Of a stretch of DNA of 64,000 nt, positions 1 to 64,000 are shown piece by piece. Source of the stretch: Granulicella sibirica (GTDB lineage: Bacteria; Acidobacteriota; Terriglobia; Terriglobales; Acidobacteriaceae); assembly GCF_004115155.1 (NCBI RefSeq), contig NZ_RDSM01000006.1, positions 1 through 64,000 on the forward strand, given 5' to 3'. Positions within the stretch are counted from its first letter, which is position 1, and every line of letters begins with the position of its first letter. The notes under the pieces were generated by a model. It was given only the letters and a program-made list of their open reading frames with translations, did no database searches and had not been told where the DNA came from. Both the position numbers and the translations under genes were made by a program.

Positions 1-66
1 AGCCTGAAAGGAAAGACACCCAATCAGGTCCACCTCAACCGCCTGCCAGAAACCATGGCAGCCTAA
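1..66 (+). pseudogene. Transposase C-terminal fragment (integrase-core type)
   Basis: The first 21 codons are open and end at TAA (64-66). The peptide contains GKTPNQVHLNRL, which resembles the end of the integrase core of IS481/IS3-type transposases, where GKTPN-type tails are common. The gene enters from outside the window, so it is not possible to tell whether the full gene is intact. The call rests on a short match. Confidence 0.5.
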
Positions 67-692
67 CCAAGACAGACCCTCCACCTAAGAATCACCGGAA
101 TCTGTTCAAACAAACCGAGCCACCTCTTTGGCTGTTGACGATCGAATTACCGGCCATTTCAAAAGGGTCCGTGGTAGCAAGTGGAGCGCTGTTAATCACT
201 TTAGGCTTTGTACAAGCGTGCAAAAGCTGCTACGAAAGCGTTCGCCGCACCGAGGGCAAGGTGACGCAGGAGGTCGCTGGCTAGGGTGGAGGAGCGATCG
301 AGTTCAGTTAAATGCGAGTAGACCAACAGCCGAAATGCGAATATCGGGCGGGACAAGGCGTCCGGATATGTAAGGTTGCGGACAGATAAACCTACCTAAG
401 GTGTAGAAATAAATATGTTTAAATTTGAACGAATGATGACTGCCTGCCGATAGTTATTGCAGCTAACTATATCGGCGATTGAACGTTCCTAGCATAAGCA
501 AGGGTGTTCTGTCTTAACTCTCTCGCTTTTTGCTTATCTCCTCTGACCTCTTGTTGCGCTGGGCAGTCTTTTTCGCGCTCATCTCTTCACTACGAACGGC
601 GTGACCGGCCTAAACGGGTATCGTTTAGCGCTCGTAGAGAAATTCATCTTGACCGTCACAATGCGTCCCAGTGCTCGCAAGTAGAGGAAATC
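67..692. other. Non-coding stretch before the chemotaxis gene
   Basis: No open frame here looks like a gene. The frame of the following chemotaxis receptor stays open upstream of its ATG from position 504, but that extension has no signal or membrane segment and is low in coding character, so it is taken as leader. No clear terminator or tRNA was seen. Confidence 0.5.
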
Positions 693-2294
693 ATGACCAT
701 TAGCAGGAAGTTGTACTTATCCTTTGGCGCCGCGCTCTCTTTCACCCTCATTCTCGGGATTACAGCATGGGCCTCACTCAGTCATATCGGGAGTCAGATA
801 AAGGTCAGTTCCTCGAGCACGCACAAGCTTGGGCTCGCCGGTGAGATTGCAACCCTGACCAGCAACATGCTCTCTGCGGAACGCGGAATGGTCTCACGCA
901 CTCTATTGAAGGATCAGGACAAGGTCGAGGAATACAACTCCCAATTTCATGACGATGTAGCAAAGCGGCAGGAGATCCTCAAAGAGTATATTTCCGTGTC
1001 GACGAGCGAAAAGGCCAAAGGGCTGCTCCAGGAGCTGATCGATAGCTACGATGCGAGGGTTCAAGCCCACGAAGCTCTCTATAGGCTTGCCAAGGCAGGA
1101 GATGGTGTTGGAGCTGGCGCGCTGCAGGCCAGCACATTGACTGAGATGGCAAAGGCTACCGGTATCAAAGTTCAGGAGCTCAAGCAGATCGCAACCGGGC
1201 AGGTCGCCGAGATCGCCGCCAGCAATCAATCAACAGTAGCGTCCAGTGTGTGGTTGGTCCTGGTGCTGATCATTCTCTCGGCCTGTATTGGTGGGCTTGT
1301 TATTCATATCGTGAGAGGCATCAACGAAGCCCTTACGCAAACTGTCGTCGAACTTTCAGAGGGGGCGGAGCAGATAGCAGCCGCCTCCTCCCAGGTCTCC
1401 GCCTCGAGTCAGTCCTTGGCACAGGGGGCATCGGAACAAGCAGCATCTCTCGAAGAGACGTCCGCCTCCGCCGAAGAGATCAACTCGATGGCTCACAAGA
1501 ACACAGAGAACTCGACGCACATGACTAAGCTGGTGGGAGATTCGGCCTCCGAGTTTGTGAAAGCGAACCGTCAACTCGCTGAGATGATGACAGCGATGAA
1601 TGGAATCAACGAATCGGGCGGAAAGATCGCGAAGATTATCAAAATCATCGATGAGATCGCCTTCCAGACGAACATTCTGGCGTTGAATGCCGCAGTTGAA
1701 GCGGCCCGGGCGGGAGAAGCAGGCATGGGATTCGCTGTCGTGGCCGACGAAGTTCGCAGCCTGGCACAGAGAAGCGCGCAAGCTGCCAAGGATACTGCAA
1801 CACTGATCGAGGACTCCGTGACGAAGGCGGAGGCAGGTAAGACAAAGCTCGGTGGGGTGGTCGCGTCCATCCAACGTATTTCGGGTGAGTTCGCAAGTCT
1901 TGGCACGCTGGTGGATGAAGTGAGCCACGGGAGTAAGGAGCAGTCCACCGGCATTGACCAGATCGGCAAGGCTCTCTCGCAGATGGAGAAGGTGACGCAA
2001 ACTACGGCTGCAAACTCGGAAGAAAGCGCCGCGGCAGCTGAGGAGTTGAATGCACAATCGGAATCGATGAAAGAACTTACGGGACGCCTTAACGGAATGG
2101 TTGGCGCCAGGATGAGCTCCAGTATTAATCCCGTCATCTATCGTACAGAGTCACGCTCGAGGGCAAACTCCCCTGCCAAGCGCGCCCCTGCATTGTCTGG
2201 ACATCTCGCAGCTAAGCTCTCTCCTGCCAAGACAAAGCTAAAGCCATCATCGTCTAAAGAGTTCCCGCTTGAGAGCAACTTTAGCAGCTTCTAG
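693..2294 (+). CDS. Methyl-accepting chemotaxis protein
   Basis: This is a transmembrane chemoreceptor of 533 residues that passes ligand or redox signals to CheA/CheW. A first membrane helix lies at about residues 9-30. It is followed by a helical periplasmic domain of four-helix-bundle type (31-184) and a second membrane helix (about 185-206). A HAMP-like linker and a long cytoplasmic coiled coil come next. The kinase-control tip is at about 321-345 and includes [13 protein letters not shown], the family signature. The ATG at 693 was chosen because it follows a GAGGAAA ribosome site and starts directly at the first membrane helix. The frame is open further upstream without any signal sequence. 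The C-terminus lacks a CheR-docking pentapeptide. No che genes are nearby, so it is an orphan receptor. Confidence 0.93.
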
Positions 2295-2323
2295 GACCAG
2301 AGCTGAGGGTTTAGTAGAACCCC

Positions 2324-2821
2324 ATGAACAGCGAGCCGATGAAACCGCCTGAGATGACTATGAACAATGATCCCATCAACTCGTTCGATAAGCTTGGCGA
2401 TTTCCTCGCCGAGTCGAGGGATCTGTCAAAACAGGCTCTCGGATTTAGGAAGACGACTGAGTACAAACAGGTCCTGTTCAATGTGAGCCCGCGATTCGTT
2501 ATCGCAGACCTCTCGCCGCTCGCTTATCTGGATCTTGTTCAGGAAGTTTCTAACGGTCAAGTTCAAGCCGCTGTTGTCATCCTGTATGAGCGTTTACGTC
2601 CCTTGCTTGAATGCAAACACAAATGGCTTCCCCTTGGTCCGGACGCGGATAGCCGGATCCTCAGCCTGAACCTTGGTCTATCGCTCGGCACCACAATACA
2701 CACGTGTAGGTCATGTACGGCATACGGACTTGAAACTGTGGAGGCGTCGCTCCCATTTATTGGAAGAGATGTGGATATGACTATGGGTTCGAGTGGACGG
2801 TTGGATCGTAAAGACCCGTAG
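2324..2821 (+). CDS. Hypothetical protein following the chemoreceptor
   Basis: This is a 165-residue protein of unknown function, 29 bases after the chemoreceptor on the same strand, so the two may be co-transcribed. It has no signal peptide or membrane helix. The middle is hydrophobic and looks folded (VSPRFVIADLSPLAYLDLV). The second half carries CKHKW and HTCRSC, which could bind a metal, but this is only a pattern. No family was recognised. Codon use is like that of the receptor, which supports a real gene. Confidence 0.6.
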   Translation: MNSEPMKPPEMTMNNDPINSFDKLGDFLAESRDLSKQALGFRKTTEYKQVLFNVSPRFVIADLSPLAYLDLVQEVSNGQVQAAVVILYERLRPLLECKHKWLPLGPDADSRILSLNLGLSLGTTIHTCRSCTAYGLETVEASLPFIGRDVDMTMGSSGRLDRKDP

Positions 2822-2985
2822 GGCGCCAGCGCATGGGTCGGCAATAACATTTTTGACGCTCGCAACCAAGTTTTTTTGTCTGTCAGGCCGCGCCACGGAA
2901 GTAAAATAAACTTCCTGTTCGCCATCTTCTACCGTAGGCAGACCTATTACGGCTTAGCCGTTCGCGCAAAGAAAGAGGTCTCGAT

Positions 2986-3462
2986 TTGCCGCCCCACAAG
3001 ACGATTAGGTTGCGGTCAAAGATCTGGCGCGAGTTCGTTCCAGAGCCCAAGTTATGGCAGTGCTGCGCGATGTTTGTGTTCATCACCATCGTGGTTTTTG
3101 CATCAGAGATGCTCTTCGTCCGCATCGCGTTTTTCGAAGATCGATGGGCTGTGTGGTGGCCAGGCAACGGCATCGCCATGGGAACGCTATTGTTGATTCG
3201 GCGTCGCCACCGGCCTTGGGTTTTGACAGAAGCTCACGAATCGCTCGGCCTTTGGCTCAGTCGTGAAATTATGAAGAGGTGTGGCTCGTCAATGCAGGTG
3301 CGGAGCGCCGTGCAACGCGGCACCGTCTTTCATCTTTCTCTCGAGCGTGTAGACCCTGAAAGCAGTGACGGGGAAAAGGGAAAGGGTATCAATGCAGCAA
3401 AATCTCATTTGGCCAAAAGTTACCACTTGACCGAGAACTCATCCTTTACCTTGGTCCGCTGA
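2986..3462 (+). pseudogene. MASE1 histidine kinase with its middle deleted
   Basis: One open frame of 158 codons (TTG start at 2986) joins two ends of a sensor kinase. Residues 1-70 look like the start of a MASE1 membrane sensor, with hydrophobic helices and the MASE1-like WWPGNGIAMGTLLL. From about residue 85 it becomes the end of a kinase ATPase domain (LGLWLSREIM, then TVFHLSLE), which matches the same place in the intact kinase at 48369-49988 (LGLWLSKEIM). The rest of MASE1, the PAS and dimerisation domains, the phosphorylated histidine and most of the ATP site are missing. The likely cause is an in-frame deletion of more than 1 kb. The product could still be a small membrane protein but cannot be a kinase. 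Confidence 0.7.
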
Positions 3463-3599
3463 TCGCAGGGGCACTGCAGCCAGTCAATCTTATCGAGTAT
3501 TCGCGAGGCAGAATCAGGATTCTTACCGCGAAAGACTCAAAACCGCCGCGTCCGATTGCCACCGCAGCAAGGACCTCGCCACGAAGTTATACGGCTATC

Positions 3600-4118
3600 C
3601 TATCTAGGGCCGGTGATGACAGCACCATGGTGCAGGGTTAGGCTCACGCTTGCGGTCTGTCCGGCGACCACATGGACCTGCGGCGGCGAAGCGATGAGGC
3701 TCTCAAGCCGCTCTTCGGAGAGAGAGAAGTCCATGGCTGCCGCTGCGCCGGGAGTGATGTAGCCAGGTTTGAGCGCTGCCACGAGGTAGTCTCCTTCCGG
3801 AGCCTCCATGTGGAAGCTGCCATCCATCCCGGAGGTTCCGTAGACGCGCTGGACGCGCCGATCCCGTTGCGGTGAAAAGCCAAGCGGAATTGGCTGGTTC
3901 TGGGCTGGTTTTACATCCGCCTTCGACGGAATTGCAACAATATTTATCTTTGCAAAGCGTACGGGCAACCGTGTCTCGCCGTCGTAGACGAGCCCTGTGA
4001 CGGAGCCGGTGAGTGCGACAGAGCTTTCGGGAGCTGCCGCTGGCGATTGGGGATGCGCCGAGTCCACGGAGAGGGTTGCAAGAAAAGCGAGCACGAGAAT
4101 TGGCTTCGAACGGCTCAT
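3600..4118 (-). pseudogene. Secreted carboxypeptidase-regulatory-like protein, truncated
   Basis: This is a 172-residue product with an N-terminal signal peptide (KPILVLAFLATLSVDSAH). It is followed by a beta-sandwich domain of the carboxypeptidase regulatory type (GSVTGLVYDGETRLPVRFA, and later GMDGSFHMEAPEGDYLVAA). Such proteins are common secreted proteins in Acidobacteria. In that family the segment SLTLHHGAVITG is followed by another repeat of the fold. Here it stops two residues later at TAG, so the C-terminal part is probably lost. It lies among other broken genes. A palindrome that could be an operator lies about 115 bases upstream of its start. Confidence 0.6.
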
Positions 4119-4234
4119 CGAAGGAGAGTGTACATCCGGCTTGGATTCCGGGTTTCTACTTGCCTGCCCGCTGGACGTACATTCCTGGAAACGACGTGAA
4201 TCGAGGAAGGGAACTGCGGACCTGCCGAGTCGGT

Positions 4235-4266
4235 TACTACAACATAAAGGACGTTATGTTGTAGTA
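4235..4266. promoter_or_regulatory. 13-bp perfect inverted repeat, possible operator
   Basis: Arms 4235-4247 (TACTACAACATAA) and 4254-4266 are exact reverse complements, with a six-base spacer. It lies between two divergent genes, 117 bases from one start and 32 bases from the other. The TACTACA/TGTAGTA ends resemble BlaI/MecI operator half-sites, but the arms are longer and the spacing is not the usual one, so the regulator is a guess. No run of T follows, so a terminator is unlikely. Confidence 0.5.
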
Positions 4267-4297
4267 CGTCCACATGCCGGCTTGGTACCCTGAAGCC

Positions 4298-4576
4298 ATG
4301 GAATACCATCTTCTGATCACAAGCGTGATCGAGACCACCAAAGAGGGCCGCGAGCTCAGAAGCAACATCACTTCCGTCTTAGCCGAAGCAGAACTGGGCC
4401 AGCAACTCTACACCGGGCAGGCCGATCTGTTTTTCGGCCAGCTTCTCGATGCGTCAGCCGAGCAGATTCTCTATTTCAAGTTCGCCCCCGGAGTGGAAGT
4501 TGTTTTCAGGGGCTTACGCTATCAGTTTGAAGAGCTCGCAGAGAGTGGAGCGTTTAAGCTCGTGCGGAGGGTCTGA
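4298..4576 (+). CDS. Small hypothetical protein next to an integrase remnant
   Basis: A 92-residue soluble protein of unknown function. The ATG at 4298 (start MEYHLLITSV) is chosen over an ATG eight codons upstream because the upstream codons are unlike the rest. The sequence is alpha/beta in character, with no motif I recognise. Its stop lies one base before the start of the integrase remnant, so the two were probably an operon and both may be left from one mobile element. Confidence 0.5.
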   Translation: MEYHLLITSVIETTKEGRELRSNITSVLAEAELGQQLYTGQADLFFGQLLDASAEQILYFKFAPGVEVVFRGLRYQFEELAESGAFKLVRRV

Positions 4577-4577
4577 C

Positions 4578-4811
4578 ATGGATTTGGTTCCGGGATCGGC
4601 GAGAGTCGACGGGCTTGTCACTCCCGCGCTGATTGCCGGGGCAGAGAAGTGCGCCGCCTGGCGATTTTTCGAGTTTTTCACCTTGAACATCCGCAACCCG
4701 AATACGCTGGCAGCGTACGGTCGCGCCATCAGATCGTTTCTGCGCTGGCGTGAGGACCGAGGCATCTCCAAGTTGCACCAGATCCAGCCGGTTCACATTG
4801 CCGGCTATGGA
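4578..4811 (+). pseudogene. Tyrosine recombinase N-terminal fragment
   Basis: About 78 codons resemble the N-terminal SAM-like DNA-binding domain of phage-type integrases: FFTLNIRNPNTLAAYGRAIR, then FLRWREDRGI and LHQIQPVHIAGY. After residue 78 the resemblance stops at once, although the frame stays open to 5075 with sequence of no coding character. The whole catalytic domain (R..HxxR..Y) is missing. It is a remnant of an integrated element, fitting the broken genes on both sides. Confidence 0.65.
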
Positions 4812-5488
4812 GTTCCTGCTGTTCGTTTTCTTCGAATAAACGAGCAAGGCGGATGTATAGGACTGCAGTTCCCGTACCCGGTGGCGAGAAACTTTCTCCA
4901 CTGCATCTGCCGCTCTCATGCGGGTTCCTTCGTCTGTTTCGAACAAGCAGTGCACCAAAGCAGGGACAAGCCTAGGTATGCGAAGCACCGTCTCAACTAC
5001 CTGGGCGACGTTTCCCACAGTACGGTGATCTCCTTCTCGCAGGCGAACAAATATGCGTTGAAGTCCGCATGGTAAACATGCTTAGCCCCAACCGCAGCGT
5101 AAGTCCTCAGAAATGTGTTCCTTACCATTCAATCCAAGGGCTTCCACTCGCTAGCCTTTCCCTAATTTTCCTAAAGGCAGACCTGCACGGCTCCGGATGC
5201 AAAGGTTCTGAAGGTGCAGCCTCGGGAACAACGAGAGCGCCTCGTTGGGGTCACCACACCAAAGTTCAAAATCGCACGGCAAGGCCCGTCGCCCAAACCT
5301 ATCGCCATCGAAAAGCAATCGCAATAGGCTTTTGCAAGCCCTTTAATGCTGCGTTGTCATCGGCAAGCCTTCCACAAACGTTCGATGCTGTTGAAGACTC
5401 TTCGTTTGAAGTGGCTTTGCGGGGGCGAGTCCACCCGCTGAACATCAGCCATCTTCTGGCCTTTACGCCGACAAGCTCTTGGTACCAG
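4812..5488. other. Stretch without a recognisable gene
   Basis: The frame that follows the integrase fragment stays open to 5075 but looks like read-through of non-coding sequence. Other open frames here have no recognisable product. A small hairpin is formed by CAACGAG (5229-5235) and CTCGTTG (5241-5247). The 30 bases after it resemble a segment at 32633-32665. Confidence 0.4.
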
Positions 5489-8385
5489 TTAATGCGACAG
5501 TTCCAGATTTATCTCTTCTGCCAAAATTGATTCGACCGTCGCTGCCACTACGCGATTCCTTCCGCTTCGTTTGGCCGCATACAAAGCTTTGTCCGCCGCG
5601 GCCACCAGTGCGTCGGGGGTCATCCAGCCTCCTATTGTTGCCGTTGCGATGCCGATGCTGACGGTGAGAAAAGGGGCGACTGGAGATGCTCGATGTGGCA
5701 ACTGAAGCGTTTCAATGGCTAGTCGTACTGACTCTGCAAGCTGCTCGGCACTCTCGGCTGAGGTATCCGCGAGGATGACGGCAAACTCCTCACCACCGTA
5801 ACGCGCGGCCAAGTCCGTCTGCCGTTTGGCCAGGCGTGTTAGTTCTACCGCAACAATGGTCAGATATTTATCGCCTTGCTGGTGTCCCTGCGAATCGTTG
5901 AGTGCTTTGAAGTGATCCACATCCAGCATCAGAAGACTCACAGGGAGATAGTTCTTGTCATCCGCGCGCATTCCTCCTCCAGTTTGTGGTTGAACACACG
6001 CCGGTTGGCCAACCCGGTGAGCGTATCGGTGAAGGAAAGCCGCTGCAATTCCTGATTTGCCTTGAGTAACTCCTGCGTCTTTTCGTCGACTATTCGTACT
6101 AGTTCACGCTCACGCTTCTTCGCGCGCGCCATGCGCCAGCGGATCATCGTCGCTACCACGGAGCAGGGCATGAGCGCGCAAATACTAAGGAACCACCATG
6201 ACAAGTACCACGGAGGGAGAATGACAAACGGGAACTCGGCCCGATTTCCCTTCCAATCGCGATCGCCGTCCTTGGCTTCCACTTGCAGCCGGTACGCGCC
6301 TGCGGCCAATCGGGCAAACTGCAGCTTTCTTTCGGTCGTCTCCGTCCATGCCTGACCGCCACTAAGTCGGTAGCGGAAGAGAACTGCCGTCTGTTTTTGA
6401 GCGCCTGGTGTTGCATATTGGGCAGTCAGTGAGTTGGACGCAGCGCCAAAATGTGGGTCGCTCAGACCAGAGACATCCGTCTTCCCCATGATGAGATGGG
6501 TAAAAACGACTTCAGGCGGCATCTCGAGTGAATTGCGTGGATGCGACTTGAAGCTGGAGAGTCCTCCGGAGGTTCCGATCCAGACAGTACCGTTGGCTCC
6601 TGCGGCAAATCCATGCAGATCGCAGTCGTCCCAGCTCAGCCCATCACGAATGTCATAGTGGCCCCAGCGGGTTCCGTCCCAGGTGTCTACTCCCCGCTCC
6701 GTGCCGGCCCACAGCCGCCCCTGTGCGTCAAAATCGAGGAAATAGATTAGGCCGGTCGTACCGGGTCTTTGTATACCCTTGTCGATCTTCATGCCACCAG
6801 CGGAGGGTTGCAGACGGTCAATGCCGCCACCAAGGCGATACCCTACCCAGATGACACCATTCCCACCGGCTCCGAGTGCCGATACCTCCTTGTTGCTCAA
6901 TCCATCGGCGGCAAGGCTCTTCCAAACACCGTTCACGCAATCAAACAGCCCGCCGTCCCCGCCGGCCCAGATGGTACCGTCGCTTGCCTCGGCAATTGCC
7001 CAGAAACGGTTCGCGGGCAGTCCAGTGATGCGCGCAAACCGCTCGTAGGGAGCCGTTGACACAAATAACCCAGCTTCTGTAGCCACCCAGAGCCGATGCA
7101 GCCGATCAAAGCGCAAGGAGTAAGCGTCTTTGGCGCTAAATCCTTGCTTTTCATCGAACCAAGTCACTCTGCCGTCTGCAGATCGCATACGAGCTGCGCC
7201 ATGGCCTTCCGTACCAACCCACGCGTCGCCATTCGGAGCGGCCTGAACGCTATGGACGGCGGGACTGCCGAGACTCGCGACTCTTGTCCACGCCATGGCG
7301 AAACCCCGCGTCCGACCTAGAAACATCCCCCCTTCCGTGCCGACTAACAGCGATCCGTCGGCGCGCGGCAGTATCTCGTAGACTAGATCGCTACCCAAAC
7401 CACTGGCGCTGGTATAAGATGTCCAGTCCCCATATCCGCGCCACTGGGCGAGCCCGCGACCCGCCAAACCAACCCAGAGGGAGTGTTGACGGTCCTCGAG
7501 GACTGAATAAACGGTTCCTCTGAGGCCATTGGAGCGATCGATCTTCTGCCAGCCGTCATTGTCTCGGAGCAGAAGTCCTTCTGCGGAAGGAAGTAAGATT
7601 CGCCCTTCCTCGTCGGTACCGGCGATACCACCAAGGGCATCGACAGGAATAGGCAGATCCGGCCTGCGAAACTTGGTTTTCCCTACTTGCAACTCAAACG
7701 CGCCAAGCTTTCGTTCCCACACCCAGACATTTCCGCCGTGATCTTTTCGAATCGTGAGAGTAGAGCGTTCCGGAAGTCCAGAGTCTTTCCCAAAGATCGT
7801 TGTACTCTTCGAATCCATGCGACAGAGCTCCAGTCCGCAGCCGTACCAGACTGTGTCGCCATCCACGAGTACTCCAAAAGCGCCCGTCCCTCTAACCTGG
7901 GCTGGCTGCGGGATCACTCTGGCCTCAAATCCATCATTGTGGACGGCGATCGAGAGCACCACAAGACCAGAGTCCGTTCCGATATAGGTGTGGCCTTTAC
8001 CATCCGCTTGGATACCTTGCGCCCAACTCACGGACTTGAAGGCGACGTTGAGCTTTTCGAAGTGGTTGCCGTGCAGATTGTAGAGCCCAAACTTGCCGCC
8101 AACGAGCAAGGTGCCGTCGGGAGCCTCGCCCAGTCCTGCGGCTGAGGAGGACGGTATCCCCTGATTGGGTCCGAACTCTTCAAACCGCTCTCCGTCGTAA
8201 CGAAATATCCCATTTTCAGTGCTGACCCATATAAAACCAATGCGGTCTTGATAGATTTCTCTGATCGTAAGGTTCGTAAGACCTTCGCTGGCTCCGAGAT
8301 AACGAAAGCCGTATTCCTGAGCCTGCATTATTCCGGTAGCGAATATAAGCAGTGCCAGGACGATCGCGTTTTGGATGAAATTCAT
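5489..8385 (-). pseudogene. Propeller sensor diguanylate cyclase, frameshifted in GGDEF
   Basis: This is a large sensor enzyme that would make cyclic di-GMP. From the ATG at 8385 it has a signal peptide (MNFIQNAIVLALLIFATGIM), then many ligand-binding-type propeller repeats (IGFIWVSTENGIFRYDG, HSLWVGLAGRGLAQW and others). A Y_Y_Y-like beta domain, one membrane helix near WYLSWWFLSICALM, and a GGDEF domain follow. The frame breaks at about 5950-5965. One frame reads TDTLTGLANRRVFNHKLEEE and reaches TGA at 5938. The next frame takes over with LPVSLLMLDVDHFK and continues through the active site RYGGEEFAVIL to 5489. A single-base change within a GC-alternating run would restore one protein of about 960 residues. 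The catalytic GGEEF is intact. The frame is open upstream to 8580, but the signal peptide fixes the start at 8385. Confidence 0.85.
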
Positions 8386-9097
8386 TGTGAAATCACTATC
8401 GGCTTGTGGGGTTTGGGGGGCTATACGGTCCAGTAACTTTCGTAAGCGCGAACCGCGGGACTGGAACTGAATACTTCTAGTTGCCGGTCCCAAGAAAATT
8501 GGGATAACAGCGGCCGCGGAAGATGTCTTCTCCGGCACCCGCTGGCTGAGCGCATCGATCCCCTCCTCTTGAGTCCCCAATGCGATAACATTTAACGCGA
8601 GTTGTTAGGGAAGAAGGAGCAGCTCGACGCCTGCGCTCAGGAAGAAGCGCAACGCGATCCGAGACCGAATAAGACAGTGGACTCCCTTCAAAACACAATG
8701 CGTGTTCTCCTCGCAGAGGAGAACCTTACATAAGGCGTCTCTGTTATCAGGCGGCTACGGATCACGGGCAGCTTGGCTTTTAAGAAGTATTCGGGACCGC
8801 ACTGTAAAGGTAACCGCTTCACATGAGTTGGTCTGTCCCTAACATGACTTAGGCATGTACAACTTTATGGGCGAGTGCAGTTCAGATCGGAAGATATCTT
8901 TGAGATCACTCTTTGCGCTCCGTCACCCTGTTCCAAGCAAGACCTTTAGTGGAAGAAGCGGTACGTTGATGTCCAAATGGCTTCTCGTTGTTGGCGGAGG
9001 CCGATCCGATCGACGCAAGGGTTCTCAAGTATTTTGCGGAACCAGCTAATCCGCCCTGTCGGTCCGGTAAAGGCCCCAAACTGGCGAGCTATCATGC
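8386..9097. other. Intergenic stretch with one hairpin
   Basis: No gene is recognised. A hairpin with 8-base arms (GTTCTCCT at 8704-8711, AGGAGAAC at 8717-8724) has no T run and is not a clear terminator. An open frame at 8855-9049 has no family resemblance and is not annotated. Confidence 0.4.
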
Positions 9098-9671
9098 TTG
9101 GAACCGAGTCGAGTGGATATACTCGGAGGCCTGCGACTGAAGTCGAATCCGATAACGATATCGGCAATTTCAGGAAGCCTTCCGTGCTCAATCACAAACA
9201 CTGCGCTCCTGCGGGCGGCGGCGCTTATCGCTCCGTCGCAAATAGATATTATTCTGCACGAAGAGATGGAACAAGTCCCAGCTTTCAATCCTGATCTCGA
9301 CTTCCCCCCGGTCCCTAATCCCGGTTGAGCGCTTCCGCACCGCATTGCAAGAGGCTTCGGCGGTACTTTTTCCAACTCATGAATATGCCCATGGTCTTCC
9401 CGGATCTCTCAAAAACACTTCGGACTGGGTTGTTGGAAGTGGAGAACTGTCCGGTAAGCCAGTCGCACTGATCAACGCTTCAACTCGTGCGGAACTTGCG
9501 CAAGCATCCTTAGGAGAAGTCTTGAAGACGATCAATGCTTGTCTTCCTTCGGATACGGAGACAACGCGTACCCTCTTGGGTAGGACCTTCGATGCCTCTG
9601 AGATCGCCGAAAATCCCGAGGTTGCAGCTCTCATCGAGTTGTCAATTCAGAAAATTGCAAGCAGCTTGTAG
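9098..9671 (+). pseudogene. NADPH-dependent FMN reductase, frameshifted
   Basis: A flavodoxin-fold FMN reductase that would use NAD(P)H to reduce FMN or quinones. The first frame reads ISAISGSLPCSITNTALL, matching the FMN phosphate loop, and continues to PAFNPDLDF before TGA at 9326-9328. The second frame reads VERFRTALQEASAVLF (ERFR from 9327), then EYAHGLPGSLKNTSDWVVGS, the family's second flavin loop, and ends at 9671. The shift lies between 9303 and 9323, next to a run of six C; loss of one C there would join both parts. Together they give about 185 residues, the normal family length. The start is uncertain, as only TTG (9098) is available upstream. Confidence 0.8.
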
Positions 9672-9911
9672 AGCACCCGGATTCCACGACATCGCTCCTT
9701 TTGTTGTGAGGCCATATCTGCCTCTTGGGTTCATAAACCAAAGAGCACCCCGGATCGCATTAGAAGATGTATGGAATCAATCTCCAGGGTGCGTCGCATG
9801 TAGTCCCGGTAGGGCATCCCCAAATCTTGAGCGTCTGCCTGTTCTTCAATGTGAATGAGGTTGGTTAGCTGCTCAATCGCCCGTCGACACTTCGGTGGGC
9901 TCGTCGCTTAG
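9672..9911. other. Short intergenic region with a weak minus-strand open frame
   Basis: On the minus strand a frame without a good start codon is open from about 9907 down to 9747 and contains RAIEQLTNLIHIEEQAD. It has coding-like composition but no family was recognised. It could be the tail of a lost gene. Confidence 0.3.
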
Positions 9912-10220
9912 TCATCTCCAGAGGTTATGTTCGCGCGGCCGACCTCCCATCATGTACATACCCGCCGCCAAGCCGAGCGCCTGGAAGATGGAGCGGACGG
10001 CGTCGAAGGACGCTACGATCTGGGGAAGCGCTGGAGAATGAGCCCAGAAGACGAACTCGCAAAATCCCTGTGCGATCATAACCAGGATTGTAGGCAGGAA
10101 GAAGGCCAGGACAAGCCAAATGAAGCCAGGGTCGTGTGTCTGGCGGTGTTTGCGCGCAGCTACGAGACCGACCAATACGTAAGCGAATACTGTCAACCAA
10201 GAGAAAAGATCGTGCAGCAT
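9912..10220 (-). CDS. Small inner-membrane protein of unknown function
   Basis: This 102-residue protein has three likely membrane helices: WLTVFAYVLVGLVAA near the N-terminus, FIWLVLAFFLPTILVMIAQG in the middle, and a third near AVRSIFQALGLAAGMYMMG. Positive residues (RKHRQTHD) follow the first helix. No family is recognised. It points away from the ABC operon and is probably transcribed alone. The reading frame on the opposite strand is arginine-rich and looks like a shadow. Confidence 0.6.
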   Translation of the reverse strand: MLHDLFSWLTVFAYVLVGLVAARKHRQTHDPGFIWLVLAFFLPTILVMIAQGFCEFVFWAHSPALPQIVASFDAVRSIFQALGLAAGMYMMGGRPREHNLWR

Positions 10221-10482
10221 AATCCACCCCGCGTGTAGAGGTTACTCCAAACCGATCTCCCTACGGCAGTGGGCGAGCGGTGCTCCCATCATACTGACTA
10301 ATTCGATCGTTTCCTTTGCACCGTTAGAGCCTGGAAAGTCCATATAGGCGACGTCGAGGTTTCCGAATCAACGGAACGCTGTCGTATTCGGCTGAAACGG
10401 AGGTTTCAGAGAAACAGCCCATAGATCCGGCCAAGAGAACTTGGTTGCCATGAGGACAAACATGCAACCATTTACAAGCGGT

Positions 10483-10506
10483 ACCGTACTGGTGTACTAA
10501 TACGGT
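10483..10506. promoter_or_regulatory. Likely GntR/YtrA operator just before the start codon
   Basis: ACCGTA (10483-10488) and TACGGT (10501-10506) are exact inverted arms around the GTGTACTAATAC-type core. The site ends one base before the GntR start codon. YtrA-type regulators often control their own operon from such a site. Its position means the transcript has almost no leader, or the repressor blocks the start region directly. Confidence 0.6.
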
Positions 10507-10507
10507 T

Positions 10508-10954
10508 ATGTTGTCGTTGCACATCTCGGCAAGCTCCGGTGTACCCGTCTATTTGCAGCTGGAGCAGCAAATTAAACATAGCATTTCTTCAGGACTTCTC
10601 CAGCCGGGCGATCAGCTCCCATCCACGCGCCGCACTGCTGCCGAACTTCGCATCAACCCGAATACCGTAGCGCGCGCTTTTCAGAACCTGGAACGGGACG
10701 GCGTGATTCGAACGGTTCCCGGAGGCGGTACTTTCGTGGGGGAAGCAGCCGCAGCAGGCCAAGGTCTTCTCAAGTCTGAGAAACTGCGCCGCTTACGTCC
10801 TCTCGCGAACCAGCTTGCTGTCGAGGCAGCGCAGCTCCGTGTTGTTCGCGAGGATGTTGCGAGATTACTGAACGAAGCTTTTGATGCCCTGCACTCTTCA
10901 ACTGATAGAAGCCGAAAGCCAAAATCAAGCGCTACTGCGGAGACGGATTCATGA
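10508..10954 (+). CDS. GntR-family regulator, YtrA type
   Basis: A 148-residue DNA-binding protein that most likely represses its own ABC transporter operon. Residues 1-75 form the GntR winged helix-turn-helix (VPVYLQLEQQIKHSISSGLL, then GDQLPSTRRTAAELRINPNT and GVIRTVPGGGTFV). The C-terminal part is short and helical, as in the YtrA subfamily, with no large effector domain. It shares a four-base ATGA overlap with the ATP-binding gene behind it, so the two are translationally coupled. A palindrome just before the ATG is the likely operator. In Bacillus the ytr operon responds to cell-wall-active antibiotics; a similar trigger here is only inferred. Confidence 0.9.
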   Translation: MLSLHISASSGVPVYLQLEQQIKHSISSGLLQPGDQLPSTRRTAAELRINPNTVARAFQNLERDGVIRTVPGGGTFVGEAAAAGQGLLKSEKLRRLRPLANQLAVEAAQLRVVREDVARLLNEAFDALHSSTDRSRKPKSSATAETDS

Positions 10955-11865
10955 CCAGCTTTGCTATTCAGACTCGATCCCTAACAAAGACCTACGGACA
11001 TGGCACCCGCAAAGTTTGTGCCGTCGATGACTTGTCTCTTAATGTGCCAAGCGGTTCTATTTACGGGCTATTAGGCCGCAATAGTGCGGGCAAAACTACT
11101 ACCATCCGCATGGCTCTCGGACTCGCCCGCCCTACCTCCGGGTCGCTTGAGGTCTTCGGCCTGCACCCTTTTGACGACCCCGATCGAGTGACAGTGCTCC
11201 AACAGGTCGGCTATGTGCCTGAAGATAAGGGACTGTCTGTGGGAACCCCACGTCGACTGTTTGAGACCAATCGCGCCTACTATCCTAATACCTGGTCCGA
11301 CGCGCTGGCTCGCACCCTTATTGAGCGGCTGGAGCTTCCACTTGATACGCCGGGGTTAAAACTCTCTCTGGGAAACAAGACCAAGGCCGCACTGATATGC
11401 GCTATTGCTCAGCGCTCTCCGCTCCTGATCCTTGACGAACCCACGATCGGCCTTGATCCCGTCGTCCTTGACACTTTGCTCAGTATCCTTGTGGAAGAAT
11501 GTACGAGTGAAGGTCGTACGGTCTTCCTTTCCAGTCACCAACTGCACGAAATAGAACGGATCGCGGACTGGATTGGCATCATGGATTGCGGCCATCTTAT
11601 GCTGGAAGGCCGGCTTGACGATATTCGCGCTCGCTTCCGGCGCCTTACAGTATCCGGCACTTCTTTGCCACAGAGCGGCCCATCCATTGTCTCCACTCGT
11701 CCGTCCGGACGTGGCACCGAATACATCCTTCAACAAGATCCTGAAGCATTTGCTGCCGATCTCGCGAGCAATGGTGCCACCATCCTCGACAGCGCCCCAC
11801 TCTCCTTGAATGACATCTTTCTCGAGCTCTGCCGTACACGAGACGGTAAGGAGGTTGAGGCATGA
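10951..11865 (+). CDS. ABC transporter ATP-binding protein
   Basis: A 304-residue ATPase subunit that would power the two membrane proteins behind it. The Walker A is GRNSAGKTTT at about residue 43, with N-S in place of the usual N-G. The Q-loop region follows, then a signature reading LSLGNKTK instead of LSGGQ. Walker B is LLILDEPTIGLD and the switch histidine is in FLSSHQLHEIE. The degenerate signature is fairly common in YtrB-like and gliding-type ATPases and need not mean loss of activity. The last 90 residues are a C-terminal extension of unknown role. Overlaps of four bases with both neighbours show tight coupling. Confidence 0.92.
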   Translation: MTSFAIQTRSLTKTYGHGTRKVCAVDDLSLNVPSGSIYGLLGRNSAGKTTTIRMALGLARPTSGSLEVFGLHPFDDPDRVTVLQQVGYVPEDKGLSVGTPRRLFETNRAYYPNTWSDALARTLIERLELPLDTPGLKLSLGNKTKAALICAIAQRSPLLILDEPTIGLDPVVLDTLLSILVEECTSEGRTVFLSSHQLHEIERIADWIGIMDCGHLMLEGRLDDIRARFRRLTVSGTSLPQSGPSIVSTRPSGRGTEYILQQDPEAFAADLASNGATILDSAPLSLNDIFLELCRTRDGKEVEA

Positions 11866-12899
11866 GCCTTTCGCCACATTTGTTCACCGCAATCGCGCTC
11901 TTCAGTCCCATGTACCTATTCATTTTCATCCGCCGCGTGCAGCTGCGGCGGGCCATCCGCATGCAGGAGCTACAGGGCGATAAAGAAACACGTCCATTCA
12001 CGCCAGGGCGCACCACATCTTCTAGTCGTCTGCTTCACCGATTTACTTTGCCGGAACGCGCTTATCTAAGCGCACAGCGCAATCTGCTGCTTTGGGTCTA
12101 TGGAGTCATGGCCTACGCATCCTTTGTAGTCCTAGCTAGCAGTCTGTTGCCTGGGAATGTCGATCGTTATGGCCTGCAGCAAAGTCTTCCCGAGCGCGTC
12201 TGGTACAGCTATCTCACCGCCTATGGGAGCGCAAGCACTTACCTGAGGATTTTTTCGTTTATCGCGGCAATCGTGGCAATCTTTGGTTTCGTCACGAGCG
12301 GACCAGCCTTTCTGCGCACGCGCCCTGTATCGCTACGCTTCTTGTTTTGGGGTCGAGTGGGCGGCATCTATGTAGCTTTACTCTTCGGCATCGCAACTGG
12401 AGCTTTGGGCTCTTTCCTAACTCTGCTTGTGGTTCACGGGCCCGTTTGGAAGCATCTGTTCGACGCTGCCCGCGATGTGGCTCCGAACAGTCAGCATCTA
12501 CCCGCTGCCGTCCACCTCAATGGGCTTCCCGGCACGATGTATATGACGGTCGAGGAAAGCCATCACCTGATGCTTTCGCTTCAGACCTCGGCTCTGCGCC
12601 TCGGTCTCGCTCTTATTACGGGAAGTGCGGTGGTGTTCAGTTTTATCGTTGCGGCCTTCGCGCTGCCGCCTCGCTTGTTTGGCACAGCGGCTTTGCGCTC
12701 TTTCATCCTTATCATTGCAGTGATCGGTGTACAAGTTGCCGCGATTCTCTCGCCACGTTTGGCTCGTGTGACTTGCACTTTGTTCCTTTCCACACAGCTC
12801 GGCCATCCTCCACCATACTTAGGTTTCGTCTTCACCATCGCGCTCTCGTTTATGTTTCTCGTTCTTGCGCAGCAAGCAGCCAAACGTCGTGAATTGTGA
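11862..12899 (+). CDS. ABC transporter membrane protein
   Basis: A 345-residue membrane protein with about six hydrophobic helices, for example LFTAIALFSPMYLFIFI at the start, LWVYGVMAYASFVVLASSLL, and several in the C-terminal half. It begins within the stop codon of the ATPase gene. No sequence family was recognised, but position and topology fit the permease half of a YtrB/YtrC-type exporter. A positively charged stretch at about residues 25-60 is probably cytoplasmic. Confidence 0.8.
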   Translation: MSLSPHLFTAIALFSPMYLFIFIRRVQLRRAIRMQELQGDKETRPFTPGRTTSSSRLLHRFTLPERAYLSAQRNLLLWVYGVMAYASFVVLASSLLPGNVDRYGLQQSLPERVWYSYLTAYGSASTYLRIFSFIAAIVAIFGFVTSGPAFLRTRPVSLRFLFWGRVGGIYVALLFGIATGALGSFLTLLVVHGPVWKHLFDAARDVAPNSQHLPAAVHLNGLPGTMYMTVEESHHLMLSLQTSALRLGLALITGSAVVFSFIVAAFALPPRLFGTAALRSFILIIAVIGVQVAAILSPRLARVTCTLFLSTQLGHPPPYLGFVFTIALSFMFLVLAQQAAKRREL

Positions 12900-12970
12900 C
12901 TGATCGATGCCTATAGCGGCGTGAAGCTCGCACGCATCGTGCTTCACCAAACATCCTATCGAGGCCTTCC

Positions 12971-13786
12971 ATGCGGATTTCTCCATTTCTGCTTCCCGCT
13001 TACAAACCGTTTCTGGTGGCAGCCGTCGTCTGCCTTGCATGCGCACTCTTTGGCATACTCAGCACATCTGCAGGAAGCTTCTGGGATCTTAGCGTCCTCT
13101 GGCATACCGCATCTCACCGCAGGGTCACCCCGGCCGACACCCATCTTCTGCTTGGCTCATTGTTTGTAATGGAAGTTCTCGCTGCCCTTATCCTCGGAGG
13201 CAGTTCTAGCATCGGTGTCACTAATCTTCCACCGGATACCGCCCGAGCACGCTTTTTGCTCACGCGTCCGAAAAGCCGTTCGAGTGTGTTCCTCGCTCCA
13301 TGGCTCCTAGCAACGGCAGGCCTCTGCTGCATTCCGGCATTAATCGTGCTCATCACCATTGGTTGGCTCGCGCTCGTGCATGCTCCCGTGCTGGATCATC
13401 TTGTCGCTATTGCCCAGATCATCCCGCCCTATGTAGCTCTGAGTGGAGCGCATCCAGGCCTTATCCCCCTGCTTGCCTCATTACACATGGGGGCACGTTA
13501 CCTCGCTGGCTTTTCACTCGGCATATGCATTGTTTCGCTCTTTCATGCTAAACGCTGGCTCATCTTTAGTAATAACGCGGCGATCAGATCGTGTGCTTCC
13601 TTCAGCACCTCACTTATCTACTTCATTCCGGCGTTGATTATGTTTTCTAAACCTGTAGCTTCCGTGCTTCTACTCTTGCCGGGCAGCTTCACTTTACCCT
13701 CAGTCCTGAACATTACCCTGCATCTCGGCTTTGCCGTCGTCTTGTGTGTCTTCACGCTACGCTTCATCCACAAGGTTGAGATTTAA
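12971..13786 (+). CDS. Second ABC transporter membrane protein
   Basis: A 271-residue protein with about six membrane helices (FLVAAVVCLACALFGIL near residue 15, LFVMEVLAALILGGSSS, and LCCIPALIVLITIGWLALV). The segment FLLTRPKSRSSVFLAPWLLA resembles the loop found in ABC-2-type permeases that follow YtrB-like ATPases. It lies 71 bases after the first permease and ends the operon. Together the four genes form regulator, ATPase and two permeases. The substrate is not known. Confidence 0.78.
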   Translation: MRISPFLLPAYKPFLVAAVVCLACALFGILSTSAGSFWDLSVLWHTASHRRVTPADTHLLLGSLFVMEVLAALILGGSSSIGVTNLPPDTARARFLLTRPKSRSSVFLAPWLLATAGLCCIPALIVLITIGWLALVHAPVLDHLVAIAQIIPPYVALSGAHPGLIPLLASLHMGARYLAGFSLGICIVSLFHAKRWLIFSNNAAIRSCASFSTSLIYFIPALIMFSKPVASVLLLLPGSFTLPSVLNITLHLGFAVVLCVFTLRFIHKVEI

Positions 13787-14023
13787 GCGCTGCTAAACTT
13801 CAATGCCTCTTACGTCCCTTGATCAAGGCGAGCGCGCGGCGCAGCTGATTATGGCTCGGTGCATTCCGGAAAAGTAAGTGGCAACGCCATTCCCATGGGG
13901 CTCTTTTCCATATCCTCGATACAGCTGACCGGCCCGGTGGATACTTGATCTGAAGTACGACATCCCCACTAAACGTTTACTGCTGTCGACAATCAGCAGT
14001 GCGGAGCTTCAACGTCAGTTTCA
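13787..14023. other. Intergenic region before the broken umuD
   Basis: No gene, clear terminator or promoter was recognised. It probably holds the control region of the broken umuD gene. Confidence 0.3.
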
Positions 14024-14113
14024 ATGGAGTTTGGGGGCGCCTCGCCCCGAGAAGATGACGGTCGTGATGCGCAATACTTCCTGCGTGTCGGCAATTGGGA
14101 GCCAACGATGAAC
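14024..14113 (+). pseudogene. umuD: umuD N-terminal remnant before the IS element (uncertain)
   Basis: An open frame from ATG 14024 contains AQYFLRVGNWEPTMN. This resembles the LexA/UmuD segment before the catalytic serine (RVxGDSMEPT), with the serine region altered. The umuD coding sequence resumes at 15461 with SGILDGDLLVVDRA, which is what follows in the family. This suggests one gene split by the IS. The earlier residues fit UmuD poorly, so the left part may be further damaged. Confidence 0.45.
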
Positions 14114-14147
14114 TGCGGGAAGAAACGAAGAAACAGTCCATTGGGTC

Positions 14148-14199
14148 ATAATCCACAGGGGCAGGGAACAGCGTACTGAGTGAAACGGTCGTTAATGAG
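14148..14199 (+). ncRNA. Candidate IS110 bridge RNA segment (left end)
   Basis: This 52-base segment upstream of the transposase gene is conserved at 34331-34381 (about 80% by eye, one short gap), including the shared core CAGCGTACTG and TGAAACGGT. Conserved non-coding sequence in the left end of an IS110 element is the expected place for the bridge RNA. The RNA ends and loops cannot be set from sequence alone. Confidence 0.4.
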
Positions 14200-14271
14200 A
14201 TGGTCCGCCGCTAGATTCTCTCTGGGGGGAAGAACGATCTTTGGCAGATTTAACTGAGGAGGATCATCGAC

Positions 14272-15303
14272 ATGCAGATTCACTCGATAGGGATTGATCT
14301 TGGCAAGACGAACTTTCACCTTGTGGCACTCGGTATTGATGGCAAGGTGCTGATCCGGAAAAAGTTCAACCAGAAGCAACTCATCACGTTCACGGCGAAC
14401 CTACAGACCACTTTGATCGGGATGGAAGCTTGCTCCGGAGCGCACTTCCTGGGACGAGTGTTGCGGTCGCAAGGTCATGATGTGAAGCTGATCCCGGCCC
14501 AGTTCGTGAAGCCATTTGTGAAGGCCAACAAGAACGACTTCCTGGATGCGGAAGCCATTGCAGAGGCGGTCGATCGGAAGAACATGCGCTTTGTTCCGAT
14601 CAAGACGGACGATCAGCTCGATCTGCAGGCGCTGCATCGGGTGAGAGATCGGTTGATTGCGAGGCGCACGGCAGTGATCAATCAGCTGCGAGCCTTCCTA
14701 CTCGAGCGCGGGATGACGTTTGCCAAGATGCCGGCCAAGCTCAAGATTGCGATGCCCGAGATCCTCGAAAACGCAGAAGCTAACCTAACCCCTCGCATGC
14801 GGAGCCTCGTCAGTCTTCTTTGGAGTGAGTGGAAGGAGCTTGATCAACAGATTACCGTGATGAACACGGAAGTCGAGCAGATCGCCGCCTCAGACCCGGC
14901 CTGCGAGAGGTTGCGCAAGATTCCGGGGATCGGGCCGCTGATCGCCACCGCAGTTGTCGCTTCGATCGGCAACGGTGCTGCTTTCCGGAAGGGGCGAGAC
15001 TTTGCATCTTGGCTCGGCCTGGTGCCCCGGCAGTACTCTACGGGAGGCAAGGCCCGGCTGCTTGGGATCAGTAAACGCGGCAACCCATACCTGCGCAAGA
15101 TCCTCATCCACGGTGCGAGAGCTGCTGTCGTACGCATGAAGCGAGAACGGTCGTCTTTTGGCCCATGGATGGATGCCCTTCAGACAAGAGCACCCTTCAA
15201 CGTTGTCGTTACCGCCACGGCCAACAAGCTGGCACGCATTGTCTGGGCGGTACTGTCAACCGGCGAGGAGTTCAGGCCTGGTGGTCGCCTGCTCGTTTCC
15301 TAA
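14272..15303 (+). CDS. IS110-family transposase
   Basis: A 343-residue recombinase of the DEDD transposase type. The N-terminal RuvC-like domain starts HSIGIDLGKTNFHLV, with the first acidic residue at D9. GMEACSGAHF supplies the glutamate near residue 50, and NDFLDAEAIAEA supplies two more aspartates. The C-terminal transposase_20 domain has IPGIGPLIATAVVA and GISKRGNPYLRKILIHGARA. A strong GAGGA site precedes the ATG. Length and motifs look complete, so the element may still be active. No passenger genes are present. Confidence 0.95.
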   Translation: MQIHSIGIDLGKTNFHLVALGIDGKVLIRKKFNQKQLITFTANLQTTLIGMEACSGAHFLGRVLRSQGHDVKLIPAQFVKPFVKANKNDFLDAEAIAEAVDRKNMRFVPIKTDDQLDLQALHRVRDRLIARRTAVINQLRAFLLERGMTFAKMPAKLKIAMPEILENAEANLTPRMRSLVSLLWSEWKELDQQITVMNTEVEQIAASDPACERLRKIPGIGPLIATAVVASIGNGAAFRKGRDFASWLGLVPRQYSTGGKARLLGISKRGNPYLRKILIHGARAAVVRMKRERSSFGPWMDALQTRAPFNVVVTATANKLARIVWAVLSTGEEFRPGGRLLVS

Positions 15304-15460
15304 CAGTTTGCAGTTGAACGCTCATCGCGTCCAACTCTAACCCACTCTTCCTCGAAGTCTGCAGCGAACAGCAAAGACGAAAGAACAGTCACAACGGCGT
15401 GCTTCAAACCTGATCACTGAAATGGCCATCAAGGCCGTGACGTTTATAAGGTAAGCACGC

Positions 15461-15694
15461 AGCGGAATTCTGGACGGTGATCTCCTGGTTGTGGATCGAG
15501 CAGCAGCACCCGATAACGGCTGCATCGTTGTGGTCGCCGTAAATGGCGAGTACACCGTAAAACGCTTAAGGCGTGGACCTGACTGCATATGGCTCGATCC
15601 GGCCAATCACCTCTACCAGCCGATCCGCGTCTCGATTGGCGAGGACCTACACGTCTTCGGCGTTGTGAAACACGCCATCCACACCCTGCGATGA
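15461..15694 (+). pseudogene. umuD: umuD C-terminal fragment (S24 peptidase)
   Basis: From SGILDGDLLVVDRA onward this reads as the end of UmuD, the self-cleaving accessory subunit of DNA polymerase V. The catalytic lysine is in GEYTVKRL, and the gene ends with VVKHAIHTLR and TGA at 15692-15694. A stop codon lies just upstream in frame, where the IS sequence begins, so the N-terminal half with the catalytic serine is cut off. The umuC start is three bases after the stop, showing the original umuDC operon. Confidence 0.82.
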
Positions 15695-15697
15695 GTC

Positions 15698-16972
15698 ATG
15701 ACAGAGGTCTTCGGGATAATCGACTGCAACAACTTTTATGTCTCCTGCGAGCGTGTGTTTCGGCCCGACCTCGAAGGCGTGCCCGTCATCGTGCTTTCAA
15801 ACAACGATGGCTGCGCAGTAGCAAGGTCGGCGGAAGCAAAGGCCCTCGGGATAAAGATGGGAGATCCCGAGTTCAAGATTCGCGACCTCATCAAGCGCGA
15901 GAATGTGAAAGTCTTCAGCAGCAACTATGCCTTGTACGGAAGCCTGTCCGGAAGAGTTACGGATACGCTGCTCTCGATGGTTCCGACTATAGAGACCTAC
16001 TCGATTGATGAAAGCTTCCTGAACCTGGGCGAGTTCCGCGAAAGGGAAGTGGAGCCTCTTGCGCGAGAGCTGCGCGAGCGCGTTCGTCGCTGGGTAGGTA
16101 TCCCAACGTGCGTCGGCATCGGCACGACCAAGACGCTCGCCAAGGTCGCCAATTTCATTGCAAAAAAACGTCCGCAGTATCTCGGCGTCTGCGATCTTCG
16201 TTCCAGCCAAGTGCGGGAAGAGCTGCTTTCGACGGTGCCGGTCGATGAAGTGTGGGGGATCGGTGCAGCGTCGGCGGCGAAGCTCGCCAAGATAGGAGTC
16301 CAGACGGCTGCCGATCTCGCTGCTCTCGACCCGGACAATGCGCGGGCGCTGATGACTGTGATGGGGGGCCGTACCGTCTACGAGCTGCGCGGGATCTCCT
16401 GCCTGCCACTGGAGCTAATGGAGCCGACCAGAAAGGGAATTGCCGTTACCCGCAGTTTCGGGGCTCCGGTCACAACCAGGCGCGAGATGCGCGAGGCCAT
16501 AGCAAGCTACGCCACACGAGCAGCAGAGAAAATGCGGCGCTACAAGGTCGCCGCCGACAACATCTTCGTCTTCATGCACACGAACAACTTCAATAATGAC
16601 CCGTTCTACTCGAATGGAGCCTCGGCACGGTTCGCAGAGACGACCAACGACACCGGGGAAGTGGTCGCCCTGGCCGTGCGCCTGGGCGAGAGACTCTGGC
16701 GAGACGGCTTCCGCTATTCAAAGACAGGCATCATGATTACCGAGTTGCTGCCCGAAACCATCCGGCAACCGGCTCTCTGGGGCGATCTCGACCGAGAGAG
16801 AAGGGAACGGGCCTGGAAAGCGATGGACAAGCTCAACGCGACCCTCGGGCGCGATACCGTCCGTATCCTCGGTGCCGGTCCCAAGAGTGCCGCCTGGAAG
16901 CTCAGGGCAGAGCATCGCTCGCCTCGGTGGACAACGCGGTGGGATGAACTGCCAAGAGTCCGGTCACACTGA
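15698..16972 (+). CDS. umuC: DNA polymerase V subunit UmuC
   Basis: A Y-family translesion polymerase of 424 residues, the usual length. The N-terminus reads [18 protein letters not shown] with the first metal-binding aspartate. [10 protein letters not shown] holds the catalytic D-E pair. A helix-hairpin-helix region follows ([17 protein letters not shown]), and the C-terminal domain ends at 16972. The gene looks intact, but its partner umuD is broken by the IS110 element 3 bases plus one gene fragment upstream, so transcription may now depend on the IS. The last 38 codons are duplicated at 17664-17777. Confidence 0.95.
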
Positions 16973-17012
16973 TAAATGGCTAAATGGATATCCGTTTATG
17001 CGGATGATTGGT
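16973..17012. repeat. Putative recombination core site, copy 1 (after umuC)
   Basis: Directly after the umuC stop lies ATCCGTTTATGCGGAT (16990-17005): arms ATCCG and CGGAT around a six-base centre, the layout of a tyrosine-recombinase core. The 19 bases at 16988-17006 recur exactly at 17793-17811, 805 bases on. Weaker relatives occur at 21527-21557 and 39529-39550. Confidence 0.6.
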
Positions 17013-17069
17013 CAGGGTTTAGGGGGAGGAAGGAATCACCAATAGTTTTTCTTCTTCCGACTATGTGTC

Positions 17070-17582
17070 TTAAAAATACCTGAGCACATGGGAAGTGCTC
17101 TGTTCAATGGAGAGAGAGGTTGTATCCAGGATCTCGTGCCCAAACTCCTTGGCCTCGAGATGCAGGTAGCGGCTCCAACCCCGCATCTGCTCATTTACCA
17201 GCTCGGGATGTCCTCGCTCAACGAGCCTGTCATCGCGGCGTGCATCTAAACACTCAACTAAGATTATGCGAGCGTTCTCGATGCCGTGTAAGGTAAGCGC
17301 CTCGTGAATGAATTTGATCCTCAATTGAGCCTCAAGAAGTACAGCTTTTCCGGCCTTCAGCTCTTGAGCAATCACTCCGAGCCAATGGAGCGCGAAACCT
17401 CTCTGTAAGGGTCCACCAGGTTCGTCCATCGGACCGTAACCTGCAAGGATTTCGTCGGAGGGCAGGCCTATGCGGTCCCCTTGATAAACAGCAATTTCCG
17501 GGTGCGATTCTCCGATGGTCTGCGCGATGGTAGTTTTACCCGCCCCAGAAGCGCCAGTCAGAATTACGAACGCCGTCGGCAT
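17070..17582 (-). CDS. P-loop AAA-type kinase
   Basis: A 170-residue ATP-binding protein of the small kinase type (AAA_33/zeta-toxin-like P-loop). The Walker A is LTGASGAGKTTIA at residues 8-20, and VLLEAQLRIKFI holds a Walker-B-like acidic strand. The lid-like region DARRDDRLVERGHPELVNEQ has arginines usual for nucleoside or small-molecule kinases. The substrate is not known. The start MPTAFVILTG is used because the frame upstream is the antisense of the umuC-like repeat. The gene is the only complete one between two copies of the umuC 3' end and is thus probable cargo of an integrated mini-element. Confidence 0.75.
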   Translation of the reverse strand: MPTAFVILTGASGAGKTTIAQTIGESHPEIAVYQGDRIGLPSDEILAGYGPMDEPGGPLQRGFALHWLGVIAQELKAGKAVLLEAQLRIKFIHEALTLHGIENARIILVECLDARRDDRLVERGHPELVNEQMRGWSRYLHLEAKEFGHEILDTTSLSIEQSTSHVLRYF

Positions 17583-17657
17583 TGCTCTTCTCCTTGCGCT
17601 TGGATGCGTAGCAAAAACAAAGGGAAGGGAAGTGAGATTCGCATTGCGTCCACAAGG

Positions 17658-17777
17658 ATCTACCTCCGCATCCTCGGTGCCGGTCCCAAGAATGCTGCCT
17701 GGAAGCTCAGGGCAGAGCATCGGTCGCCACGATGGGCAACGCGATGGGATGAACTGCCGAGGGTTCGTTCAAACTGA
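17658..17777 (+). repeat. Second copy of the umuC 3' end
   Basis: This segment matches the last ~115 bases of umuC at about 89% by eye and still encodes the last 36 or so residues with the same stop position ([20 protein letters not shown], against PKSAAWK in umuC). Most differences leave the protein nearly unchanged, as between two umuC alleles rather than after random decay. The copy lies in the same orientation and is followed by the same core site. Confidence 0.85.
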
Positions 17778-17812
17778 TAAAACGATATCCTAATATCCGT
17801 TTATGCGGATGG
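17778..17812. repeat. Putative recombination core site, copy 2
   Basis: After the duplicated umuC end lies the same 19-base sequence as after the real gene (17793-17811), with the palindromic ATCCG/CGGAT core at 17795-17810. Together the two copies frame an 805-base unit like attL and attR. Confidence 0.6.
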
Positions 17813-18002
17813 GCTTGTCCGTCCCAACAGGCGGCGGTGTAGCGGTCGTTCATCGAGACTAGAATCTGAGCGACCTCGAACTCGATGAACTTCAGGCAAA
17901 ATACGAAAAGATCAAGGCCGGGTGCATGACTAGAGGCTCGAAAACTGGCCCCAAACAGCCGTAGAATCCACCAATATACTTACGATTGATCCGAGGAGAA
18001 CG

Positions 18003-18380
18003 ATGAACGACCGGAAAGAGGTGAGGGTTTTCGTGGTCGACGATGAGACGGTGATTGCAACGACACTCACCGCGATTCTTAAACAGACCGGATTTGACGC
18101 GGTTGGTTTTACGAACCCCCTCAAAGCGCTGGCCGCCGCCGATGACAAGAGTCCAGATCTCCTCATCTCGGATGTCGTTATGCCCCAACTTTCCGGCATC
18201 GATCTTGCGATTCAGCTCAAAGAGAAAGCTCCCGCCTGTAAGGTTCTTCTCTTTTCGGGGCAAGCATCAACTGCCGACCTGCTTACCTCGGCCCGCTAAG
18301 GAGGACATGATTTCGCACTCCTATCCAAGCCCGTCCACCCTACTGATCTCCTAAATGCCATTCGAACGCTGAAAAGCTAG
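18003..18380 (+). pseudogene. Response regulator receiver with an internal stop codon
   Basis: A single-domain receiver of the CheY type. It has the acidic pair in FVVDDE, the phosphorylated aspartate in LLISDVVMPQLSG, and the T/S region LLFSGQAST. At codon 99 there is TAA (18297-18299). The same frame then continues for 26 codons with GGHDFALLSKPVHPTDLLNA, including the conserved lysine-proline, to TAG at 18378. In the close paralog at 46802-47197 the same place reads AREQGHDF, so a CAA-to-TAA change is likely. The truncated 98-residue product lacks the last strand and helix and the lysine, so signalling is probably lost. Confidence 0.85.
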
Positions 18381-18485
18381 GCTCGGTCCGATTGACCGCT
18401 TCCTCGGGCGGTTGTTGCGAGAGACAACCCGTCCTTTGTGGTCAGCATATGATGAGAAGGCTTCTAACATCATGGAGATAGACCA

Positions 18486-19085
18486 ATGGCATTGAAGACA
18501 GTTTTGATCGACGAATTGCGCGATATGTACAGCGCTGAAAACCAACTGGTGAAGGCACTCCCAAAGCTCGCGAAGGGCTCGAAGAACCCGAAGCTGAAGG
18601 CCATCTTCACCGCACATCTGGCCGAGACCAAGGGCCAGGTCGAGCGTTTGAAAAAGGTGTTCGCTGAGCTGGGCGAGAAGCCGACCGGCCAACACTGCAA
18701 CGGGATGGAAGGCGTGATCGAAGAGGGCAAGGACGCCCTGGAGAAGGACGAAGAGGGCTCCTCTTTTGAAGCTGGGCTCATCGGAGCCGCGCTCCGCACC
18801 GAGCACTACGAGATCGCAGGTTATGAGGCCTGCATCTCGATGGCGACGGCTCTGGGATTGCCGAAGATCGTCAAACTCTTGAACTCAAATCTGAAAGAGG
18901 AACTCGCCGCAGCCAAGAAGATCACCGCTGCTGGCGCCCCGATTATGAAACTGAGCGCCAAAGAGCCTGAGACTCCGAAGGAACCGAAGTCGGGCAAGGA
19001 GAAGTATTCCGCCAAGAAGAGCAAGGAAGACGAGGCGAAAGCGGCACCCGATCTCGTCGGTGAACCTGAACCCTCGGCGGTATAA
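18486..19085 (+). CDS. DUF892 ferritin-like protein (YciE/YciF type)
   Basis: A 199-residue protein with a four-helix ferritin-like domain at residues 1-155. It includes the family pattern LIDELRDMYSAENQLVKALP at the N-terminus, HLAETKGQVERL, and EHYEIAGYEA in the third helix; these glutamates and histidines form the likely di-metal site. The C-terminal 45 residues are a lysine-, glutamate- and proline-rich tail, probably disordered. Related Yci proteins are induced by osmotic and other stresses; the reaction is unknown. A strong hairpin terminator follows the gene. Another DUF892 gene lies convergent to it. Confidence 0.9.
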   Translation: MALKTVLIDELRDMYSAENQLVKALPKLAKGSKNPKLKAIFTAHLAETKGQVERLKKVFAELGEKPTGQHCNGMEGVIEEGKDALEKDEEGSSFEAGLIGAALRTEHYEIAGYEACISMATALGLPKIVKLLNSNLKEELAAAKKITAAGAPIMKLSAKEPETPKEPKSGKEKYSAKKSKEDEAKAAPDLVGEPEPSAV

Positions 19086-19144
19086 GCCCTCTGCAGGTCT
19101 CTAGCGAACGAATCCAGCAGGACTGAAGTCGTTCATAAACATAC

Positions 19145-19176
19145 AAGCCTCCCGCCCCGGACAGGGCGGGAGGCTT
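19145..19176 (+). terminator. Hairpin terminator between two convergent DUF892 genes
   Basis: Thirteen-base perfect arms AAGCCTCCCGCCC (19145-19157) and its complement (19164-19176) surround a six-base loop and are followed by TT. The A/T flanks on both sides let it work in both directions, fitting its place between convergent genes. Confidence 0.85.
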
Positions 19177-19220
19177 TTGGTTTGAGAAGCAGGCTGTCTT
19201 CCTTCGTCGCGGCTGGTCGC

Positions 19221-19733
19221 CTAAACGGTAGCTGCGACTGCGCTCGCCCGTTGGGAAATCTCTGAAAGGAGATGGTCGGCGTGCTTCTCCTCTGCCAGGG
19301 TCTTCTCCAAGGTGGCCGCGTGGTTGGAAAGACCAAGCTGGATGGCCCAGTCGCGGGCGCTGCCGTACGAAGCTATCTCGTAGTGCTCAATTTTCTGAGC
19401 CGTGGCGATCAAACCGGCGTCGCGAACAGCACCGGGATCAGTTTCCTTGGTGATGTTTTCACCGGAACCGACGATCGCGGTGAGAATGGGGTCCTTCTTG
19501 TCATCCACATCGCCCTCGTTCACATCCCCGATGAGGTCTTCGAGCCGTGAGACGTGAACCTCTGATTCCTGAAGATGAGATTGAAATGCTTGCTTGAGCT
19601 GGAAATCATCAGCGTGTTCGATCATGTCAGGCAGACCTTTAACGATCTGCTTTTCGGTTGATAGAAGATAACGGAGTTGGGCCGTATAAAGCTCGCGAAG
19701 GCTTTGAAAATCGTTCGGGGTAATGAGTCCCAT
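19221..19733 (-). CDS. DUF892 ferritin-like protein
   Basis: A 170-residue protein with only the ferritin-like bundle. It has FQSLRELYTAQLRYLLSTEK in helix one, QSHLQESEVHVSRLED in helix two, and KIEHYEIASYGSARDWA in helix three, and ends shortly after helix four (LAEEKHADHLLSEI). The conserved E/H residues suggest a di-iron site. It differs clearly in sequence from the DUF892 protein on the other side of the terminator, so the pair is an old duplication or a separate acquisition. It likely has a role in stress, as for other Yci proteins. Confidence 0.9.
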   Translation of the reverse strand: MGLITPNDFQSLRELYTAQLRYLLSTEKQIVKGLPDMIEHADDFQLKQAFQSHLQESEVHVSRLEDLIGDVNEGDVDDKKDPILTAIVGSGENITKETDPGAVRDAGLIATAQKIEHYEIASYGSARDWAIQLGLSNHAATLEKTLAEEKHADHLLSEISQRASAVAATV

Positions 19734-19917
19734 TTTGTTTCACCTCATTCAGTTTTCGGCATGCTCGTGCCTGCTCTTGAGAAGTGACAAAACGGGGTCA
19801 GGTTGTATCGAAAACGCCCAAATGCTTCGTGACACCGTGGGCCCGGCAGCGGCGAGGACACCTTCGTAAAGACCGTTGCATCGAACTGCGAGGAATGTAC
19901 AACCTGGAGGATTTCTT

Positions 19918-20136
19918 ATGGCCAATGTGTTCGTGGAAGCGCGTCCCAAAGGACGTCCAGAAGGTTCGGCGATCGAAGGTTACGTCGTCGAGGATCACAC
20001 CGAAAACGTGCTGGGCTCGTTCAATACGCAAGAGGAAGCTATCGCCTGGGCTAAAGCGCATCATCATTCTCCCGTAGTGGCTCGCGTGCGTTATCTGAAC
20101 GACAAAAAGAAGCCGGATCACTGGCGACCGGCCTAA
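19918..20136 (+). CDS. Small DUF2188-like protein
   Basis: A 72-residue protein starting MANVFVEARPKGRPEG after a good GGAGG site eight bases upstream. The middle (YVVEDHTENVLGSFNTQEEA, then AIAWAKAH) has the layout of DUF2188: a short beta hairpin, then an alanine-rich helix that begins TQEEA. The role of this family is unknown. It often occurs beside DUF892 and other stress genes in soil bacteria, as here. Confidence 0.72.
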   Translation: MANVFVEARPKGRPEGSAIEGYVVEDHTENVLGSFNTQEEAIAWAKAHHHSPVVARVRYLNDKKKPDHWRPA

Positions 20137-20150
20137 AACGGCCTACGCAC

Positions 20151-20909
20151 TCAAACAACCGGCGCCTTGCCTGAGAAGATCGGACGCAGGGCTGGCCCGA
20201 GAAGGGCGCGCCTGACTTCACTAGCAAGGGGCTCGAAGAGGTTCGCGGTCTCGGGGGAGATGTGAACACAGGAGAACATGAGGATACAGAAAAGGTCCCC
20301 CGAGGGAAGGAGACCTCCGAAACCGAGCACGGAATGAATGCCGAAGGGAACGACGAAGCTGGACTGTGCGGGAATGAAATCGCTGTCGAGAGCCTCCTCT
20401 ACGTGGAACACGCGGAGGGTTTGAGGGGTGGAGGAGCGGCTAGGATTGGGCTCGGGGTTAAGAAAGCTGTGAGGGTCTAAGCCGAACTGAACAACGAGGC
20501 GGGCAATCATGGGAGCGCGGGCCAGGATAGCCGTGGAGGCTAGGGGGATAGCCTTATGACCTCGAGAGCCGAAGCGAGTATTCCATTCGGGTTGGTCGCC
20601 ACGGGTTGCGAGCAGAGTGAGGCACAACACGTCCTCGTCCGATGGGGATCCCCCCAGAGGCCGGAGGGCCACCTCACGCAGGTCGGCCGGAAGATCGCCA
20701 AGACGGTGGGTCTTAAAGCAACGGATGAGTGCACAGGCGGGTTTTCCGAAGGGCGTCTGGAAGCTGCGGTAGAGGTATTCGACCACCTCGTTGGCGGCTT
20801 CTTCCATGGAGGTGCTTGCCTGCCCGAGGAGGCGGAGCGCGGTGGTGGCGCGAGTTCGCTCGCAAACATCGAATGTGTCGAACTGGAATGTATCTGATAG
20901 GCTATGCAC
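20151..20909 (-). CDS. Stand-alone sensor domain protein (GAF-like)
   Basis: About 252 residues that resemble the N-terminal input domain found in some hybrid kinases and phosphatases. It has VVEYLYRSFQ, ACALIRCFKTHRLGDLPADL, LTLLATRGDQPEWNTRFGSR with GHKAIPLAS, then FGIHSVLGFGGLLPSGDLFC and a final helix. No output domain (kinase, GGDEF or PP2C) follows before the stop at 20151. It is either a stand-alone sensor or the front of a lost larger protein. GTG at 20909 is preferred because CTGGAG lies nine bases upstream; the frame is open to 21029. Confidence 0.6.
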   Translation of the reverse strand: MHSLSDTFQFDTFDVCERTRATTALRLLGQASTSMEEAANEVVEYLYRSFQTPFGKPACALIRCFKTHRLGDLPADLREVALRPLGGSPSDEDVLCLTLLATRGDQPEWNTRFGSRGHKAIPLASTAILARAPMIARLVVQFGLDPHSFLNPEPNPSRSSTPQTLRVFHVEEALDSDFIPAQSSFVVPFGIHSVLGFGGLLPSGDLFCILMFSCVHISPETANLFEPLASEVRRALLGPALRPIFSGKAPVV

Positions 20910-21303
20910 GACGAAAAGCTCCAGGTGATAACTGAAAGTCTTCGAGGAGCGAGATTTTATGGTGCCACATCGAACGGCGTTTGGCGAGACTGCGGCGGTT
21001 GGATCGTACGATACGAGCCAGGATCGCATCTGACCCGCCCCGTGCCCCTGAACGATCTGAGAGGGAAGTGATTAGCTAGGGATGGTGCGGATTTGCTCAG
21101 AATGACGACCGTGATGGCGGCTAGGTTTGATAATTCATTCGGATGATGGTCCTCATAGGCGCACGGCCTGGGCGAAATCAACTTCCGCTCCTTTGCCTCG
21201 ATGCTATTCTTTCCTCACCTAAGCAGAGAACTGTTGGCCCTGTACAAAACGTTCGGGCCTCAACTCGATCTCGCCAGTAATTTGAACGACCAAAGGACAA
21301 GAC

Positions 21304-21504
21304 ATGGAGCAGGGAACAGTGAAATGGTTCAATGATGCCAAGGGGTTTGGCTTCATCAGCCGTCAGAATGGCGAGGACGTATTCGCTCATTACTCAGCGA
21401 TCGTCTCCAGCGGCTTCAAGAGCCTTCAAGAGGGGCAGGCCGTCCAGTTCAACGTGGTCAAGGGACCCAAGGGCTGGCAAGCCGCAGACATCCAGCCGCT
21501 CTAG
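21304..21504 (+). CDS. Cold-shock protein (CspA family)
   Basis: A 66-residue single cold-shock domain. RNP1 is KGFGFIS and RNP2 is DVFAHYSAI, with the aromatic residues needed for single-strand binding. The start is [11 protein letters not shown] after an AAAGGA site. It acts as an RNA chaperone that melts structure in mRNA. A gene-free upstream stretch of almost 400 bases leaves room for a structured leader, usual for csp genes. A member of the umuC-type core-site family lies 22 bases after its stop. Confidence 0.96.
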
Positions 21505-21526
21505 CGTTGATCCGCCTGTCAGCATG

Positions 21527-21557
21527 AACTGATAAGCCGATATCCATTTATGCTGAT
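21527..21557. repeat. Core-site-like repeat, copy 3 (after the cold-shock gene)
   Basis: AACTGATAA.CGATATCC here matches the same stretch at 17771-17790 except for two bases, and ATCCATTTATGCTGAT (21542-21557) is a weaker form of the palindromic core. The copy stands just after a gene, as the umuC copies do. Confidence 0.45.
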
Positions 21558-21729
21558 AACACTTTGAAGAGAAGGTCCGCGAGTGATTTCTTATTGACGG
21601 AACCGTCAAATAAGGCCGATACTTGAAGAGTCAGCGTATGAGCGGAGCGGCGTAAGCCGTGGCGCTGATCCCGCCAGTAATGGTCCCTTCCACAGTGGAG
21701 GGATAATCAAGAGGCCCGAGCAGATTCAC

Positions 21730-21755
21730 CCAAAAGCCCCGTTTGGGGTTTTTGG
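21730..21755 (-). terminator. Hairpin terminator after the minus-strand gene
   Basis: CCAAAAGCCCC (21730-21740) and GGGGTTTTTGG (21745-21755) pair across a four-base loop with one G-T pair. Read on the minus strand it lies just after the stop at 21760 and supports the minus-strand gene as real. Confidence 0.65.
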
Positions 21756-21759
21756 CGTT

Positions 21760-22101
21760 TTAGACGTGGATTGCTCGATTATTCAGCGTGTTGTGCAGAA
21801 TGACGTAGAAGTCGATAACCATCCCTTTTGGTCTGCTGCTTCCGTAATTTGCCTCGCGCACATAAGCGCTTTCTACGTGGAGGAAGATCCGCCCCCTGCC
21901 TGGTTTCCAGACGCGAAAAAACACTTCATACTCGATTTTGCTCCCATCGCCAGCGATCATTTCGATAGTGAAGAAGTTGCCGTATCCGGTCTGTTGGCAC
22001 CGGCTCGTTGGCAGTTTCGCAATGATGTCAGGAAGGAGTTTGGAAAGCTCCCAGCGCCCAGCGTCAAATATGCGGCGGTCGCCCTCATGGTCGAAGCCTA
22101 G
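21760..22101 (-). pseudogene. Hypothetical protein, start apparently lost by a frameshift
   Basis: The minus strand is open for 113 codons and reads GRWELSKLLPDIIAKLP, then GNFFTIEMIAGDGSKIEYEV, VWKPGRGRIFLHVESAYVRE and GSSRPKGMVIDFYVILHNTL. This is strongly coding-like (alternating strands, conserved-looking VESAYVR) and resembles conserved hypothetical proteins of about 110-120 residues. The only in-frame ATG is at 21960, within the domain. An ATG at 22105 is one frame off, so a one-base change near the start is likely. The open frame on the plus strand over the same bases is a shadow. A hairpin terminator follows. Confidence 0.55.
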
Positions 22102-22136
22102 TCATGGATAGCCGTCTAGGTGAGCACTCCATGACG

Positions 22137-22931
22137 CTAAGTCACTGCACCGGTGAGCTGGAGTTCTAGGGGCCGGTGGCAATCACCGTAAGCCTTATTC
22201 AAGCCACACCAACACCTCTGGGTCGGGCTGATCTGCCACAGGTGTTCTACCGAAGTCATCGCTTTCGCAGGTTTTCCAGGCCAATAGCCGGACCAGAAAT
22301 CCTGCGCTTGGACCGGCCCTTGTGGAAGCTGCACCCAATGAGTGTACGGGGCCTGCTCAATGATTTGCTCGCCAGGCCTGGGCTGGTAGAGAACGATCGT
22401 TTGGCCCGCGAACTTTCGGCAAAGCCGTCGCGTTCGCAGCCAGATGAGGTGTTTGGCTACATATTGTGTTAGCTGGTCGAGAAATTGAGTGTAGAAATCA
22501 TACTCATCACTGAAGACCATCTCAGCGCTTGAAAAGACACATAGGCCCGGTAGAGGTCTACCATTGTGCAATATCGCTTGGTCTCCGCGTGGGTGCGGAT
22601 GAATTGTTGTATCTGAGTAGTAGGGCTGGAAGCGGGGTTTCAGCAGGTAGGCTCGGGGCATCGCATTGTCCTGGATGCAGAGCATGACCTCACATCGGAC
22701 ATTCATGTTTACGAGAAGCGGATCTGCCCAATGCGTGCCTCGTTCCTGGGATGGTCGAATCACGCCTTCAGATATCCACAGAGGGCGCTCTGCTTCCATG
22801 TCACGCAGAATAGAGCGAGCTGGCGAATCGCTCTCAAAAGGTCTTAGAAGGCCACCCCAAGCGACCGCGGTCAGCCCATCTGCTGGCGCATCCACTGGAG
22901 AGAACTGTGGATAGTCGGTTGTAAGTGTCAC
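22137..22931 (-). CDS. Candidate E2-like protein with C-terminal SEC-C zinc motif
   Basis: A 264-residue soluble protein. The last 25 residues hold CWCGLNKAYGDCH (C240, C242, C250, H251), a good match to the SEC-C zinc motif (CxCGSGxxYKxCH). The middle (residues 92-168) has RAYLLKP, histidines at 111, 113 and 122, GLCVF with C131, and a long helix ending in KHLIWLRT. This order of strands, histidine, LC and a WL-containing helix is like bacterial E2-type ubiquitin-conjugating proteins, whose catalytic cysteine sits in the LC. That assignment is my reading of the pattern and needs a profile search. It overlaps the DUF3892 gene by four bases, so the two are coupled. Confidence 0.5.
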   Translation of the reverse strand: MTLTTDYPQFSPVDAPADGLTAVAWGGLLRPFESDSPARSILRDMEAERPLWISEGVIRPSQERGTHWADPLLVNMNVRCEVMLCIQDNAMPRAYLLKPRFQPYYSDTTIHPHPRGDQAILHNGRPLPGLCVFSSAEMVFSDEYDFYTQFLDQLTQYVAKHLIWLRTRRLCRKFAGQTIVLYQPRPGEQIIEQAPYTHWVQLPQGPVQAQDFWSGYWPGKPAKAMTSVEHLWQISPTQRCWCGLNKAYGDCHRPLELQLTGAVT

Positions 22932-23284
22932 CGATTACCCTTCCACACTTTGCTGACGGCATGTCCTCGGTGGACAGAGACCGGTCGGTATGGCTGTGGA
23001 GGTGGTGTTGGCAGGTGATGACACACCGGCAGGCGACCGAGGTTATCGGACTTCACGCCATCACGATGTGTTTCGAGGAACTTGTGATTACCGTGATGCG
23101 CAACTCGAACATCCGCCTCATGTCCGCTCGCATCTCGGACCTTGAAATGGAGAGCGCCAGCGATGATGGCTGCAATTGCTTGCTCCTCGGTGTAGTGTTT
23201 TTGCGTTCCGGAGACACCATCGGTGCCACCAACCTCGGCGATACTTCCATTTGAAGCATGTTTAATGCAGTTTAGATAGATCAT
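22928..23284 (-). CDS. DUF3892 domain protein
   Basis: A 118-residue protein. Residues 1-85 fit DUF3892: an opening strand MIYLNCIKHASNGSIAEVGG, then YTEEQAIAAIIAGALHFKV, a strand with DVRVAHH, HKFLETHRDG and the closing DNLGRLPVC. The remaining 33 residues are proline- and histidine-rich. DUF3892 proteins are small and of unknown role, often found with mobile or defence genes. It is the first gene of a two-gene unit with the SEC-C protein, and its start faces the sigma-factor operon across a region with a perfect palindrome. Confidence 0.72.
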   Translation of the reverse strand: MIYLNCIKHASNGSIAEVGGTDGVSGTQKHYTEEQAIAAIIAGALHFKVRDASGHEADVRVAHHGNHKFLETHRDGVKSDNLGRLPVCHHLPTPPPQPYRPVSVHRGHAVSKVWKGNR

Positions 23285-23390
23285 CTGTTTCCGTCCTTTT
23301 CGCTGTAGATTTGCATATAGTTCATCGCTGTATGGCAGTTCATCCGGCTTGCCGGTTTGCCCTCACACATAAAGCGGGCGAGCCTCTCCC

Positions 23391-23413
23391 TTTTCGCCGA
23401 TGCTCGGCGAAAA
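23391..23413. promoter_or_regulatory. 10-bp perfect palindrome between two divergent operons
   Basis: TTTTCGCCGA (23391-23400) and TCGGCGAAAA (23404-23413) are exact complements with three bases between. It lies 39 bases before the sigma-factor GTG and about 107 bases from the DUF3892 start, so it could be a shared operator. The A/T ends also fit a bidirectional terminator, but both genes point away from it. Confidence 0.55.
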
Positions 23414-23451
23414 ACTTCACTTTCGTTCGCTTTATACGTAGGTCGCCTCGC

Positions 23452-24057
23452 GTGAATGTTGCTGGTACCCAGTCCGTTGACTACAACCGTCTCGCCCAGA
23501 GATTGGCAATCCATGCCTGTCTTTTTTTGCGTTTTCTCGCTGTCGACGCTGAGACGAGAGTGATCGATGGGATTGGCAAGTCAGCAACGGACTTTGCTGC
23601 CGACACGATCCTCTTGTTTGTTGATGGCCAAGTCACATGCGAAGGCGATGAAGAGGCGGTCTTTGCCTGCCTCCGTCGTGTCATGGAACGGGACATCCTG
23701 GATGTGAAACGCCTGAAAACCGTAAGAACGGTCTCGAAGGTGGAGCCCATCTCAGGTTCGGCGTCAAAAGACGGTACTCTGCTCGTTGGTTTGGATGATT
23801 TCGCCTCCAAGGATGACGTCGGTGGAACGGTCGAGGACAGTATTTACAAACAGCATCTATATCAACTGCTGGAGAAAGACGAACCCGAACTATTTGAGCT
23901 GGTGTTCGCGGTTTGTGACATGAACGCGCTCACTCCGAAAGAAATTGCGGAGGCTATTGGAACCACTCCAAGCGACGTCCAAAACAGAAAGAAGCGCCTG
24001 CGCACTTTTGTTGCGAAGAACACGCTATTGAGAACGACCTTGAAGGCATCCGTATGA
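23452..24057 (+). CDS. Sigma-70-like (ECF-type) sigma factor
   Basis: A protein of about 201 residues. The front half resembles sigma region 2 (SATDFAADTILLFVDGQVTC, then FACLRRVMERDILDVKRL with arginine and lysine for DNA melting). The end is a region-4 helix-turn-helix (LTPKEIAEAIGTTPSDVQNRKKRLRTF). There is no region 3. GTG at 23452 is used because codons upstream are unlike coding sequence and contain the palindrome. A TATACG-type -10 lies in the upstream region. Its stop overlaps the next gene by four bases. It probably transcribes its own operon and perhaps the divergent pair; this is inference. Confidence 0.65.
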   Translation: MNVAGTQSVDYNRLAQRLAIHACLFLRFLAVDAETRVIDGIGKSATDFAADTILLFVDGQVTCEGDEEAVFACLRRVMERDILDVKRLKTVRTVSKVEPISGSASKDGTLLVGLDDFASKDDVGGTVEDSIYKQHLYQLLEKDEPELFELVFAVCDMNALTPKEIAEAIGTTPSDVQNRKKRLRTFVAKNTLLRTTLKASV

Positions 24058-24506
24058 AGAATCTGAAAACGATCTCCGATCAGGATCGTGCTCTACTAGA
24101 CCAAATAGACGCGCTCATTGGAAATTCTGAGGTGTCACCGGCAGCTCTCTCGTCTGAAATGACGGCTCTTGGCATAGATCCAAGTGAGCTTCAGCAAGCT
24201 GTGTTCCAACGCCTTCGTAAGGTTGCCACGCAGAAGTACTCCTCAATGGGCAATGATGCACCACCGCTAATGAGTGAGGCGCTGAAGCAAACGCGCCCGC
24301 TTACAGTTCAAGAAGAGCAAATCGTCCGCTCCGAACGGGCCGCGTCGCGTGTGCAAGATTTCTTGTCGTCTCTCAAGAATGGCGGTCTGTTTCAACAGCC
24401 TCTCGCTTATGCCCCTGCCTATCGTAATAAGCAAGAGGACGCGACGGACGATGACGAGCTCTTGCGCGCACAGCAGGAAGATCTCGACAACGAAAGCGAG
24501 CGCTAG
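24054..24506 (+). CDS. Small acidic protein of the sigma/IrrE operon
   Basis: A 150-residue soluble, mostly helical protein of unknown family. It starts MKNLKTISDQDRALLDQIDA, has a helical middle (ELQQAVFQRLRKVATQK), and ends in an acidic low-complexity tail (QEDATDDDELLRAQQED). It is tied to the sigma gene by an ATGA overlap and followed two bases later by the ImmA/IrrE protease. A plausible role is as the partner that holds the sigma factor or is cut by the protease, but the sequence does not show this. Confidence 0.7.
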   Translation: MKNLKTISDQDRALLDQIDALIGNSEVSPAALSSEMTALGIDPSELQQAVFQRLRKVATQKYSSMGNDAPPLMSEALKQTRPLTVQEEQIVRSERAASRVQDFLSSLKNGGLFQQPLAYAPAYRNKQEDATDDDELLRAQQEDLDNESER

Positions 24507-24508
24507 GT

Positions 24509-25357
24509 ATGACGGAGGAGGCATTGATTGCTGCGGCTCTGAGGAAAGAACTGCAACTGCCTCCTCGGATAGACCTCGATGCGCTTGCAAGAGACTTGAG
24601 GCTGAGAATCTTTGAAGTTGATTCCAAGTCGTTTGACGGCGCGTTGCTTCGAAGTTCGCGAAAGCGGGCCGGGAAAATTCTACTTCGAAGAGGGTTCCGA
24701 GAAGATGGCAGACGTCGTTTTACGATTGCCCATGAGATCGGGCATTATCTGCTGCATGCAGACATGCAAAAGCCCTGCTCGCCTCTCGTTATTGAAAGCT
24801 GGAGGGACAATCAGCCGAGGGCGGAACTTGAGGCTGACACCTTCGCTTCGGAACTTCTTTTACCGACAAATGATGTTGTTGGCTGTGTCGCAAAACGGTG
24901 GCCGTCCCTTCAAGTCGTAAGCGACATTGCGAGAACGTTTGGCACAAGCATGATGGCAGCAGCCCGCAAATTTTGCGATGTTGCCCCACAGGCATGCGCC
25001 GTGGTTTGGAGCACGCAGCGTCAGATCCGGTGGTTCCATCCGTCCCCGACATTCACGCATTTCATCCGACCTGGGAACGAAGTAGGCTTTGACACCCAAG
25101 CTTTTCGTGCTTTTCAGGGCAATACACTTCCGGACGAAATGGAAGAAGTGCCTGCGGAGGGCTGGATCAGCAGCACTTGGCTCCGAAAAGAAGCCGTAGT
25201 CTCTGAGCAGTCGCAGTCCGTCCCTTTTTACGAAGGATGCCTATCGCTTGTTTGGGTACGCAGGCCGATTGAGGATCGCCCCACGGAGGAAGATGAACTT
25301 TTGCCCGAGTTGGAACCAGAGGGGTTCACTATTTGGCGCTCGAAATGGCCAAGATAG
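24509..25357 (+). CDS. ImmA/IrrE-family metallopeptidase
   Basis: A 282-residue protease. The zinc site is AHEIGHYLLH (H75, E76, H79), and the third ligand is in AELEADTFASELLLP near residue 113. The N-terminal 40 residues form the usual short lead-in domain, and the part after 150 is a C-terminal extension of unknown type. ImmA cleaves the ICEBs1 repressor and IrrE cleaves DdrO, both after DNA damage. Here the neighbour to be cleaved could be the 150-residue protein or another repressor. The gene starts two bases after the previous stop. Confidence 0.88.
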   Translation: MTEEALIAAALRKELQLPPRIDLDALARDLRLRIFEVDSKSFDGALLRSSRKRAGKILLRRGFREDGRRRFTIAHEIGHYLLHADMQKPCSPLVIESWRDNQPRAELEADTFASELLLPTNDVVGCVAKRWPSLQVVSDIARTFGTSMMAAARKFCDVAPQACAVVWSTQRQIRWFHPSPTFTHFIRPGNEVGFDTQAFRAFQGNTLPDEMEEVPAEGWISSTWLRKEAVVSEQSQSVPFYEGCLSLVWVRRPIEDRPTEEDELLPELEPEGFTIWRSKWPR

Positions 25358-25420
25358 AGGTCCATAAAAAATTTCGAAAGATCTTGCGTACCCAGTCCAT
25401 CAAAACCCTGTACCTTACTG

Positions 25421-26512
25421 TTATTTACCGCTCTTTGTTCTGTTGTCGAGCTTGCAGAGCATTTGGCAATTTGCAGACACCGTCTTGCCTCCCTTGCTCC
25501 ACGGGACTATATGGTCGGCTTCCATCCCGCCTATTTCGAAGTATTTGTTGCAGACAGGACAAATGCCTTTCTGCTTCTCGTATATCGTCACCTGCGTCTT
25601 CTGGTCAAACCCACGCAAGTTGAGCGTTTTGTCATTGCCCGTCAGCAGGTACTCGTAAATACCCCTCTTATTGTCCACCTCGTCGTCGCTGATTAGCTCG
25701 ATGATGCGTTGCTCCAGCGAAGCCGCATTCAGCTTATCGCCCCTGTGCCGGTTGTAGAACGCTCCCCAGTCAAGCCCCTTCATGAGTTTTCGATAAGTCG
25801 GGAAGATGCGCTTCACCCACGCGATCACCTCCTGAAAATATTGCCACAACTCCTGTGAGTCGGAATCGAGCTGGTGAAGGCTCATGTAGCCCTCAATCTT
25901 GCCCTTAGAAATCCACTCCAGCGCTTGTTCTAAGTAGTCCTGGCGTAGAGGGGTCCCGTTCACATACTTCTCACCAATTTGGTAGGCAGGTCCCGCAGAG
26001 CGCGAAAACCACCTCTTCGCGTCTGAGAGCCAGGGACCCGTGTAAATTGCGTTACGCAATTCCTGATCGGTCAGTTTCTCGCCCGCAATGTTGATGATCT
26101 TGAACCAAGAAAGCTTTTCGTCCTCCGTTCCATCACACACATAGACGGAGAGTTCGTAGTCGAGAACCTGCTTTTTCTTCTCAGGCGTCAGGTTGTTAAA
26201 GAACCTTGGCGAGCCATCAATTTCGACTGAATAGTCACCCATAACGTATTGGCAAATGCTTACGGTACGCTGTTGACCATCCATAAGCTCGAATCCATCG
26301 CCTGCTACAGCCCAGTACATCGTATTGAGCGGAAAATCTTTCCTGACGGTGTGGATAACTTCATTCCGCTGGCTCTCTTTGTATATGAACTCGCGCTGGA
26401 AGGCCGGGCGAATGTTTAGGAGACCACCGTAGCCGACCACGCCACCTTCAGCGTTGTCCTGGTATCCGTCGGTCAACTCACGGACGGGAATGCCCTTGAG
26501 ACGAATGTTCAA
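25421..26512 (-). CDS. DUF262 and HNH domain protein, probable nuclease
   Basis: A 363-residue protein. DUF262 covers residues 1-200, with IRPAFQREFIY and the ParB-like nucleotide motif FELMDGQQRTVSI (76-86), which in GmrS-type proteins binds and hydrolyses NTP. The C-terminus is an HNH nuclease: CPVCNKYF, then MEADHIVPWSKGG and NCQMLCKLDNRTKSGK, with zinc cysteines in pairs. It shares a four-base overlap with the methylase gene in front, so they are expressed together. A role as the cutting half of a restriction system is likely. The sequence is visibly richer in A/T than the flanks. Confidence 0.88.
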   Translation of the reverse strand: MNIRLKGIPVRELTDGYQDNAEGGVVGYGGLLNIRPAFQREFIYKESQRNEVIHTVRKDFPLNTMYWAVAGDGFELMDGQQRTVSICQYVMGDYSVEIDGSPRFFNNLTPEKKKQVLDYELSVYVCDGTEDEKLSWFKIINIAGEKLTDQELRNAIYTGPWLSDAKRWFSRSAGPAYQIGEKYVNGTPLRQDYLEQALEWISKGKIEGYMSLHQLDSDSQELWQYFQEVIAWVKRIFPTYRKLMKGLDWGAFYNRHRGDKLNAASLEQRIIELISDDEVDNKRGIYEYLLTGNDKTLNLRGFDQKTQVTIYEKQKGICPVCNKYFEIGGMEADHIVPWSKGGKTVSANCQMLCKLDNRTKSGK

Positions 26513-27618
26513 CGTGCGGCCTTCTTTCTAATAACTATTCGGTCAAAAAGGCACCGATAGGTGCCATCACCATTGGGGAGATAGAAACTTCCGCCGCCGC
26601 GTTTGGTGTAGGTATTTCTCTTTGCAAACTGATGCATTGGTGATCCAAGCGCGTGGCTCGCGCCGATGATTTCGAACTGATCGGGATTGTACTTCGCAAG
26701 AAACGTGATCGGGACCCCCATGGCTCCTTCATAGTCTTCTGGGATATCGCTCACCTTTCCGACCTCGATCGCATCGTAATTTACATAAGTTGGATATGCC
26801 TCAGAGCTGTATTTCTTAAAGAGGGCCATCTCTTCATGGCGCTTTGCCAAGTCGAGGTTGGTAAACCAACAAGCATTACCCAAGCTCCGCCATTTTTTGC
26901 CGTCTCCATCCACCCAATACCGTGTTTCTCGCGCTTCATAGTGATCGGGAACCTGGAATGCCATGTCTCCGCTTTTATTCCCTAGCCAAAGCCTGTTCCC
27001 CTGGATCAGTTTGAAGACTTCCGCGTAGCTGATCGCATTTTGACTGCCGACAATCAGAAACTTCTTGTCCAGGAGAATGAGTTGTGCCAGGAATTCGCGG
27101 AACAACGAGAACGGCGGATTGGTGATGATAATGTCCGCCTTCTTCATGAGCTTTATGCACTCGGCGCTTCGAAAATCGCCACCGCCATAAGCGGCGTCGC
27201 CTTTGAGTGGGCGCGACGTATTAGCGTCGTTCTTGAGGAGGTATTCCACGTCGGACAAGTCGATCGCTCCATCGCCATTCTGGTCCGGGACTTGGTTAAT
27301 CTCAATCGCGTATGGTTCGCGGCCTTCCGGCTTGAGGCCTTCTATATCGAAAAGCGGCAAATGAGCGCCAACTATGGATGATTTTGTATAGCTGGTGACG
27401 ATTAGCTTCTTGAGGCCCAGCTCGTTGAAGTTGAGCGCGAAATATTTAAAGAAGTTGCTTTCGAACGGGTCATCACAGTTGCAAAGGATTGTCTTGCCGC
27501 GTAGCTGCGACCTGTAGTGCTTGAGTTCGTTGCTGATGTCTCCAAGCTGAGTGTAGAACTCATCCTGCTTGGCGTCCCGAGCCTTGCTCAGACTTCGATT
27601 CTTGATTTTCTCTGCCAT
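26509..27618 (-). CDS. EcoRI-type adenine-specific DNA methyltransferase
   Basis: A 369-residue protein of the M.EcoRI type. It starts with KARDAKQDEFYTQLGDISNE, typical of the family. CNCDDPFESNFFKYF is near residue 47, and the catalytic motif IV is IITNPPFSLF (NPPF at 167-170). It would methylate adenine on N6 using S-adenosylmethionine. It is followed by a DUF262-HNH gene with a four-base overlap, where EcoRI itself has a separate PD-(D/E)XK nuclease, so this is a different cutting module with an EcoRI-like methylase. It may protect host DNA from that nuclease or help it choose targets. Confidence 0.9.
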   Translation of the reverse strand: MAEKIKNRSLSKARDAKQDEFYTQLGDISNELKHYRSQLRGKTILCNCDDPFESNFFKYFALNFNELGLKKLIVTSYTKSSIVGAHLPLFDIEGLKPEGREPYAIEINQVPDQNGDGAIDLSDVEYLLKNDANTSRPLKGDAAYGGGDFRSAECIKLMKKADIIITNPPFSLFREFLAQLILLDKKFLIVGSQNAISYAEVFKLIQGNRLWLGNKSGDMAFQVPDHYEARETRYWVDGDGKKWRSLGNACWFTNLDLAKRHEEMALFKKYSSEAYPTYVNYDAIEVGKVSDIPEDYEGAMGVPITFLAKYNPDQFEIIGASHALGSPMHQFAKRNTYTKRGGGSFYLPNGDGTYRCLFDRIVIRKKAAR

Positions 27619-27809
27619 TCAGGACTCAGTATAAGCGAACCAAGTGGAACAACTTTGGCGACAGGATGTGTCGAGTGCATGGAGATCGCCGGTGCTTGCT
27701 GAAGCGAGGCAATGTCGGACTGCTTCGTTGAGGTATAGCCCAGCATTACGCCGCTCGTGTGACAGATTAGCGTCTCACAAGGGTTCCATTCCTGCTATTG
27801 TGACAGAGG
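27619..27809. promoter_or_regulatory. Intergenic region with repeated GTGACAGA motif, possible res site
   Basis: The region between the divergent methylase and resolvase genes has GTGACAGA twice (near 27767 and 27798) in the same orientation, close to the resolvase start. Resolvases bind repeated half-sites just upstream of their gene, so a res site is possible, but no clear inverted crossover site is seen. Confidence 0.3.
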
Positions 27810-28418
27810 ATGGTCAGAGCCTTAGAACCTAACGCGACAAAAGGGAAGCGGAGAGCTGGTCAGTTGGTGGGCTACCTTCGTGTCAGCTCATTGGACCAAA
27901 AAGAGCTTCGTCAGCTTGAGGGGCAAAAGCTCGACAAGCGCTTCGTCGATAAAGCCTCGGGCAAGGATCTGCATCGGCCACAGCTCGAGCAGCTCATGGG
28001 GTACGTGCGCGATGGTGATACCGTCATCTGCCACGCCATGGACCGGTTGGCCCGGAATCTGGATGATCTGCGAAAGATCGTTCTTGGACTGACGGAGCGC
28101 GGCGTCCACGTCCGCTTCGAGAAAGAGAACCTTACGTTTACGGGTGAAGATTCTCCTATGTCGCATTTGCTCCTGAGCGTGATGGGTGCTTTTGCCCAAT
28201 TCGAACGCGATCTAATCCGCGAGCGTCAGCGAGAGGGGATCGCCCTGGCAAAGCTTCGCGAAGGCGCCTATACCGGGCGCAAGCACTCCCTCACGCCGAT
28301 GCAAGCTAAAGAACTTCGTCGTCGCGTCGTAGCTGGCGAATCGAAGACGGCGCTTGCAGGCGAGTTCGGCGTCAGCCGGCAAACGCTTTACAGATATATA
28401 GAAGGGGCGGGGAAGTGA
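27810..28418 (+). CDS. Serine recombinase (resolvase family)
   Basis: A 202-residue resolvase/invertase. The catalytic serine is in GYLRVSSLDQ. The arginine region is ICHAMDRLARNLDDL, FEKENLTFTGEDSPMSHLLL follows, and the long E helix reads GAFAQFERDLIRERQREG. A C-terminal helix-turn-helix (GESKTALAGEFGVSRQTLYRY) binds DNA. The length is full and all motifs are present. It overlaps the next gene, a truncated HerA-like ATPase, by four bases. It may be the mobility gene of the accessory island or a tool of a lost transposon. Confidence 0.93.
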   Translation: MVRALEPNATKGKRRAGQLVGYLRVSSLDQKELRQLEGQKLDKRFVDKASGKDLHRPQLEQLMGYVRDGDTVICHAMDRLARNLDDLRKIVLGLTERGVHVRFEKENLTFTGEDSPMSHLLLSVMGAFAQFERDLIRERQREGIALAKLREGAYTGRKHSLTPMQAKELRRRVVAGESKTALAGEFGVSRQTLYRYIEGAGK

Positions 28419-28807
28419 CGCGACTGCTGATTGGGAAGGACGGCTTCACGCTTCCGATCGAACTGGTCACGTCGACGCAGGCGATTCTGGCCCGCAAGCG
28501 CAGTGGCAAAAGCTATACGGCGTCAGTCCAGGCTGAGGAGCTGCTTCGACACAAACAGCAAATTGCTACGATCGACCCGACGGGGGCCTGGTGGGGCTTA
28601 CGATCCTCAGCTGCAGGCGATGGGCCGGGATACCCGGTCGTCGTCTTCGGCGGGGATCACGCCGATGCTCCGCTCGAACCGCATGCCGGTCGAATGCTGG
28701 CTACAGCACTCGTGGAGCACGGTTTCTCGGCGATCTTCGATGTTGGTCTTATGGTGACGGAAGACCAGATTCGGTTTACCTCTGATTTTTCGAGTGAACA
28801 TCCGTAA
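28415..28807 (+). pseudogene. HerA-like (DUF87) ATPase, truncated
   Basis: About 125 codons of the N-terminal part of a HerA/FtsK-like ATPase. They include the start TRLLIGKDGFTLPIELVTS, the P-loop ILARKRSGKSYTA, then IDPTGAWWGLRSSAAG, GYPVVVFGGDHADAPLEP and FSAIFDVGLMVTEDQIRF. The Walker B, arginine finger and all later parts are missing, as the frame ends at TAA about 400 codons early. The start lies within the resolvase stop. It is a remnant of a larger resolvase-ATPase unit. Confidence 0.75.
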
Positions 28808-28985
28808 GGACGCTCACAGCCTAACCCACGGTCGGCGCATCGGCGCCGGTCACTGCATACTGACTGTTAGCGGCAGTTGAGTGCGGTATGAGGGGCGAGA
28901 CCTACAGTAGACGAGACGCAGCTCCCCTTTGTGAAGACTTTCGGTGATGGGCCACGTTAGGTGCTTGTGCGAGGACGAAGTGGAA

Positions 28986-29759
28986 ATGCCAGGGCGTGGA
29001 CGGGTGCTCCGAGAAGTAGGATGGTTCTACGCGCTGACCTTCGCGTTGAGTTGGGGTGGATGGATGCCGGCATTGCTCCGACAGTGGGGTGTGCCGGGAT
29101 TCCAAAGTGTCCTTTGGCTTGGGCTGACTGCGCTTGGAGCCGCTGGACCCGCAATCGCAGCGTGGATTGTGGACCGAAGGACGTTCGATAGCTTTCGTCG
29201 AGGAGTAGGTTGGCGCTGGCTGCTGACTGCCGCACTCATCCCGGCTGGGCTACTGCTGACGACAAACGGACTTAGCTGGGCCCTTCTGGGCTTGCATCCT
29301 CGAAGTGGCGTGCAAGGTTGGCCAATTGTTTGGGTCACGACGATGGCGGTCGGAGCAAACGTATGGGAGGAAGTGGGTTGGAGGGCATATGCGCTGCGAC
29401 GGCTTGAGACTGTCATGCAGCCGTGGATGGCGGCGATGGTTGTCGGCGTCTTTTGGGGGGGGTGGCATGTGCCGCTTTTCCTATCGGACTGGAGCGGAAT
29501 GGTGCAGATTCCGTTTGGGTGGTGGGCGTTGCGGATAGTGGCAACATCCGTGATCATGACGTGGATCTTCAACCGTACCGGCGGCAGTCTGTGGGCTGTC
29601 ACCGTATTTCATGTCGGATCGAACGTGTGGGCGGCTTGGACCGGAGTGTGGTCGCATTGGATGGAGGCGGTAGTGGTTTGGGTGGTGGCGGGTGTCTTGC
29701 TTTCGCGCACGGGAGGATGGCTAGGTCGGTCAGGGCATTGCAGAGAGCTAAGCGGGTAG
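28986..29759 (+). CDS. CPBP-family intramembrane metalloprotease
   Basis: A 257-residue membrane protein with about eight helices. The CPBP (Abi/CAAX) motifs are complete: WEEVGWRAYALRR (EExxxR), FWGGWHVPLF (FxxxH) and FHVGSN (HxxxN-like). Bacterial CPBP proteases are linked to immunity against bacteriocins, protein modification and control of membrane regulators. ATG at 28986 is used; GTG 28944 and ATG 28947 further upstream are possible but add a hydrophilic lead. No operon partner is seen. Tryptophan-rich loops are notable. Confidence 0.85.
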   Translation: MPGRGRVLREVGWFYALTFALSWGGWMPALLRQWGVPGFQSVLWLGLTALGAAGPAIAAWIVDRRTFDSFRRGVGWRWLLTAALIPAGLLLTTNGLSWALLGLHPRSGVQGWPIVWVTTMAVGANVWEEVGWRAYALRRLETVMQPWMAAMVVGVFWGGWHVPLFLSDWSGMVQIPFGWWALRIVATSVIMTWIFNRTGGSLWAVTVFHVGSNVWAAWTGVWSHWMEAVVVWVVAGVLLSRTGGWLGRSGHCRELSG

Positions 29760-29936
29760 AAAGACAATCACGCTTCTCGGAGGGAGGCTTCGACTGGCGC
29801 GAGAATCGCCAATGCGCGTTTCGAGCCCTGTCTAAGTTGGAAACGCCCATTATCCTGCTCTCGCTCGTTGACTCTAACCACCCATATGGAGACCAGAAGA
29901 AGCTGACCCTACCTTCAAGAGCGATCAATGGAGACC

Positions 29937-31076
29937 CTACATGGGCGCGATCGCAAGTCGGCCACTTTCGGTCAACGCACCACAGCGATAGACATCATAT
30001 GGCCGATCGCCGATCCAGGAATAATACAAAAGCCCCGTGACCCTCTTTTCCTGTGCGAGTTGGCGGAAATCCCCCATCATTTCCTCCACGAGCAGGCCGC
30101 GCGCTTTTTCATCCGAAGGACAAGCTTTACTGTTGTTGGCGAATCCCCATTCCGTAATCCAGCAGGGTTTGCTGCCCGGCGAGCATACTGGTTTGACCAA
30201 TCCCTGAAAGCGCCGCTGCCGATGGACTGCAGAAGTCTTCTCGCCCGGGCCATCTGCCCAAGGATAGGTGTGCAGGTTGTAGGCATCCACCAGTTTGTCT
30301 AAGCCATTTGCACGAAAGAACGCAATGGTCGCGCCTACGCTGACCCCGTCATAATTCTTCGGCGTTGGCCATGGTCCTTCCTGCTCGATATCGACCAGGC
30401 TTGTGGGAAGCAGCGGCGTGTGCTGGCTGAGCTTTGAATGATCGCGGACCTGCTTAAGCGCAGTTAGCTCCTTTAGGTATTGCAGGTAGCCCTTGGCAAC
30501 TTGCTGTCCTTCAGGATCGTGATAGAGTTCGTTCAGACCGAGGACTCTGCCTTCGCCGGGCAAACGGAAGTCTGGGTTATTTCCAGCCATATTGATCTCA
30601 TTCTCTAATTCCAACCCGGCGAGAACAATTCCATTGGCGTCGAGCTTATCCATCACCTGCTGAAAATATTGCCGGGAAAGATCAGGATCGAGGTAGGATA
30701 ACGGCGGACCTTCCCACATGCCCGGAAAATCCTTCGGACGATAAAGTCGCACGGGAGCATGGGGTGCATATTTTCCGTGGAGGATCAGGACAGTCGCAAT
30801 ATTCTGGGCATAGGCCCGCTTCATAAAATCTATGTTCTTATCCAGATCCTCTTCGATCCCAAACCTGATGACGCGGATGCCTGCGGATTTGAGGTGAGCA
30901 AGGCCAGCATCCTGGTCTGCTGCGCTGAATTGCAAGGGATGAACAAAGTTGACGCCACGGACGACGTTCTGAGCAATGGCCGAGCCGAATCCGGACAACA
31001 AAGAAAGAGATGTTAGGGTGCAGAGAACTACTGAGAGATCAAATCGTTTACCTGTAGGCACGAATCTCTCCTCCAT
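29937..31076 (-). CDS. Secreted glycoside hydrolase-like TIM-barrel protein
   Basis: A 379-residue protein with a signal peptide ending near SGFGSAIAQ. The barrel begins VVRGVNFVHPLQFS and IRVIRFGIEED. LELENEIN near residue 155 has the acid/base asparagine-glutamate pair of clan GH-A, and CWITEWGFANN near residue 315 has the nucleophile glutamate. The family number (GH5- or GH39-like) cannot be fixed from sequence reading. It follows the propeller protein gene by 17 bases, so both are probably made together and exported to act on the same polysaccharide. Its signal peptide resembles that of the neighbour (CTLxxLSLLSG). Confidence 0.75.
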   Translation of the reverse strand: MEERFVPTGKRFDLSVVLCTLTSLSLLSGFGSAIAQNVVRGVNFVHPLQFSAADQDAGLAHLKSAGIRVIRFGIEEDLDKNIDFMKRAYAQNIATVLILHGKYAPHAPVRLYRPKDFPGMWEGPPLSYLDPDLSRQYFQQVMDKLDANGIVLAGLELENEINMAGNNPDFRLPGEGRVLGLNELYHDPEGQQVAKGYLQYLKELTALKQVRDHSKLSQHTPLLPTSLVDIEQEGPWPTPKNYDGVSVGATIAFFRANGLDKLVDAYNLHTYPWADGPGEKTSAVHRQRRFQGLVKPVCSPGSKPCWITEWGFANNSKACPSDEKARGLLVEEMMGDFRQLAQEKRVTGLLYYSWIGDRPYDVYRCGALTESGRLAIAPM

Positions 31077-31093
31077 TTTAACGGTCAGTTTGC

Positions 31094-32575
31094 TTACTGC
31101 TCCAGGACATAGCCAAGTAATCGCTCCGAAGCTCCAAGCTTCTCGCAGTCCGGTTCATTGGAAGCGAAATGGGACTGATCGTTGGAGTTGTAGCAGCGGT
31201 AAAGCGGGATCGTTCCTGGTTGCGCTTTCGCGTACACCCAACCCGCTGTGCGCAGGCGTTGATAGTTGTTAGCCTCGCAAAATCCTTTCTCTGCGAGCAG
31301 ATGGTCGGGATGCCCAGGTCGCTGACTGACGCAATCTTCCAGTTCGACGGAAGGTGTGGCTGCATCGGCAACCGTCATCAGATAGCCGGACTCTTTTTCG
31401 AGTGTGTAAGCGATGTAATTGCCGGGAACGGCCGCCGTGGTAGACCAGCGATCACGCAGGGCTGCGTCATACCAACGAGCTAACAACACACCGACTTGCG
31501 GAGTCACAGGTTTGCTCGACACCGACACGGTCACATCGCGAAAGACAAGATACTTCTTATCGGCTCCTTCATAAGGGGGCCAATAGGCATAGACCAGCAT
31601 CCAGGAGTTCGATAGTTGATTGCCGCCTGTCTTGGCGTCGAGCACAACGGGATAGGCATAGACCTCGGATGGATCGGGGCGCTTCCAGATGCCAGGATCC
31701 AGATCCAAAAGCGGCTCGGGCATAGGTGTAAAGGTGGTGTGATTGGCAGAGAAGAAAAGTCCTATTCCGCCACGGACCCATCCTAGCAACATCGTCTCGC
31801 CGCTAGTCGTCCAGCGGGCGGCGCTTGTGCCAAGACCTCTGCCAAGGGATGTCGCGTCGCCGCCAAGTCCAGGCTGATCCCAGTTACCTTGAAAGAACTT
31901 CTTCCAGTTGCCAGGCCCCGGGCTGGAAACTGGAGCCCGGGCCACAATCACCGCGCCATCTCTGGGACGTCCACAGTAAAGATAGTAGTAGCTATCGAAA
32001 CCGTTCAGTGTAGTGCAATCACCTTCGCCTGTGTTCTTACCTACAGCCGGGGCGTCTGTGCCAGTGATGATCTGTCCTAGGTTTTTCCAGGTCAGGCCAT
32101 AGTCGGTCGAGGTGGCAAGTGACATGGATTTGTGGGTCTGGCCGATCTGATAGCGGCACGTCGTCTCATCGTGAACGAAGCCGAGGATTACGTTACTGGC
32201 AGGTTCCACATGCTGTATCCATTGTCCGCAGGAGTAGTGTGTTCCGGGCTTGCCCGGAGAGAGTACGGTTCGCTCAGGGCTACCCATGTCCCATGGATAA
32301 CGCCCATCGATAACGCGAGTATCGCCATGGGCATCAAATCCCCGATAGCCTCCGTTCGGAAGTTGAATCTCCGAAAAACGATTGTCGGCGATATCAGCCG
32401 CCGGGCCACGCACAACACGCGGAAGACCAACACGAACACGGAGGCACTGCATGCAGAGAGCAGGGACCGGCTGCACATTTGCTGTGCTCTGTGCACAGAC
32501 GGCGCCGGACAGTAACGAAAGAACTCTCAAAGTGCAGAGAACTCCGAGAACGTAAATCGGCTTGTTTTTCCGCAT
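31094..32575 (-). CDS. Secreted propeller protein with C-terminal DUF5648-like domain
   Basis: A 493-residue protein with a signal peptide (LCTLRVLSLLSGAVCAQ). The middle (residues 80-390) looks like a five-bladed or six-bladed sugar-binding propeller of sialidase or GH43/GH117 type, with MSLATSTDYGLTWKNLGQI, a sialidase Asp-box-like pattern. The last 95 residues (PLYRCYNSNDQSHFASNEPD, then LLGYVLEQ) match DUF5648, a domain found at the ends of secreted proteins that is thought to bind sugars or the wall. It is the first gene of a two-gene unit with the barrel protein. Confidence 0.65.
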   Translation of the reverse strand: MRKNKPIYVLGVLCTLRVLSLLSGAVCAQSTANVQPVPALCMQCLRVRVGLPRVVRGPAADIADNRFSEIQLPNGGYRGFDAHGDTRVIDGRYPWDMGSPERTVLSPGKPGTHYSCGQWIQHVEPASNVILGFVHDETTCRYQIGQTHKSMSLATSTDYGLTWKNLGQIITGTDAPAVGKNTGEGDCTTLNGFDSYYYLYCGRPRDGAVIVARAPVSSPGPGNWKKFFQGNWDQPGLGGDATSLGRGLGTSAARWTTSGETMLLGWVRGGIGLFFSANHTTFTPMPEPLLDLDPGIWKRPDPSEVYAYPVVLDAKTGGNQLSNSWMLVYAYWPPYEGADKKYLVFRDVTVSVSSKPVTPQVGVLLARWYDAALRDRWSTTAAVPGNYIAYTLEKESGYLMTVADAATPSVELEDCVSQRPGHPDHLLAEKGFCEANNYQRLRTAGWVYAKAQPGTIPLYRCYNSNDQSHFASNEPDCEKLGASERLLGYVLEQ

Positions 32576-32711
32576 GCAGTTTATTAGACCCCATCAAGTT
32601 GTCAGAGTTTTGGTTGTATTGCAACAAGGGGTCCCTACACCAAACGTCAAAAATCGTACGCTAGCGAATCGAGGCAGAACGGGCAAACTGGCGTGAGCGG
32701 CGTTCACAGGA
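32576..32711. promoter_or_regulatory. Upstream region of the secreted-protein operon
   Basis: This short region should hold the promoter of the secreted-protein operon, but no clear -35/-10 pair was picked out. GGGGTCCCTACACCAAA and the following TCAAAAATCGTACG at 32633-32665 resemble 5248-5279. Confidence 0.3.
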
Positions 32712-33119
32712 CTAATCCTGCTTGAGAATTTGCATTTCTGGAAATTCGATACCGGCATGACCATCCCTGCTCTCGACCATTTGGTTCATTTGATCCCAAT
32801 AGCGCTGGATCGATGGTGGAACGTGCTCCGGTGCATCGTGGTCTTTCCATCTGAAAAGTTCAACAATGATCGGCTTTCCGCGTTCCTCTCCCTGCATGAC
32901 AACATGTGGTCCATCGAGAACAAGGTTCTGAGCACGAAGCGCGGCCCAGTACTGAGGCATCAGTTTGAGGAAAGCAGGCACTTGCTCGGGCTTTACCCTG
33001 AATGTCGCGAGCACGGTTTCCGGCTGCGTTGACGAGGATTGCGCGCCAGAGTACGCGGGAAGTGACAACGCCGCTCCGACCAAGAGCACCAGATATCGAA
33101 TTGTCCGATTACAAATCAT
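32712..33119 (-). CDS. Secreted antibiotic-monooxygenase-like protein
   Basis: A 135-residue protein with a signal peptide (YLVLLVGAALSLPAYSGAQ). The rest has the size and strand pattern of a dimeric alpha-beta barrel (ETVLATFRVKPEQVPAFLKL, then GKPIIVELFRWKDHDAPEHV and a final helix). That fold includes antibiotic biosynthesis monooxygenases and heme-degrading proteins. No catalytic residue is certain. The start overlaps the stop of the VOC gene in front by four bases, so they form an operon under the divergent MarR regulator. Confidence 0.65.
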   Translation of the reverse strand: MICNRTIRYLVLLVGAALSLPAYSGAQSSSTQPETVLATFRVKPEQVPAFLKLMPQYWAALRAQNLVLDGPHVVMQGEERGKPIIVELFRWKDHDAPEHVPPSIQRYWDQMNQMVESRDGHAGIEFPEMQILKQD

Positions 33120-33532
33120 TTGTTGCTCCTTTCGGCAGTCCTGACCATCTCGCTCATCAGCCCGAGCGTGTTGCCAGCGGGATCTTTGAGAAAGGCCATC
33201 CAAAGATCGTGGCTCTTCATCCTTGCAACCAGGTGCGGCTCTTGGGCAAAGCGGACACCACGAGATGCCAAGGTTTGCGCGGTAGCCGTCAGGTCCGTAA
33301 CGCGAAAGTACACGATGGTGCCGTCTGACGCGGCAGAGTGTTCTCCTTCTCCGATCATGAGTCGTACTGGACCACATTGAAAGAACGACATCTTTCCCGC
33401 GTCGAAAAGAAACTTCAGTTCCAGCACATCGCGGTAAAACACTTTTGCTTCTTCCAAGTTCAGAACGGTAAATGCGATCTGCGCAACGTCTTGAAGCACC
33501 ACAGGTGCGTTTGTTCCCAGTTCTATTTCCAT
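33116..33532 (-). CDS. Glyoxalase/VOC-family protein
   Basis: A 138-residue vicinal-oxygen-chelate protein. The paired beta-alpha-beta-beta-beta units are seen in VAQIAFTVLNLEEAKVFYRD with VLELKFLF, and in TIVYFRVTDLTATAQTLASR followed by KDPAGNTLGLMSE. The metal ligands of glyoxalase are only partly kept, so the reaction (detoxification, dioxygenase or binding) is open. The start MEIELGTN is preferred over an upstream ATG because it sits closer to the fold. The MarR gene lies divergent, with a palindrome in between. Confidence 0.85.
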   Translation of the reverse strand: MEIELGTNAPVVLQDVAQIAFTVLNLEEAKVFYRDVLELKFLFDAGKMSFFQCGPVRLMIGEGEHSAASDGTIVYFRVTDLTATAQTLASRGVRFAQEPHLVARMKSHDLWMAFLKDPAGNTLGLMSEMVRTAERSNK

Positions 33533-33546
33533 CGCCCCTCCAATCG

Positions 33547-33559
33547 TTAGCATTGCTAA
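33547..33559. promoter_or_regulatory. Likely MarR operator TTAGC-ATT-GCTAA
   Basis: A 13-base palindrome (arms 33547-33551 and 33555-33559) lies between the divergent VOC and MarR genes, 15 bases from one start and 26 from the other. Its size and TTAG/CTAA ends fit MarR sites. It would control both directions. Confidence 0.6.
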
Positions 33560-33584
33560 TGAATTATGATGAGAACCGGAGAAG

Positions 33585-34031
33585 ATGTCAACGTTGAAAG
33601 AACACGATTCCGACCATCTCGCGGAGCAGCTTCACTCAACGGCTATACGCCTGTTGCGAGCTGTCAGGCGAGCAGACCACTCCAGTGGCTCGACTGCGCC
33701 TCGCCTGTCCGCTCTGTCCGTTATCGTCTATAGCGGATCGATCACTCTTGGCGACTTGGCCGAAGCTGAACAGGTGCGACCTCCAACAATGACGCGGATC
33801 GTCAACGCCTTAGAGGAGCAGCAACTCGTCGTCAAAGCCAAAGATACGAAAGATGGAAGGATCATTCGGATTGCTGCAACAACAAAGGGCAAGAAGCTGC
33901 TTCTACAGGGTCGCGCACGACGAGTCCGCCTCCTGAGTGAGCAGCTTCAGCTTTTGGGAGTGGATGAACAAACGAGGCTTGCTGCTGCTCTTAAGACGCT
34001 CCAACATGTGGTCGAACTGATACGTGAATGA
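33585..34031 (+). CDS. MarR-family transcriptional regulator
   Basis: A 148-residue winged helix-turn-helix protein. It has an N-terminal dimer helix (LAEQLHSTAIRLLRAVRRAD), recognition region LGDLAEAEQVRPPTMTRIVN, wing LVVKAKDTKDGRIIRIAATT with the conserved D-R, and a C-terminal dimer helix. It is divergent from the VOC/monooxygenase pair and likely represses them by the palindrome between. The inducing compound is not known. Confidence 0.92.
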   Translation: MSTLKEHDSDHLAEQLHSTAIRLLRAVRRADHSSGSTAPRLSALSVIVYSGSITLGDLAEAEQVRPPTMTRIVNALEEQQLVVKAKDTKDGRIIRIAATTKGKKLLLQGRARRVRLLSEQLQLLGVDEQTRLAAALKTLQHVVELIRE

Positions 34032-34448
34032 TTTGTCTCGGCAAGTCGCAATATCGGAAGTTCGGGTGCTGCGGCGACCGAAGACGTTCTTCGGCTTGCA
34101 CAAACGAACGTATACGCACAGGTGAGGGCAGAAGCCGTAATCTCAGCGATTCGAGTTGCAAAATCCTATCGCGATAGTCTTTCGATCGGTCCGCTTGGCA
34201 GTCACTCGATCTACCTCGCTGACCACGCACACACCGATAATCAGCCATCATTCGCTATCTATGTGCCTCCTGCTGCATCTATCGATTGCTGACACACTGA
34301 TGGTCCCTTCCTGGAATCAGCTCTTTGGAAATAATCCAAAGGGCCGGGGCAGCGTACTGCTCTGAAACGGTGGTCAGTGAGTACAAAAGTTCGGTCTAGG
34401 CTTGAACAGATGTGAGCGTTATTCCTCTGATGCGATTGTCATTACTAA
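34032..34448. other. Intergenic region with an IS110 left-end-like segment
   Basis: No gene is recognised. Positions 34331-34381 match the left end of the IS110 element at 14148-14199. No transposase sequence follows. Confidence 0.5.
34323..34381 (+). repeat. Solo copy of the IS110 left-end segment with a hairpin
   Basis: 34331-34381 shares about 80% with 14148-14199 by eye, including CAGCGTACTG and TGAAACGGT. It starts inside a perfect 7-base hairpin: CTTTGGA (34323-34329) and TCCAAAG (34335-34341). In the IS copy the same place has only part of this pairing. It may be the rest of another IS110 element or a separate small RNA. Confidence 0.45.
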
Positions 34449-35114
34449 TCATGCTGTTGCTCCTACGCCCTTGCGGATCAGCCATACTCCCAGAGGAACC
34501 TCGTACAGCAGGATCGGAAACCAAAGCCAGTTCACGACTCTTCCCGGCAGAAGGGTGGCCACGTACAGAGGCACACAAACCAGCTGCAGCCCTATCGTAA
34601 CGACACCGGTCCATGCCATCCAGCGAGGAATCAGCCGTCCCGCGAGTAGAAGGTAGGCGAAAAGGAAGCCACCTACGACAAAACAAAACTGACCAAAAAG
34701 ATCATCCGGCCGGTTGAAAATCTCACCCGCGATCGCGAGACACCCGGCGCTGCTTGCGCACAATGGGTTCCAGGCCGTCGCCAGCTTCATCAGTTCCAGT
34801 TTGCCGAGGAGCGGCACAAAGCCGGCGAGCCCTTCGCCGAAACGGAAAGCCATCGCAAGCAATGCAACGGTTACGTCGACCGTCCGGGATAGCCGGTACA
34901 AGGTCACGGCCAACACCACAGCACAGACAATCTGCAGCAGGTCGAGAAGAACGGTGACCTGAGCGATGGCGATCGTGCGGCGCAGGGTGGACAGCATTTG
35001 CGAAGTGTCTGCTCCCGCAGTGGTCTTTCCGGAGAGAACCGCGGCCGACATCGCGAAGACGATGTAAGCGAGGTAGGCATAACCTGCCAATTTGCCTTCT
35101 GCACGTTGCGTCAT
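34449..35114 (-). CDS. DUF4386 membrane protein
   Basis: A 221-residue inner-membrane protein with about six helices (GYAYLAYIVFAMSAAVLSG, then VTVLLDLLQIVCAVVLAVTL, and FCFVVGGFLFAYLLLAGRLI). The order of conserved features (LYRLSRTVD, RFGEGLAGF, LIPRWMAWTGV) fits DUF4386, a family of unknown role common in soil bacteria. A second, distant DUF4386 gene lies just upstream on the same strand; the two may form a unit. Confidence 0.82.
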   Translation of the reverse strand: MTQRAEGKLAGYAYLAYIVFAMSAAVLSGKTTAGADTSQMLSTLRRTIAIAQVTVLLDLLQIVCAVVLAVTLYRLSRTVDVTVALLAMAFRFGEGLAGFVPLLGKLELMKLATAWNPLCASSAGCLAIAGEIFNRPDDLFGQFCFVVGGFLFAYLLLAGRLIPRWMAWTGVVTIGLQLVCVPLYVATLLPGRVVNWLWFPILLYEVPLGVWLIRKGVGATA

Positions 35115-35239
35115 CGCCGCTCCTCAGTCAAGAACTCTGGGTCCTGTATGCGCCATCCCCACCCGAGTAGCCAAACCATAAATATCAGCTCCGCCGCGAA
35201 GACCGCTTTGAGGGAATGCAAGTTTGCATCCGGGAACAG

Positions 35240-35833
35240 TTAGATGGAAACGCTGTCGACGACCCACGCCCAACCGTCAACGAAGAGCAGCCAGCCAAGC
35301 CATCGCGGAAGGTAAGACGAGCGAGCAATCAGCCACCCGGTCAGCACGAGATGCAAGCCAAAGAGGATCAGCGAGAGCCCCGATCCGGAGCGGTAGGCTC
35401 CGAGTAGTTCCGCAATCTGTAGTGGAAGGCCGGCTGCAGAGGTATGCCGCGAATAATCGGGAACGGCTACGAAACGGTAAATCAGTCCGAGGTTCGCAAT
35501 CGCAGCCAGCCACACCGCCGCATACACGAGTTGCAGCAAAGACCCGAGCACCGCTAAAGCACGATTGACTGGTCGTAGCAATGTGTATAGTGCCCAAGCC
35601 ATGACCACGTCGCCGATCGCGCTGACGACGTACGACAGCACCGCTGCCGAAAACAGGTGCGGGTGAATGGTCAGGTTCTTAACGGTCTCAGCCGGATCTG
35701 CGGATATCAACCGAGGCATGACATAGGCTTCGGCGAAGGTCACCGGGTTCAGCAGGTAGGTGAACCCCGCGACAAGAGCAGCTTGCTTCAGGCTCAGCGG
35801 ATCAGCCCAGATTGCCTCTTTGGAAGACTGCAT
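35240..35833 (-). CDS. DUF4386-like membrane protein
   Basis: A 197-residue membrane protein with about five helices (LKQAALVAGFTYLLNPVTFA, AVLSYVVSAIGDVVMAWALY, LIYRFVAVPDYSRHTSA, LSLILFGLHLVLTGWLIARS, and a last one at LPRWLGWLLFVDGWAWVV). It resembles the neighbouring DUF4386 protein in layout but is shorter. Its start is MQSSKEAIWADPLSLKQ. The gap to the next gene is 125 bases, so co-transcription is possible but not certain. Confidence 0.8.
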   Translation of the reverse strand: MQSSKEAIWADPLSLKQAALVAGFTYLLNPVTFAEAYVMPRLISADPAETVKNLTIHPHLFSAAVLSYVVSAIGDVVMAWALYTLLRPVNRALAVLGSLLQLVYAAVWLAAIANLGLIYRFVAVPDYSRHTSAAGLPLQIAELLGAYRSGSGLSLILFGLHLVLTGWLIARSSYLPRWLGWLLFVDGWAWVVDSVSI

Positions 35834-36169
35834 CGTTGCCTCTCAGGAGATCCCGCGCGGAGCATTTTCAGGTTGGTTGCTGAAAGCGTATACGGAATCG
35901 AGAGAGCGCGAGTTCCCGCGAAGTTAATGCTCGGGACAGCTGAACGATATGAGTCGAGGCGGTGGGTTTTGTGGAACGAGCGTCCTTGGCTCGTTCCACG
36001 TTCGCAAATGCGGTGGAATCTTATTGTGGGATGAAGATCCTATCCGTCATAGGCGATGATGCCGCGGAAAACCTCTTCGGCATTCTGCTGCTCTATTACC
36101 CCCGACAACTCCCGGTTGTGCTTGATATGCCACCGAAGGTCCAGCATACTGTTGGCAACGAGGACCATC
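35834..36169. other. Intergenic region with a REP-like hairpin
   Basis: No gene is recognised. It carries a hairpin repeat at 35971-35999 whose second copy is the target of the ISL3 insertion. Confidence 0.4.
35955..36000. repeat. Hairpin repeat, copy 1
   Basis: GTGGAACGAGC (35971-35981) and GCTCGTTCCAC (35989-35999) pair perfectly around a seven-base loop. The lead-in GTCGAGGCGGTGGGTTTTG is shared with 36888-36905, just before the second hairpin copy. Such extragenic hairpins are typical REP-like elements. Confidence 0.6.
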
Positions 36170-36572
36170 ATGAATCGAATTCTCACGACCATCTGTGCCT
36201 TAGCTCCATTCGCAGCAGGAGCCGCAGCATTTTCGATATCTGCGCCCATCGGCTTAACGCGGACTGACCTTCAACGGCACGATCTTTCCATCGAAGGTCA
36301 CGAGGCAATCCAGACACGTGTAGATTTCGCCAGGGGCCATCGCGCCGTGGCATAGCCATCCGGGAGAAGAGCTAGTCTATGTCCCCCAGGGTGAGCTGGA
36401 GTTTCAATTTGAAGGCGAAAAGCCTGTCACGCTCAAGACCGGCGATGTTCTCTTCGTTCCTCCTGGGAAAGTACACATGGCACGTAATCCCGGATCAACC
36501 CCGGGCGTCGAGCTAGCGACCTATATCGTCGAAAAGGGTAAACCACTCCTGGTGCGTGCTCACAATCCGTAA
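36170..36572 (+). pseudogene. Cupin domain protein, frameshifted
   Basis: The first frame has a signal peptide (RILTTICALAPFAAGAAAF) and starts the fold (LSIEGHEAIQTRVDFARG), then stops at 36355. The next frame continues with PWHSHPGEELVYVPQGELEF, the metal-binding cupin motif 1, then VTLKTGDVLFVPPGKVHMA (motif 2) and ends at 36572. The shift lies at about 36335-36345 beside AGGGGCC. Joined, the protein has about 133 residues, the usual size for a secreted single cupin. All metal ligands are present in the second part. Confidence 0.8.
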
Positions 36573-36615
36573 CAGAAACAGGCTGGCGTTAGCTCATCGG
36601 TAAAGAGAGGACTAT

Positions 36616-36804
36616 ATGGACCGGCGTCAATTTCTCGCGGGGTTTGCAGCCCTGGCTACCACCCGAACCGTTCGTGCCGCAAGCGGTACTCGCCGGTCAA
36701 CAGCACGACGCGATGTACACCGCGCCAGAACTTCTGGCACGAGAGTTGACAGCCTATTTCCTGGTTTGATCAAAGATGCCTGCCTTGCATCTGCACCAGC
36801 TTGA
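36616..36804 (+). pseudogene. Tat signal peptide fragment of a lost exported protein
   Basis: The start MDRRQFLAGFAALATTRTV is a typical twin-arginine export signal (RRQFL) cut after RAA. The 35 codons behind it are arginine-rich and do not look like a folded domain, and the frame stops at 36804. The mature part of the protein was probably lost by deletion before or with the nearby ISL3 insertion. Confidence 0.5.
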
Positions 36805-36887
36805 CCGTCAGTCGCCTATGGGGTTGCTCTGCGAAGTGTACTGCCTCGAAAATCGGGTTGTCGGCAACTTCACATTTATCCCGTCGT

Positions 36888-36930
36888 CGAGGCTGTGGGT
36901 TTGTGGGACGAGCGCTCTTTGCTCGTTCCA
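36888..36930. repeat. Hairpin repeat, copy 2, cut by the ISL3 element
   Basis: The repeat seen at 35955-36000 recurs here: the TGGGACGAGC and GCTCGTTCCA arms (36904-36913, 36921-36930) pair with one G-T. The ISL3 left end starts at the next base, 36931. CGTTCCA (36924-36930) recurs just beyond the right end (38687-38693) as a likely target duplication. Confidence 0.6.
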
Positions 36931-38686
36931 GGTTCATGCGCACATTTGGTGATTCTTTCCCCGATAGGCTTTTGGGTATAGACAAGAAGGTAGCTCTGGG
37001 GATCTTTGCGGCGCAAGCCGATGAGACAAGCCCTGTTACCGGATCAAGAAGAAGTGACGCTGGAGTCGTTGACGACGACCGCGAGTAGCGGTGTGCTCAT
37101 GATGCTAAGAGCCTCACGCCCAGGAGTGGCCTGCCCGAGCTGCGGAACAGTGTCCCGGCGGGTCCACAGCCGTTATCTCCGTGCGATTGCAGATCTGCCG
37201 TGGGAAGGCATCTCGGTCATGATCCGGCTGCGGACGCGACGGTTCTTTTGTACAGACGACGGTTGTCCCAAGCGCATCTTCGTCGAGCCCCTGCCCCAGA
37301 CGGTGAACCGCTATGGGAGACGAACCTGCCGCTCCCGCCAAGCGCTGGACTCGATTGCCATGGCACTGGGAGGAGCTGCCGGTGCAAGGCTGGCCCGCCA
37401 ACTGGGATTGCTTGTTCATCGATCAACGCTGCTTCGGGTTCTGCGGCAAGGCCGGAGTTTGGCCGTCCCTACTACACCCCGTGTCCTCGGCATCGACGAT
37501 TGGGCCTGGCGCAAGGGCCGAAGGTATGGAACGATCCTGTGCGACCTCGAGCGTGGCGGCGTCGTGGATCTTTTGCCCGACCGCGAACGAACAACCGTCG
37601 AGCACTGGCTGCGCGTTCATCCGGGCGTTGAGATCGTCAGTCGCGACCGCGATTCGGCCTACTCCCAAGCCGTGCGGCAGGCGGCTCCACGGGCTATTCA
37701 AGTTGCCGATCGCTGGCATCTGCTGCGAAGCTGCAGCGAGACGCTCAGGAGATCCCTGGCCCACTGGGATACTGTGCTTCAGCAAGTGGCTCAGACCAGT
37801 GTTCGAGAGCGGAAGCCTGCCAGACCCGTCACCGTCCAGCCATCGCTCAAGGTAGGTCCCGGTCCTATCTCCCCAGCCAAGATCGACGCCAGGTGCCGCA
37901 ACCGCGAGCGGCGTCACGCACGCTACTTGGAAGTGATGGAGCGCGTGCATCAAGGCTATTCAGATAACAAAATCGCACGCGAACTGGGCCTGGATCGCAG
38001 CACCGTCCTGCGCTGGCGCCTGGCAGGCCAGTTTCCGGAGCGGCAGGATGTCCCTCGCTCACGCCAGGTGGATACCTTCTCTACCTATCTCCAGCAGCGA
38101 TGGGATGAAGGATGCCGCACCGGAATGGAGCTCTGGACAGAACTACGTCAGCAAGGGTTCACGGGAGGCTTAGACCTGGTACGGATCTGGATCCGTCGCC
38201 GCTATGGCCTGCAGTCCCGTCGCACATACGAACGACGGCCGAGACAGAGGCGAGCGAGCGCAAGCCAGTGGCTATGGCTGCTCCTGAACGAGCCCGCTCG
38301 TCATCGACTCCTGCTGGCCGATCTCTACCGCCAGATGCCGGAACTGGCCGCCAACGCGCAGGCCGCCCGAGAGTTCTTCCGCATCGTTCGAAAGCGCGAC
38401 ATCGCGGCCTGGCCGCGATGGCTGGAACAGGCACGTCACACGGCACTCGCCGGCTTCGCGCTCTCTGTTCAACGAGACGAGGCCGCTGTCATGGCTGCCC
38501 TTCGCCTGCCCTGGAGTAATGGTCCGGTCGAAGGTCACGTCCACCGGCTCAAAATGCTCAAGCGCCAGATGTATGGTCGTGCCGGATTCGACCTGCTGCG
38601 CTTGCGCGTCCTCCACGCCCACTAAACCACACCGCGCAGGTGTCCGCTTAGACTGGATCGTCCTTCACCAAATGTGCGCATGAACC
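36931..38686 (+). mobile_element. ISL3-family insertion sequence
   Basis: A 1756-base element with perfect 22-base ends: GGTTCATGCGCACATTTGGT plus GA at 36931-36952, and the exact complement at 38665-38686. CGTTCCA flanks both sides (36924-36930 and 38687-38693), giving a 7-base target duplication where ISL3 usually makes 8. With intact ends and transposase it may be active or recently moved. Confidence 0.88.
37021..38625 (+). CDS. ISL3-family transposase
   Basis: A 534-residue DDE transposase of the ISL3/IS1165 type. The N-terminal zinc part has RPGVACPSCGTVSRRVHSRY and FFCTDDGCPKRIF. The helix-turn-helix is LARQLGLLVHRSTLLRVL. The catalytic core starts VLGIDDWAWRKGRRYGTIL (first D) and continues with IVSRDRDSAYSQA (second D) and VADRWHLL. 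The glutamate is in LPWSNGPVEGHVHRLKMLKR. Size and motifs are complete. ATG 37021 is preferred to the TTG five codons upstream. Confidence 0.95.
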   Translation: MRQALLPDQEEVTLESLTTTASSGVLMMLRASRPGVACPSCGTVSRRVHSRYLRAIADLPWEGISVMIRLRTRRFFCTDDGCPKRIFVEPLPQTVNRYGRRTCRSRQALDSIAMALGGAAGARLARQLGLLVHRSTLLRVLRQGRSLAVPTTPRVLGIDDWAWRKGRRYGTILCDLERGGVVDLLPDRERTTVEHWLRVHPGVEIVSRDRDSAYSQAVRQAAPRAIQVADRWHLLRSCSETLRRSLAHWDTVLQQVAQTSVRERKPARPVTVQPSLKVGPGPISPAKIDARCRNRERRHARYLEVMERVHQGYSDNKIARELGLDRSTVLRWRLAGQFPERQDVPRSRQVDTFSTYLQQRWDEGCRTGMELWTELRQQGFTGGLDLVRIWIRRRYGLQSRRTYERRPRQRRASASQWLWLLLNEPARHRLLLADLYRQMPELAANAQAAREFFRIVRKRDIAAWPRWLEQARHTALAGFALSVQRDEAAVMAALRLPWSNGPVEGHVHRLKMLKRQMYGRAGFDLLRLRVLHAH

Positions 38687-39223
38687 CGTTCCAAGCGCTT
38701 GCGCGTCAAATCCATAGCCTGCGTTTAGTGCTGCCCATGCTTCTTCCCGGCCTGCGGAATCGGGGCGTGGGTGTCCGCTGCAGCAGGTGTGGGGGCAAGG
38801 AGAAGATGGGTCGGACCCAACAATACTGTCACTGAAGGCAATCTGTGAGACTCTTTCCGGCCGTTCTGATCTTCGGCGGCGCTCTGTAGGTCCCCAAAAG
38901 TCTGACTTATCGCAAAACTTGTAAGTTTTGCGACGATTCTTGCTCCTCCAGATATGAGCCACACGCGTGTCGCGGAAGTTGGTATCGAGCGAACTCTATT
39001 GCTATATGTTTTGCGACGGATCAGAGGATCCTGTCCGGTTTCAGGATCAGCGGCGGCCAATCTGTCCCGCCAGATTGCCCCCAGTGACAACGTTGTTGGG
39101 TCTGCCCCGTATTCTTTGGCACGAGCAACACCCGGAAGCGCACGAGCAGACCACCCTCGACTTCAAAGTGCGAGGTCCCGCAGCCGCAGCCATTCCCTTG
39201 TTCGAGATCAAGGTTTCGCAGAA
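38687..39223. other. Intergenic region with palindrome and diverged inverted repeat
   Basis: No gene is recognised. It holds a perfect palindrome (38910-38933) and two 33-base inverted copies (38813-38845 and 39071-39103, 27 of 33 matching). Open frames on both strands here lack any known domain. Confidence 0.45.
38910..38933. repeat. Near-perfect 24-base palindrome
   Basis: TCGCAAAACTT (38910-38920) and AAGTTTTGCGA (38923-38933) are exact complements separated by GT. The second arm and next bases (GTTTTGCGACGAT) partly recur at 39009-39021 (GTTTTGCGACGGAT). It could be a recombinase site or operator; a terminator is unlikely, as no gene ends here. Confidence 0.5.
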
Positions 39224-39547
39224 GTGAAGTCCCGCTATCCGGTCACTCCGGACGGACGATATTTTGTAGTCAAAGGGCGTCTCTGGCGATGCACAAACCC
39301 TTCACTTCCGTCCGAAGCAAAGCAGCTCCTGGTCAAAGAGTTGACGGAGGCGCGAAGGGCAAAGGGCGCAGCTATGCGCATTCGGGATTTGGTCGGTCGC
39401 GAAGCAGCCCGGAAGAGGGTTGATCGAGCCAAACATCAATTGGGTGAGCGCGGGCCGGTTTGGTGGACTGACGGTGCTCCGGACTGGAATCGGCATATGG
39501 CAGTCAACACGCCATATGCCGATTGGTTTATCAGTTTATCCGTTTAG
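39224..39547 (+). CDS. Conserved small hypothetical protein
   Basis: A 107-residue protein of a type common in soil bacteria. It opens RYPVTPDGRYFVVKGRLWRC, has an alanine/arginine-rich helix (VKELTEARRAKGAAM) and ends with GERGPVWWTDGAPDWNRH and NTPYADWF. The role is unknown. GTG at 39224 is chosen because the conserved part begins two codons later; the frame is open far upstream without coding character. The last codons form part of a hairpin (39491-39521) and of a core-site-like repeat, so the gene end may be a recombination target, as umuC appears to be. Confidence 0.75.
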   Translation: MKSRYPVTPDGRYFVVKGRLWRCTNPSLPSEAKQLLVKELTEARRAKGAAMRIRDLVGREAARKRVDRAKHQLGERGPVWWTDGAPDWNRHMAVNTPYADWFISLSV

Positions 39548-39550
39548 CAG
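39491..39550. repeat. Hairpin and core-site-like repeat at the end of the gene (copy 4)
   Basis: CGGCATATGG (39491-39500) and CCATATGCCG (39512-39521) are perfect inverted arms inside the coding end. Directly after, TTATCAGTTTATCCGTTTAG (39528-39547) contains ATCCGTTTA as in the umuC sites, and the stop codon lies in it. Confidence 0.45.
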
Positions 39551-39590
39551 TGTGATTTTTTAAGGCCGAACAGGTCTGCCGTACGCCGGT

Positions 39591-39986
39591 TTAGGACTTG
39601 ATGAGTGGGATGTCGAGGAGCTGGCCGACCTGAATCTTGTTCGCGTCGGCCAGGTGATTGGCCTTGGCGATCTCATTGTACTTATTGGCGTGACCGTAGA
39701 AGAGATCGCTCACTTTGCTGAGATTGTCGCCTGATTGAATGGTGTAGGAACCGTCCTGACCGCCGGTGTTGCTGATCTCATGCTTTAGATCAGCGTACTG
39801 TGGGTCGACCTGCTTGATGATGTCCCAAACGCGTTCCAGAACTACCTGCGATGGAACCTGAGCAACGAGATGGTACTGCTCACCTACCAGGTCGGAGCCT
39901 ACAAACTTGGCACCGTAGGGCTCGAACTTCTTAATCATGTCGACGACGGGAGCGTATTTCTGCTGCAATGCCTGAAAATCAGCCAC
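39591..39986 (-). CDS. LysM-domain protein (Kbp/YgaU-like)
   Basis: A 131-residue protein without a signal peptide. The first 75 residues (VDMIKKFEPYGAKFVGSDLV, then YHLVAQVPSQVVLERVWDII) look like a BON-like alpha/beta domain. The last 50 are a LysM domain (YTIQSGDNLSKVSDLFYGHA, then YNEIAKANHL and QVGQLLDIP). E. coli Kbp (YgaU) has BON plus LysM and senses potassium; a similar role is possible. It is followed on the same strand by the YidB-like gene upstream. Confidence 0.82.
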   Translation of the reverse strand: MADFQALQQKYAPVVDMIKKFEPYGAKFVGSDLVGEQYHLVAQVPSQVVLERVWDIIKQVDPQYADLKHEISNTGGQDGSYTIQSGDNLSKVSDLFYGHANKYNEIAKANHLADANKIQVGQLLDIPLIKS

Positions 39987-40009
39987 TTCGGTTCTCCTGG
40001 AATATGGGT

Positions 40010-40423
40010 TTAGAGGAACTTGCTGAGAAGCTGTGATGCCATGCCACCGTAGCCACTCTGTGGCGGAGCCTGCTGGCCCCCATTGGTGAAATGCGCGAGG
40101 ACCATGGGAAGCACCGTTGCCATGGCTAGCTTCGCGATTTCAGGCGAGACACCGGCCTTCGCAGCAACGTTCTCGATGAAACCGGTGTTTCCGAGACCTT
40201 GTTCGATCTGGCCGGGCGTAGCGGCGGGTTCCTGGCCGTTGGACCAGTTTTGGACGTGGTCGGCCATACCGTTGTTACGGAAAGAGTCGATGACGCCGGA
40301 AAGGCCGCCAGGATGCTGTTCAAGAGCCTGCATCATGCCGCTAGCGACATTCGCGTTGGTGCCTGGATTTGTGCTCTGGCCCTGTTGACTGGCCATTCCT
40401 TCAATTGTGTCTAGTAGTCCCAT
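40010..40423 (-). CDS. YidB/DUF937-family protein
   Basis: A 137-residue protein that begins MGLLDTIEGMASQQG. The middle has SGVIDSFRNNGMADHVQNWS, then EQGLGNTGFIENVAAKAGVS and MATVLPMVLAHFTNGG, the DUF937/YidB pattern. The C-terminus is glycine/proline-rich and ends with a short helix (GMASQLLSKFL). The family's role is unknown. It sits 23 bases before the LysM gene, so both are probably one operon. Confidence 0.88.
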   Translation of the reverse strand: MGLLDTIEGMASQQGQSTNPGTNANVASGMMQALEQHPGGLSGVIDSFRNNGMADHVQNWSNGQEPAATPGQIEQGLGNTGFIENVAAKAGVSPEIAKLAMATVLPMVLAHFTNGGQQAPPQSGYGGMASQLLSKFL

Positions 40424-40516
40424 ACATGACCTCGGGTGTGAGATTGCGGAAAGCTGGTTGAGCTGAATGAGGTGCATCTCAGGCTTCTCCTCGGCCTGAG
40501 ACCTTGGGGTGAAACG

Positions 40517-40993
40517 CTACTTGGGGCAGGGCTTTCCGGCGTCAGGGCGTGCGCCTTTGGCAATGGCGTCAGACTCGCTCATGTAAGAACCCTTTTTCGT
40601 CTTGCCGTAATACCGATCGCCGCTGCAATGGTAGACCTTGGTGGAGGTATTGACCCAAACCTGGCCCGGTCCGCCCCCGGCTGCGGGCTGGCTCGGCATA
40701 GTTGACGGGCTGGAGGTCGCAGACGGGCGAGATGCGGGCGCAGAGGTCGGGGCCGGAGGCGGCGTTGGAGCTGCGCTGGGCGTTGCCGCTGGGGCCGGTG
40801 CCGGTGCTGCCGAAGCTGTTGCGTACCAGGTCTGCACGCCCTTGTGTCCGGAGCAGGCTCCGCTCTTAGCCTTGGCGGTGGAGTAGGTGCCGTCTTTACA
40901 CTGTCCCGTCGCCCCGGCGGGGGCCTGTGCGTGAGCAAGGGTACAGACGGACATAAAGAGTGCGGCGAAAACAGCGATGGCGCGTTTGGTCAT
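40517..40993 (-). CDS. Exported DUF3761-like protein with a proline/alanine linker
   Basis: A 158-residue protein with a signal peptide (AIAVFAALFMSVCTLAHAQ). The domain after it, GQCKDGTYSTAKAKSGACSG with HKGVQTWY, fits DUF3761. A low-complexity proline/alanine/serine linker (about residues 62-112) connects to a second small domain, VWVNTSTKVYHCSGDRYYGK, with YMSESDAIAKGARP, a pattern found alone in other secreted proteins. The start MTKRAIAVF is used; an ATG eight codons upstream is possible. Function unknown. Confidence 0.82.
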   Translation of the reverse strand: MTKRAIAVFAALFMSVCTLAHAQAPAGATGQCKDGTYSTAKAKSGACSGHKGVQTWYATASAAPAPAPAATPSAAPTPPPAPTSAPASRPSATSSPSTMPSQPAAGGGPGQVWVNTSTKVYHCSGDRYYGKTKKGSYMSESDAIAKGARPDAGKPCPK

Positions 40994-41333
40994 AGATCCC
41001 CCATAGATCCGGCTCAAAGGTCTTGTTCGCAGCCGGTTGCGCCATTGGATGCGCGCTCTAGCCTTCCCCTATCGCGACCAAGGTGTTTCCATGAAATTGC
41101 CGGGATTTATGTCGTCTCCCAGACTCACATTTCAAAGTTTCAGGTACAACCGAAGCCAAAAAGTAGGCAACTCAATACTGGGAACTAGGGGCTGCAGGTA
41201 TCGATCCGAAGGCCGCTCTCCTCTCCATCAAGCACGAACAATAGCCCACGTAGCACCCTGAAATCGCGGCCCAAGCCGACGTAGAGCTGTGCCTGCAGCC
41301 GTAAGATCTCGCGACTTCACCTATGGAGGATTC

Positions 41334-42083
41334 ATGGCAATGACCGACGAGCTCACTCATCTTGTGTGCCTATTCCATCATCAAGATCAGGCTGCCGCAG
41401 CAACGGAAGATCTTTATAAGCAAGGCATTCCTCCCTCGTCCATCGCTGTCATCGGAAAGGAAGGACCTGAGCATGCCGCTGGTTCCACTCTCGATGAATT
41501 TGGAATTCCAGCTCGTGACCGCGAACATCTTCTGGAAGGAATACGCAACGGCGGCGTTGTCGTGGCGGTTTCGAACGTGCAAGGGCATGTTTCTGCTGTT
41601 GAGAAGATCTTTGGAAGCCACAAGGCTACCAAGATTGATGATGCTGTCGTGACGCCCAAAGCTGCTGCACTTCCGGTTGGAGCGGAGGATGAGACAACTA
41701 TTCCCCTCGTTGAAGAGGAGCTCGCCGTGGGCAAGCGAACGGTGGATCAAGGTGGCGTCCGTGTTTATCGGCGAGTCATCGAGATTCCTGTAGAGGAGTC
41801 GATCGACCTCCGCGAGGAGCATGTCGTTGTCGAGCGAAATGCCGTGGACCGTCCGGTCACGGATGCAGATCTGGCACTTCAGGGCAATCAAGTGTTCGAA
41901 CTCACCGAAACAGCCGAAGAAGCCGTAGTCGGAAAGACAGCGCACGTTGTAGAAGAAGTGGTCGTGGGCAAGACCGCATCGGAGCGTACGGAGCATATTC
42001 ACGATACGGTCCGCCATACCGAGGTTGAGATTGAAGAGATTCAGCCCGAGAGCGAACTGAGAACGCCAGTCAAAACGAACTAA
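41334..42083 (+). CDS. YsnF/AvaK-domain stress protein 1
   Basis: A 249-residue protein. The first 110 residues form a small alpha/beta domain that looks like the N-terminal part of general stress protein 17M-type proteins (HLVCLFHHQDQAAAATEDLY, then VVVAVSNVQGHVSAVEKIF). From residue 125 there are YsnF/AvaK (DUF2382) repeats: TIPLVEEELAVGKRTVDQGG, VRVYRRVIEIPVEESIDLRE, HVVVERNAVDRPVTDADL, then AVVGKTAHVVEEVVVGKTAS. Related proteins are induced by general stress. A strong GGAGG precedes the ATG. It starts a run of four genes in the same direction. Confidence 0.9.
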   Translation: MAMTDELTHLVCLFHHQDQAAAATEDLYKQGIPPSSIAVIGKEGPEHAAGSTLDEFGIPARDREHLLEGIRNGGVVVAVSNVQGHVSAVEKIFGSHKATKIDDAVVTPKAAALPVGAEDETTIPLVEEELAVGKRTVDQGGVRVYRRVIEIPVEESIDLREEHVVVERNAVDRPVTDADLALQGNQVFELTETAEEAVVGKTAHVVEEVVVGKTASERTEHIHDTVRHTEVEIEEIQPESELRTPVKTN

Positions 42084-42117
42084 TTTGTAGGCCCATCCGG
42101 TATCCCAGGAGCAATTC

Positions 42118-42621
42118 ATGGCTGAACGCGTCAAAGTCTACGAAGAGACCAAGAAGGTAATTCCCGTCTGGGCTTGGCTCCTGCCACTCCTTCTTCTGCT
42201 GGCTCTCCTCGCCTATTTCCTCACCCACCGCCATCCTGCTGACGGCGCACCAGTTGTCAGCTCAACGGCTGCCGCGCCTGCATTTCCGGACCTCGGTTCT
42301 GTGCATTTCGACACAGACAAAGCCACTCTGACACCGGAAGGCCAGGCGACTCTACAGCAAGCTGCAGCGGCGATGAAAGCAAATCCCTCCGCCCATCTCC
42401 GGATCGAGGGCTTCACCGACAGCACCGGTTCAGCACCCCACAATGCAGATCTTTCGGAACAGCGGGCACTCGCAGTCGCTGGCTACCTTAAGGAACAAGG
42501 TATTGATGGAGGTCGATTGACTGGCGGAGGCTTTGGAGCTCAGAAGCCCACCGACACCAATGCGACTCCGAATGGCAAGGCGGACAATCGCCGCGTCGAA
42601 CTCTTCTCGCAGCCGCAGTAA
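42118..42621 (+). CDS. OmpA-family protein with one membrane helix
   Basis: A 167-residue protein. One membrane helix (VWAWLLPLLLLLALLAYFLT, residues 17-36) anchors an OmpA C-terminal peptidoglycan-binding domain: SVHFDTDKATLTPEGQATL, then LRIEGFTDSTGSAPHNADLS and RALAVAGYLKEQGIDGGRL, with QKPTDTNATPNGKADNRRVE (the conserved D and R). It would bind the cell wall from the inner membrane side. Its place between two YsnF genes suggests that this cluster acts in envelope stress. Confidence 0.93.
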   Translation: MAERVKVYEETKKVIPVWAWLLPLLLLLALLAYFLTHRHPADGAPVVSSTAAAPAFPDLGSVHFDTDKATLTPEGQATLQQAAAAMKANPSAHLRIEGFTDSTGSAPHNADLSEQRALAVAGYLKEQGIDGGRLTGGGFGAQKPTDTNATPNGKADNRRVELFSQPQ

Positions 42622-42667
42622 GCACTGCAAACAATTCAAGCATCTAACTCACACCAGGAGAATATAT

Positions 42668-43480
42668 ATGTCGAAGACAGTCGTAGGGCTTTTCAGCACA
42701 ATGGCGGAAGCGAACAAGGCGAGGCAGGAGTTGATCACGGACGGCTACGAATCCCATAACATCCACGTCATGGCCAATGATGAGGGTCCAGCTTCATCGT
42801 CTGCGCCAACTGCAAACGAATCAGGCTATACAGATATCGGGAGCGGGGGCGGCACGGGGATCGGAGAGAAGATCAGCAGCTTCTTCCGTTCACTCAGCGG
42901 CGGCGATGACCACGCCCATGATCATTACGCGAAAGGGGTAAACGCGGGTGGTGCGCTCCTCGCAATCACGGTACCGGACGAAGAAGCTGCCGAGGCAGCC
43001 ACTTTTCTAAAGCAGGTTGGAGCTCGCGATATCGAGGGCGGGTCGAGCAGTCAGTACCAAGGTTCCGCGAAAACCGCAGCAGAAGGCGTAGCGATCCCAA
43101 TCGTCGAAGAAGAGCTCGTAGTCGGGAAGCGCGAGGTTGATCGCGGTGGTGTCCGCATCTACTCCCACGTTGTAGAGCGTCCGGTCGACGCGGACATCAA
43201 CCTCCGCGAAGAGCAGATCAACGTGGAGCGCCGCGCGGTCAACCGGCCTGCAACCGCAGCTGATTTTGCTGCCGGTAGCGGATCCGTCATCGAGTTGAAC
43301 GCAACTGGAGAGGAAGCCGTCGTGGGCAAGACGAGCCGAGTCGTAGAGGAGGTTCTCGTCGGCAAGCAAAGCAGCGAGCGCACTCAGGCCATCCATGATT
43401 CCGTTCGCAAGACAGAGGTGGATGTCGAGGAGGTTCCCGGCGAGACCACTGGAGCCGGCATCTCGAAGGATCGCTACTAG
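42668..43480 (+). CDS. YsnF/AvaK-domain stress protein 2
   Basis: A 270-residue protein. The N-terminal part is a 17M-like fold (TVVGLFSTMAEANKARQELI, then SHNIHVMANDE) and a glycine-rich loop, GSGGGTGIGEKISSFFRSLS. The second half has YsnF repeats: AIPIVEEELVVGKREVDRGG, VRIYSHVVERPVDADINLRE, INVERRAVNRPATAAD, and AVVGKTSRVVEEVLVGKQSS. The repeats are clearly alike to those in the protein at 41334-42083, pointing to duplication with the OmpA gene caught between. Confidence 0.9.
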   Translation: MSKTVVGLFSTMAEANKARQELITDGYESHNIHVMANDEGPASSSAPTANESGYTDIGSGGGTGIGEKISSFFRSLSGGDDHAHDHYAKGVNAGGALLAITVPDEEAAEAATFLKQVGARDIEGGSSSQYQGSAKTAAEGVAIPIVEEELVVGKREVDRGGVRIYSHVVERPVDADINLREEQINVERRAVNRPATAADFAAGSGSVIELNATGEEAVVGKTSRVVEEVLVGKQSSERTQAIHDSVRKTEVDVEEVPGETTGAGISKDRY

Positions 43481-43505
43481 ACGATCACGTATTTCGCTCA
43501 CCACG

Positions 43506-43533
43506 CAGGCCGGACATCAACACGTCCGGCCTG
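43506..43533 (+). terminator. Hairpin terminator between YsnF genes 2 and 3
   Basis: CAGGCCGGAC (43506-43515) and GTCCGGCCTG (43524-43533) are perfect arms with an eight-base loop, followed by TGGCATTTT. It may lower transcription into the third YsnF gene, which starts 27 bases later. Confidence 0.7.
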
Positions 43534-43559
43534 TGGCATTTTGCCCGATAGGAGTTTCT

Positions 43560-44138
43560 ATGACTGACACTGAATCTGCCACGTCAACAGTGGATGACCA
43601 GTCCACTACCCGGCCCAATGTCCTTGCCGTCTCTGGGCAATTCGACGCGACTCAACCATTTACTGAGATCTGGATGGCCAACGGTGAAGTGGTTCGCCTA
43701 CCGACCAGTGTGCTTCTTCAGACCTCTGACGTATGGAAGTCCGCTGACACGCGGGCGGACGTTCTCTCCTCGAACAACAGCGTCACAATCCCGTTGGTTG
43801 AAGAAAGACTGGAAGTAGGGAAGCGGACTGTTGCTACGGGCACGGTTCGCCTGAACAAAACGGTCCAGGAATACACCGAAGCCCTAGATGAGACCCTCGC
43901 GGTCCGCACATTTGATGTGGAACGCATCGTTATTAACCAGCCTGTAGATGCTCCTCCGCCGGTCCGCCAAGAAGGGAACACCACCATCTACTCGCTCGTA
44001 GAGGAGCGATTAGTTCTTACGAAGGAGCTTGTTCTCAAAGAGGAGATTCGCATCATTCAGCGTGATACCGAGCGACACGACACTCAGGTCGTCACCCTAC
44101 ACAAAGAACACATCTCGGTTGAACGCGTTCCGGGATAA
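43560..44138 (+). CDS. YsnF/AvaK-domain protein 3
   Basis: A 192-residue protein. The first 75 residues are unlike the other two and contain a short strand-rich part (EIWMANGEVVRLPTSVLLQT). The rest has two weaker YsnF repeats: TIPLVEERLEVGKRTVATGT with VRLNKTVQEY, then TIYSLVEERLVLTKELVLKE and EIRIIQRDTERHDTQVV. ATG 43560 follows a TAGGAG site. The role is probably in stress, as for the other two, but no partner is known. Confidence 0.85.
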   Translation: MTDTESATSTVDDQSTTRPNVLAVSGQFDATQPFTEIWMANGEVVRLPTSVLLQTSDVWKSADTRADVLSSNNSVTIPLVEERLEVGKRTVATGTVRLNKTVQEYTEALDETLAVRTFDVERIVINQPVDAPPPVRQEGNTTIYSLVEERLVLTKELVLKEEIRIIQRDTERHDTQVVTLHKEHISVERVPG

Positions 44139-44520
44139 GACGATGTGGGTGCACCGTCTGTGTCGCCGCAAACATCATCAACTTTGAGAGGTACGGCTAC
44201 TACAATCTGGGTTGGGGGCAGGCGGACTAGAGGCGACGTGAAGAGAGACGCTCACCATCTCGTTTCCGTTCATCGTGGCCACGAGGATGCAGGCTTGCTC
44301 AAGGTCGTCGGCAGCTTCGATCTGCCATGGCATCAGGTTGATGCCGTGTCTTTCGGTGTGAGTATGCCCCTGCATGATCACCTCGCTGGGAATTTTCGGT
44401 TCCTGATCTATACAGTCGCGCGGAATCCTAGGGTATGCAATCCAACGGACGGGTTATCGGCCGTATCTTTGCTGGTTCGTTAGGGCCACGGCAATCCTGT
44501 AAGCATCGAAAACAAGAGTT
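44139..44520. other. Region with a possible small minus-strand gene
   Basis: On the minus strand 44178-44381 is open for 67 codons and reads GINLMPWQIEAADDLEQACI and NGNEMVSVSLHVA, which looks coding-like, but the tail is low in quality and no family is recognised. It is not listed as a gene. Confidence 0.35.
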
Positions 44521-45087
44521 ATGGACCAGATGGTAGGTACACCCGTACATCTTCGACAAATACTGCGCAACATCGTGCGCGAGCCTGTAAAGACTCTGGT
44601 TCCCCCGTGGAGCTGGAAGGCCGCGGCCTTTGCTGCAGCGGTGCGTGGAGCAGCCTTTTTCTTTACGAATCTTCAGGCTGGGCGAGGAGAAGCGACAAAG
44701 GCACTCATTGTCGAAGCAGTATTTGCTTTCGTCACGGGAGGATTGATTGGAGCGATTTCACAGCAGTTGCGGAATGCGGAGCCTCTTTGGGCGACCGCTG
44801 CCGTGGTCTGGATAGGTTTGCCGGGCATGATGCTCCTGGCTCAGTCGGGAGTTCATCGACTCGCGCACACGCCTCACCTTAGCGGCGGACTTGTTCTTTC
44901 ATTCTTAGTGTCTGCAATCTCAGCAGCCTTCAGTTGGTACGCCATGCGTCATGGTGCGATGTTGGGTGGCTCTCAAGAGACCACCATTCTTCACGACATA
45001 GAAGTGTTGCCGAAGATCCTGCTTAATTTCCTTCTCGCTGGTCCCACCGTGTTGGCTTCGTTTCTGCAGACAAAACGCCATGGCTAG
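44521..45087 (+). CDS. Membrane protein of unknown function
   Basis: A 188-residue protein with four or five membrane helices: WKAAAFAAAVRGAAFFFTNL, LIVEAVFAFVTGGLIGAISQ, WATAAVVWIGLPGMMLLAQS, LVLSFLVSAISAAFSWYAM and ILLNFLLAGPTVLASFL. The N-terminal 30 residues are soluble and basic. No family was recognised. It is alone between two unrelated genes. Confidence 0.7.
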   Translation: MDQMVGTPVHLRQILRNIVREPVKTLVPPWSWKAAAFAAAVRGAAFFFTNLQAGRGEATKALIVEAVFAFVTGGLIGAISQQLRNAEPLWATAAVVWIGLPGMMLLAQSGVHRLAHTPHLSGGLVLSFLVSAISAAFSWYAMRHGAMLGGSQETTILHDIEVLPKILLNFLLAGPTVLASFLQTKRHG

Positions 45088-45242
45088 ATTCCGGAGCCCA
45101 CAAGCCGCGCAGGTCTCAGTACCGTTATCCTTCTCCGCGCAACCGAACATTAAGTCTTGGGTTTAGGTTTCAGGCAGCCTTTTTAGCTCCGCTTGCGGTC
45201 CAACTTCATGGATCTGCTAACTAAACACCAAGGAGCATTACC

Positions 45243-46012
45243 ATGCGTTTCTGCGCCAATGCGCTCGGTCTTTCGACCGTCTTAAGCTTTCTCCTTGCTG
45301 CTTCGTTGAAAGCAGAACCTATTCCAGTTCGGTACGGACAAGGGTCGAGTCATGGCTTTCTCGCGCTCAAAACTCTCGACGGCGTGACAATCGCGACAGG
45401 CGAGTCAACTCAGATCGTCAGCAGGGGCAAGGTAACATCTCGGTTGATATTCCGCTTCAAAGATGGGTCCGTGGATGAAGACGTAACGGTCTTCACGCAG
45501 GATAAGGTCTTTCACTTGTTGACCGACCATCACATTCAGCACGGTCCTTCATTTCCTAAGCCGATCGACTTTCTCATTGACGTGACAAGCGGCAACCTTA
45601 CATTCAAGGCTGAAGACGGAAGTGTTTCGACGGAGCATATGGATCTGCCTCCGGACGTGTCGAATGGGCTTCCGCCGAATTTGCTTTTGAACATCTCTCC
45701 TTCCACACCTGAGACCAAAGTCTCCTACGTTGTGCCTGGCAAGAAGCCACGCCTCATCCATATTGCAATCAAGCCAACGGGAACTCTCTCATTTCGAGTC
45801 GGTGCTTTTCGGAGGAAAGCGACAGACTTTACCCTCCATGTCGAGCTGGGCGGGGTGACGGGATCGTTGCGCCCATTATCGGCAAGCAGCCTTCTGACTA
45901 CCATATCTGGCTCCAGGCTGGAGATCCCCCCGCATTCGTTCGAGAGGAAGGACCTCTGTACGAAGAGGGACCTATCTGGAGGATGGAGCAGATCAGCCCG
46001 TCCTTCAGGTGA
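45243..46012 (+). pseudogene. Exported hypothetical protein, frameshifted near its end
   Basis: It starts with a signal peptide (LSTVLSFLLAASLKAEP) and a long beta-rich domain, including VRYGQGSSHGFLALKTLDGV, RFKDGSVDEDVTVFTQ and FPKPIDFLIDVTSGNLTFKA, and HVELGGVTGS. At about 45862 the sense moves to the next frame, which reads IVAPIIGKQPSDYHIWLQAG, then FVREEGPLYEEGPIWRMEQI and stops at 46012. The first frame goes on to 46043 with serine/arginine-rich non-coding sequence. A one-base change in GACGGGATCG would restore about 255 residues. The family is common in Acidobacteria; role unknown. Confidence 0.78.
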
Positions 46013-46132
46013 CTGCGAACAGGGAAGGCCGACGAGTTCTTGAGCATCTCCCAACCGCTGTCGAGCAGATGTCAACCGATCGGCCTAGTGGACCTGGTAG
46101 AAAGTTCTGGACCGCTCGTGGAAGGGTATCGT

Positions 46133-46597
46133 ATGAATCCTGATCTGACAACGTATCTACACGACCATCTTGCCGGTGCCAACGCAGCGTTGGAGGTCAT
46201 CGGCCTGCTCCAAAAGCATTCGGGCGAGCCTATGCTAGTTAGCTTTCTCAACTCTCTGTCAAGTGAGGTTCAAGAAGACAAGCAGACACTTGAAGCATTC
46301 TTGTTGACCTTGGCTCAGGGCCCCAGCACCATCAAAGACTCCGCCGCCTGGGTGAGCTCTCGACTTGTTGGGTTCAAGGTTAGAGAAGGGAAGAGGGCTT
46401 TTGGTGCTTTTGAAGCGCTCGAATTTCTTGCGCTAGGAGTACAGGGCAAACTTCACCTCTGGAAAGCGCTTGAACGTAGCGCCGCCTGCGGCAACGTTCG
46501 GGACAAGCCTAATTTCCGATTGCTCATCGAGAGGGCTGAGGCACAGCACCGCAATATTGAAGACCTCCGCCTGGCCCTGGCGACCATCGCTCTGTAA
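46133..46597 (+). CDS. Conserved hypothetical protein, likely helical bundle
   Basis: A 154-residue soluble protein. The start MNPDLTTYLHDHLAGANAAL, then EVIGLLQKHSGEPMLVSFLN and a helical rest ending in ERAEAQHRNIEDLRLALATI suggest a four-helix bundle, possibly ferritin-like, but no metal ligands are certain. Similar proteins occur beside DUF892 genes in soil bacteria. ATG 46133 fits the start of the conserved part; the frame is open about 30 codons further upstream. Confidence 0.65.
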   Translation: MNPDLTTYLHDHLAGANAALEVIGLLQKHSGEPMLVSFLNSLSSEVQEDKQTLEAFLLTLAQGPSTIKDSAAWVSSRLVGFKVREGKRAFGAFEALEFLALGVQGKLHLWKALERSAACGNVRDKPNFRLLIERAEAQHRNIEDLRLALATIAL

Positions 46598-46613
46598 CGA
46601 TATCTGCCGGGGC

Positions 46614-46658
46614 TAAGATGCCTTCAAGTGTGGAGGCTACGGACGTCGCTCGGACAAG
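46614..46658 (+). pseudogene. Fragment of a second SRAP gene (5' end)
   Basis: 46629-46658 reads CGGYGRRSDK, nearly the same as the N-terminus of the SRAP gene at 50036 (CGRYGRRSDK, where the cysteine is catalytic). The 15 bases in front also match its leader (CTAAGATG). The start codon is lost, and the rest of the gene is absent. Confidence 0.65.
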
Positions 46659-46673
46659 GGGGCTGGTATCCCA

Positions 46674-46801
46674 CTATCGAACTGTGTGTAGTTGTCCAAA
46701 ATGGTCGTTGATGACGTGGTAACACTCGCAAGCCTTGGCTTCCAATCCGATCACGTCGAGAATGTGAATCACTCCCCGGGTGACTGAAATGAGATCGAAG
46801 A
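46674..46801 (-). pseudogene. C-terminal fragment of a second Crp/Fnr gene
   Basis: The minus strand reads VTRGVIHILDVIGLEAKACE and CYHVINDHFG before TAG, matching the end of the intact Crp/Fnr gene at 47397 (SRGSIHLLDIEGLEAQACEC). Only the last ~40 codons remain, starting right behind the stop of the receiver gene. Confidence 0.72.
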
Positions 46802-47197
46802 TTAGACTCTCATGCCAGCTTCCGAGTCTTGCCTCTGGATCTCCTTCAAGAGGTCGCTCGGGTGAACCGGCTTAGTAAGCAGATGGAAGTCATGCCCTTG
46901 TTCCCGAGCAGTTTGGAGCAGATCCGCTGTTGCTGCCTGGCCTGAGAAGAGAAGGATCTGACAAAGTGGCCACATCGTCTTCATTTGAACGGCCAACTCG
47001 ACACCCGATAATTGCGGCATCATGACGTCGGAGATGAGCAAATCAGGAGCATCGGACCGGGCCGCATACAGCGCCTCTAAAGGATTAAAGAAGCACTGCG
47101 CTGAAAACCCGCTTTTTTCGAGGATTGTGGCGAGGGTTTCCGCGATGACTCGTTCATCATCGACCACAAAGATTCGCTTAAGTGTCTGATCTGCCAT
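46802..47197 (-). CDS. Response regulator, receiver domain only
   Basis: A 131-residue CheY-type receiver: acidic pair in FVVDDERVIAETLATI, phosphoryl aspartate in LLISDVMMPQLSG, LLFSGQAATADLL, and lysine in LLTKPVHPSDLL. No output domain. It is a close paralog of the broken gene at 18003-18380. MADQTLKRIF is used as the start because GGAGA precedes it and the receiver follows at once. It lies near a hybrid cluster with Crp/Fnr and a histidine kinase, which could be its partner. Confidence 0.9.
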   Translation of the reverse strand: MADQTLKRIFVVDDERVIAETLATILEKSGFSAQCFFNPLEALYAARSDAPDLLISDVMMPQLSGVELAVQMKTMWPLCQILLFSGQAATADLLQTAREQGHDFHLLTKPVHPSDLLKEIQRQDSEAGMRV

Positions 47198-47396
47198 GGA
47201 TCTCCTTTCGTTGTGTTTCCTCTGTGTTGAAGACACAGGGCTTACAAACGAATGAACGGTCCACAATTATTTTTTCATGTGCGGGCAACTCAAAGCTTGT
47301 CGAGCCAATCTTACTGATTTCACCCTACAGCTTAATCTTTCAGTCCAGTGTTCTCGAGAGAACATACAGAGCTTATTTGCGGCATCAGATCTCGGC

Positions 47397-48140
47397 TTAC
47401 GAGAGAACAGGATCGGGTCGCAGCGGGGAGCAGCCGGTTCCAGCGTCGTATTCTGCAAAATCGGCTAGATGATTCCGAACTACGCTATAGCACTCACAAG
47501 CCTGGGCTTCCAGCCCCTCAATATCCAGGAGGTGGATGCTGCCCCGTGAATACTCAATCAGCCCTTGGGCTTTGAAGACCCCCGCCGCCACCGTGACCGA
47601 AGTTCTCCTGGCACCAAGCATATCGGCGATACATTCATGCGAGAACGGAAGATTCCGGCCACCATTTCGGTCCGCACAGAGAAGAAGCCACCGCGCTAGA
47701 CGCTGCTCAAGCGAATGGCGGGCGTTGCACCCGGCCGTCTGCGCTGACTGGATGAATTGTGCCTGCAAGTATCGTAAGGTGAGGTCTTGAAACATCTCGC
47801 ACCGTCTGAATTCGACGGCCGCCACCGCCGCCCGTACAGAGTATCCATGTCCCGGTACCTGCATAAAAACGCGGTTTAGGCTGAGTTTGGTGCCCATCAG
47901 GACCGACGCGCCCAAAACGGCCTCCGCGCCTGCCAAGGCCACCTCTACTTGACCGCCATCGCTGAAGGTTGTGGTCATCGAAGCCATTCCCTCTTCCAGA
48001 AAGAAGAGATTATCGATGCGGCTGCCAGGATTTTCAATCTCGCGGTTGAGAGGGAGGTCGACGGGACGAAGTTCGAGCCTTTCAATGAGCTGAGCATCGA
48101 ACTTACTTAAGAGAACATTCTTAAAGGGCAGATGCGCCAT
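47397..48140 (-). CDS. Crp/Fnr-family regulator
   Basis: A 247-residue regulator with a cyclic-nucleotide-type beta-barrel (NLFFLEEGMASMTTTFSDGG, then GAEAVLGASVLMG), a long dimer helix (FQDLTLRYLQAQFIQSAQT) and a helix-turn-helix (HECIADMLGARRTSVTVAAG). The cAMP-binding arginine-serine pair is not seen and there is no cysteine set for an iron-sulfur cluster, so the signal is unknown. The start MAHLPFKNVLL is preferred to an ATG eight codons upstream. It is divergent from the histidine kinase at 48369. Confidence 0.88.
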   Translation of the reverse strand: MAHLPFKNVLLSKFDAQLIERLELRPVDLPLNREIENPGSRIDNLFFLEEGMASMTTTFSDGGQVEVALAGAEAVLGASVLMGTKLSLNRVFMQVPGHGYSVRAAVAAVEFRRCEMFQDLTLRYLQAQFIQSAQTAGCNARHSLEQRLARWLLLCADRNGGRNLPFSHECIADMLGARRTSVTVAAGVFKAQGLIEYSRGSIHLLDIEGLEAQACECYSVVRNHLADFAEYDAGTGCSPLRPDPVLS

Positions 48141-48368
48141 GGAACCCCGCGTTCTGCGGAACATGAATGCTCCGCGCCGAGCACCAAAGACGGCGTGAAA
48201 TGAGAGCATTCCGTTTGTCTGGCTTGATCTGGTTCAATGATACTCTCTTATGTCTGCTAAGTGGCAGACGAGCAATATACGGTTTCGATGTTGGTGCATC
48301 GAATTCGATCGGCAGGCGAACGGGTTGCGGTTGCATGAGAGGCCCGGAATGCGGGAATGTGTAGTGAG

Positions 48369-49988
48369 ATGATTCGCCAAGAGACTGCCAACCTGAACGG
48401 CGGAAAGCGAGCCGAACTTTCAACCCGCCGCATTCACGGCTCCAGTGAGATGGCGGATGCGATTCGGCGTCATGCCTGGGAAGGGACCGCTCTTGGAGCG
48501 ATCCAAGACTGGTCTGCCGAGCTGGTTGTCGCGGTCAACCTGATGCTGGGATCAAAGCTGATTTCTTGCCTAATCTGGGGGCCGGAACGCGTTCTGCTTT
48601 ACAACGACCTCTACAAGCATCTTCTCGGGACAAAGCCCGCCAGCATGGGCGAGCCGTTCCTTGATGTCTGGGATGAAATCAGAGACCAAGCTGCAGGTAT
48701 TATCGGCGAGCCCTGGAAGACAGGCGAAGCAAACATCTTCGAAAGGGTTCCGTTCCGCATTCTGCTCAATGGAGAGTTGGTCGAGCGTATCTGCACTCTT
48801 TCCAACAATCCTGTTTGGGGCGACACTCCCGAAGGTCCGAGGATTCTGGGCCTCTATCAGTCAATCATCGACTATACGGACGCAGAGTTGGTAGAGAGGA
48901 AGTTGCGCGAGAGTGAAGCGCAGCTTTCCGCTATTTACGACAGCGGCGCGGTGGCCGCAGCCCTTATCGACGCCAAGACTTTTCGCTATCTCCGAGTCAA
49001 CTCAAAGCTGGCGGAGATGCTGAACCAATCTATCGAGACCGTGACCGGCACAAGCGTCTTCGACCTGGCTGCGGACGTTAAAGCCTTGCGGAATCAATTG
49101 GAATCGGTGGCGCGAGGGGAGGCCCTGATAGGCGTAAGTGCAGAAGGCGAGCTGGCAAACAGCCCAGGAGTGCATAGACACTGGCATAGCAATTATGTGC
49201 CGGTTCGCTCTGAAGATGGTGAGGTAACAGGCATCGCAGCAGCGAGCATTGAGACGACGCAGCAGAAAAAGGCAGAGGCCGCCCTCATTCAAAACGAAAA
49301 GCTGGCTGCCGTTGGAAGATTGGCGGCATCCATCGCTCACGAGATCAACAACCCTCTCGAATCGGTGACGAACCTGCTCTACCTCGCGAAGACGACAGAG
49401 GAAAAATCTGAGATAGCCGAGTATCTGGACACAGCGGAAATAGAGCTGCGCAGAGCATCAGCAATTACCAGCCAAACCCTGCGGTTCTACAAGCAATCGA
49501 CAAATCCTGTGGCAATGACGGGAGAAGCGCTTTTTAAGAGCGTCCTCTCCGTCTATCAAGGGCGTCTCATGAACTCTAACGTAGCGGTTCAAGAACGCAT
49601 GAGAGCCCAAAAGACTGTCGAGGTCTTTGACGGTGAGATCCGTCAAGTGTTGAACAATCTAGTTGGCAATGCGATCGATGCGCTACTCCCCAACGGTGGC
49701 CGTCTTCTCCTGAGAAGTCGTGAAGGCACAGACTGGAGCAGTGGCGACAAAGGCGTTATCTTCACCGTCGCAGATACGGGCTCCGGTATGCCAAGCCACG
49801 TTCTGGAAAAGGTATTCGAACCGTTCTACACGACCAAGGGCTTAGGTGGAACTGGTCTTGGACTTTGGTTGAGCAAAGAGATCATGGACCGCCATCGAGG
49901 ACGGATACGAGTCCGCAGCTCTCAAACGCCCGGTTCAAGCGGAACGGTGTTTGCAGTGTTCTTACCTTTTGAAGCAGCGACAAGATAG
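48369..49988 (+). CDS. PAS-domain histidine kinase
   Basis: A 539-residue soluble sensor kinase. Residues 30-180 resemble a first PAS/GAF region (PERVLLYNDLYKHLLGTKP). A PAS domain follows at about 185-305 (AIYDSGAVAAALIDAKTFRY). The H-box is RLAASIAHEINNPLESVTNL, with the N-box QVLNNLVGNAIDALL, G1 FTVADTGSGMP, F-box VFEPFYTTKGLGGTGLGLWL, and the end VFAVFLPF. There is no membrane segment, so it senses something in the cytoplasm. The divergent Crp/Fnr gene and the receiver behind it are possible partners. The intact G2 region is used above to recognise the deleted kinase at 2986. Confidence 0.94.
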   Translation: MIRQETANLNGGKRAELSTRRIHGSSEMADAIRRHAWEGTALGAIQDWSAELVVAVNLMLGSKLISCLIWGPERVLLYNDLYKHLLGTKPASMGEPFLDVWDEIRDQAAGIIGEPWKTGEANIFERVPFRILLNGELVERICTLSNNPVWGDTPEGPRILGLYQSIIDYTDAELVERKLRESEAQLSAIYDSGAVAAALIDAKTFRYLRVNSKLAEMLNQSIETVTGTSVFDLAADVKALRNQLESVARGEALIGVSAEGELANSPGVHRHWHSNYVPVRSEDGEVTGIAAASIETTQQKKAEAALIQNEKLAAVGRLAASIAHEINNPLESVTNLLYLAKTTEEKSEIAEYLDTAEIELRRASAITSQTLRFYKQSTNPVAMTGEALFKSVLSVYQGRLMNSNVAVQERMRAQKTVEVFDGEIRQVLNNLVGNAIDALLPNGGRLLLRSREGTDWSSGDKGVIFTVADTGSGMPSHVLEKVFEPFYTTKGLGGTGLGLWLSKEIMDRHRGRIRVRSSQTPGSSGTVFAVFLPFEAATR

Positions 49989-50035
49989 CCCAGGCACATC
50001 AGTACACATTAGACAATTCCGACTAAGATGTTCCC

Positions 50036-50744
50036 ATGTGTGGACGCTACGGACGCCGTTCCGACAAGCAACATATCGCTGAGCACTACCGGCTACGCGA
50101 TCTTGGGGAAGTACCGCTATAGGCAGCGCCGGACTGGAACATCACCCCTGATTCCATGCAGCCTGTTATCCGGCTCAGCAGAGATTCCGGCGAGCGTGAA
50201 CTGGCGTTCCTGAAATGGCGGCTGGTTCCTTTCTGGTCTAAGACCCCTAAGCCGACCTTTGAGAGTATCAATGCCAGGGCGGACAAGCTAGTGACCAGCG
50301 GCTCATGGCGAGAACCGTTCCAACGGCGCAGATGCCTCATCCCCGGCGAGTTCTTCTATGAATGGGAGCCAGCCAATCGACAAGAAAACTAAGCAGCCCT
50401 ATGCAGTAGCTCTCACCGATGACCGGCTGTTCTCCTTCGGCGGGATCTGGGACCGGTGGAAGGATCACACAACCGGCCAGGTCATCGAGAGCTTTGCCAT
50501 GATTACCTGCGAGCCAAATGACACGATGAAAGCGTTCCATGACCGTACTCCGCTCATTGTCGAGCCGAAGGACTACGATCGGTGGCTCGCCGATGTGGAG
50601 CCTTCCCACTTGCCTATGGATCTTGTGCGGACCTATCCAGCTGAAGGGATGAAAGCCTGGAAGATCGCCAAGCTGAATGGAAACGGTCCTCACCTACTGA
50701 ATCCGCTTCCTGAGTTACCTACTGGGCCATTAACCCTCTTTTAG
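50036..50744 (+). pseudogene. SRAP (YedK/HMCES) protein, stop codon and frameshift
   Basis: The SOS-response-associated peptidase family shields abasic sites in single-stranded DNA by linking Cys2. The frame starts MCGRYGRRSDKQHIAEHYRL and reaches TAG at 50120-50122. The same frame then continues with DWNITPDSMQPVIRLSRD, WRLVPFWSKTPKP, INARADKLV and CLIPGEFFYEWE. At about 50367 the sense moves to the next frame (IDKKTKQPYAVALTDDRLFS, then FAMITCEPNDTMKAFHDRTP with the catalytic histidine) and ends at 50744. Two separate lesions make a sequencing artefact less likely for both. A fragment of a second copy is at 46614. Confidence 0.85.
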
Positions 50745-50802
50745 GTTCAAGCACATGCGCCGTTTAGCTGCCCACGAGAATCGGCTCAGAGAGATTCGCC
50801 GT

Positions 50803-51018
50803 CTACTCCGGTTTTTTAGGATGAATTCGACGGAACTCGTCAGGATGCTTATCTCCGGCGATGTGGCGCACGCGCTGAGCGACAACAGCCGCATTTGGAC
50901 GATTCTGTAGACCGTTCCATGCAGCTTCATTCTGATTGTCGCCCGTTCCTATAGTCCTGCCATTATGCGTGGCTTTGAAAGTGCCGTCCGGCTTCTTCAC
51001 AACAATGGTGTCGTCCAT
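50803..51018 (-). CDS. DUF2188-domain protein
   Basis: A 71-residue protein that reads DTIVVKKPDGTFKATHNGRT, then a helix NQNEAAWNGLQNRPNAAVVA and a tail HIAGDKHPDEFRRIHPKK. The order (short strands with a GTF-type turn, then a helix) fits DUF2188, whose role is unknown. A GAGAGG-type site lies before the ATG. It is separated from its neighbours by more than 150 bases on the upstream side. Confidence 0.7.
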   Translation of the reverse strand: MDDTIVVKKPDGTFKATHNGRTIGTGDNQNEAAWNGLQNRPNAAVVAQRVRHIAGDKHPDEFRRIHPKKPE

Positions 51019-51205
51019 GGCTTACCTCTCAATGATGATGCTTTAGGAGCCGACTAATCGACTAATCGCAAGAAAAACTGCCTTCCGAACCAATCCGCAA
51101 TTCACTGTACATAAAAGGCGTTATCGGACATAAGTCCTTTATTGTGTTACAGATAAAGCTAATCCTGATTGACGTCAAGATCAAGAGAAAAAGGCCACAA
51201 GGGTC

Positions 51206-51406
51206 TCACTCCTTCGGCTTGCTGCTCTCCAACATGATCGTCCGCAGTTCGGCGATCTGTTGCTCCGCGTGTTCGGCGTAGAAGCGAACTTTATCGGCGT
51301 GCTCGCAATCATGCAAAATTAGCCAACTAAGATTGGCAAGAGCTTCTACCGGTGGGGTCAGCCGATGAAGCAAGTCCGCAACCTGAGAGTTGTTTGAGCC
51401 TTCCAT
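51206..51406 (-). CDS. Small helical hypothetical protein
   Basis: A 66-residue protein (SQVADLLHRLTPPVEALANL, then LHDCEHADKVRFYAEHAEQQ). It is helical throughout, with two histidines and one cysteine. The pattern is a little like the dimerisation helix of sensor kinases (VEALANLSWLIL), but no ATPase part follows. It may be a real small gene or a remnant. Upstream the next 100 bases on the minus strand are non-coding. Confidence 0.5.
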   Translation of the reverse strand: MEGSNNSQVADLLHRLTPPVEALANLSWLILHDCEHADKVRFYAEHAEQQIAELRTIMLESSKPKE

Positions 51407-51505
51407 AAACCCTTAGACCCCGCGTAAATTGCAGTCTTCCTCGTGCGCTTGCGAAGGCTAAACGATTCGATGCAATATTGTGGCGCGTGCGCTGCCGATC
51501 GCGCC

Positions 51506-51859
51506 CTAAGAGGTCACGAGGCTTCGCACGGAATCGATGAACGCATTAGGACCGGAAAGAGGGTTCACGGTCGGATAGGGCGTCTCGGTAATCGGTGTGG
51601 TCGGCCCAGAGATCAATAGAAGCTGCCCGATGTTGGATTTTTCGCTGCGGGAAAGCGCGATAGCGCTTGAAAGCTGATCAGGACTGAGGGTGTGGCAAAG
51701 AATGAGCAACTCCACAGTGCGGGTCGTGCTCAGGCTCTCAATCTCATTTAGGTTCGTGGCCGTGTCTACCTCAAAGCCAGCGGTTTGCAGTACCCACGCT
51801 CGCGTATTAAGGAGAGTCCTGTCTTGGCCGTATACGATTATTTGTGGGTTTTGGACCAT
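51506..51859 (-). CDS. Receiver-like protein without the phosphorylated aspartate
   Basis: A 117-residue protein with the layout of a CheY-type receiver: an opening strand PQIIVYGQDRTLLNTRAWVL, then GFEVDTATNLNEIESL, LLILCHTLSPDQLSSAI, and GQLLLISGPTTP. The phosphoryl aspartate is replaced by cysteine (LLILC), and the acidic pair near the first strand is reduced to one aspartate. Such pseudo-receivers cannot be phosphorylated in the usual way but may still bind partners. The start MVQNPQIIVY is chosen; the frame is open further upstream through the ligase end. Confidence 0.7.
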   Translation of the reverse strand: MVQNPQIIVYGQDRTLLNTRAWVLQTAGFEVDTATNLNEIESLSTTRTVELLILCHTLSPDQLSSAIALSRSEKSNIGQLLLISGPTTPITETPYPTVNPLSGPNAFIDSVRSLVTS

Positions 51860-51944
51860 GGGTGGATGCGTTACAGTCCCGGTTATAGCAGAGAATATCC
51901 GATAGTCATGTGATCGTCTGTCGGCCAAATGACTCAATTCAAAA

Positions 51945-52919
51945 TCAGGTTTCTCTGACGACCTTCTGCGGGTCTTTGTCGTCCCGTAGGGCGACAAATT
52001 TAGTGTGACGGAGATGATCGGCCCCGGTCCACTCAAGAAAGTCGAATCGCCCTACCGCCTCGGGCCGCAGCCACACGCACTCCTTCATTTTTGCCGCCGT
52101 AAGCCCTTGCCCCCAGCGGCCCGCTCCTGTCTCTGGAAGATTCACAAAGGGGCACCGCTCAATCTTCAAGTCTTTAATTTGAGCGAATACCTCGCGGCGA
52201 GTGGCCGGGACGAAGCCTGCACGAACCCTCGCTGCATAGATGAGTTCCTTACCCCGGTAGAAGCCGATGATGAGCGCATCAAATCCCTGCGTTCCCTTCG
52301 TGTAGCCGCCGATGACGAATTCTTGGCCGAGGTTGATGCGGTGCTTTGCCCATAGCCCTGTACGCTTGCCGGGTTGGTAGACGCCGTCTGTACGCTTTGC
52401 AACTAGGCCCTCTAGCCCATGCTCGCGCACAAATGTGAGCATCGCTTTCGAATCATTCTGAACCACCGAGAGGCCGATATGGTCATTGACTGTCAAGATC
52501 TTCTCAAGGATTGCTCGACGCTCCGCCAAGGGAAGATGTGTGAGGTCTTTGCCCTTTGAGATCAGGATGTCGAACGCATAGTAGTGAATCCGACATTCTG
52601 CCGATCGAAAGTTTTGGAGCAGGTTAAAATCGGTACGACCTTCATCGTCAAGGGCTACCAATTCCCCATCGATGACCGTATTTGCTGGAAGCCATTTCAA
52701 CGCTTGAGCGATGTAGGAGAACTTTTGATTGAGAACGTTGCCGCGTCGTGAAAAGAGTGTTGTCTCGGAGCCATCCTTGACCACTTCCAGCCGAAAGCCG
52801 TCTAGCTTGATCTCATAGGTCCACTCGGGACCCTCGGGGAGCGATGGCACTGCAAGACATTCCATCGATTCGATGAAGCCGATATGGCTGGGGGCTTGTC
52901 TCTTCACCGCTGCACTCAT
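51945..52919 (-). CDS. ATP-dependent DNA ligase (LigD-type ligase domain)
   Basis: A 324-residue ligase with only the catalytic core. The nucleotidyl-transfer lysine is in YEIKLDGFRLEVV (K of KLDG, near residue 38). Later motifs are LFSRRGNVL, VIDGELVALD, IHYYAFDIL and GLEGLVAKR, with FVIGGYTKG and a C-terminal OB part (GFYRGKELIYAARVRAGF). There is no polymerase or phosphoesterase domain and no Ku gene nearby, so it may be a stand-alone repair ligase (LigC-like). It is complete at both ends. Confidence 0.93.
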   Translation of the reverse strand: MSAAVKRQAPSHIGFIESMECLAVPSLPEGPEWTYEIKLDGFRLEVVKDGSETTLFSRRGNVLNQKFSYIAQALKWLPANTVIDGELVALDDEGRTDFNLLQNFRSAECRIHYYAFDILISKGKDLTHLPLAERRAILEKILTVNDHIGLSVVQNDSKAMLTFVREHGLEGLVAKRTDGVYQPGKRTGLWAKHRINLGQEFVIGGYTKGTQGFDALIIGFYRGKELIYAARVRAGFVPATRREVFAQIKDLKIERCPFVNLPETGAGRWGQGLTAAKMKECVWLRPEAVGRFDFLEWTGADHLRHTKFVALRDDKDPQKVVRET

Positions 52920-53003
52920 GAGAACTCCGGGTCTTCCTTTAAAGAGCCACTTCGATCCTGGATGTCGAGTGAGTAGTGATGTCCGAGCTTCATGCTCGCG
53001 GCG

Positions 53004-53498
53004 CTAAGAATGGTTCGGATTCTTGCCGTCCTTGATCTGGTGGAATAGCATGCGCGATTGTGCAGGGTCTATTCCGATGACGATGATGTTCGGCGATGCT
53101 GTCGTGTAGGCGATCGCCATGACGCTGCGAGCTTTGCGTACAGGATCGTGGACACTCGTGTCAAAACCACATACACGGTAGAGAGATTCTGCGGGCTGAA
53201 GGTGCAGCAGGTCCCTCACAGCGACAAGTGTCACTACACAGACGTCTACCGCAATATACCAGGGAATACGCCAGAGCTGGATGAGGTCACGAGGTCGAAA
53301 GGTGAGCTCCTCGTTGCTGGAGCGACATACAAAAGTAATGAAGACTACAGTGGCCAGACTCGCGACCGCTCCGATAATCAGTTCATGCAGGTTGGAGCTG
53401 CCGACGAAGACGATCCATAACGTGGGAGCAAGGATCAAAGAAAGGGTAAAGAGGGTAGGATGCCGCAGACTACGTCGAATTGACTTAGGCCACGCCAT
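53004..53498 (-). CDS. Na+/H+ antiporter subunit E-like protein (MnhE/MrpE)
   Basis: A 164-residue membrane protein. Two or three N-terminal helices (TLFTLSLILAPTLWIVFVGS, then ELIIGAVASLATVVFITFV) and a middle stretch LIQLWRIPWYIAVDVCVVTL lead to the conserved MrpE part (VMAIAYTTASPNIIVIGID). Mrp antiporters need subunits A-D as well, none of which is here, so it is either an orphan or acts alone in an unknown way. ATG 53498 is preferred to GTG 53522. Confidence 0.8.
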   Translation of the reverse strand: MAWPKSIRRSLRHPTLFTLSLILAPTLWIVFVGSSNLHELIIGAVASLATVVFITFVCRSSNEELTFRPRDLIQLWRIPWYIAVDVCVVTLVAVRDLLHLQPAESLYRVCGFDTSVHDPVRKARSVMAIAYTTASPNIIVIGIDPAQSRMLFHQIKDGKNPNHS

Positions 53499-53641
53499 GT
53501 TGCTGTGAGGCTCGACAGCCACCGAAGGATGCCTGCAGCGTGCGACGACTTGGTTAGCCCGCGCCCGTCATCCCTCGCCATTACCTCTCCTAGAACAGGC
53601 GAACGCAGGCGAACGGCCTAGGTCTAGCATCCAAAGAACCT

Positions 53642-54586
53642 ATGGGAGAGGCATCTCAGACAGGCACGGTCCGCATTGGCATATCGGGATGGCGATATGC
53701 CAGATGGCGCGGGCAGTTCTACCCGAAGGGGCTGGCACAGCGGCGTGAACTGGACTTTGCTGCGAAGACATTCTCATCCGTGGAAATCAATGGAACGTTC
53801 TATTCGCTGCAGCGGCCGAGTTCTTTTCAGCAATGGGCAAGTGAGACACCGTCTGACTTTGTCTTCGCAGTGAAGGGCGGACGCTTCATCACGCACATGA
53901 AGAAGCTGGTCGCCGTGGAGACGGCGCTGGCGAACTTCTTTGCGTCAGGCGTCTTAGCCCTCGGGACGAAACTTGGACCCTTCGTGTGGCAGCTCCCGCC
54001 GATGATGAAGTTCAACGAGGGCGCTTACGACGCAGCACGCTATGAGAGCTTCTTCAGGCTGCTTCCGCGCACTGTCCGTTCCGCGGTGAGGCTAGCGAAA
54101 CGATGCGACGAGCGGATGCTCACACGGGCTTTTCTCAAACCTACGCTGAAGAGGGGTGAAGATCCGCAGTTGCGGCATGCAATTGAGATCCGGCATGATT
54201 CGTTTGTTCAGCCTGCCTTTATCGAGCTGTTGAAGAAGCATAACATCGGGCTGGTAGTGGCTGACACGGTGGAGTGGCCTCTCTTGATGGATGTGACCTC
54301 AGATTTTGCATACCTGAGACTGCATGGATCCGAGCGTCTCTATCTCAGTGGGTATGAGGCGGATGCGATCGAGGTTTGGGCGCAACGTGTGGTGTCTTTT
54401 GCCACCGGGAATGCGGCGGAGGGGCGGTACGCAGCAACGCCAGTTCAAGACGGTCAGGCCCGCGATGTATACGTCTACTTCGATAACGACGCAGAGGGGA
54501 GGGCACCAGTGGATGCCCAAGCCCTGATGCGAAGGGTAAAGGACTTGATGAGGGGCCAGTCAGCCATTGTGCCCAAGGCGGTGTAG
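53642..54586 (+). CDS. DUF72-domain protein
   Basis: A 314-residue TIM-barrel-like protein of the DUF72 (YecE) family. It begins VRIGISGWRYARWRGQFYPK and has FSSVEINGTFYSLQRPSSF, FVFAVKGGRFITHMKKL, WQLPPMMKFNE, IEIRHDSF and FAYLRLHGSERLYLSGYEAD, and near the end VYVYFDNDAEGRAP. All are family signatures. The reaction is unknown. It is a single gene with no operon partner. Confidence 0.94.
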   Translation: MGEASQTGTVRIGISGWRYARWRGQFYPKGLAQRRELDFAAKTFSSVEINGTFYSLQRPSSFQQWASETPSDFVFAVKGGRFITHMKKLVAVETALANFFASGVLALGTKLGPFVWQLPPMMKFNEGAYDAARYESFFRLLPRTVRSAVRLAKRCDERMLTRAFLKPTLKRGEDPQLRHAIEIRHDSFVQPAFIELLKKHNIGLVVADTVEWPLLMDVTSDFAYLRLHGSERLYLSGYEADAIEVWAQRVVSFATGNAAEGRYAATPVQDGQARDVYVYFDNDAEGRAPVDAQALMRRVKDLMRGQSAIVPKAV

Positions 54587-54738
54587 CCTCCTGCCGCCCG
54601 GGGATACACTCATGCTGTCATCTAGTCGCGACGCCTTTCCACCTTCGAATAGCTGCCGCTCAAGTCACAGAAACTTTGTTCTTTCCAATAATCAATAAAG
54701 AAAGAGACCACTCCAGTCCTGCCTTTATCTGGCAGTCC

Positions 54739-55482
54739 TTAGAAACCGGTTCTTTCCAATGAGATCAAGCTCGCTACGTTGAAGGGCAGTTCGGTGGGTC
54801 TTTCCTCAGCTGGCTGATCTCCCTCGAGGTCTCCCGAGTCCCAGACGATGGGACGCACCCAAGAGCCGCTTGCATTGGCAATGAGGATGGGAAATGCGGC
54901 AAAGTATCGTCGCTTGCCATCGAGAAGGTCGTCCGGAATGTGGATGTCTTCGAGCAAAAGCTTTTGCTGCCCGAGCAGTTCGAGGTGCGCGTCGGATTCA
55001 GCGTGCTCGTCTGGGTAGCCGCCCGTTGAGAGTACGTCAATTCCAAATCCCTTAATGCCGCGCGCGACCAGGTAGCGGGCACCGTCGCCGGACATGTAAG
55101 GCCAATCAGTGAGAAATTCCTTTGTGTTAGCGCGGCGGTCACCCCACCCGGTTTTCAAGAGGAGGAAGATCCCTTTGGAAATCAGGGCTTCGTGCTGACG
55201 CAGGTCGTTGGCGTTGATCGGGTGGCACGCATCGAGTGGACGAAGGTCAAGAGCAACGCAAGGACCGTAGAAGTGGGAAAGAGGAAGTTCGCTGATGGTG
55301 GGCAGTTCCGGCTTGTAGTGAAAGGGTGCGTCGATATGCGAGCCAGAGTGCGTCATGATCTCAAGCCGCTCCACCGTCGCGCCTTGGACCACGGCACGCT
55401 GCTGGTAAAGAATCGAATTCGGCGGTTGACCCGGAAATTGGGGACCATTGTTATAGAGGGGCTGGGCGAGATCGTAAATCAT
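54739..55482 (-). CDS. Cyclase-family protein (kynurenine formamidase-like)
   Basis: A 247-residue metal-dependent hydrolase. The metal motif HxxxHxD lies in IMTHSGSHIDAPFHY, with the histidine pair and aspartate, and later ligands are in HAESDAHLELL. The opening IYDLAQPLYNNGPQFPGQPP is typical of the family. Members act on N-formylkynurenine, imides and other substrates; which one is used here is open. No tryptophan-catabolism gene is nearby. Confidence 0.9.
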   Translation of the reverse strand: MIYDLAQPLYNNGPQFPGQPPNSILYQQRAVVQGATVERLEIMTHSGSHIDAPFHYKPELPTISELPLSHFYGPCVALDLRPLDACHPINANDLRQHEALISKGIFLLLKTGWGDRRANTKEFLTDWPYMSGDGARYLVARGIKGFGIDVLSTGGYPDEHAESDAHLELLGQQKLLLEDIHIPDDLLDGKRRYFAAFPILIANASGSWVRPIVWDSGDLEGDQPAEERPTELPFNVASLISLERTGF

Positions 55483-55716
55483 AGGGTGCTCCTAGTTTGA
55501 ATGTGAGCTAGTGGTCTGAGTGTAAAAATGGATGCGCATGGGAGGACAAGCTGTGGGCTTAGTCCGCAGCCGCTTCGGGATTACTGGTGATTCTCTATCT
55601 ATTCTTTGCCTTGACGCGTGAGGCCCTTTTGACATCTAAAGGCGGATTGAGCGGCACCAGCCGACTTGTTTCTATGCAGCACACCTTTCGCCGATCTCTG
55701 TCTAAAGGATGTTCAG
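55483..55716. other. Intergenic region between cyclase and DUF4136 genes
   Basis: It separates two divergent genes and should carry both promoters, but no clear operator, hairpin or repeat was seen. Confidence 0.35.
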
Positions 55717-56304
55717 ATGCCCAGATACAACCACACGCAATCCACGGGGCTGAAAGCCGTCTGTCTCAGCGCCCTGTTAGTCTTGTCCTCCAGCTTCGCA
55801 ACCGCCCAGAAGGTCAGCACCGACTACGATCACCAGGCCAATTTCGGCAATTACCACACTTTCTCGATCTATAAATTGCAGGCCTCAAGCAGCCTGTTTG
55901 AGCAGCATTTGCGAGACGATCTCACCCGGACCCTCACCTCCAAGGGCCTCCAATTAGTTCCCGAAGGGGGAGATTTAGCGGTGACGGCCATTGGATCCCG
56001 CAAGAACCAGCAGGAGTACAACAGTTTCTATGAGGGTCTAGGGGGCGGTGGATTTGGCTGGAGGGGACGCGGCTTTGGCGGATTTGGGGGCGGATTCGGA
56101 GATGAGGGTGTTACCAACACGCAGGTTATCAACATTCCTGTCGGAACTTTGGTCGTTGACATGTACGACGGTCCGAAGCATCAACTGGTCTTTAGGGGAA
56201 TGGCGAGTGACACACTGTCTGGTAACGAGGAGAAAAACAGTAAGAAGTTGGCCAAGTCAGTCGACAAGATCATTGCGAAAGTCCCAACAAACGCTGCGCG
56301 TTGA
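55717..56304 (+). CDS. DUF4136 lipoprotein-like exported protein
   Basis: A 195-residue protein with a signal peptide (LKAVCLSALLVLSSSFATAQ; no lipobox cysteine is certain). The DUF4136 domain starts VSTDYDHQANFGNYHTFSIY and continues with LVPEGGDLAVTAIGS, a glycine-rich loop (GGGGFGWRGRGFGGFGGGFG), then IPVGTLVVDMYDGPKHQLVF and a final helix. The long glycine loop is usual in Acidobacterial members. It is likely a periplasmic or outer-membrane structural protein. A weak hairpin follows. Confidence 0.9.
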   Translation: MPRYNHTQSTGLKAVCLSALLVLSSSFATAQKVSTDYDHQANFGNYHTFSIYKLQASSSLFEQHLRDDLTRTLTSKGLQLVPEGGDLAVTAIGSRKNQQEYNSFYEGLGGGGFGWRGRGFGGFGGGFGDEGVTNTQVINIPVGTLVVDMYDGPKHQLVFRGMASDTLSGNEEKNSKKLAKSVDKIIAKVPTNAAR

Positions 56305-56313
56305 GAGACGCAG

Positions 56314-56338
56314 AGGGTGCATCGTGGTGGTGCACCCT
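56314..56338 (+). terminator. Possible terminator after the DUF4136 gene
   Basis: AGGGTGCA (56314-56321) and TGCACCCT (56331-56338) pair across nine bases, ten bases after the stop. The T tract behind it is poor, so it may be weak. Confidence 0.5.
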
Positions 56339-56476
56339 TGCTCTTTGGCTGACAGAAACATTGCCTTGAGGTGCTGTACCAAGCAGGCCTCATCCTATTT
56401 GCGGCTGCTACATTCGCGTGTCCGGTTTAGAGTCAATGACTGCAAAGGCATATGAAATCTTGGAAAGGTCATCCGG

Positions 56477-57105
56477 TCAGTCTAGCAACGTTTTATCTAC
56501 ATGCTGAGACATCTGCGCTGCACGGATAAGCCCCGGGAGAACGAGGGAAGTCGAACGTCTCAGGTTCGCCCCAGCCATCGCTTCGAGTTGCGTAAGTGCA
56601 TCGGTATGCTCCTTCGGATTACGCGCACAGGAGCAATCTGGCGGGACGTAGATATCGAATCCTCGCATGTTCGCGTCGTGTGCCGTAACGGTAATGCAGC
56701 TGTTCGATGTTAGTCCCGTCAGAATCAGCGTCTCTACTTGGAGGTGCTGTAGAAGCACTTCCAGTGGAGTCATGTAGAACGCCGAGTGCATGGGTTTCAG
56801 TACAAAGTAGTCTTCACTGTCGGGCAGCAAAGGTCGCACAATTCTGCCCCCTTCGCTTCAAGACAACGGCCCATCAGCACCTGCTTTTCGCTGCGCCAAT
56901 CACCGAAGTTGTCGTTCACATTTAAGACCGGGACGCCTCCCTTACGAGCCCGTACTTTCAACTTGACAAGGGACTCTCGAATGGACAGCGCGCTCTTCAA
57001 AATAGCGTCACCATCCGGAAAGTTAAAGGTGGTCAGTACGTCAATGAGCAACAGCGCAACAGGTACTGGGGATGAGCTCATCTGCGCATGCTTCCGAGAT
57101 TTCAT
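56477..57105 (-). pseudogene. Isochorismatase-family hydrolase, frameshifted
   Basis: The first frame, from 57105, reads VALLLIDVLTTFNFPDGDAI with the catalytic aspartate, then VPVLNVNDNFGDWRSEKQVL, and ends at 56797. The second frame reads VRPLLPDSEDYFVLKPMHSA with the catalytic lysine, FYMTPLEVLL, and LILTGLTSNSCITVTAHDAN with the catalytic cysteine, ending at 56477. The shift lies at about 56835-56845. One lost base would restore a protein of about 209 residues, the normal length. It follows an SDR gene by 26 bases on the same strand. Confidence 0.83.
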
Positions 57106-57131
57106 GATTCTCCCGTAACAAGAGCCTTGTA

Positions 57132-58037
57132 CTAGAAGGGCGTCTTTCCGCCTGTCGCACCATAGATCTCACCTGTGATGTAGCTTGCATCATCGGAGGC
57201 AAGGAATACAAACACTGCAGCCTGCTCCACTGGCATGGCAGGCCGTTCGAAGGCTGTCTTGCTGCCAAAGGTTTTAACCTCCTCCTCAGGCATCGTTGCG
57301 GGGATCAGGGGTGTCCAAACGGGACCGGGCGCAACGCCGTTTACGCGAACACCTTGCTTGATGGCCAGCTTCGCGAAACTCTTCGTCAGGCTCACAAGAC
57401 TGGACTTTGTAGCGGCATAGGCGACGAGCGACTCATCGGGCTGATAGGACTCGATGGAACACGTGTTGAGAATGACTCCACCTGGCTGCATTTTAGGGAG
57501 TGCAGCTTGAGTCAGGAAGAACGTTGCATATACGTTGGTACGAAAGGTTCTGTCGAACTCCTCTTCTTCTATGTCTTCGAGGAATTCATGGGTTCTTTGG
57601 AAGGCTGCGTTGTTGACCAGGATATCCAACCGTCCAAATTCTTCAACGGTTGCGTCAACGAGTTCCTCGCAAAACTGCTTCTGTTGGATATCACCCGGAT
57701 GCGCAACCGCCCTTCGGCCGGCAGCTTCCACTAGCCTCACCGTCTCATCCGCGTCTTCCTGTTCCTCTGGGAGATAGGTGAAGAGAATATCTGCGCCCTC
57801 CTTCGCAAAGCAAAGTGCGACGGCACGGCCAATCCCGCTGTCTGCCCCCGTGATCAGCGCGGCTCGGCCCCGCAGTTTGCCGTGACCGACATAGGTGTTT
57901 TCGCCGTATTCAGCTTTGGGGTCAAGTTGCTCCGAGCTTCCGACACCAGACTGCTTACCTTGTGGGAATGGGGGTTTCGCAAAACGCTCCCTCGGATCGT
58001 GTAATTCCTTTGTGCCTTGCTGTGTTGTGTCTGCCAT
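57132..58037 (-). CDS. Short-chain dehydrogenase/reductase (general stress type)
   Basis: A 301-residue SDR with an N-terminal extension of about 50 residues, as in B. subtilis YhxC/YhdF-type stress oxidoreductases. The cofactor site is ITGADSGIGRAVALCFAKEG, then LVNNAAFQRT, and the catalytic tyrosine-lysine is in YAATKSSLVSL, with the serine in LNTCSIESYQP. The end YITGEIYGATGGKTPF is also usual. It probably uses NAD(P) on a sugar or alcohol. It shares an operon with the broken isochorismatase and is divergent from Mn-catalase, so an oxidative or general stress role is likely. Confidence 0.93.
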   Translation of the reverse strand: MADTTQQGTKELHDPRERFAKPPFPQGKQSGVGSSEQLDPKAEYGENTYVGHGKLRGRAALITGADSGIGRAVALCFAKEGADILFTYLPEEQEDADETVRLVEAAGRRAVAHPGDIQQKQFCEELVDATVEEFGRLDILVNNAAFQRTHEFLEDIEEEEFDRTFRTNVYATFFLTQAALPKMQPGGVILNTCSIESYQPDESLVAYAATKSSLVSLTKSFAKLAIKQGVRVNGVAPGPVWTPLIPATMPEEEVKTFGSKTAFERPAMPVEQAAVFVFLASDDASYITGEIYGATGGKTPF

Positions 58038-58257
58038 TTCCACCCTCCAAGTCTCACATGTCACTCAGCCGACACAACTTGCCTAATGCCGACGATGTTG
58101 AAGGAGAGATGCGTGCAAGGTCTGGAGAGTGGCCCTGAATTATGTGGTGTTGGGCAACGGGAGAGCACCCGCACATCTCTCACGAGAGAACCTTTCCGAA
58201 CTCCGCTCGGCGAGTGTCGGCACTCTTTCGAACGCCTTAAACCTATTTGGAGATCCT

Positions 58258-59181
58258 ATGTACTACACAGATAAAAAGCTTCAATTCCCCGTGACAGTTG
58301 AAAAGCCAAACCCGGTTTTCGCGCGGATGCTTCAGCAGGCAATCGGCGGCGTCGAAGGCGAGATTCGCGTTTGTATGCAGTACTTCTTTCAGGCATGGGG
58401 CTCGCGTGGTCCTGCCAAATATCGTGACATGCTCCTGAATACTGCCACGGAGGAGATTTCACACATCGAGATGCTCGCCACTGCGGTGGCCCTCAACCTT
58501 GAGAAGGCACCCGTTTCTTTTCAGGAGGAGATGGCAGCCGATCCGATCGCCGGAGCCGTGATGAATGGCATGGATATGCGTCATATCCTTTCTACTGGTC
58601 TGGCCGCCATGCCTTCCGATGCGAATGGCGTATCGTTCAACATGTCGCACATCTATGCCAGCGGAAACATCGCGGGCGATATGTACTGCAACGTGGCCGC
58701 GGAAGCGACAGGGCGCGTGCTTGCTGTTCGGCTTTATAACGCGACCGATGATCCTGGTATGAAGAAGATGCTAGCCTTCAACATCGCGCGAGACACGATG
58801 CACCAGCAACAATGGCTTGCTGTTCTGGAAGAGCTTGGTCCTTCGCACCTTCCGGTGCCTAACTCCTTCCCCCAGTCACAGGAAAATCAGGATTACAGCT
58901 ACAAATTCTTCATCACCACAACTGACAAGCAGGTCGGCAATCAGGAAGGACAGTCGTGGACATCAGGCACCGCGCCGGATGGGCATGGACAATTCGAACC
59001 TTTCATTGCAGGTCCGTTGGAGGGGGCCGGCGAGCCCAACCTTGGGTTTGGCCGTCCTGATACTTTTGGGCAGAAGGAACAGGCTCTGGGAACCGCTACC
59101 GGCGTTCTGGAAAAGGGCAAAGATCTTCTGTCTCGCATGACACACCCCAACCTGCTCAGTGAGAAAGATCAGATCTCATGA
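58258..59181 (+). CDS. Manganese catalase
   Basis: A 307-residue di-manganese catalase that breaks down hydrogen peroxide. It starts MYYTDKKLQFPVTVEKPNP and has the metal ligands in GGVEGEIRVCMQYFFQAW, LLNTATEEISHIEMLATAVA and AEATGRVLAVRLYNATDDP with ARDTMHQQQWL. The last 80 residues are a variable tail. ATG 58258 is used because the conserved part begins there; the frame is open for 43 codons upstream without conservation. It is divergent from the SDR gene. Confidence 0.95.
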   Translation: MYYTDKKLQFPVTVEKPNPVFARMLQQAIGGVEGEIRVCMQYFFQAWGSRGPAKYRDMLLNTATEEISHIEMLATAVALNLEKAPVSFQEEMAADPIAGAVMNGMDMRHILSTGLAAMPSDANGVSFNMSHIYASGNIAGDMYCNVAAEATGRVLAVRLYNATDDPGMKKMLAFNIARDTMHQQQWLAVLEELGPSHLPVPNSFPQSQENQDYSYKFFITTTDKQVGNQEGQSWTSGTAPDGHGQFEPFIAGPLEGAGEPNLGFGRPDTFGQKEQALGTATGVLEKGKDLLSRMTHPNLLSEKDQIS

Positions 59182-59274
59182 TTCAGTCGTTTGCCCGGAA
59201 CGGGTGGATCCCGCTCCGGGTAAACGCCGTTTTTACAGGTCACTTTCTACAGATCACAACACTGAATTCTGGCT

Positions 59275-59838
59275 TTAGTGAGCCGAGGGACGATCAGAAT
59301 AGAGGCGTTGGGCCGATTTAATAAGTGTATTTGCCTCCAGTATTCCCTTTGTTCCGAGGAGGTTGTAAGCCTTTCCACTCAACACCTTGGGATAGTTTGA
59401 GAAGAACTGCTCGATGCTCCGGAGCAGTTGAGCGGGAAGATCGGCAACAGAACCGACATCTTCATAAGCATCGCTCATCATGGCCACTGCAACCAAACGG
59501 TCATTCCTCTGTGTGCCGCCCCCTTCAAGGACGTCTTCTCCCTCGATAACACCGATGATGCGAGCTTCAAGGACACAGCTGGGAAAGGCTGGTTCATCCA
59601 TGAGCACTAGAACGTCGATTGGATCACCGTCTTCGGCCAAGGTCGAAGGAACGAAGCCGAAATCGAAAGGGAATACCATTCCGGAGGGGAGAACCTTCTT
59701 GAGCACAATCACGGCTCGTGCGTGATCGAACGCGTACTTGTTCCGGCTGCCTTTGGGGGTCTCAATGACAACCTGGAGAGTTCCGGACTCATCGTACGGC
59801 TGAATCCGGGAGGGATCTGCTAAAGCTTTCTTTTCCAT
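59275..59838 (-). CDS. ppa: Inorganic pyrophosphatase (family I)
   Basis: A 187-residue soluble pyrophosphatase. It has YAFDHARAVIVLKKVLPSGM and FDFGFVPSTLAEDGDPIDVL, whose D-G-D-P-I-D is the family I signature with the metal-binding aspartates, and later YPKVLSGKAYNLLGTKGI. The usual KDxE region is changed a little, as in a divergent branch sometimes found in Acidobacteria, so it may be a second enzyme besides a standard one. It lies 11 bases after a small gene and after malQ, possibly one operon. Confidence 0.88.
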   Translation of the reverse strand: MEKKALADPSRIQPYDESGTLQVVIETPKGSRNKYAFDHARAVIVLKKVLPSGMVFPFDFGFVPSTLAEDGDPIDVLVLMDEPAFPSCVLEARIIGVIEGEDVLEGGGTQRNDRLVAVAMMSDAYEDVGSVADLPAQLLRSIEQFFSNYPKVLSGKAYNLLGTKGILEANTLIKSAQRLYSDRPSAH

Positions 59839-59849
59839 CTAGGCCCCTT

Positions 59850-60050
59850 CTATAGGTACGTCTTGTTGTCCATCAGCTGAGAATCCATGATTTCCAATTC
59901 ACCCTCAAGTTTTGACAGCTCTCTCCCAAGAGCACGCATCGTATCGGTTCCCCCAAATTGACCAAGCATAGACTCAACGAATTCAGTCTGTTGACGTCGG
60001 TTCGAACGGATGCTTCTAACATGCTCTTCTCTAACGGTGCTGAGGGCCAT
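59850..60050 (-). CDS. Small helical hypothetical protein
   Basis: A 66-residue protein starting MALSTVREEHVRSIRSNRRQ after GGAGAAAGCAA. It is helical with heptad-like leucines (TMRALGRELSKLEGELEIMD), possibly a short coiled coil. No family is recognised. It is placed between malQ (80 bases upstream) and the pyrophosphatase gene (11 bases downstream), so it is likely co-transcribed. Confidence 0.6.
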   Translation of the reverse strand: MALSTVREEHVRSIRSNRRQQTEFVESMLGQFGGTDTMRALGRELSKLEGELEIMDSQLMDNKTYL

Positions 60051-60129
60051 TTGCTTTCTCCGTCTTCAAGCCTTCACGGATCTGTAAGCAATTAGGTTGA
60101 TTGAATAGGTCGTACAGGGAGGCTCACTC

Positions 60130-62268
60130 TTACGTAGTAGCGACTGCAGACTGCATCAGAGACGACAGTCTGCTCAGGCTCTCATCTTTGTCCATTTGCT
60201 CCAGTGTGCGAGACAGCTTTCTCCTCCAGTTTGGGTTCTCATTGGAGGTTCCTGGGACATTGACCTGCTCGGGTTCGCGCATGAGGTCGTCAAGCTGAAC
60301 GATAGTCAGCAGCGATCGCGTGCGTGCCAGGAACTCGTGAGATGCCTGGCAAAACTCGGCAGAGGTGATATCCAGCTGATCACTGAGAAGTCCCTCTTTC
60401 GCGAAAGCCCTCATGAGAGCGGCACGGTCCCGGCTGCGCATCTCTCGCGCCTGCTGAGCGCTGTCCGCATCGGGGAAGAGCTTGAGTCTCTCGCGCAGTT
60501 CAATATCATTTCCGCACCACCAACCTGGAAGGGTGGGAAGATCGTGGTTGCCGGCTACGCTTAAAGCCAAATGAGGGTATTCGTTAGGTGTATGAAAAGA
60601 CTCCTCGCCACGTTCGAATGCGAGTACCCGGTAGGATAGGATGTTCGCTTCCGCCATGCGCTCTCTAAATCCGTCAGGAACGCCCCCAAGATCTTCGCCG
60701 ATGACGACGCAGCAGTTGCGTTGGCTTTCCAGTGCAATGATGCCGACCAGGTCGTCGATCGGATAGAACACATAGGCGCCATCTTTGGTTTCACCGTGTG
60801 GCGGTATCCAGTAAAGCCTTCGCAGAGCCATGACGTGATCGATCCGGAGTGCGCCCGCATAGCGCATGTTAGCTCGAAGAAGCTCGATGAATGTCCTATA
60901 CCCATCCCGCTGCATGGCTTGAGGATTGAGAGGCGGCAGCCCCCAATTTTGTCCTGCAGGGTTGAACTGATCTGGAGGCGCTCCTATTTGAACATCGGCC
61001 GCAAACAAGTCTGGCCGACTCCAGGTTTCTGCTCCCGATGCGTGAGAACCAACCGCCAAGTCGCGATATAAACCAATCTTCATTCCCGCCGCAGCCTCGT
61101 GGGCCCTTTTGAGTTGCCGGTCTGCCGTCCACTGAAGCCAAAGCTGGAAGCGGATTCGTTCAGGTTCTCTTCGCGTAAACTCCTCTACGCCGCTTGCTTT
61201 TGCATCTCGATACTGCTCAGGCCATACTTGGGATTCTCGGAAGCCTGAGTCAGTCTCGGCGACGTACATCCGAAGAGCCTGGAAGAGGCAGGACCGATCG
61301 AGTACGTCACTTCGCTCCTCGTGAAAAGAGGTGAAGGCTTCCTTCAACTCTGAATGTCCTTCTGTGTCGAAAGTGGAGAACAGAAGCCTGAGGATTGGTA
61401 GTTTTGTAGCGGCTACCTTCTCGTAATCGAGGAGGTTTGCTTCGCGGCATTCTCTGAGCATCGTCTGAAAGGCCGCAGACTCGATGAGCGTCCGAGCTTC
61501 CGTGGAGTGTGCGAGCTCAGGGATATCGTTGAGGTCAATGTTGAGCACGTTCAGAAGCATACGATCAGAGGGTGAGTAGGGACTAGCGTCTCCAGGCTTG
61601 TCGAGAAACATGGCATGGAGTGGGTTTACTCCTACAATGTCAGCGCCTTCCTTCTTTGCAAGTTCGAGTAGTTTTTTGAGGTCGGAGTAGTCACCAATTC
61701 CCCAGTTCTGCTCTGAGCGAAGAAGGTAGAGTTGCGTCGCCACCCCCCAGATCCGACCACTACCTTCCTGGACCGTGGGAAGCCAGCAAGTTTCAGGCGT
61801 AACAATGAGACGGCAAACTGCCGGAACCCCTTCCATGCGAAGGTCATGGTAGCCATCAGGGATCTCAGCGGTAAGAAACAGATTGCGCCGTTCCAGTGTG
61901 CGCCTATTGAGAGTCTTCTGGTCGATCAGCTCGAGATCCCTAAACGACACTTCACTAAAATGCTCCCGATGATCTTCCAGCGTCACAGACCAACGTAAAG
62001 TTTCGGTGTCATGGTCCAAGGTGACCGGAACCATGATCCCTCGCTTGCCGCGCTGAGTCACGAGGACGGGTGGAAGAGGTTGCGTCCAGGATGAGTCCTC
62101 GAGGGTCAGCAAGGAAGCTTGCGCCTGATCTTCATCTTTTGCGTCGATCCCAACACTCTTCAGTAGTGACCTTCGGGTCGCGTCCGAGATTGGTTGCTCC
62201 TGACCATCTCGTGTGGGAATGACATCCTGGATGCCGAGGAGCTGCGCTAGTTTTACAAGGTTGCTCAT
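60130..62268 (-). CDS. malQ: 4-alpha-glucanotransferase (amylomaltase)
   Basis: A 712-residue GH77 enzyme that moves maltodextrin units between chains. The part from residue 170 is the barrel: RIWGVATQLYLLRSEQNWGI and GDYSDLKKLLELAKKEGADI. The nucleophile aspartate is in LRIDHVMALRRLYWIP, the acid/base glutamate in CVVIGEDLGGVPDGFRERM, and the third carboxylate is in VAGNHDLPTLPGWW. The first 140 residues form the N-terminal beta domain usual for the long MalQ type. The start overlaps the treZ stop by four bases, so the two are translated together. Confidence 0.95.
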   Translation of the reverse strand: MSNLVKLAQLLGIQDVIPTRDGQEQPISDATRRSLLKSVGIDAKDEDQAQASLLTLEDSSWTQPLPPVLVTQRGKRGIMVPVTLDHDTETLRWSVTLEDHREHFSEVSFRDLELIDQKTLNRRTLERRNLFLTAEIPDGYHDLRMEGVPAVCRLIVTPETCWLPTVQEGSGRIWGVATQLYLLRSEQNWGIGDYSDLKKLLELAKKEGADIVGVNPLHAMFLDKPGDASPYSPSDRMLLNVLNIDLNDIPELAHSTEARTLIESAAFQTMLRECREANLLDYEKVAATKLPILRLLFSTFDTEGHSELKEAFTSFHEERSDVLDRSCLFQALRMYVAETDSGFRESQVWPEQYRDAKASGVEEFTRREPERIRFQLWLQWTADRQLKRAHEAAAGMKIGLYRDLAVGSHASGAETWSRPDLFAADVQIGAPPDQFNPAGQNWGLPPLNPQAMQRDGYRTFIELLRANMRYAGALRIDHVMALRRLYWIPPHGETKDGAYVFYPIDDLVGIIALESQRNCCVVIGEDLGGVPDGFRERMAEANILSYRVLAFERGEESFHTPNEYPHLALSVAGNHDLPTLPGWWCGNDIELRERLKLFPDADSAQQAREMRSRDRAALMRAFAKEGLLSDQLDITSAEFCQASHEFLARTRSLLTIVQLDDLMREPEQVNVPGTSNENPNWRRKLSRTLEQMDKDESLSRLSSLMQSAVATT

Positions 62269-64000
62269 CGTTTGTCCTGCTGAAGGAGGGACCAGCGAAC
62301 GGACCAGGGTCTCATACGTCTTCCCTCAGGTTCAGGGCCTTCTTGCCAAACTGAACTTTCGCCGGGTTCCGGAAATCCTTCATTCGAGGTGTCTGAGAGG
62401 TTCGCCGCAAGAACGAGCTGCATGTCATCTTCGGTATTTGAGAAGCGAACAACGACCGCCCCTGTTGCCAAGACCTCGTAGGCTGCTGCATGTCCACCCA
62501 GATGGCTGGCAAATGGAATGATTTCTTTGCGACGAACACGGAGGATGCGCCTGTACCAAGCAAGCCACTCGGCGTGCACCTCCTCCTTCGCCTGTGCCCA
62601 ATCAAGCTTACCCGCCAGAAAGGTCTCCTCTGCTTGGGGATCGGGAATCCGTTCTCTCTGCTCCGGGTCCTGGAACTCGGGGAAACTGGCAAATTCCTCT
62701 CGTCGACCTTTCCGAACCAGATCTCCCAGTTCTCCTTCAAAGTCGCAGAAGAAGGGAAATGGCTGCGAGCTGCCCCACTCCTCGCCCATAAAGAGCATGG
62801 GGACCTGCGGAAGTAACAGATAAACTGCGGCAACCGCGTGAACGGCTTCAGGCGATGCGATCGCATTGATGCGCTCGCCAAAGGCGCGATTTCCAATCTG
62901 ATCGTGGTTCTGCATGAAGGCCACGAATGCTGACGGTGGAAGGAATGCCGAAGGCTCGCCGCGCTCGGAACCGATGCACTCCATCACCTCTCCCTGAAAA
63001 GCGAAGCCCTGCGCGAGAGCACGGCCCAGCTTCTCGGCGTCATCTTTGTAATCTCCGTAATACCCTTTGGTTTCGAGCGTAGCCGCCGTGTGCAGTACAT
63101 GATGCATGTCATCATTCCACTGTGCCGTGTAGGTTTTGGGCTCCCCGATCTCATTCCGAGTAAGGCGAGACGCCTGATTGCTTTCATTCTCAAGGATGAG
63201 GTGCACGGGCCGGGTTGCGCTTTCCCTGACCCGCTCTGCCAGTTCATCCAGCAAATGCTTGGGACCGTCGTCCTTGATCGCGTGGACCGCGTCCAGCCGG
63301 AGGCCGTCCAGGTTGAACTCCTCGATCCAGTAGAGAGCGTTGTGGATAATGAATTCGCGAACGACCTCGCTCTGTTCGCTGTCATAGTTCACGGCATCTC
63401 CCCAAGGGGTTTTGTGATGGTCCGTGAAAATTTGAGGAGCATACTTCGGCAGGAAGTTGCCATCCGGACCGAAATGATTGTAGACAACATCCAAGATGAC
63501 CATGAGTCCGCGGAGATGTGCCGCTTCGATCAACCGCTTGAAGTCATCAGGCAGGCCATAGGTGGAGTCGGGCGCATAGAGCAAAACTCCGTCGTAGCCC
63601 CAGTTTCTTCGCCCAGCAAAGTCGGCAACAGGCATAATCTCGATTCCCGTTATGCCAAGGTCGACGAGATAATCCAGCTTCTCGATGGCTGCTAAAAACG
63701 TTCCCTCAGTAGTGAACGTGCCGACGTGTAGTTCATAAAGCACGGCCTCTGACCATGGGCGGCCTCGCCACTCATCGTCTTCCCACGCAAATGTGCAGGG
63801 ATCCATGACTTCGCTGGGTCCATGGACATCCTGAGGTTGGAATCTCGAGGCGGGGTCTGGAACGCTTTCGCCGTCCAGCACTTTGAATTTGTAGAGAGCG
63901 CCAGCCTTGGCCTGATCTGTAGTCAGTTCATGCCAGCCGTTCGCCTTCCGATGCATAGGAAGGGTAAGACCTAACCCTTGCAACTCGACAAAGGTCGAGG
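62265..64000 (-). CDS. treZ: Malto-oligosyltrehalose trehalohydrolase, 5' end outside the window
   Basis: A GH13 enzyme that releases trehalose from maltooligosyl trehalose, the last step of the TreY-TreZ route. At least 577 residues are inside the window, and the frame runs off the edge in the N-terminal beta domain (STFVELQGLG). The barrel has NWGYDGVLLYAPDSTYG, VILDVVYNHFGPDGN, the nucleophile in DGLRLDAVHAI, the acid in LILENESN and MQNHDQIGN. The C-terminal part is SVRWSLLQQDKR. The real start lies beyond 64000. treY, treX or glgE may lie further upstream. Confidence 0.95.
   Translation of the reverse strand, partial: STFVELQGLGLTLPMHRKANGWHELTTDQAKAGALYKFKVLDGESVPDPASRFQPQDVHGPSEVMDPCTFAWEDDEWRGRPWSEAVLYELHVGTFTTEGTFLAAIEKLDYLVDLGITGIEIMPVADFAGRRNWGYDGVLLYAPDSTYGLPDDFKRLIEAAHLRGLMVILDVVYNHFGPDGNFLPKYAPQIFTDHHKTPWGDAVNYDSEQSEVVREFIIHNALYWIEEFNLDGLRLDAVHAIKDDGPKHLLDELAERVRESATRPVHLILENESNQASRLTRNEIGEPKTYTAQWNDDMHHVLHTAATLETKGYYGDYKDDAEKLGRALAQGFAFQGEVMECIGSERGEPSAFLPPSAFVAFMQNHDQIGNRAFGERINAIASPEAVHAVAAVYLLLPQVPMLFMGEEWGSSQPFPFFCDFEGELGDLVRKGRREEFASFPEFQDPEQRERIPDPQAEETFLAGKLDWAQAKEEVHAEWLAWYRRILRVRRKEIIPFASHLGGHAAAYEVLATGAVVVRFSNTEDDMQLVLAANLSDTSNEGFPEPGESSVWQEGPEPEGRRMRPWSVRWSLLQQDKR

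Follow-up and report, generated by a model that had tools for sequence, protein, structure and literature searches.

CapP is the ssDNA-activated protease of the known CapH-CapP immune controllers, and the E2-only enzymes found among CBASS systems work without an E1. The accessible text of a 2026 paper describes CapW/BrxR, CapH with CapP, and CapK with CapS as DNA-damage controllers of immune operons, all of which work by derepression (PMC13373217). In the 64,000-nt stretch of DNA analysed here (the window), a protease resembling CapP is accompanied by a sigma-like factor and a small acidic protein and stands divergent from a two-gene operon encoding an E2-like protein. Our preferred reading, to which we give a probability of roughly 0.6, takes the locus for an inducible module of defence or stress response with two exchangeable halves, in which a CapP/sigma switch drives the E2 operon.

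Two divergent operons and their control region

The sequence-only reading had described five tightly packed genes in two divergent units, which the ORF coordinates, their overlaps and a 2-nt gap bear out:

22137..22931, minus strand, GTG start: E2-like protein with a C-terminal SEC-C motif; candidate catalytic C131, conserved H113
22928..23284, minus strand, ATG start, 4-nt overlap with the E2-like ORF: DUF3892 protein with a conserved C-terminal tail (PYRPV..H.V-like)
23452..24057, plus strand, GTG start: putative sigma-70-like (ECF-type) factor, predicted regions 2 and 4
24054..24506, plus strand, ATG start, 4-nt overlap with the sigma ORF: small acidic protein of 150 aa; candidate anti-sigma and CapP substrate
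24509..25357, plus strand, ATG start, 2-nt gap after the small-protein ORF: CapP-type M78 metalloprotease with a C-terminal sensor-like domain
25421..26512, minus strand, outside the module: GmrSD_N and HNH nuclease, type II restriction-like (PADLOC REase_II, 1e-132)
26509..27618, minus strand, outside the module: EcoRI-type adenine methylase (Pfam, 1.7e-136)

Pfam agreed with the DUF3892 call (1.2e-10), the SEC-C motif (2.7e-4) and the IrrE-type protease (Peptidase_M78, 1.4e-16), and the protein called acidic has a computed pI of 4.6. The perfect palindrome claimed between the divergent units was also located, and proved to be the meeting point of two outward-facing elements:

23369..23399, minus strand: outward bipartite element toward the E2 operon, CGGCGAAAA-N9-TCGCCCGCTTTAT
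23391..23413: perfect palindrome TTTTCGCCGA-TGC-TCGGCGAAAA, with 10-nt arms and a 3-nt loop
23405..23435, plus strand: outward bipartite element toward the sigma operon, CGGCGAAAA-N9-TCGTTCGCTTTAT

The palindrome is nested in a second, concentric inverted repeat (23369-23381/23423-23435) that was missing from the earlier description, and none of 300 dinucleotide shuffles reached the extended dyad. A dyad by itself does not mark out sigma-type loci: the XRE-type locus L040 also has one, reached by 0 of 100 shuffles. Among 14 sigma-type regions, 7 have a strong outward pair, one that no more than 1 of 200 shuffles reached; none of the 13 XRE-type control regions has such a pair, the lowest count there being 56/200. 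The pairs were weak in L081, L200 and L201, and not significant in L206, L082 and L106, the true intergenic stretch of L106 giving 92/200. Elsewhere in the 6.1-Mb genome, no copy of the window element was found at up to 3 mismatches. The outward pairs fit a sigma-specific two-way promoter, and the divergent arrangement under a common control region is supported.

A CapP-type protease with a sigma-like factor and a small acidic protein

The protease matched PADLOC capP over residues 7-250 (5.3e-52). A three-protein profile matched CapP (PDB 7t5t) at 5.6e-25 over profile positions 32-254, an alignment that covers the C-terminal domain as found in CapP. The HExxH motif reads HEIGH, and H75, E76, G78 and H79 are invariant in the three aligned proteins. 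This similarity supports the prediction of a CapP-type protease, and the window enzyme may likewise be activated by ssDNA. The XRE HTH repressor CapH does not stand directly before it; the sigma-like and 150-aa neighbours had no XRE hit in Pfam.

The ECF-type sigma call held in part: the protein is sigma-like, matching TIGR02937 (2.1e-4) and Sigma70_r4_2 (0.0032), but both matches are weak and fall below the curated cut-offs. Sigma70_r2 matches in the relatives from L081 and L082 are below cut-off too. A profile of these three sigmas also reached other sigma-like genes; matches in L083, L084, L085, L107 and L108 were set aside as sigma factors without a trio or as chance. Plasmid counterparts in L192, L198 and L203 are named sigma-70 family in their records, and a Pfam scan of the L192 protein found nothing. 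The sigmas of the window, L081 and L082 gave no match when searched against plasmids, viral scans with the sigma as query also found nothing, and the acidobacterial sigma profile had 0 hits at 0.01 against the plasmid sigmas. Since the profile misses them, the acidobacterial and plasmid groups are tied by gene order, by CapP and, weakly, by the small protein. A conserved counterpart of the latter lies between the sigma and CapP genes in L081 and L082, and a weakly matching one (0.0049) in L106; the small-protein profile reached the plasmid trios weakly (one hit, 0.0091), the second-round profile having been built from L199, the single first-round hit. Scans of the window small protein and of its relatives in L081, L082, L192 and L195 found no recognised anti-sigma domain.

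The trio of sigma, small protein and CapP was found in 14 loci, hand-picked from the matches, in Acidobacteriota and on alphaproteobacterial plasmids, with CBASS, E1/E2 or Bub-like genes opposite it in 8 of the 14. The order is identical in L081, where CD-NTase (1.6e-144), HORMA, TRIP13 and NucC genes are divergent from it; in L082, where it faces DUF6791-ThiF and DUF6527; and in L106, where it faces Multi_ubiq (1.3e-8), Prok-E2_E (1.8e-32) and JAB-ThiF. Bub/Bil-type genes stand opposite the trio in L082, L106 and L206. The plasmid trios are those of L192, L195, L197, L198, L199, L200, L201, L203, L206 and L207; those of L192 and L197 face CD-NTase, E2 and effector genes, and on plasmid pDE of Cereibacter sphaeroides 2.4.1 the trio faces a CD-NTase/E2/SAVED operon. 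L202, L204 and L205 lack CapP and were not counted, and 80 viral CapP loci entered one profile search only.

The sigma-like protein, alone or in complex with the small protein, might instead be the counterpart of CapH, repressing the dyad until cleavage by CapP derepresses both operons. The concentric dyad could serve as an operator, the XRE-type locus L040 has a dyad too and, in the accessible text on known systems, CapP cleaves the repressor (PMC13373217). We nevertheless consider this alternative improbable: the elements are outward bipartite halves of promoter-like form, their blocks starting 20-22 nt apart in the strong pairs, and the proteins show a weak sigma region 4 in the window and region 2 in relatives, with no XRE domain hit.

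An E2-like family with a DUF3892 partner

The call of an E2-like region around C131 also survived in part. C131 and H113 are invariant, and the SEC-C cysteines conserved, in all 12 rows of the family alignment, so that the family carries a catalytic-Cys block of the prokaryotic E2 type (C131 in 12/12); the window protein itself, however, had no E2 match in Pfam, NCBIfam or PADLOC scans. The relatives L046 and L045 match PADLOC E2 models (1.6e-14 and 2.6e-5), and hhalign of the family minus SEC-C against L046 gave 98.8%. L041 had no match to PADLOC E2 models, and the matches of L042 and L040 lie mainly in SEC-C. PF26395 we take to be a CBASS E2 family. With L046 and SEC-C left out, comparisons of the family with CBASS E2s were not significant (0.6% and 3.5%); the one that gave 3.5%, an hhalign against short CBASS E2s, aligned the expected Cys block (E 0.012), and 20 column-shuffled controls gave 0.1-0.6%. 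Nine of 20 genomes, including L047 and L048, matched only by the SEC-C end and were left out of the family. Searches of plasmids, phages and viral contigs with the E2-like protein found nothing. These profile bridges support the assignment of 22137..22931 as a probable E2-like protein with conserved C131.

Of the 13 family loci, 9 have the DUF3892 gene, whose product has a conserved C-terminal tail in the tail alignment, beside the E2-like gene, and 10 have an M78 protease gene as a neighbour, the other three being broken or truncated. An XRE-type regulator precedes the M78 gene in 8 of these 10 loci (called by reading, 6 of the 8 confirmed by Pfam); L009 has no regulator before its M78 gene, and only the window locus has the sigma and small-protein pair. 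The two units are therefore not an obligate pair, because most M78-bearing loci of the family are of the XRE type and, in other places, the sigma trio stands opposite different operons. The five genes do not hold as the fixed system first proposed, the E2 and sigma units being mostly apart in other genomes; their variable combination marks them as exchangeable modules.

The two-gene E2/DUF3892 operons showed neither an E1 nor a ubiquitin-like protein, a cyclase or an effector. The window's left operon, of two genes only, has neither CD-NTase nor effector, and the five genes of the locus include no E1 (ThiF) or ubiquitin-like protein. The lack of a recognisable effector in the left operon counts against the preferred reading. 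These absences, and the want of an E2 match for the window protein, would suit an E2-like protein that has lost conjugation and serves as a SEC-C metal-binding partner of DUF3892, the two forming an ordinary stress pair and not a defence system. This seems doubtful given the invariance of C131 and H113 across the 12 rows, which include two members matching PADLOC E2 profiles, and given that an M78 controller of the same kind stands at CBASS loci.

Proposed mechanism

For the CapP/sigma-controlled module we infer the following course. DNA damage would activate CapP, and active CapP would destroy the 150-aa inhibitor, freeing sigma. Starting at the paired element (23369-23435), free sigma would transcribe in both directions, raising expression of its own operon and inducing the E2 operon. 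The left half would be the output, consisting of DUF3892, possibly an RNA or ribosome sensor, and the E2-like/SEC-C enzyme, which would form a thioester via C131 and modify a target; encoded in an operon without an E1, it would act like the E2-only CBASS enzymes. That the small protein is instead an adaptor or co-activator, with CapP degrading sigma to end the response, would agree with the lack of a recognised anti-sigma domain, but the constant sigma-small-protease order seems to follow sigma/anti-sigma/protease logic, and we think this quite unlikely.

There is perhaps an even chance that an ssDNA-activated CapP, with a dedicated sigma that it frees from a cytoplasmic anti-sigma, makes up a fourth, undescribed family of immune-operon controllers, with a two-way promoter that amplifies itself and that CBASS, Bub-like and E2/DUF3892 operons share, and that E2/DUF3892 is a minimal conjugation system of a new kind, which dispenses with an E1 and may target the conserved DUF3892 tail.

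Comparison with known systems

Like CapH-CapP (compared here through L193, L194 and L196), the locus has a protease of the CapP family in which both domains are present and which is divergent from an immune-type operon; unlike it, the window has a sigma-like factor and a small acidic protein in place of the XRE repressor CapH, and paired promoter-like elements. The accessible text on CapK-CapS and CapW/BrxR likewise presents exchangeable DNA-damage controllers beside CBASS/Bub operons (PMC13373217), whereas the window trio has no kinase/STAS or WYL domain in Pfam and would use proteolysis and a sigma factor instead.

With the CBASS type II E2 enzymes the window family shares the catalytic-Cys block and a SEC-C tail that is matched in some PADLOC E2 models, and XRE-like and M78 neighbours occur at the E2/SEC-C loci L069 and L074 (M78 by Pfam). 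It differs in an insert between the post-C131 helix and the WxGxWPG block, and the window operon has a DUF3892 partner instead of CD-NTase, E1 and effector. Bub/Bil operons can face the sigma trio as well (L082, L106, L206), but the window operon lacks their E1, ubiquitin-like protein and DUF6527. The E2/DUF3892 pair is a candidate defence family in its own right, with a conserved protease controller, and the sigma/inhibitor/CapP trio, if true, would add positive, self-amplifying control to a list of controllers based on derepression.

The divergent locus and its control region

The five genes and the central palindrome described by the sequence-only reading were borne out. The features of the locus are:

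22137-22931, minus strand, E2-like/SEC-C protein
22928-23284, minus strand, DUF3892 protein
23369-23399, minus strand, outward element
23391-23413, palindrome
23405-23435, plus strand, outward element
23452-24057, plus strand, sigma-like protein
24054-24506, plus strand, small acidic protein (150 aa)
24509-25357, plus strand, CapP-type M78 protease

A second, concentric inverted repeat surrounds the palindrome, so that each strand has one copy of a bipartite element, CGGCGAAAA-N9-TCGYYCGCTTTAT, directed outward to both gene sets. The copies end 17 nt short of the start codon of the sigma-like gene and 85 nt short of that of the DUF3892 gene. The outward 31-mers are identical at 21 of 31 positions, a level of agreement reached by none of 400 dinucleotide shuffles, and the outward 34-mers at 22 positions (1/400). 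No further copy of the element was found in the 6,139,630-base genome at ≤3 mismatches; the scan pattern was derived from the two window copies, whose exact match is thus by construction, and a backward control pattern gave one match.

Convergent to the window CapP lie an EcoRI-type methylase and a GmrSD-N/HNH nuclease (25421-27618, minus strand); PMC13373217 reports that in 88 of 443 cases CapKS directly follows an R-M system on its downstream side. A serine recombinase (27810-28807, plus strand), followed by a short HerA-like fragment, hints at a mobile region.

The sigma-CapP trio in other genomes and plasmids

The protease is of the CapP type (PADLOC capP, 5.3e-52), and a three-protein profile matched PDB 7t5t at 5.6e-25. 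Identification of the sigma-like protein is weak from the window protein alone; its relatives in two other Acidobacteriota loci, L081 and L082, match sigma region 2 below cut-off, and profile comparison with structures reached solved sigma factors only at E 0.15 and above. A profile of these three proteins matched genes in another 26 of 376 genomes, at about 1e-4 to 4.5e-9. Three of these neighbourhoods were read: one, L106, holds a trio of sigma-like gene, small protein and CapP, and the other two have a sigma factor but no trio.

Acidobacteriota sigma searches (247 and 376 genomes) gave three further trios, L081, L082 and L106, among eight regions fetched, and three more searches (120, 41 and 19 genomes) reached no genomes beyond those already known. 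Plasmid loci were hand-picked, 5 of 96 records for CapP and 11 of 43 rows for sigma (15 + 28, overlapping). The five CapP matches comprised two sigma-type loci (L192, L195) and three of the CapH type, with an XRE repressor (L193, L194, L196); the eleven sigma matches held eight trios (L197, L198, L199, L200, L201, L203, L206 and L207, the small gene of the last being an ORF without profile match). L202, L204 and L205, also among the eleven, are not trios.

Counting the window there are 14 trios, and in eight of them (the window, L081, L082, L106, L192, L197, L198 and L206) the genes opposite are recognisable as CBASS, E1/E2 or Bub-like. The L081 trio faces type III CBASS (CD-NTase 1.6e-144, HORMA 1.6e-86, TRIP13 1.1e-132, NucC 1.3e-104), that of L082 DUF6791-ThiF and DUF6527, and that of L106 a multiubiquitin, Prok-E2_E and JAB-ThiF operon. 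Opposite the L200 trio lies a DUF3892 gene, and opposite that of L203 the gene for a PADLOC 'beta' protein. A conserved 92-aa protein with no assigned function faces the trio in L195, L199 and L201 and, counting L197, is the first divergent gene opposite it on four alphaproteobacterial plasmids. The Mesorhizobium (L204) and Bradyrhizobium japonicum (L205) plasmids carry a sigma-like gene and small protein without CapP; these may be related switches in which the protease has been lost or is a different one. The outward element pair is retained in L204, where multiubiquitin and ThiF genes stand opposite.

Outward element pairs were compared in 14 sigma-type regions, with L204 included, L207 left out, and L082 and L106 taken as 260 nt next to sigma. 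In seven regions (window, L195, L197, L198, L199, L203, L204) no more than 1 of 200 shuffles equalled the pair; elsewhere the counts were 5 in L192, 12 in L081, 21 in L201, 32 in L200, 71 in L206, 119 in L106 and 197 in L082; the true 199-nt intergenic stretch of L106 gave 92/200, and an ungapped 31-mer test of L081 gave 0/400. Among 13 XRE/CapH-type regions, some with approximate borders that may include coding sequence, the lowest count was 56/200. A dyad alone is not specific to the sigma type, since that of the XRE-type locus L040 was reached by 0/100 shuffles. Blocks resembling TGTCCG-N-GC(A/C)TA are common to several plasmid loci: both strands carry them in L195, L197 and L203, a single strand in L192, L200, L201, L204 and L206. 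L081 has a TC(G/A)TTCGC block in common with the window.

The E2-like/SEC-C family and its neighbours

The sole match of the 22137-22931 protein was SEC-C, with none among PADLOC and NCBIfam models. Relatives are rare: searching 396 Acidobacteriota genomes with the single protein found 3, one of them its own, and when 398 genomes of the family were searched with a profile (E 0.001), 20 matched, 11 across much of the protein and 9 at the SEC-C end only. C131, around which the E2-like region had been proposed, is invariant in 12 of 12 aligned rows (two being fragments), as are H113 and three SEC-C cysteines. When five members were scanned with PADLOC E2 models, L046 (1.6e-14) and L045 (2.6e-5) matched, L042 and L040 matched chiefly in SEC-C, and L041 did not match; profile comparison of the family without SEC-C against L046 gave 98.8%. 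Because the window protein lacks an E2 match of its own and the family-to-E2 comparison without L046, SEC-C excluded, was not significant, its putative E2 membership rests on bridges through intermediate relatives.

In 10 of 13 distinct family loci (window, L006, L007, L008, L009, L013, L040-L046) an M78 protease adjoins either the E2-like gene or the DUF3892 gene paired with it; of the other three, L006 is broken, L013 is a fragment and L043 is cut by a contig end. An XRE-type protein precedes the protease in eight, with HTH_3 confirmed by Pfam in L007, L042, L008, L040, L041 and L044 and the XRE type assigned by eye in L045 and L046; L009 has no regulator gene there, and only the window has sigma plus small protein. 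DUF3892 precedes the E2-like gene in nine of the 13, the exceptions being L045 and L046, where it is absent, and the truncated L013 and L043; these DUF3892 proteins share a C-terminal tail motif. PMC12419801 proposes for DUF3892 a fold also seen in dsRNA-binding domains and HPF, and suggests a possible sensor of viral RNA or modified ribosomes.

Granulicella sp. S190 (L006/L010) has a second, broken copy of the DUF3892/E2 pair, with no M78 gene found beside it. In L046 (genome G419), E2/SEC-C is accompanied by a divergent XRE-like gene and CapP-like protease; next come a membrane protein (PDC-M48A) and one with an MBL fold (LmuA/PDC-M48B matches). In L072 and L073, of the same genus, the E2/SEC-C gene adjoins 515-aa and 361/362-aa proteins, by eye an adenylate cyclase and CRP-like receptor, with a divergent XRE-like gene and then a 343/354-aa protein having a HELGH motif and no Pfam M78 match; this is a possible Pycsar-like operon with E2.

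Comparison with known CapP systems

Titles and abstract openings of the papers listed on CapP/CapH/CBASS, sigma, Bub and ImmA topics, a coverage outside which most subscription papers and preprints fall, mentioned no sigma-CapP controller, and it is not among the three controller families named in passages of PMC13373217. We suggest that CapP removes an anti-sigma factor, for which the small acidic protein is the candidate, and that the freed sigma would then fire a two-way promoter; in this scheme the target of cleavage, the specificity of the sigma and the inducer are all putative. Alternatively, CapP may cleave the sigma-like protein, which would then be the repressor. Anti-sigma removal is suggested by comparison with the known system: CapP as described in the same text is ssDNA-activated and cleaves CapH, whereas in the window a sigma-like protein and a small acidic protein stand in CapH's place.
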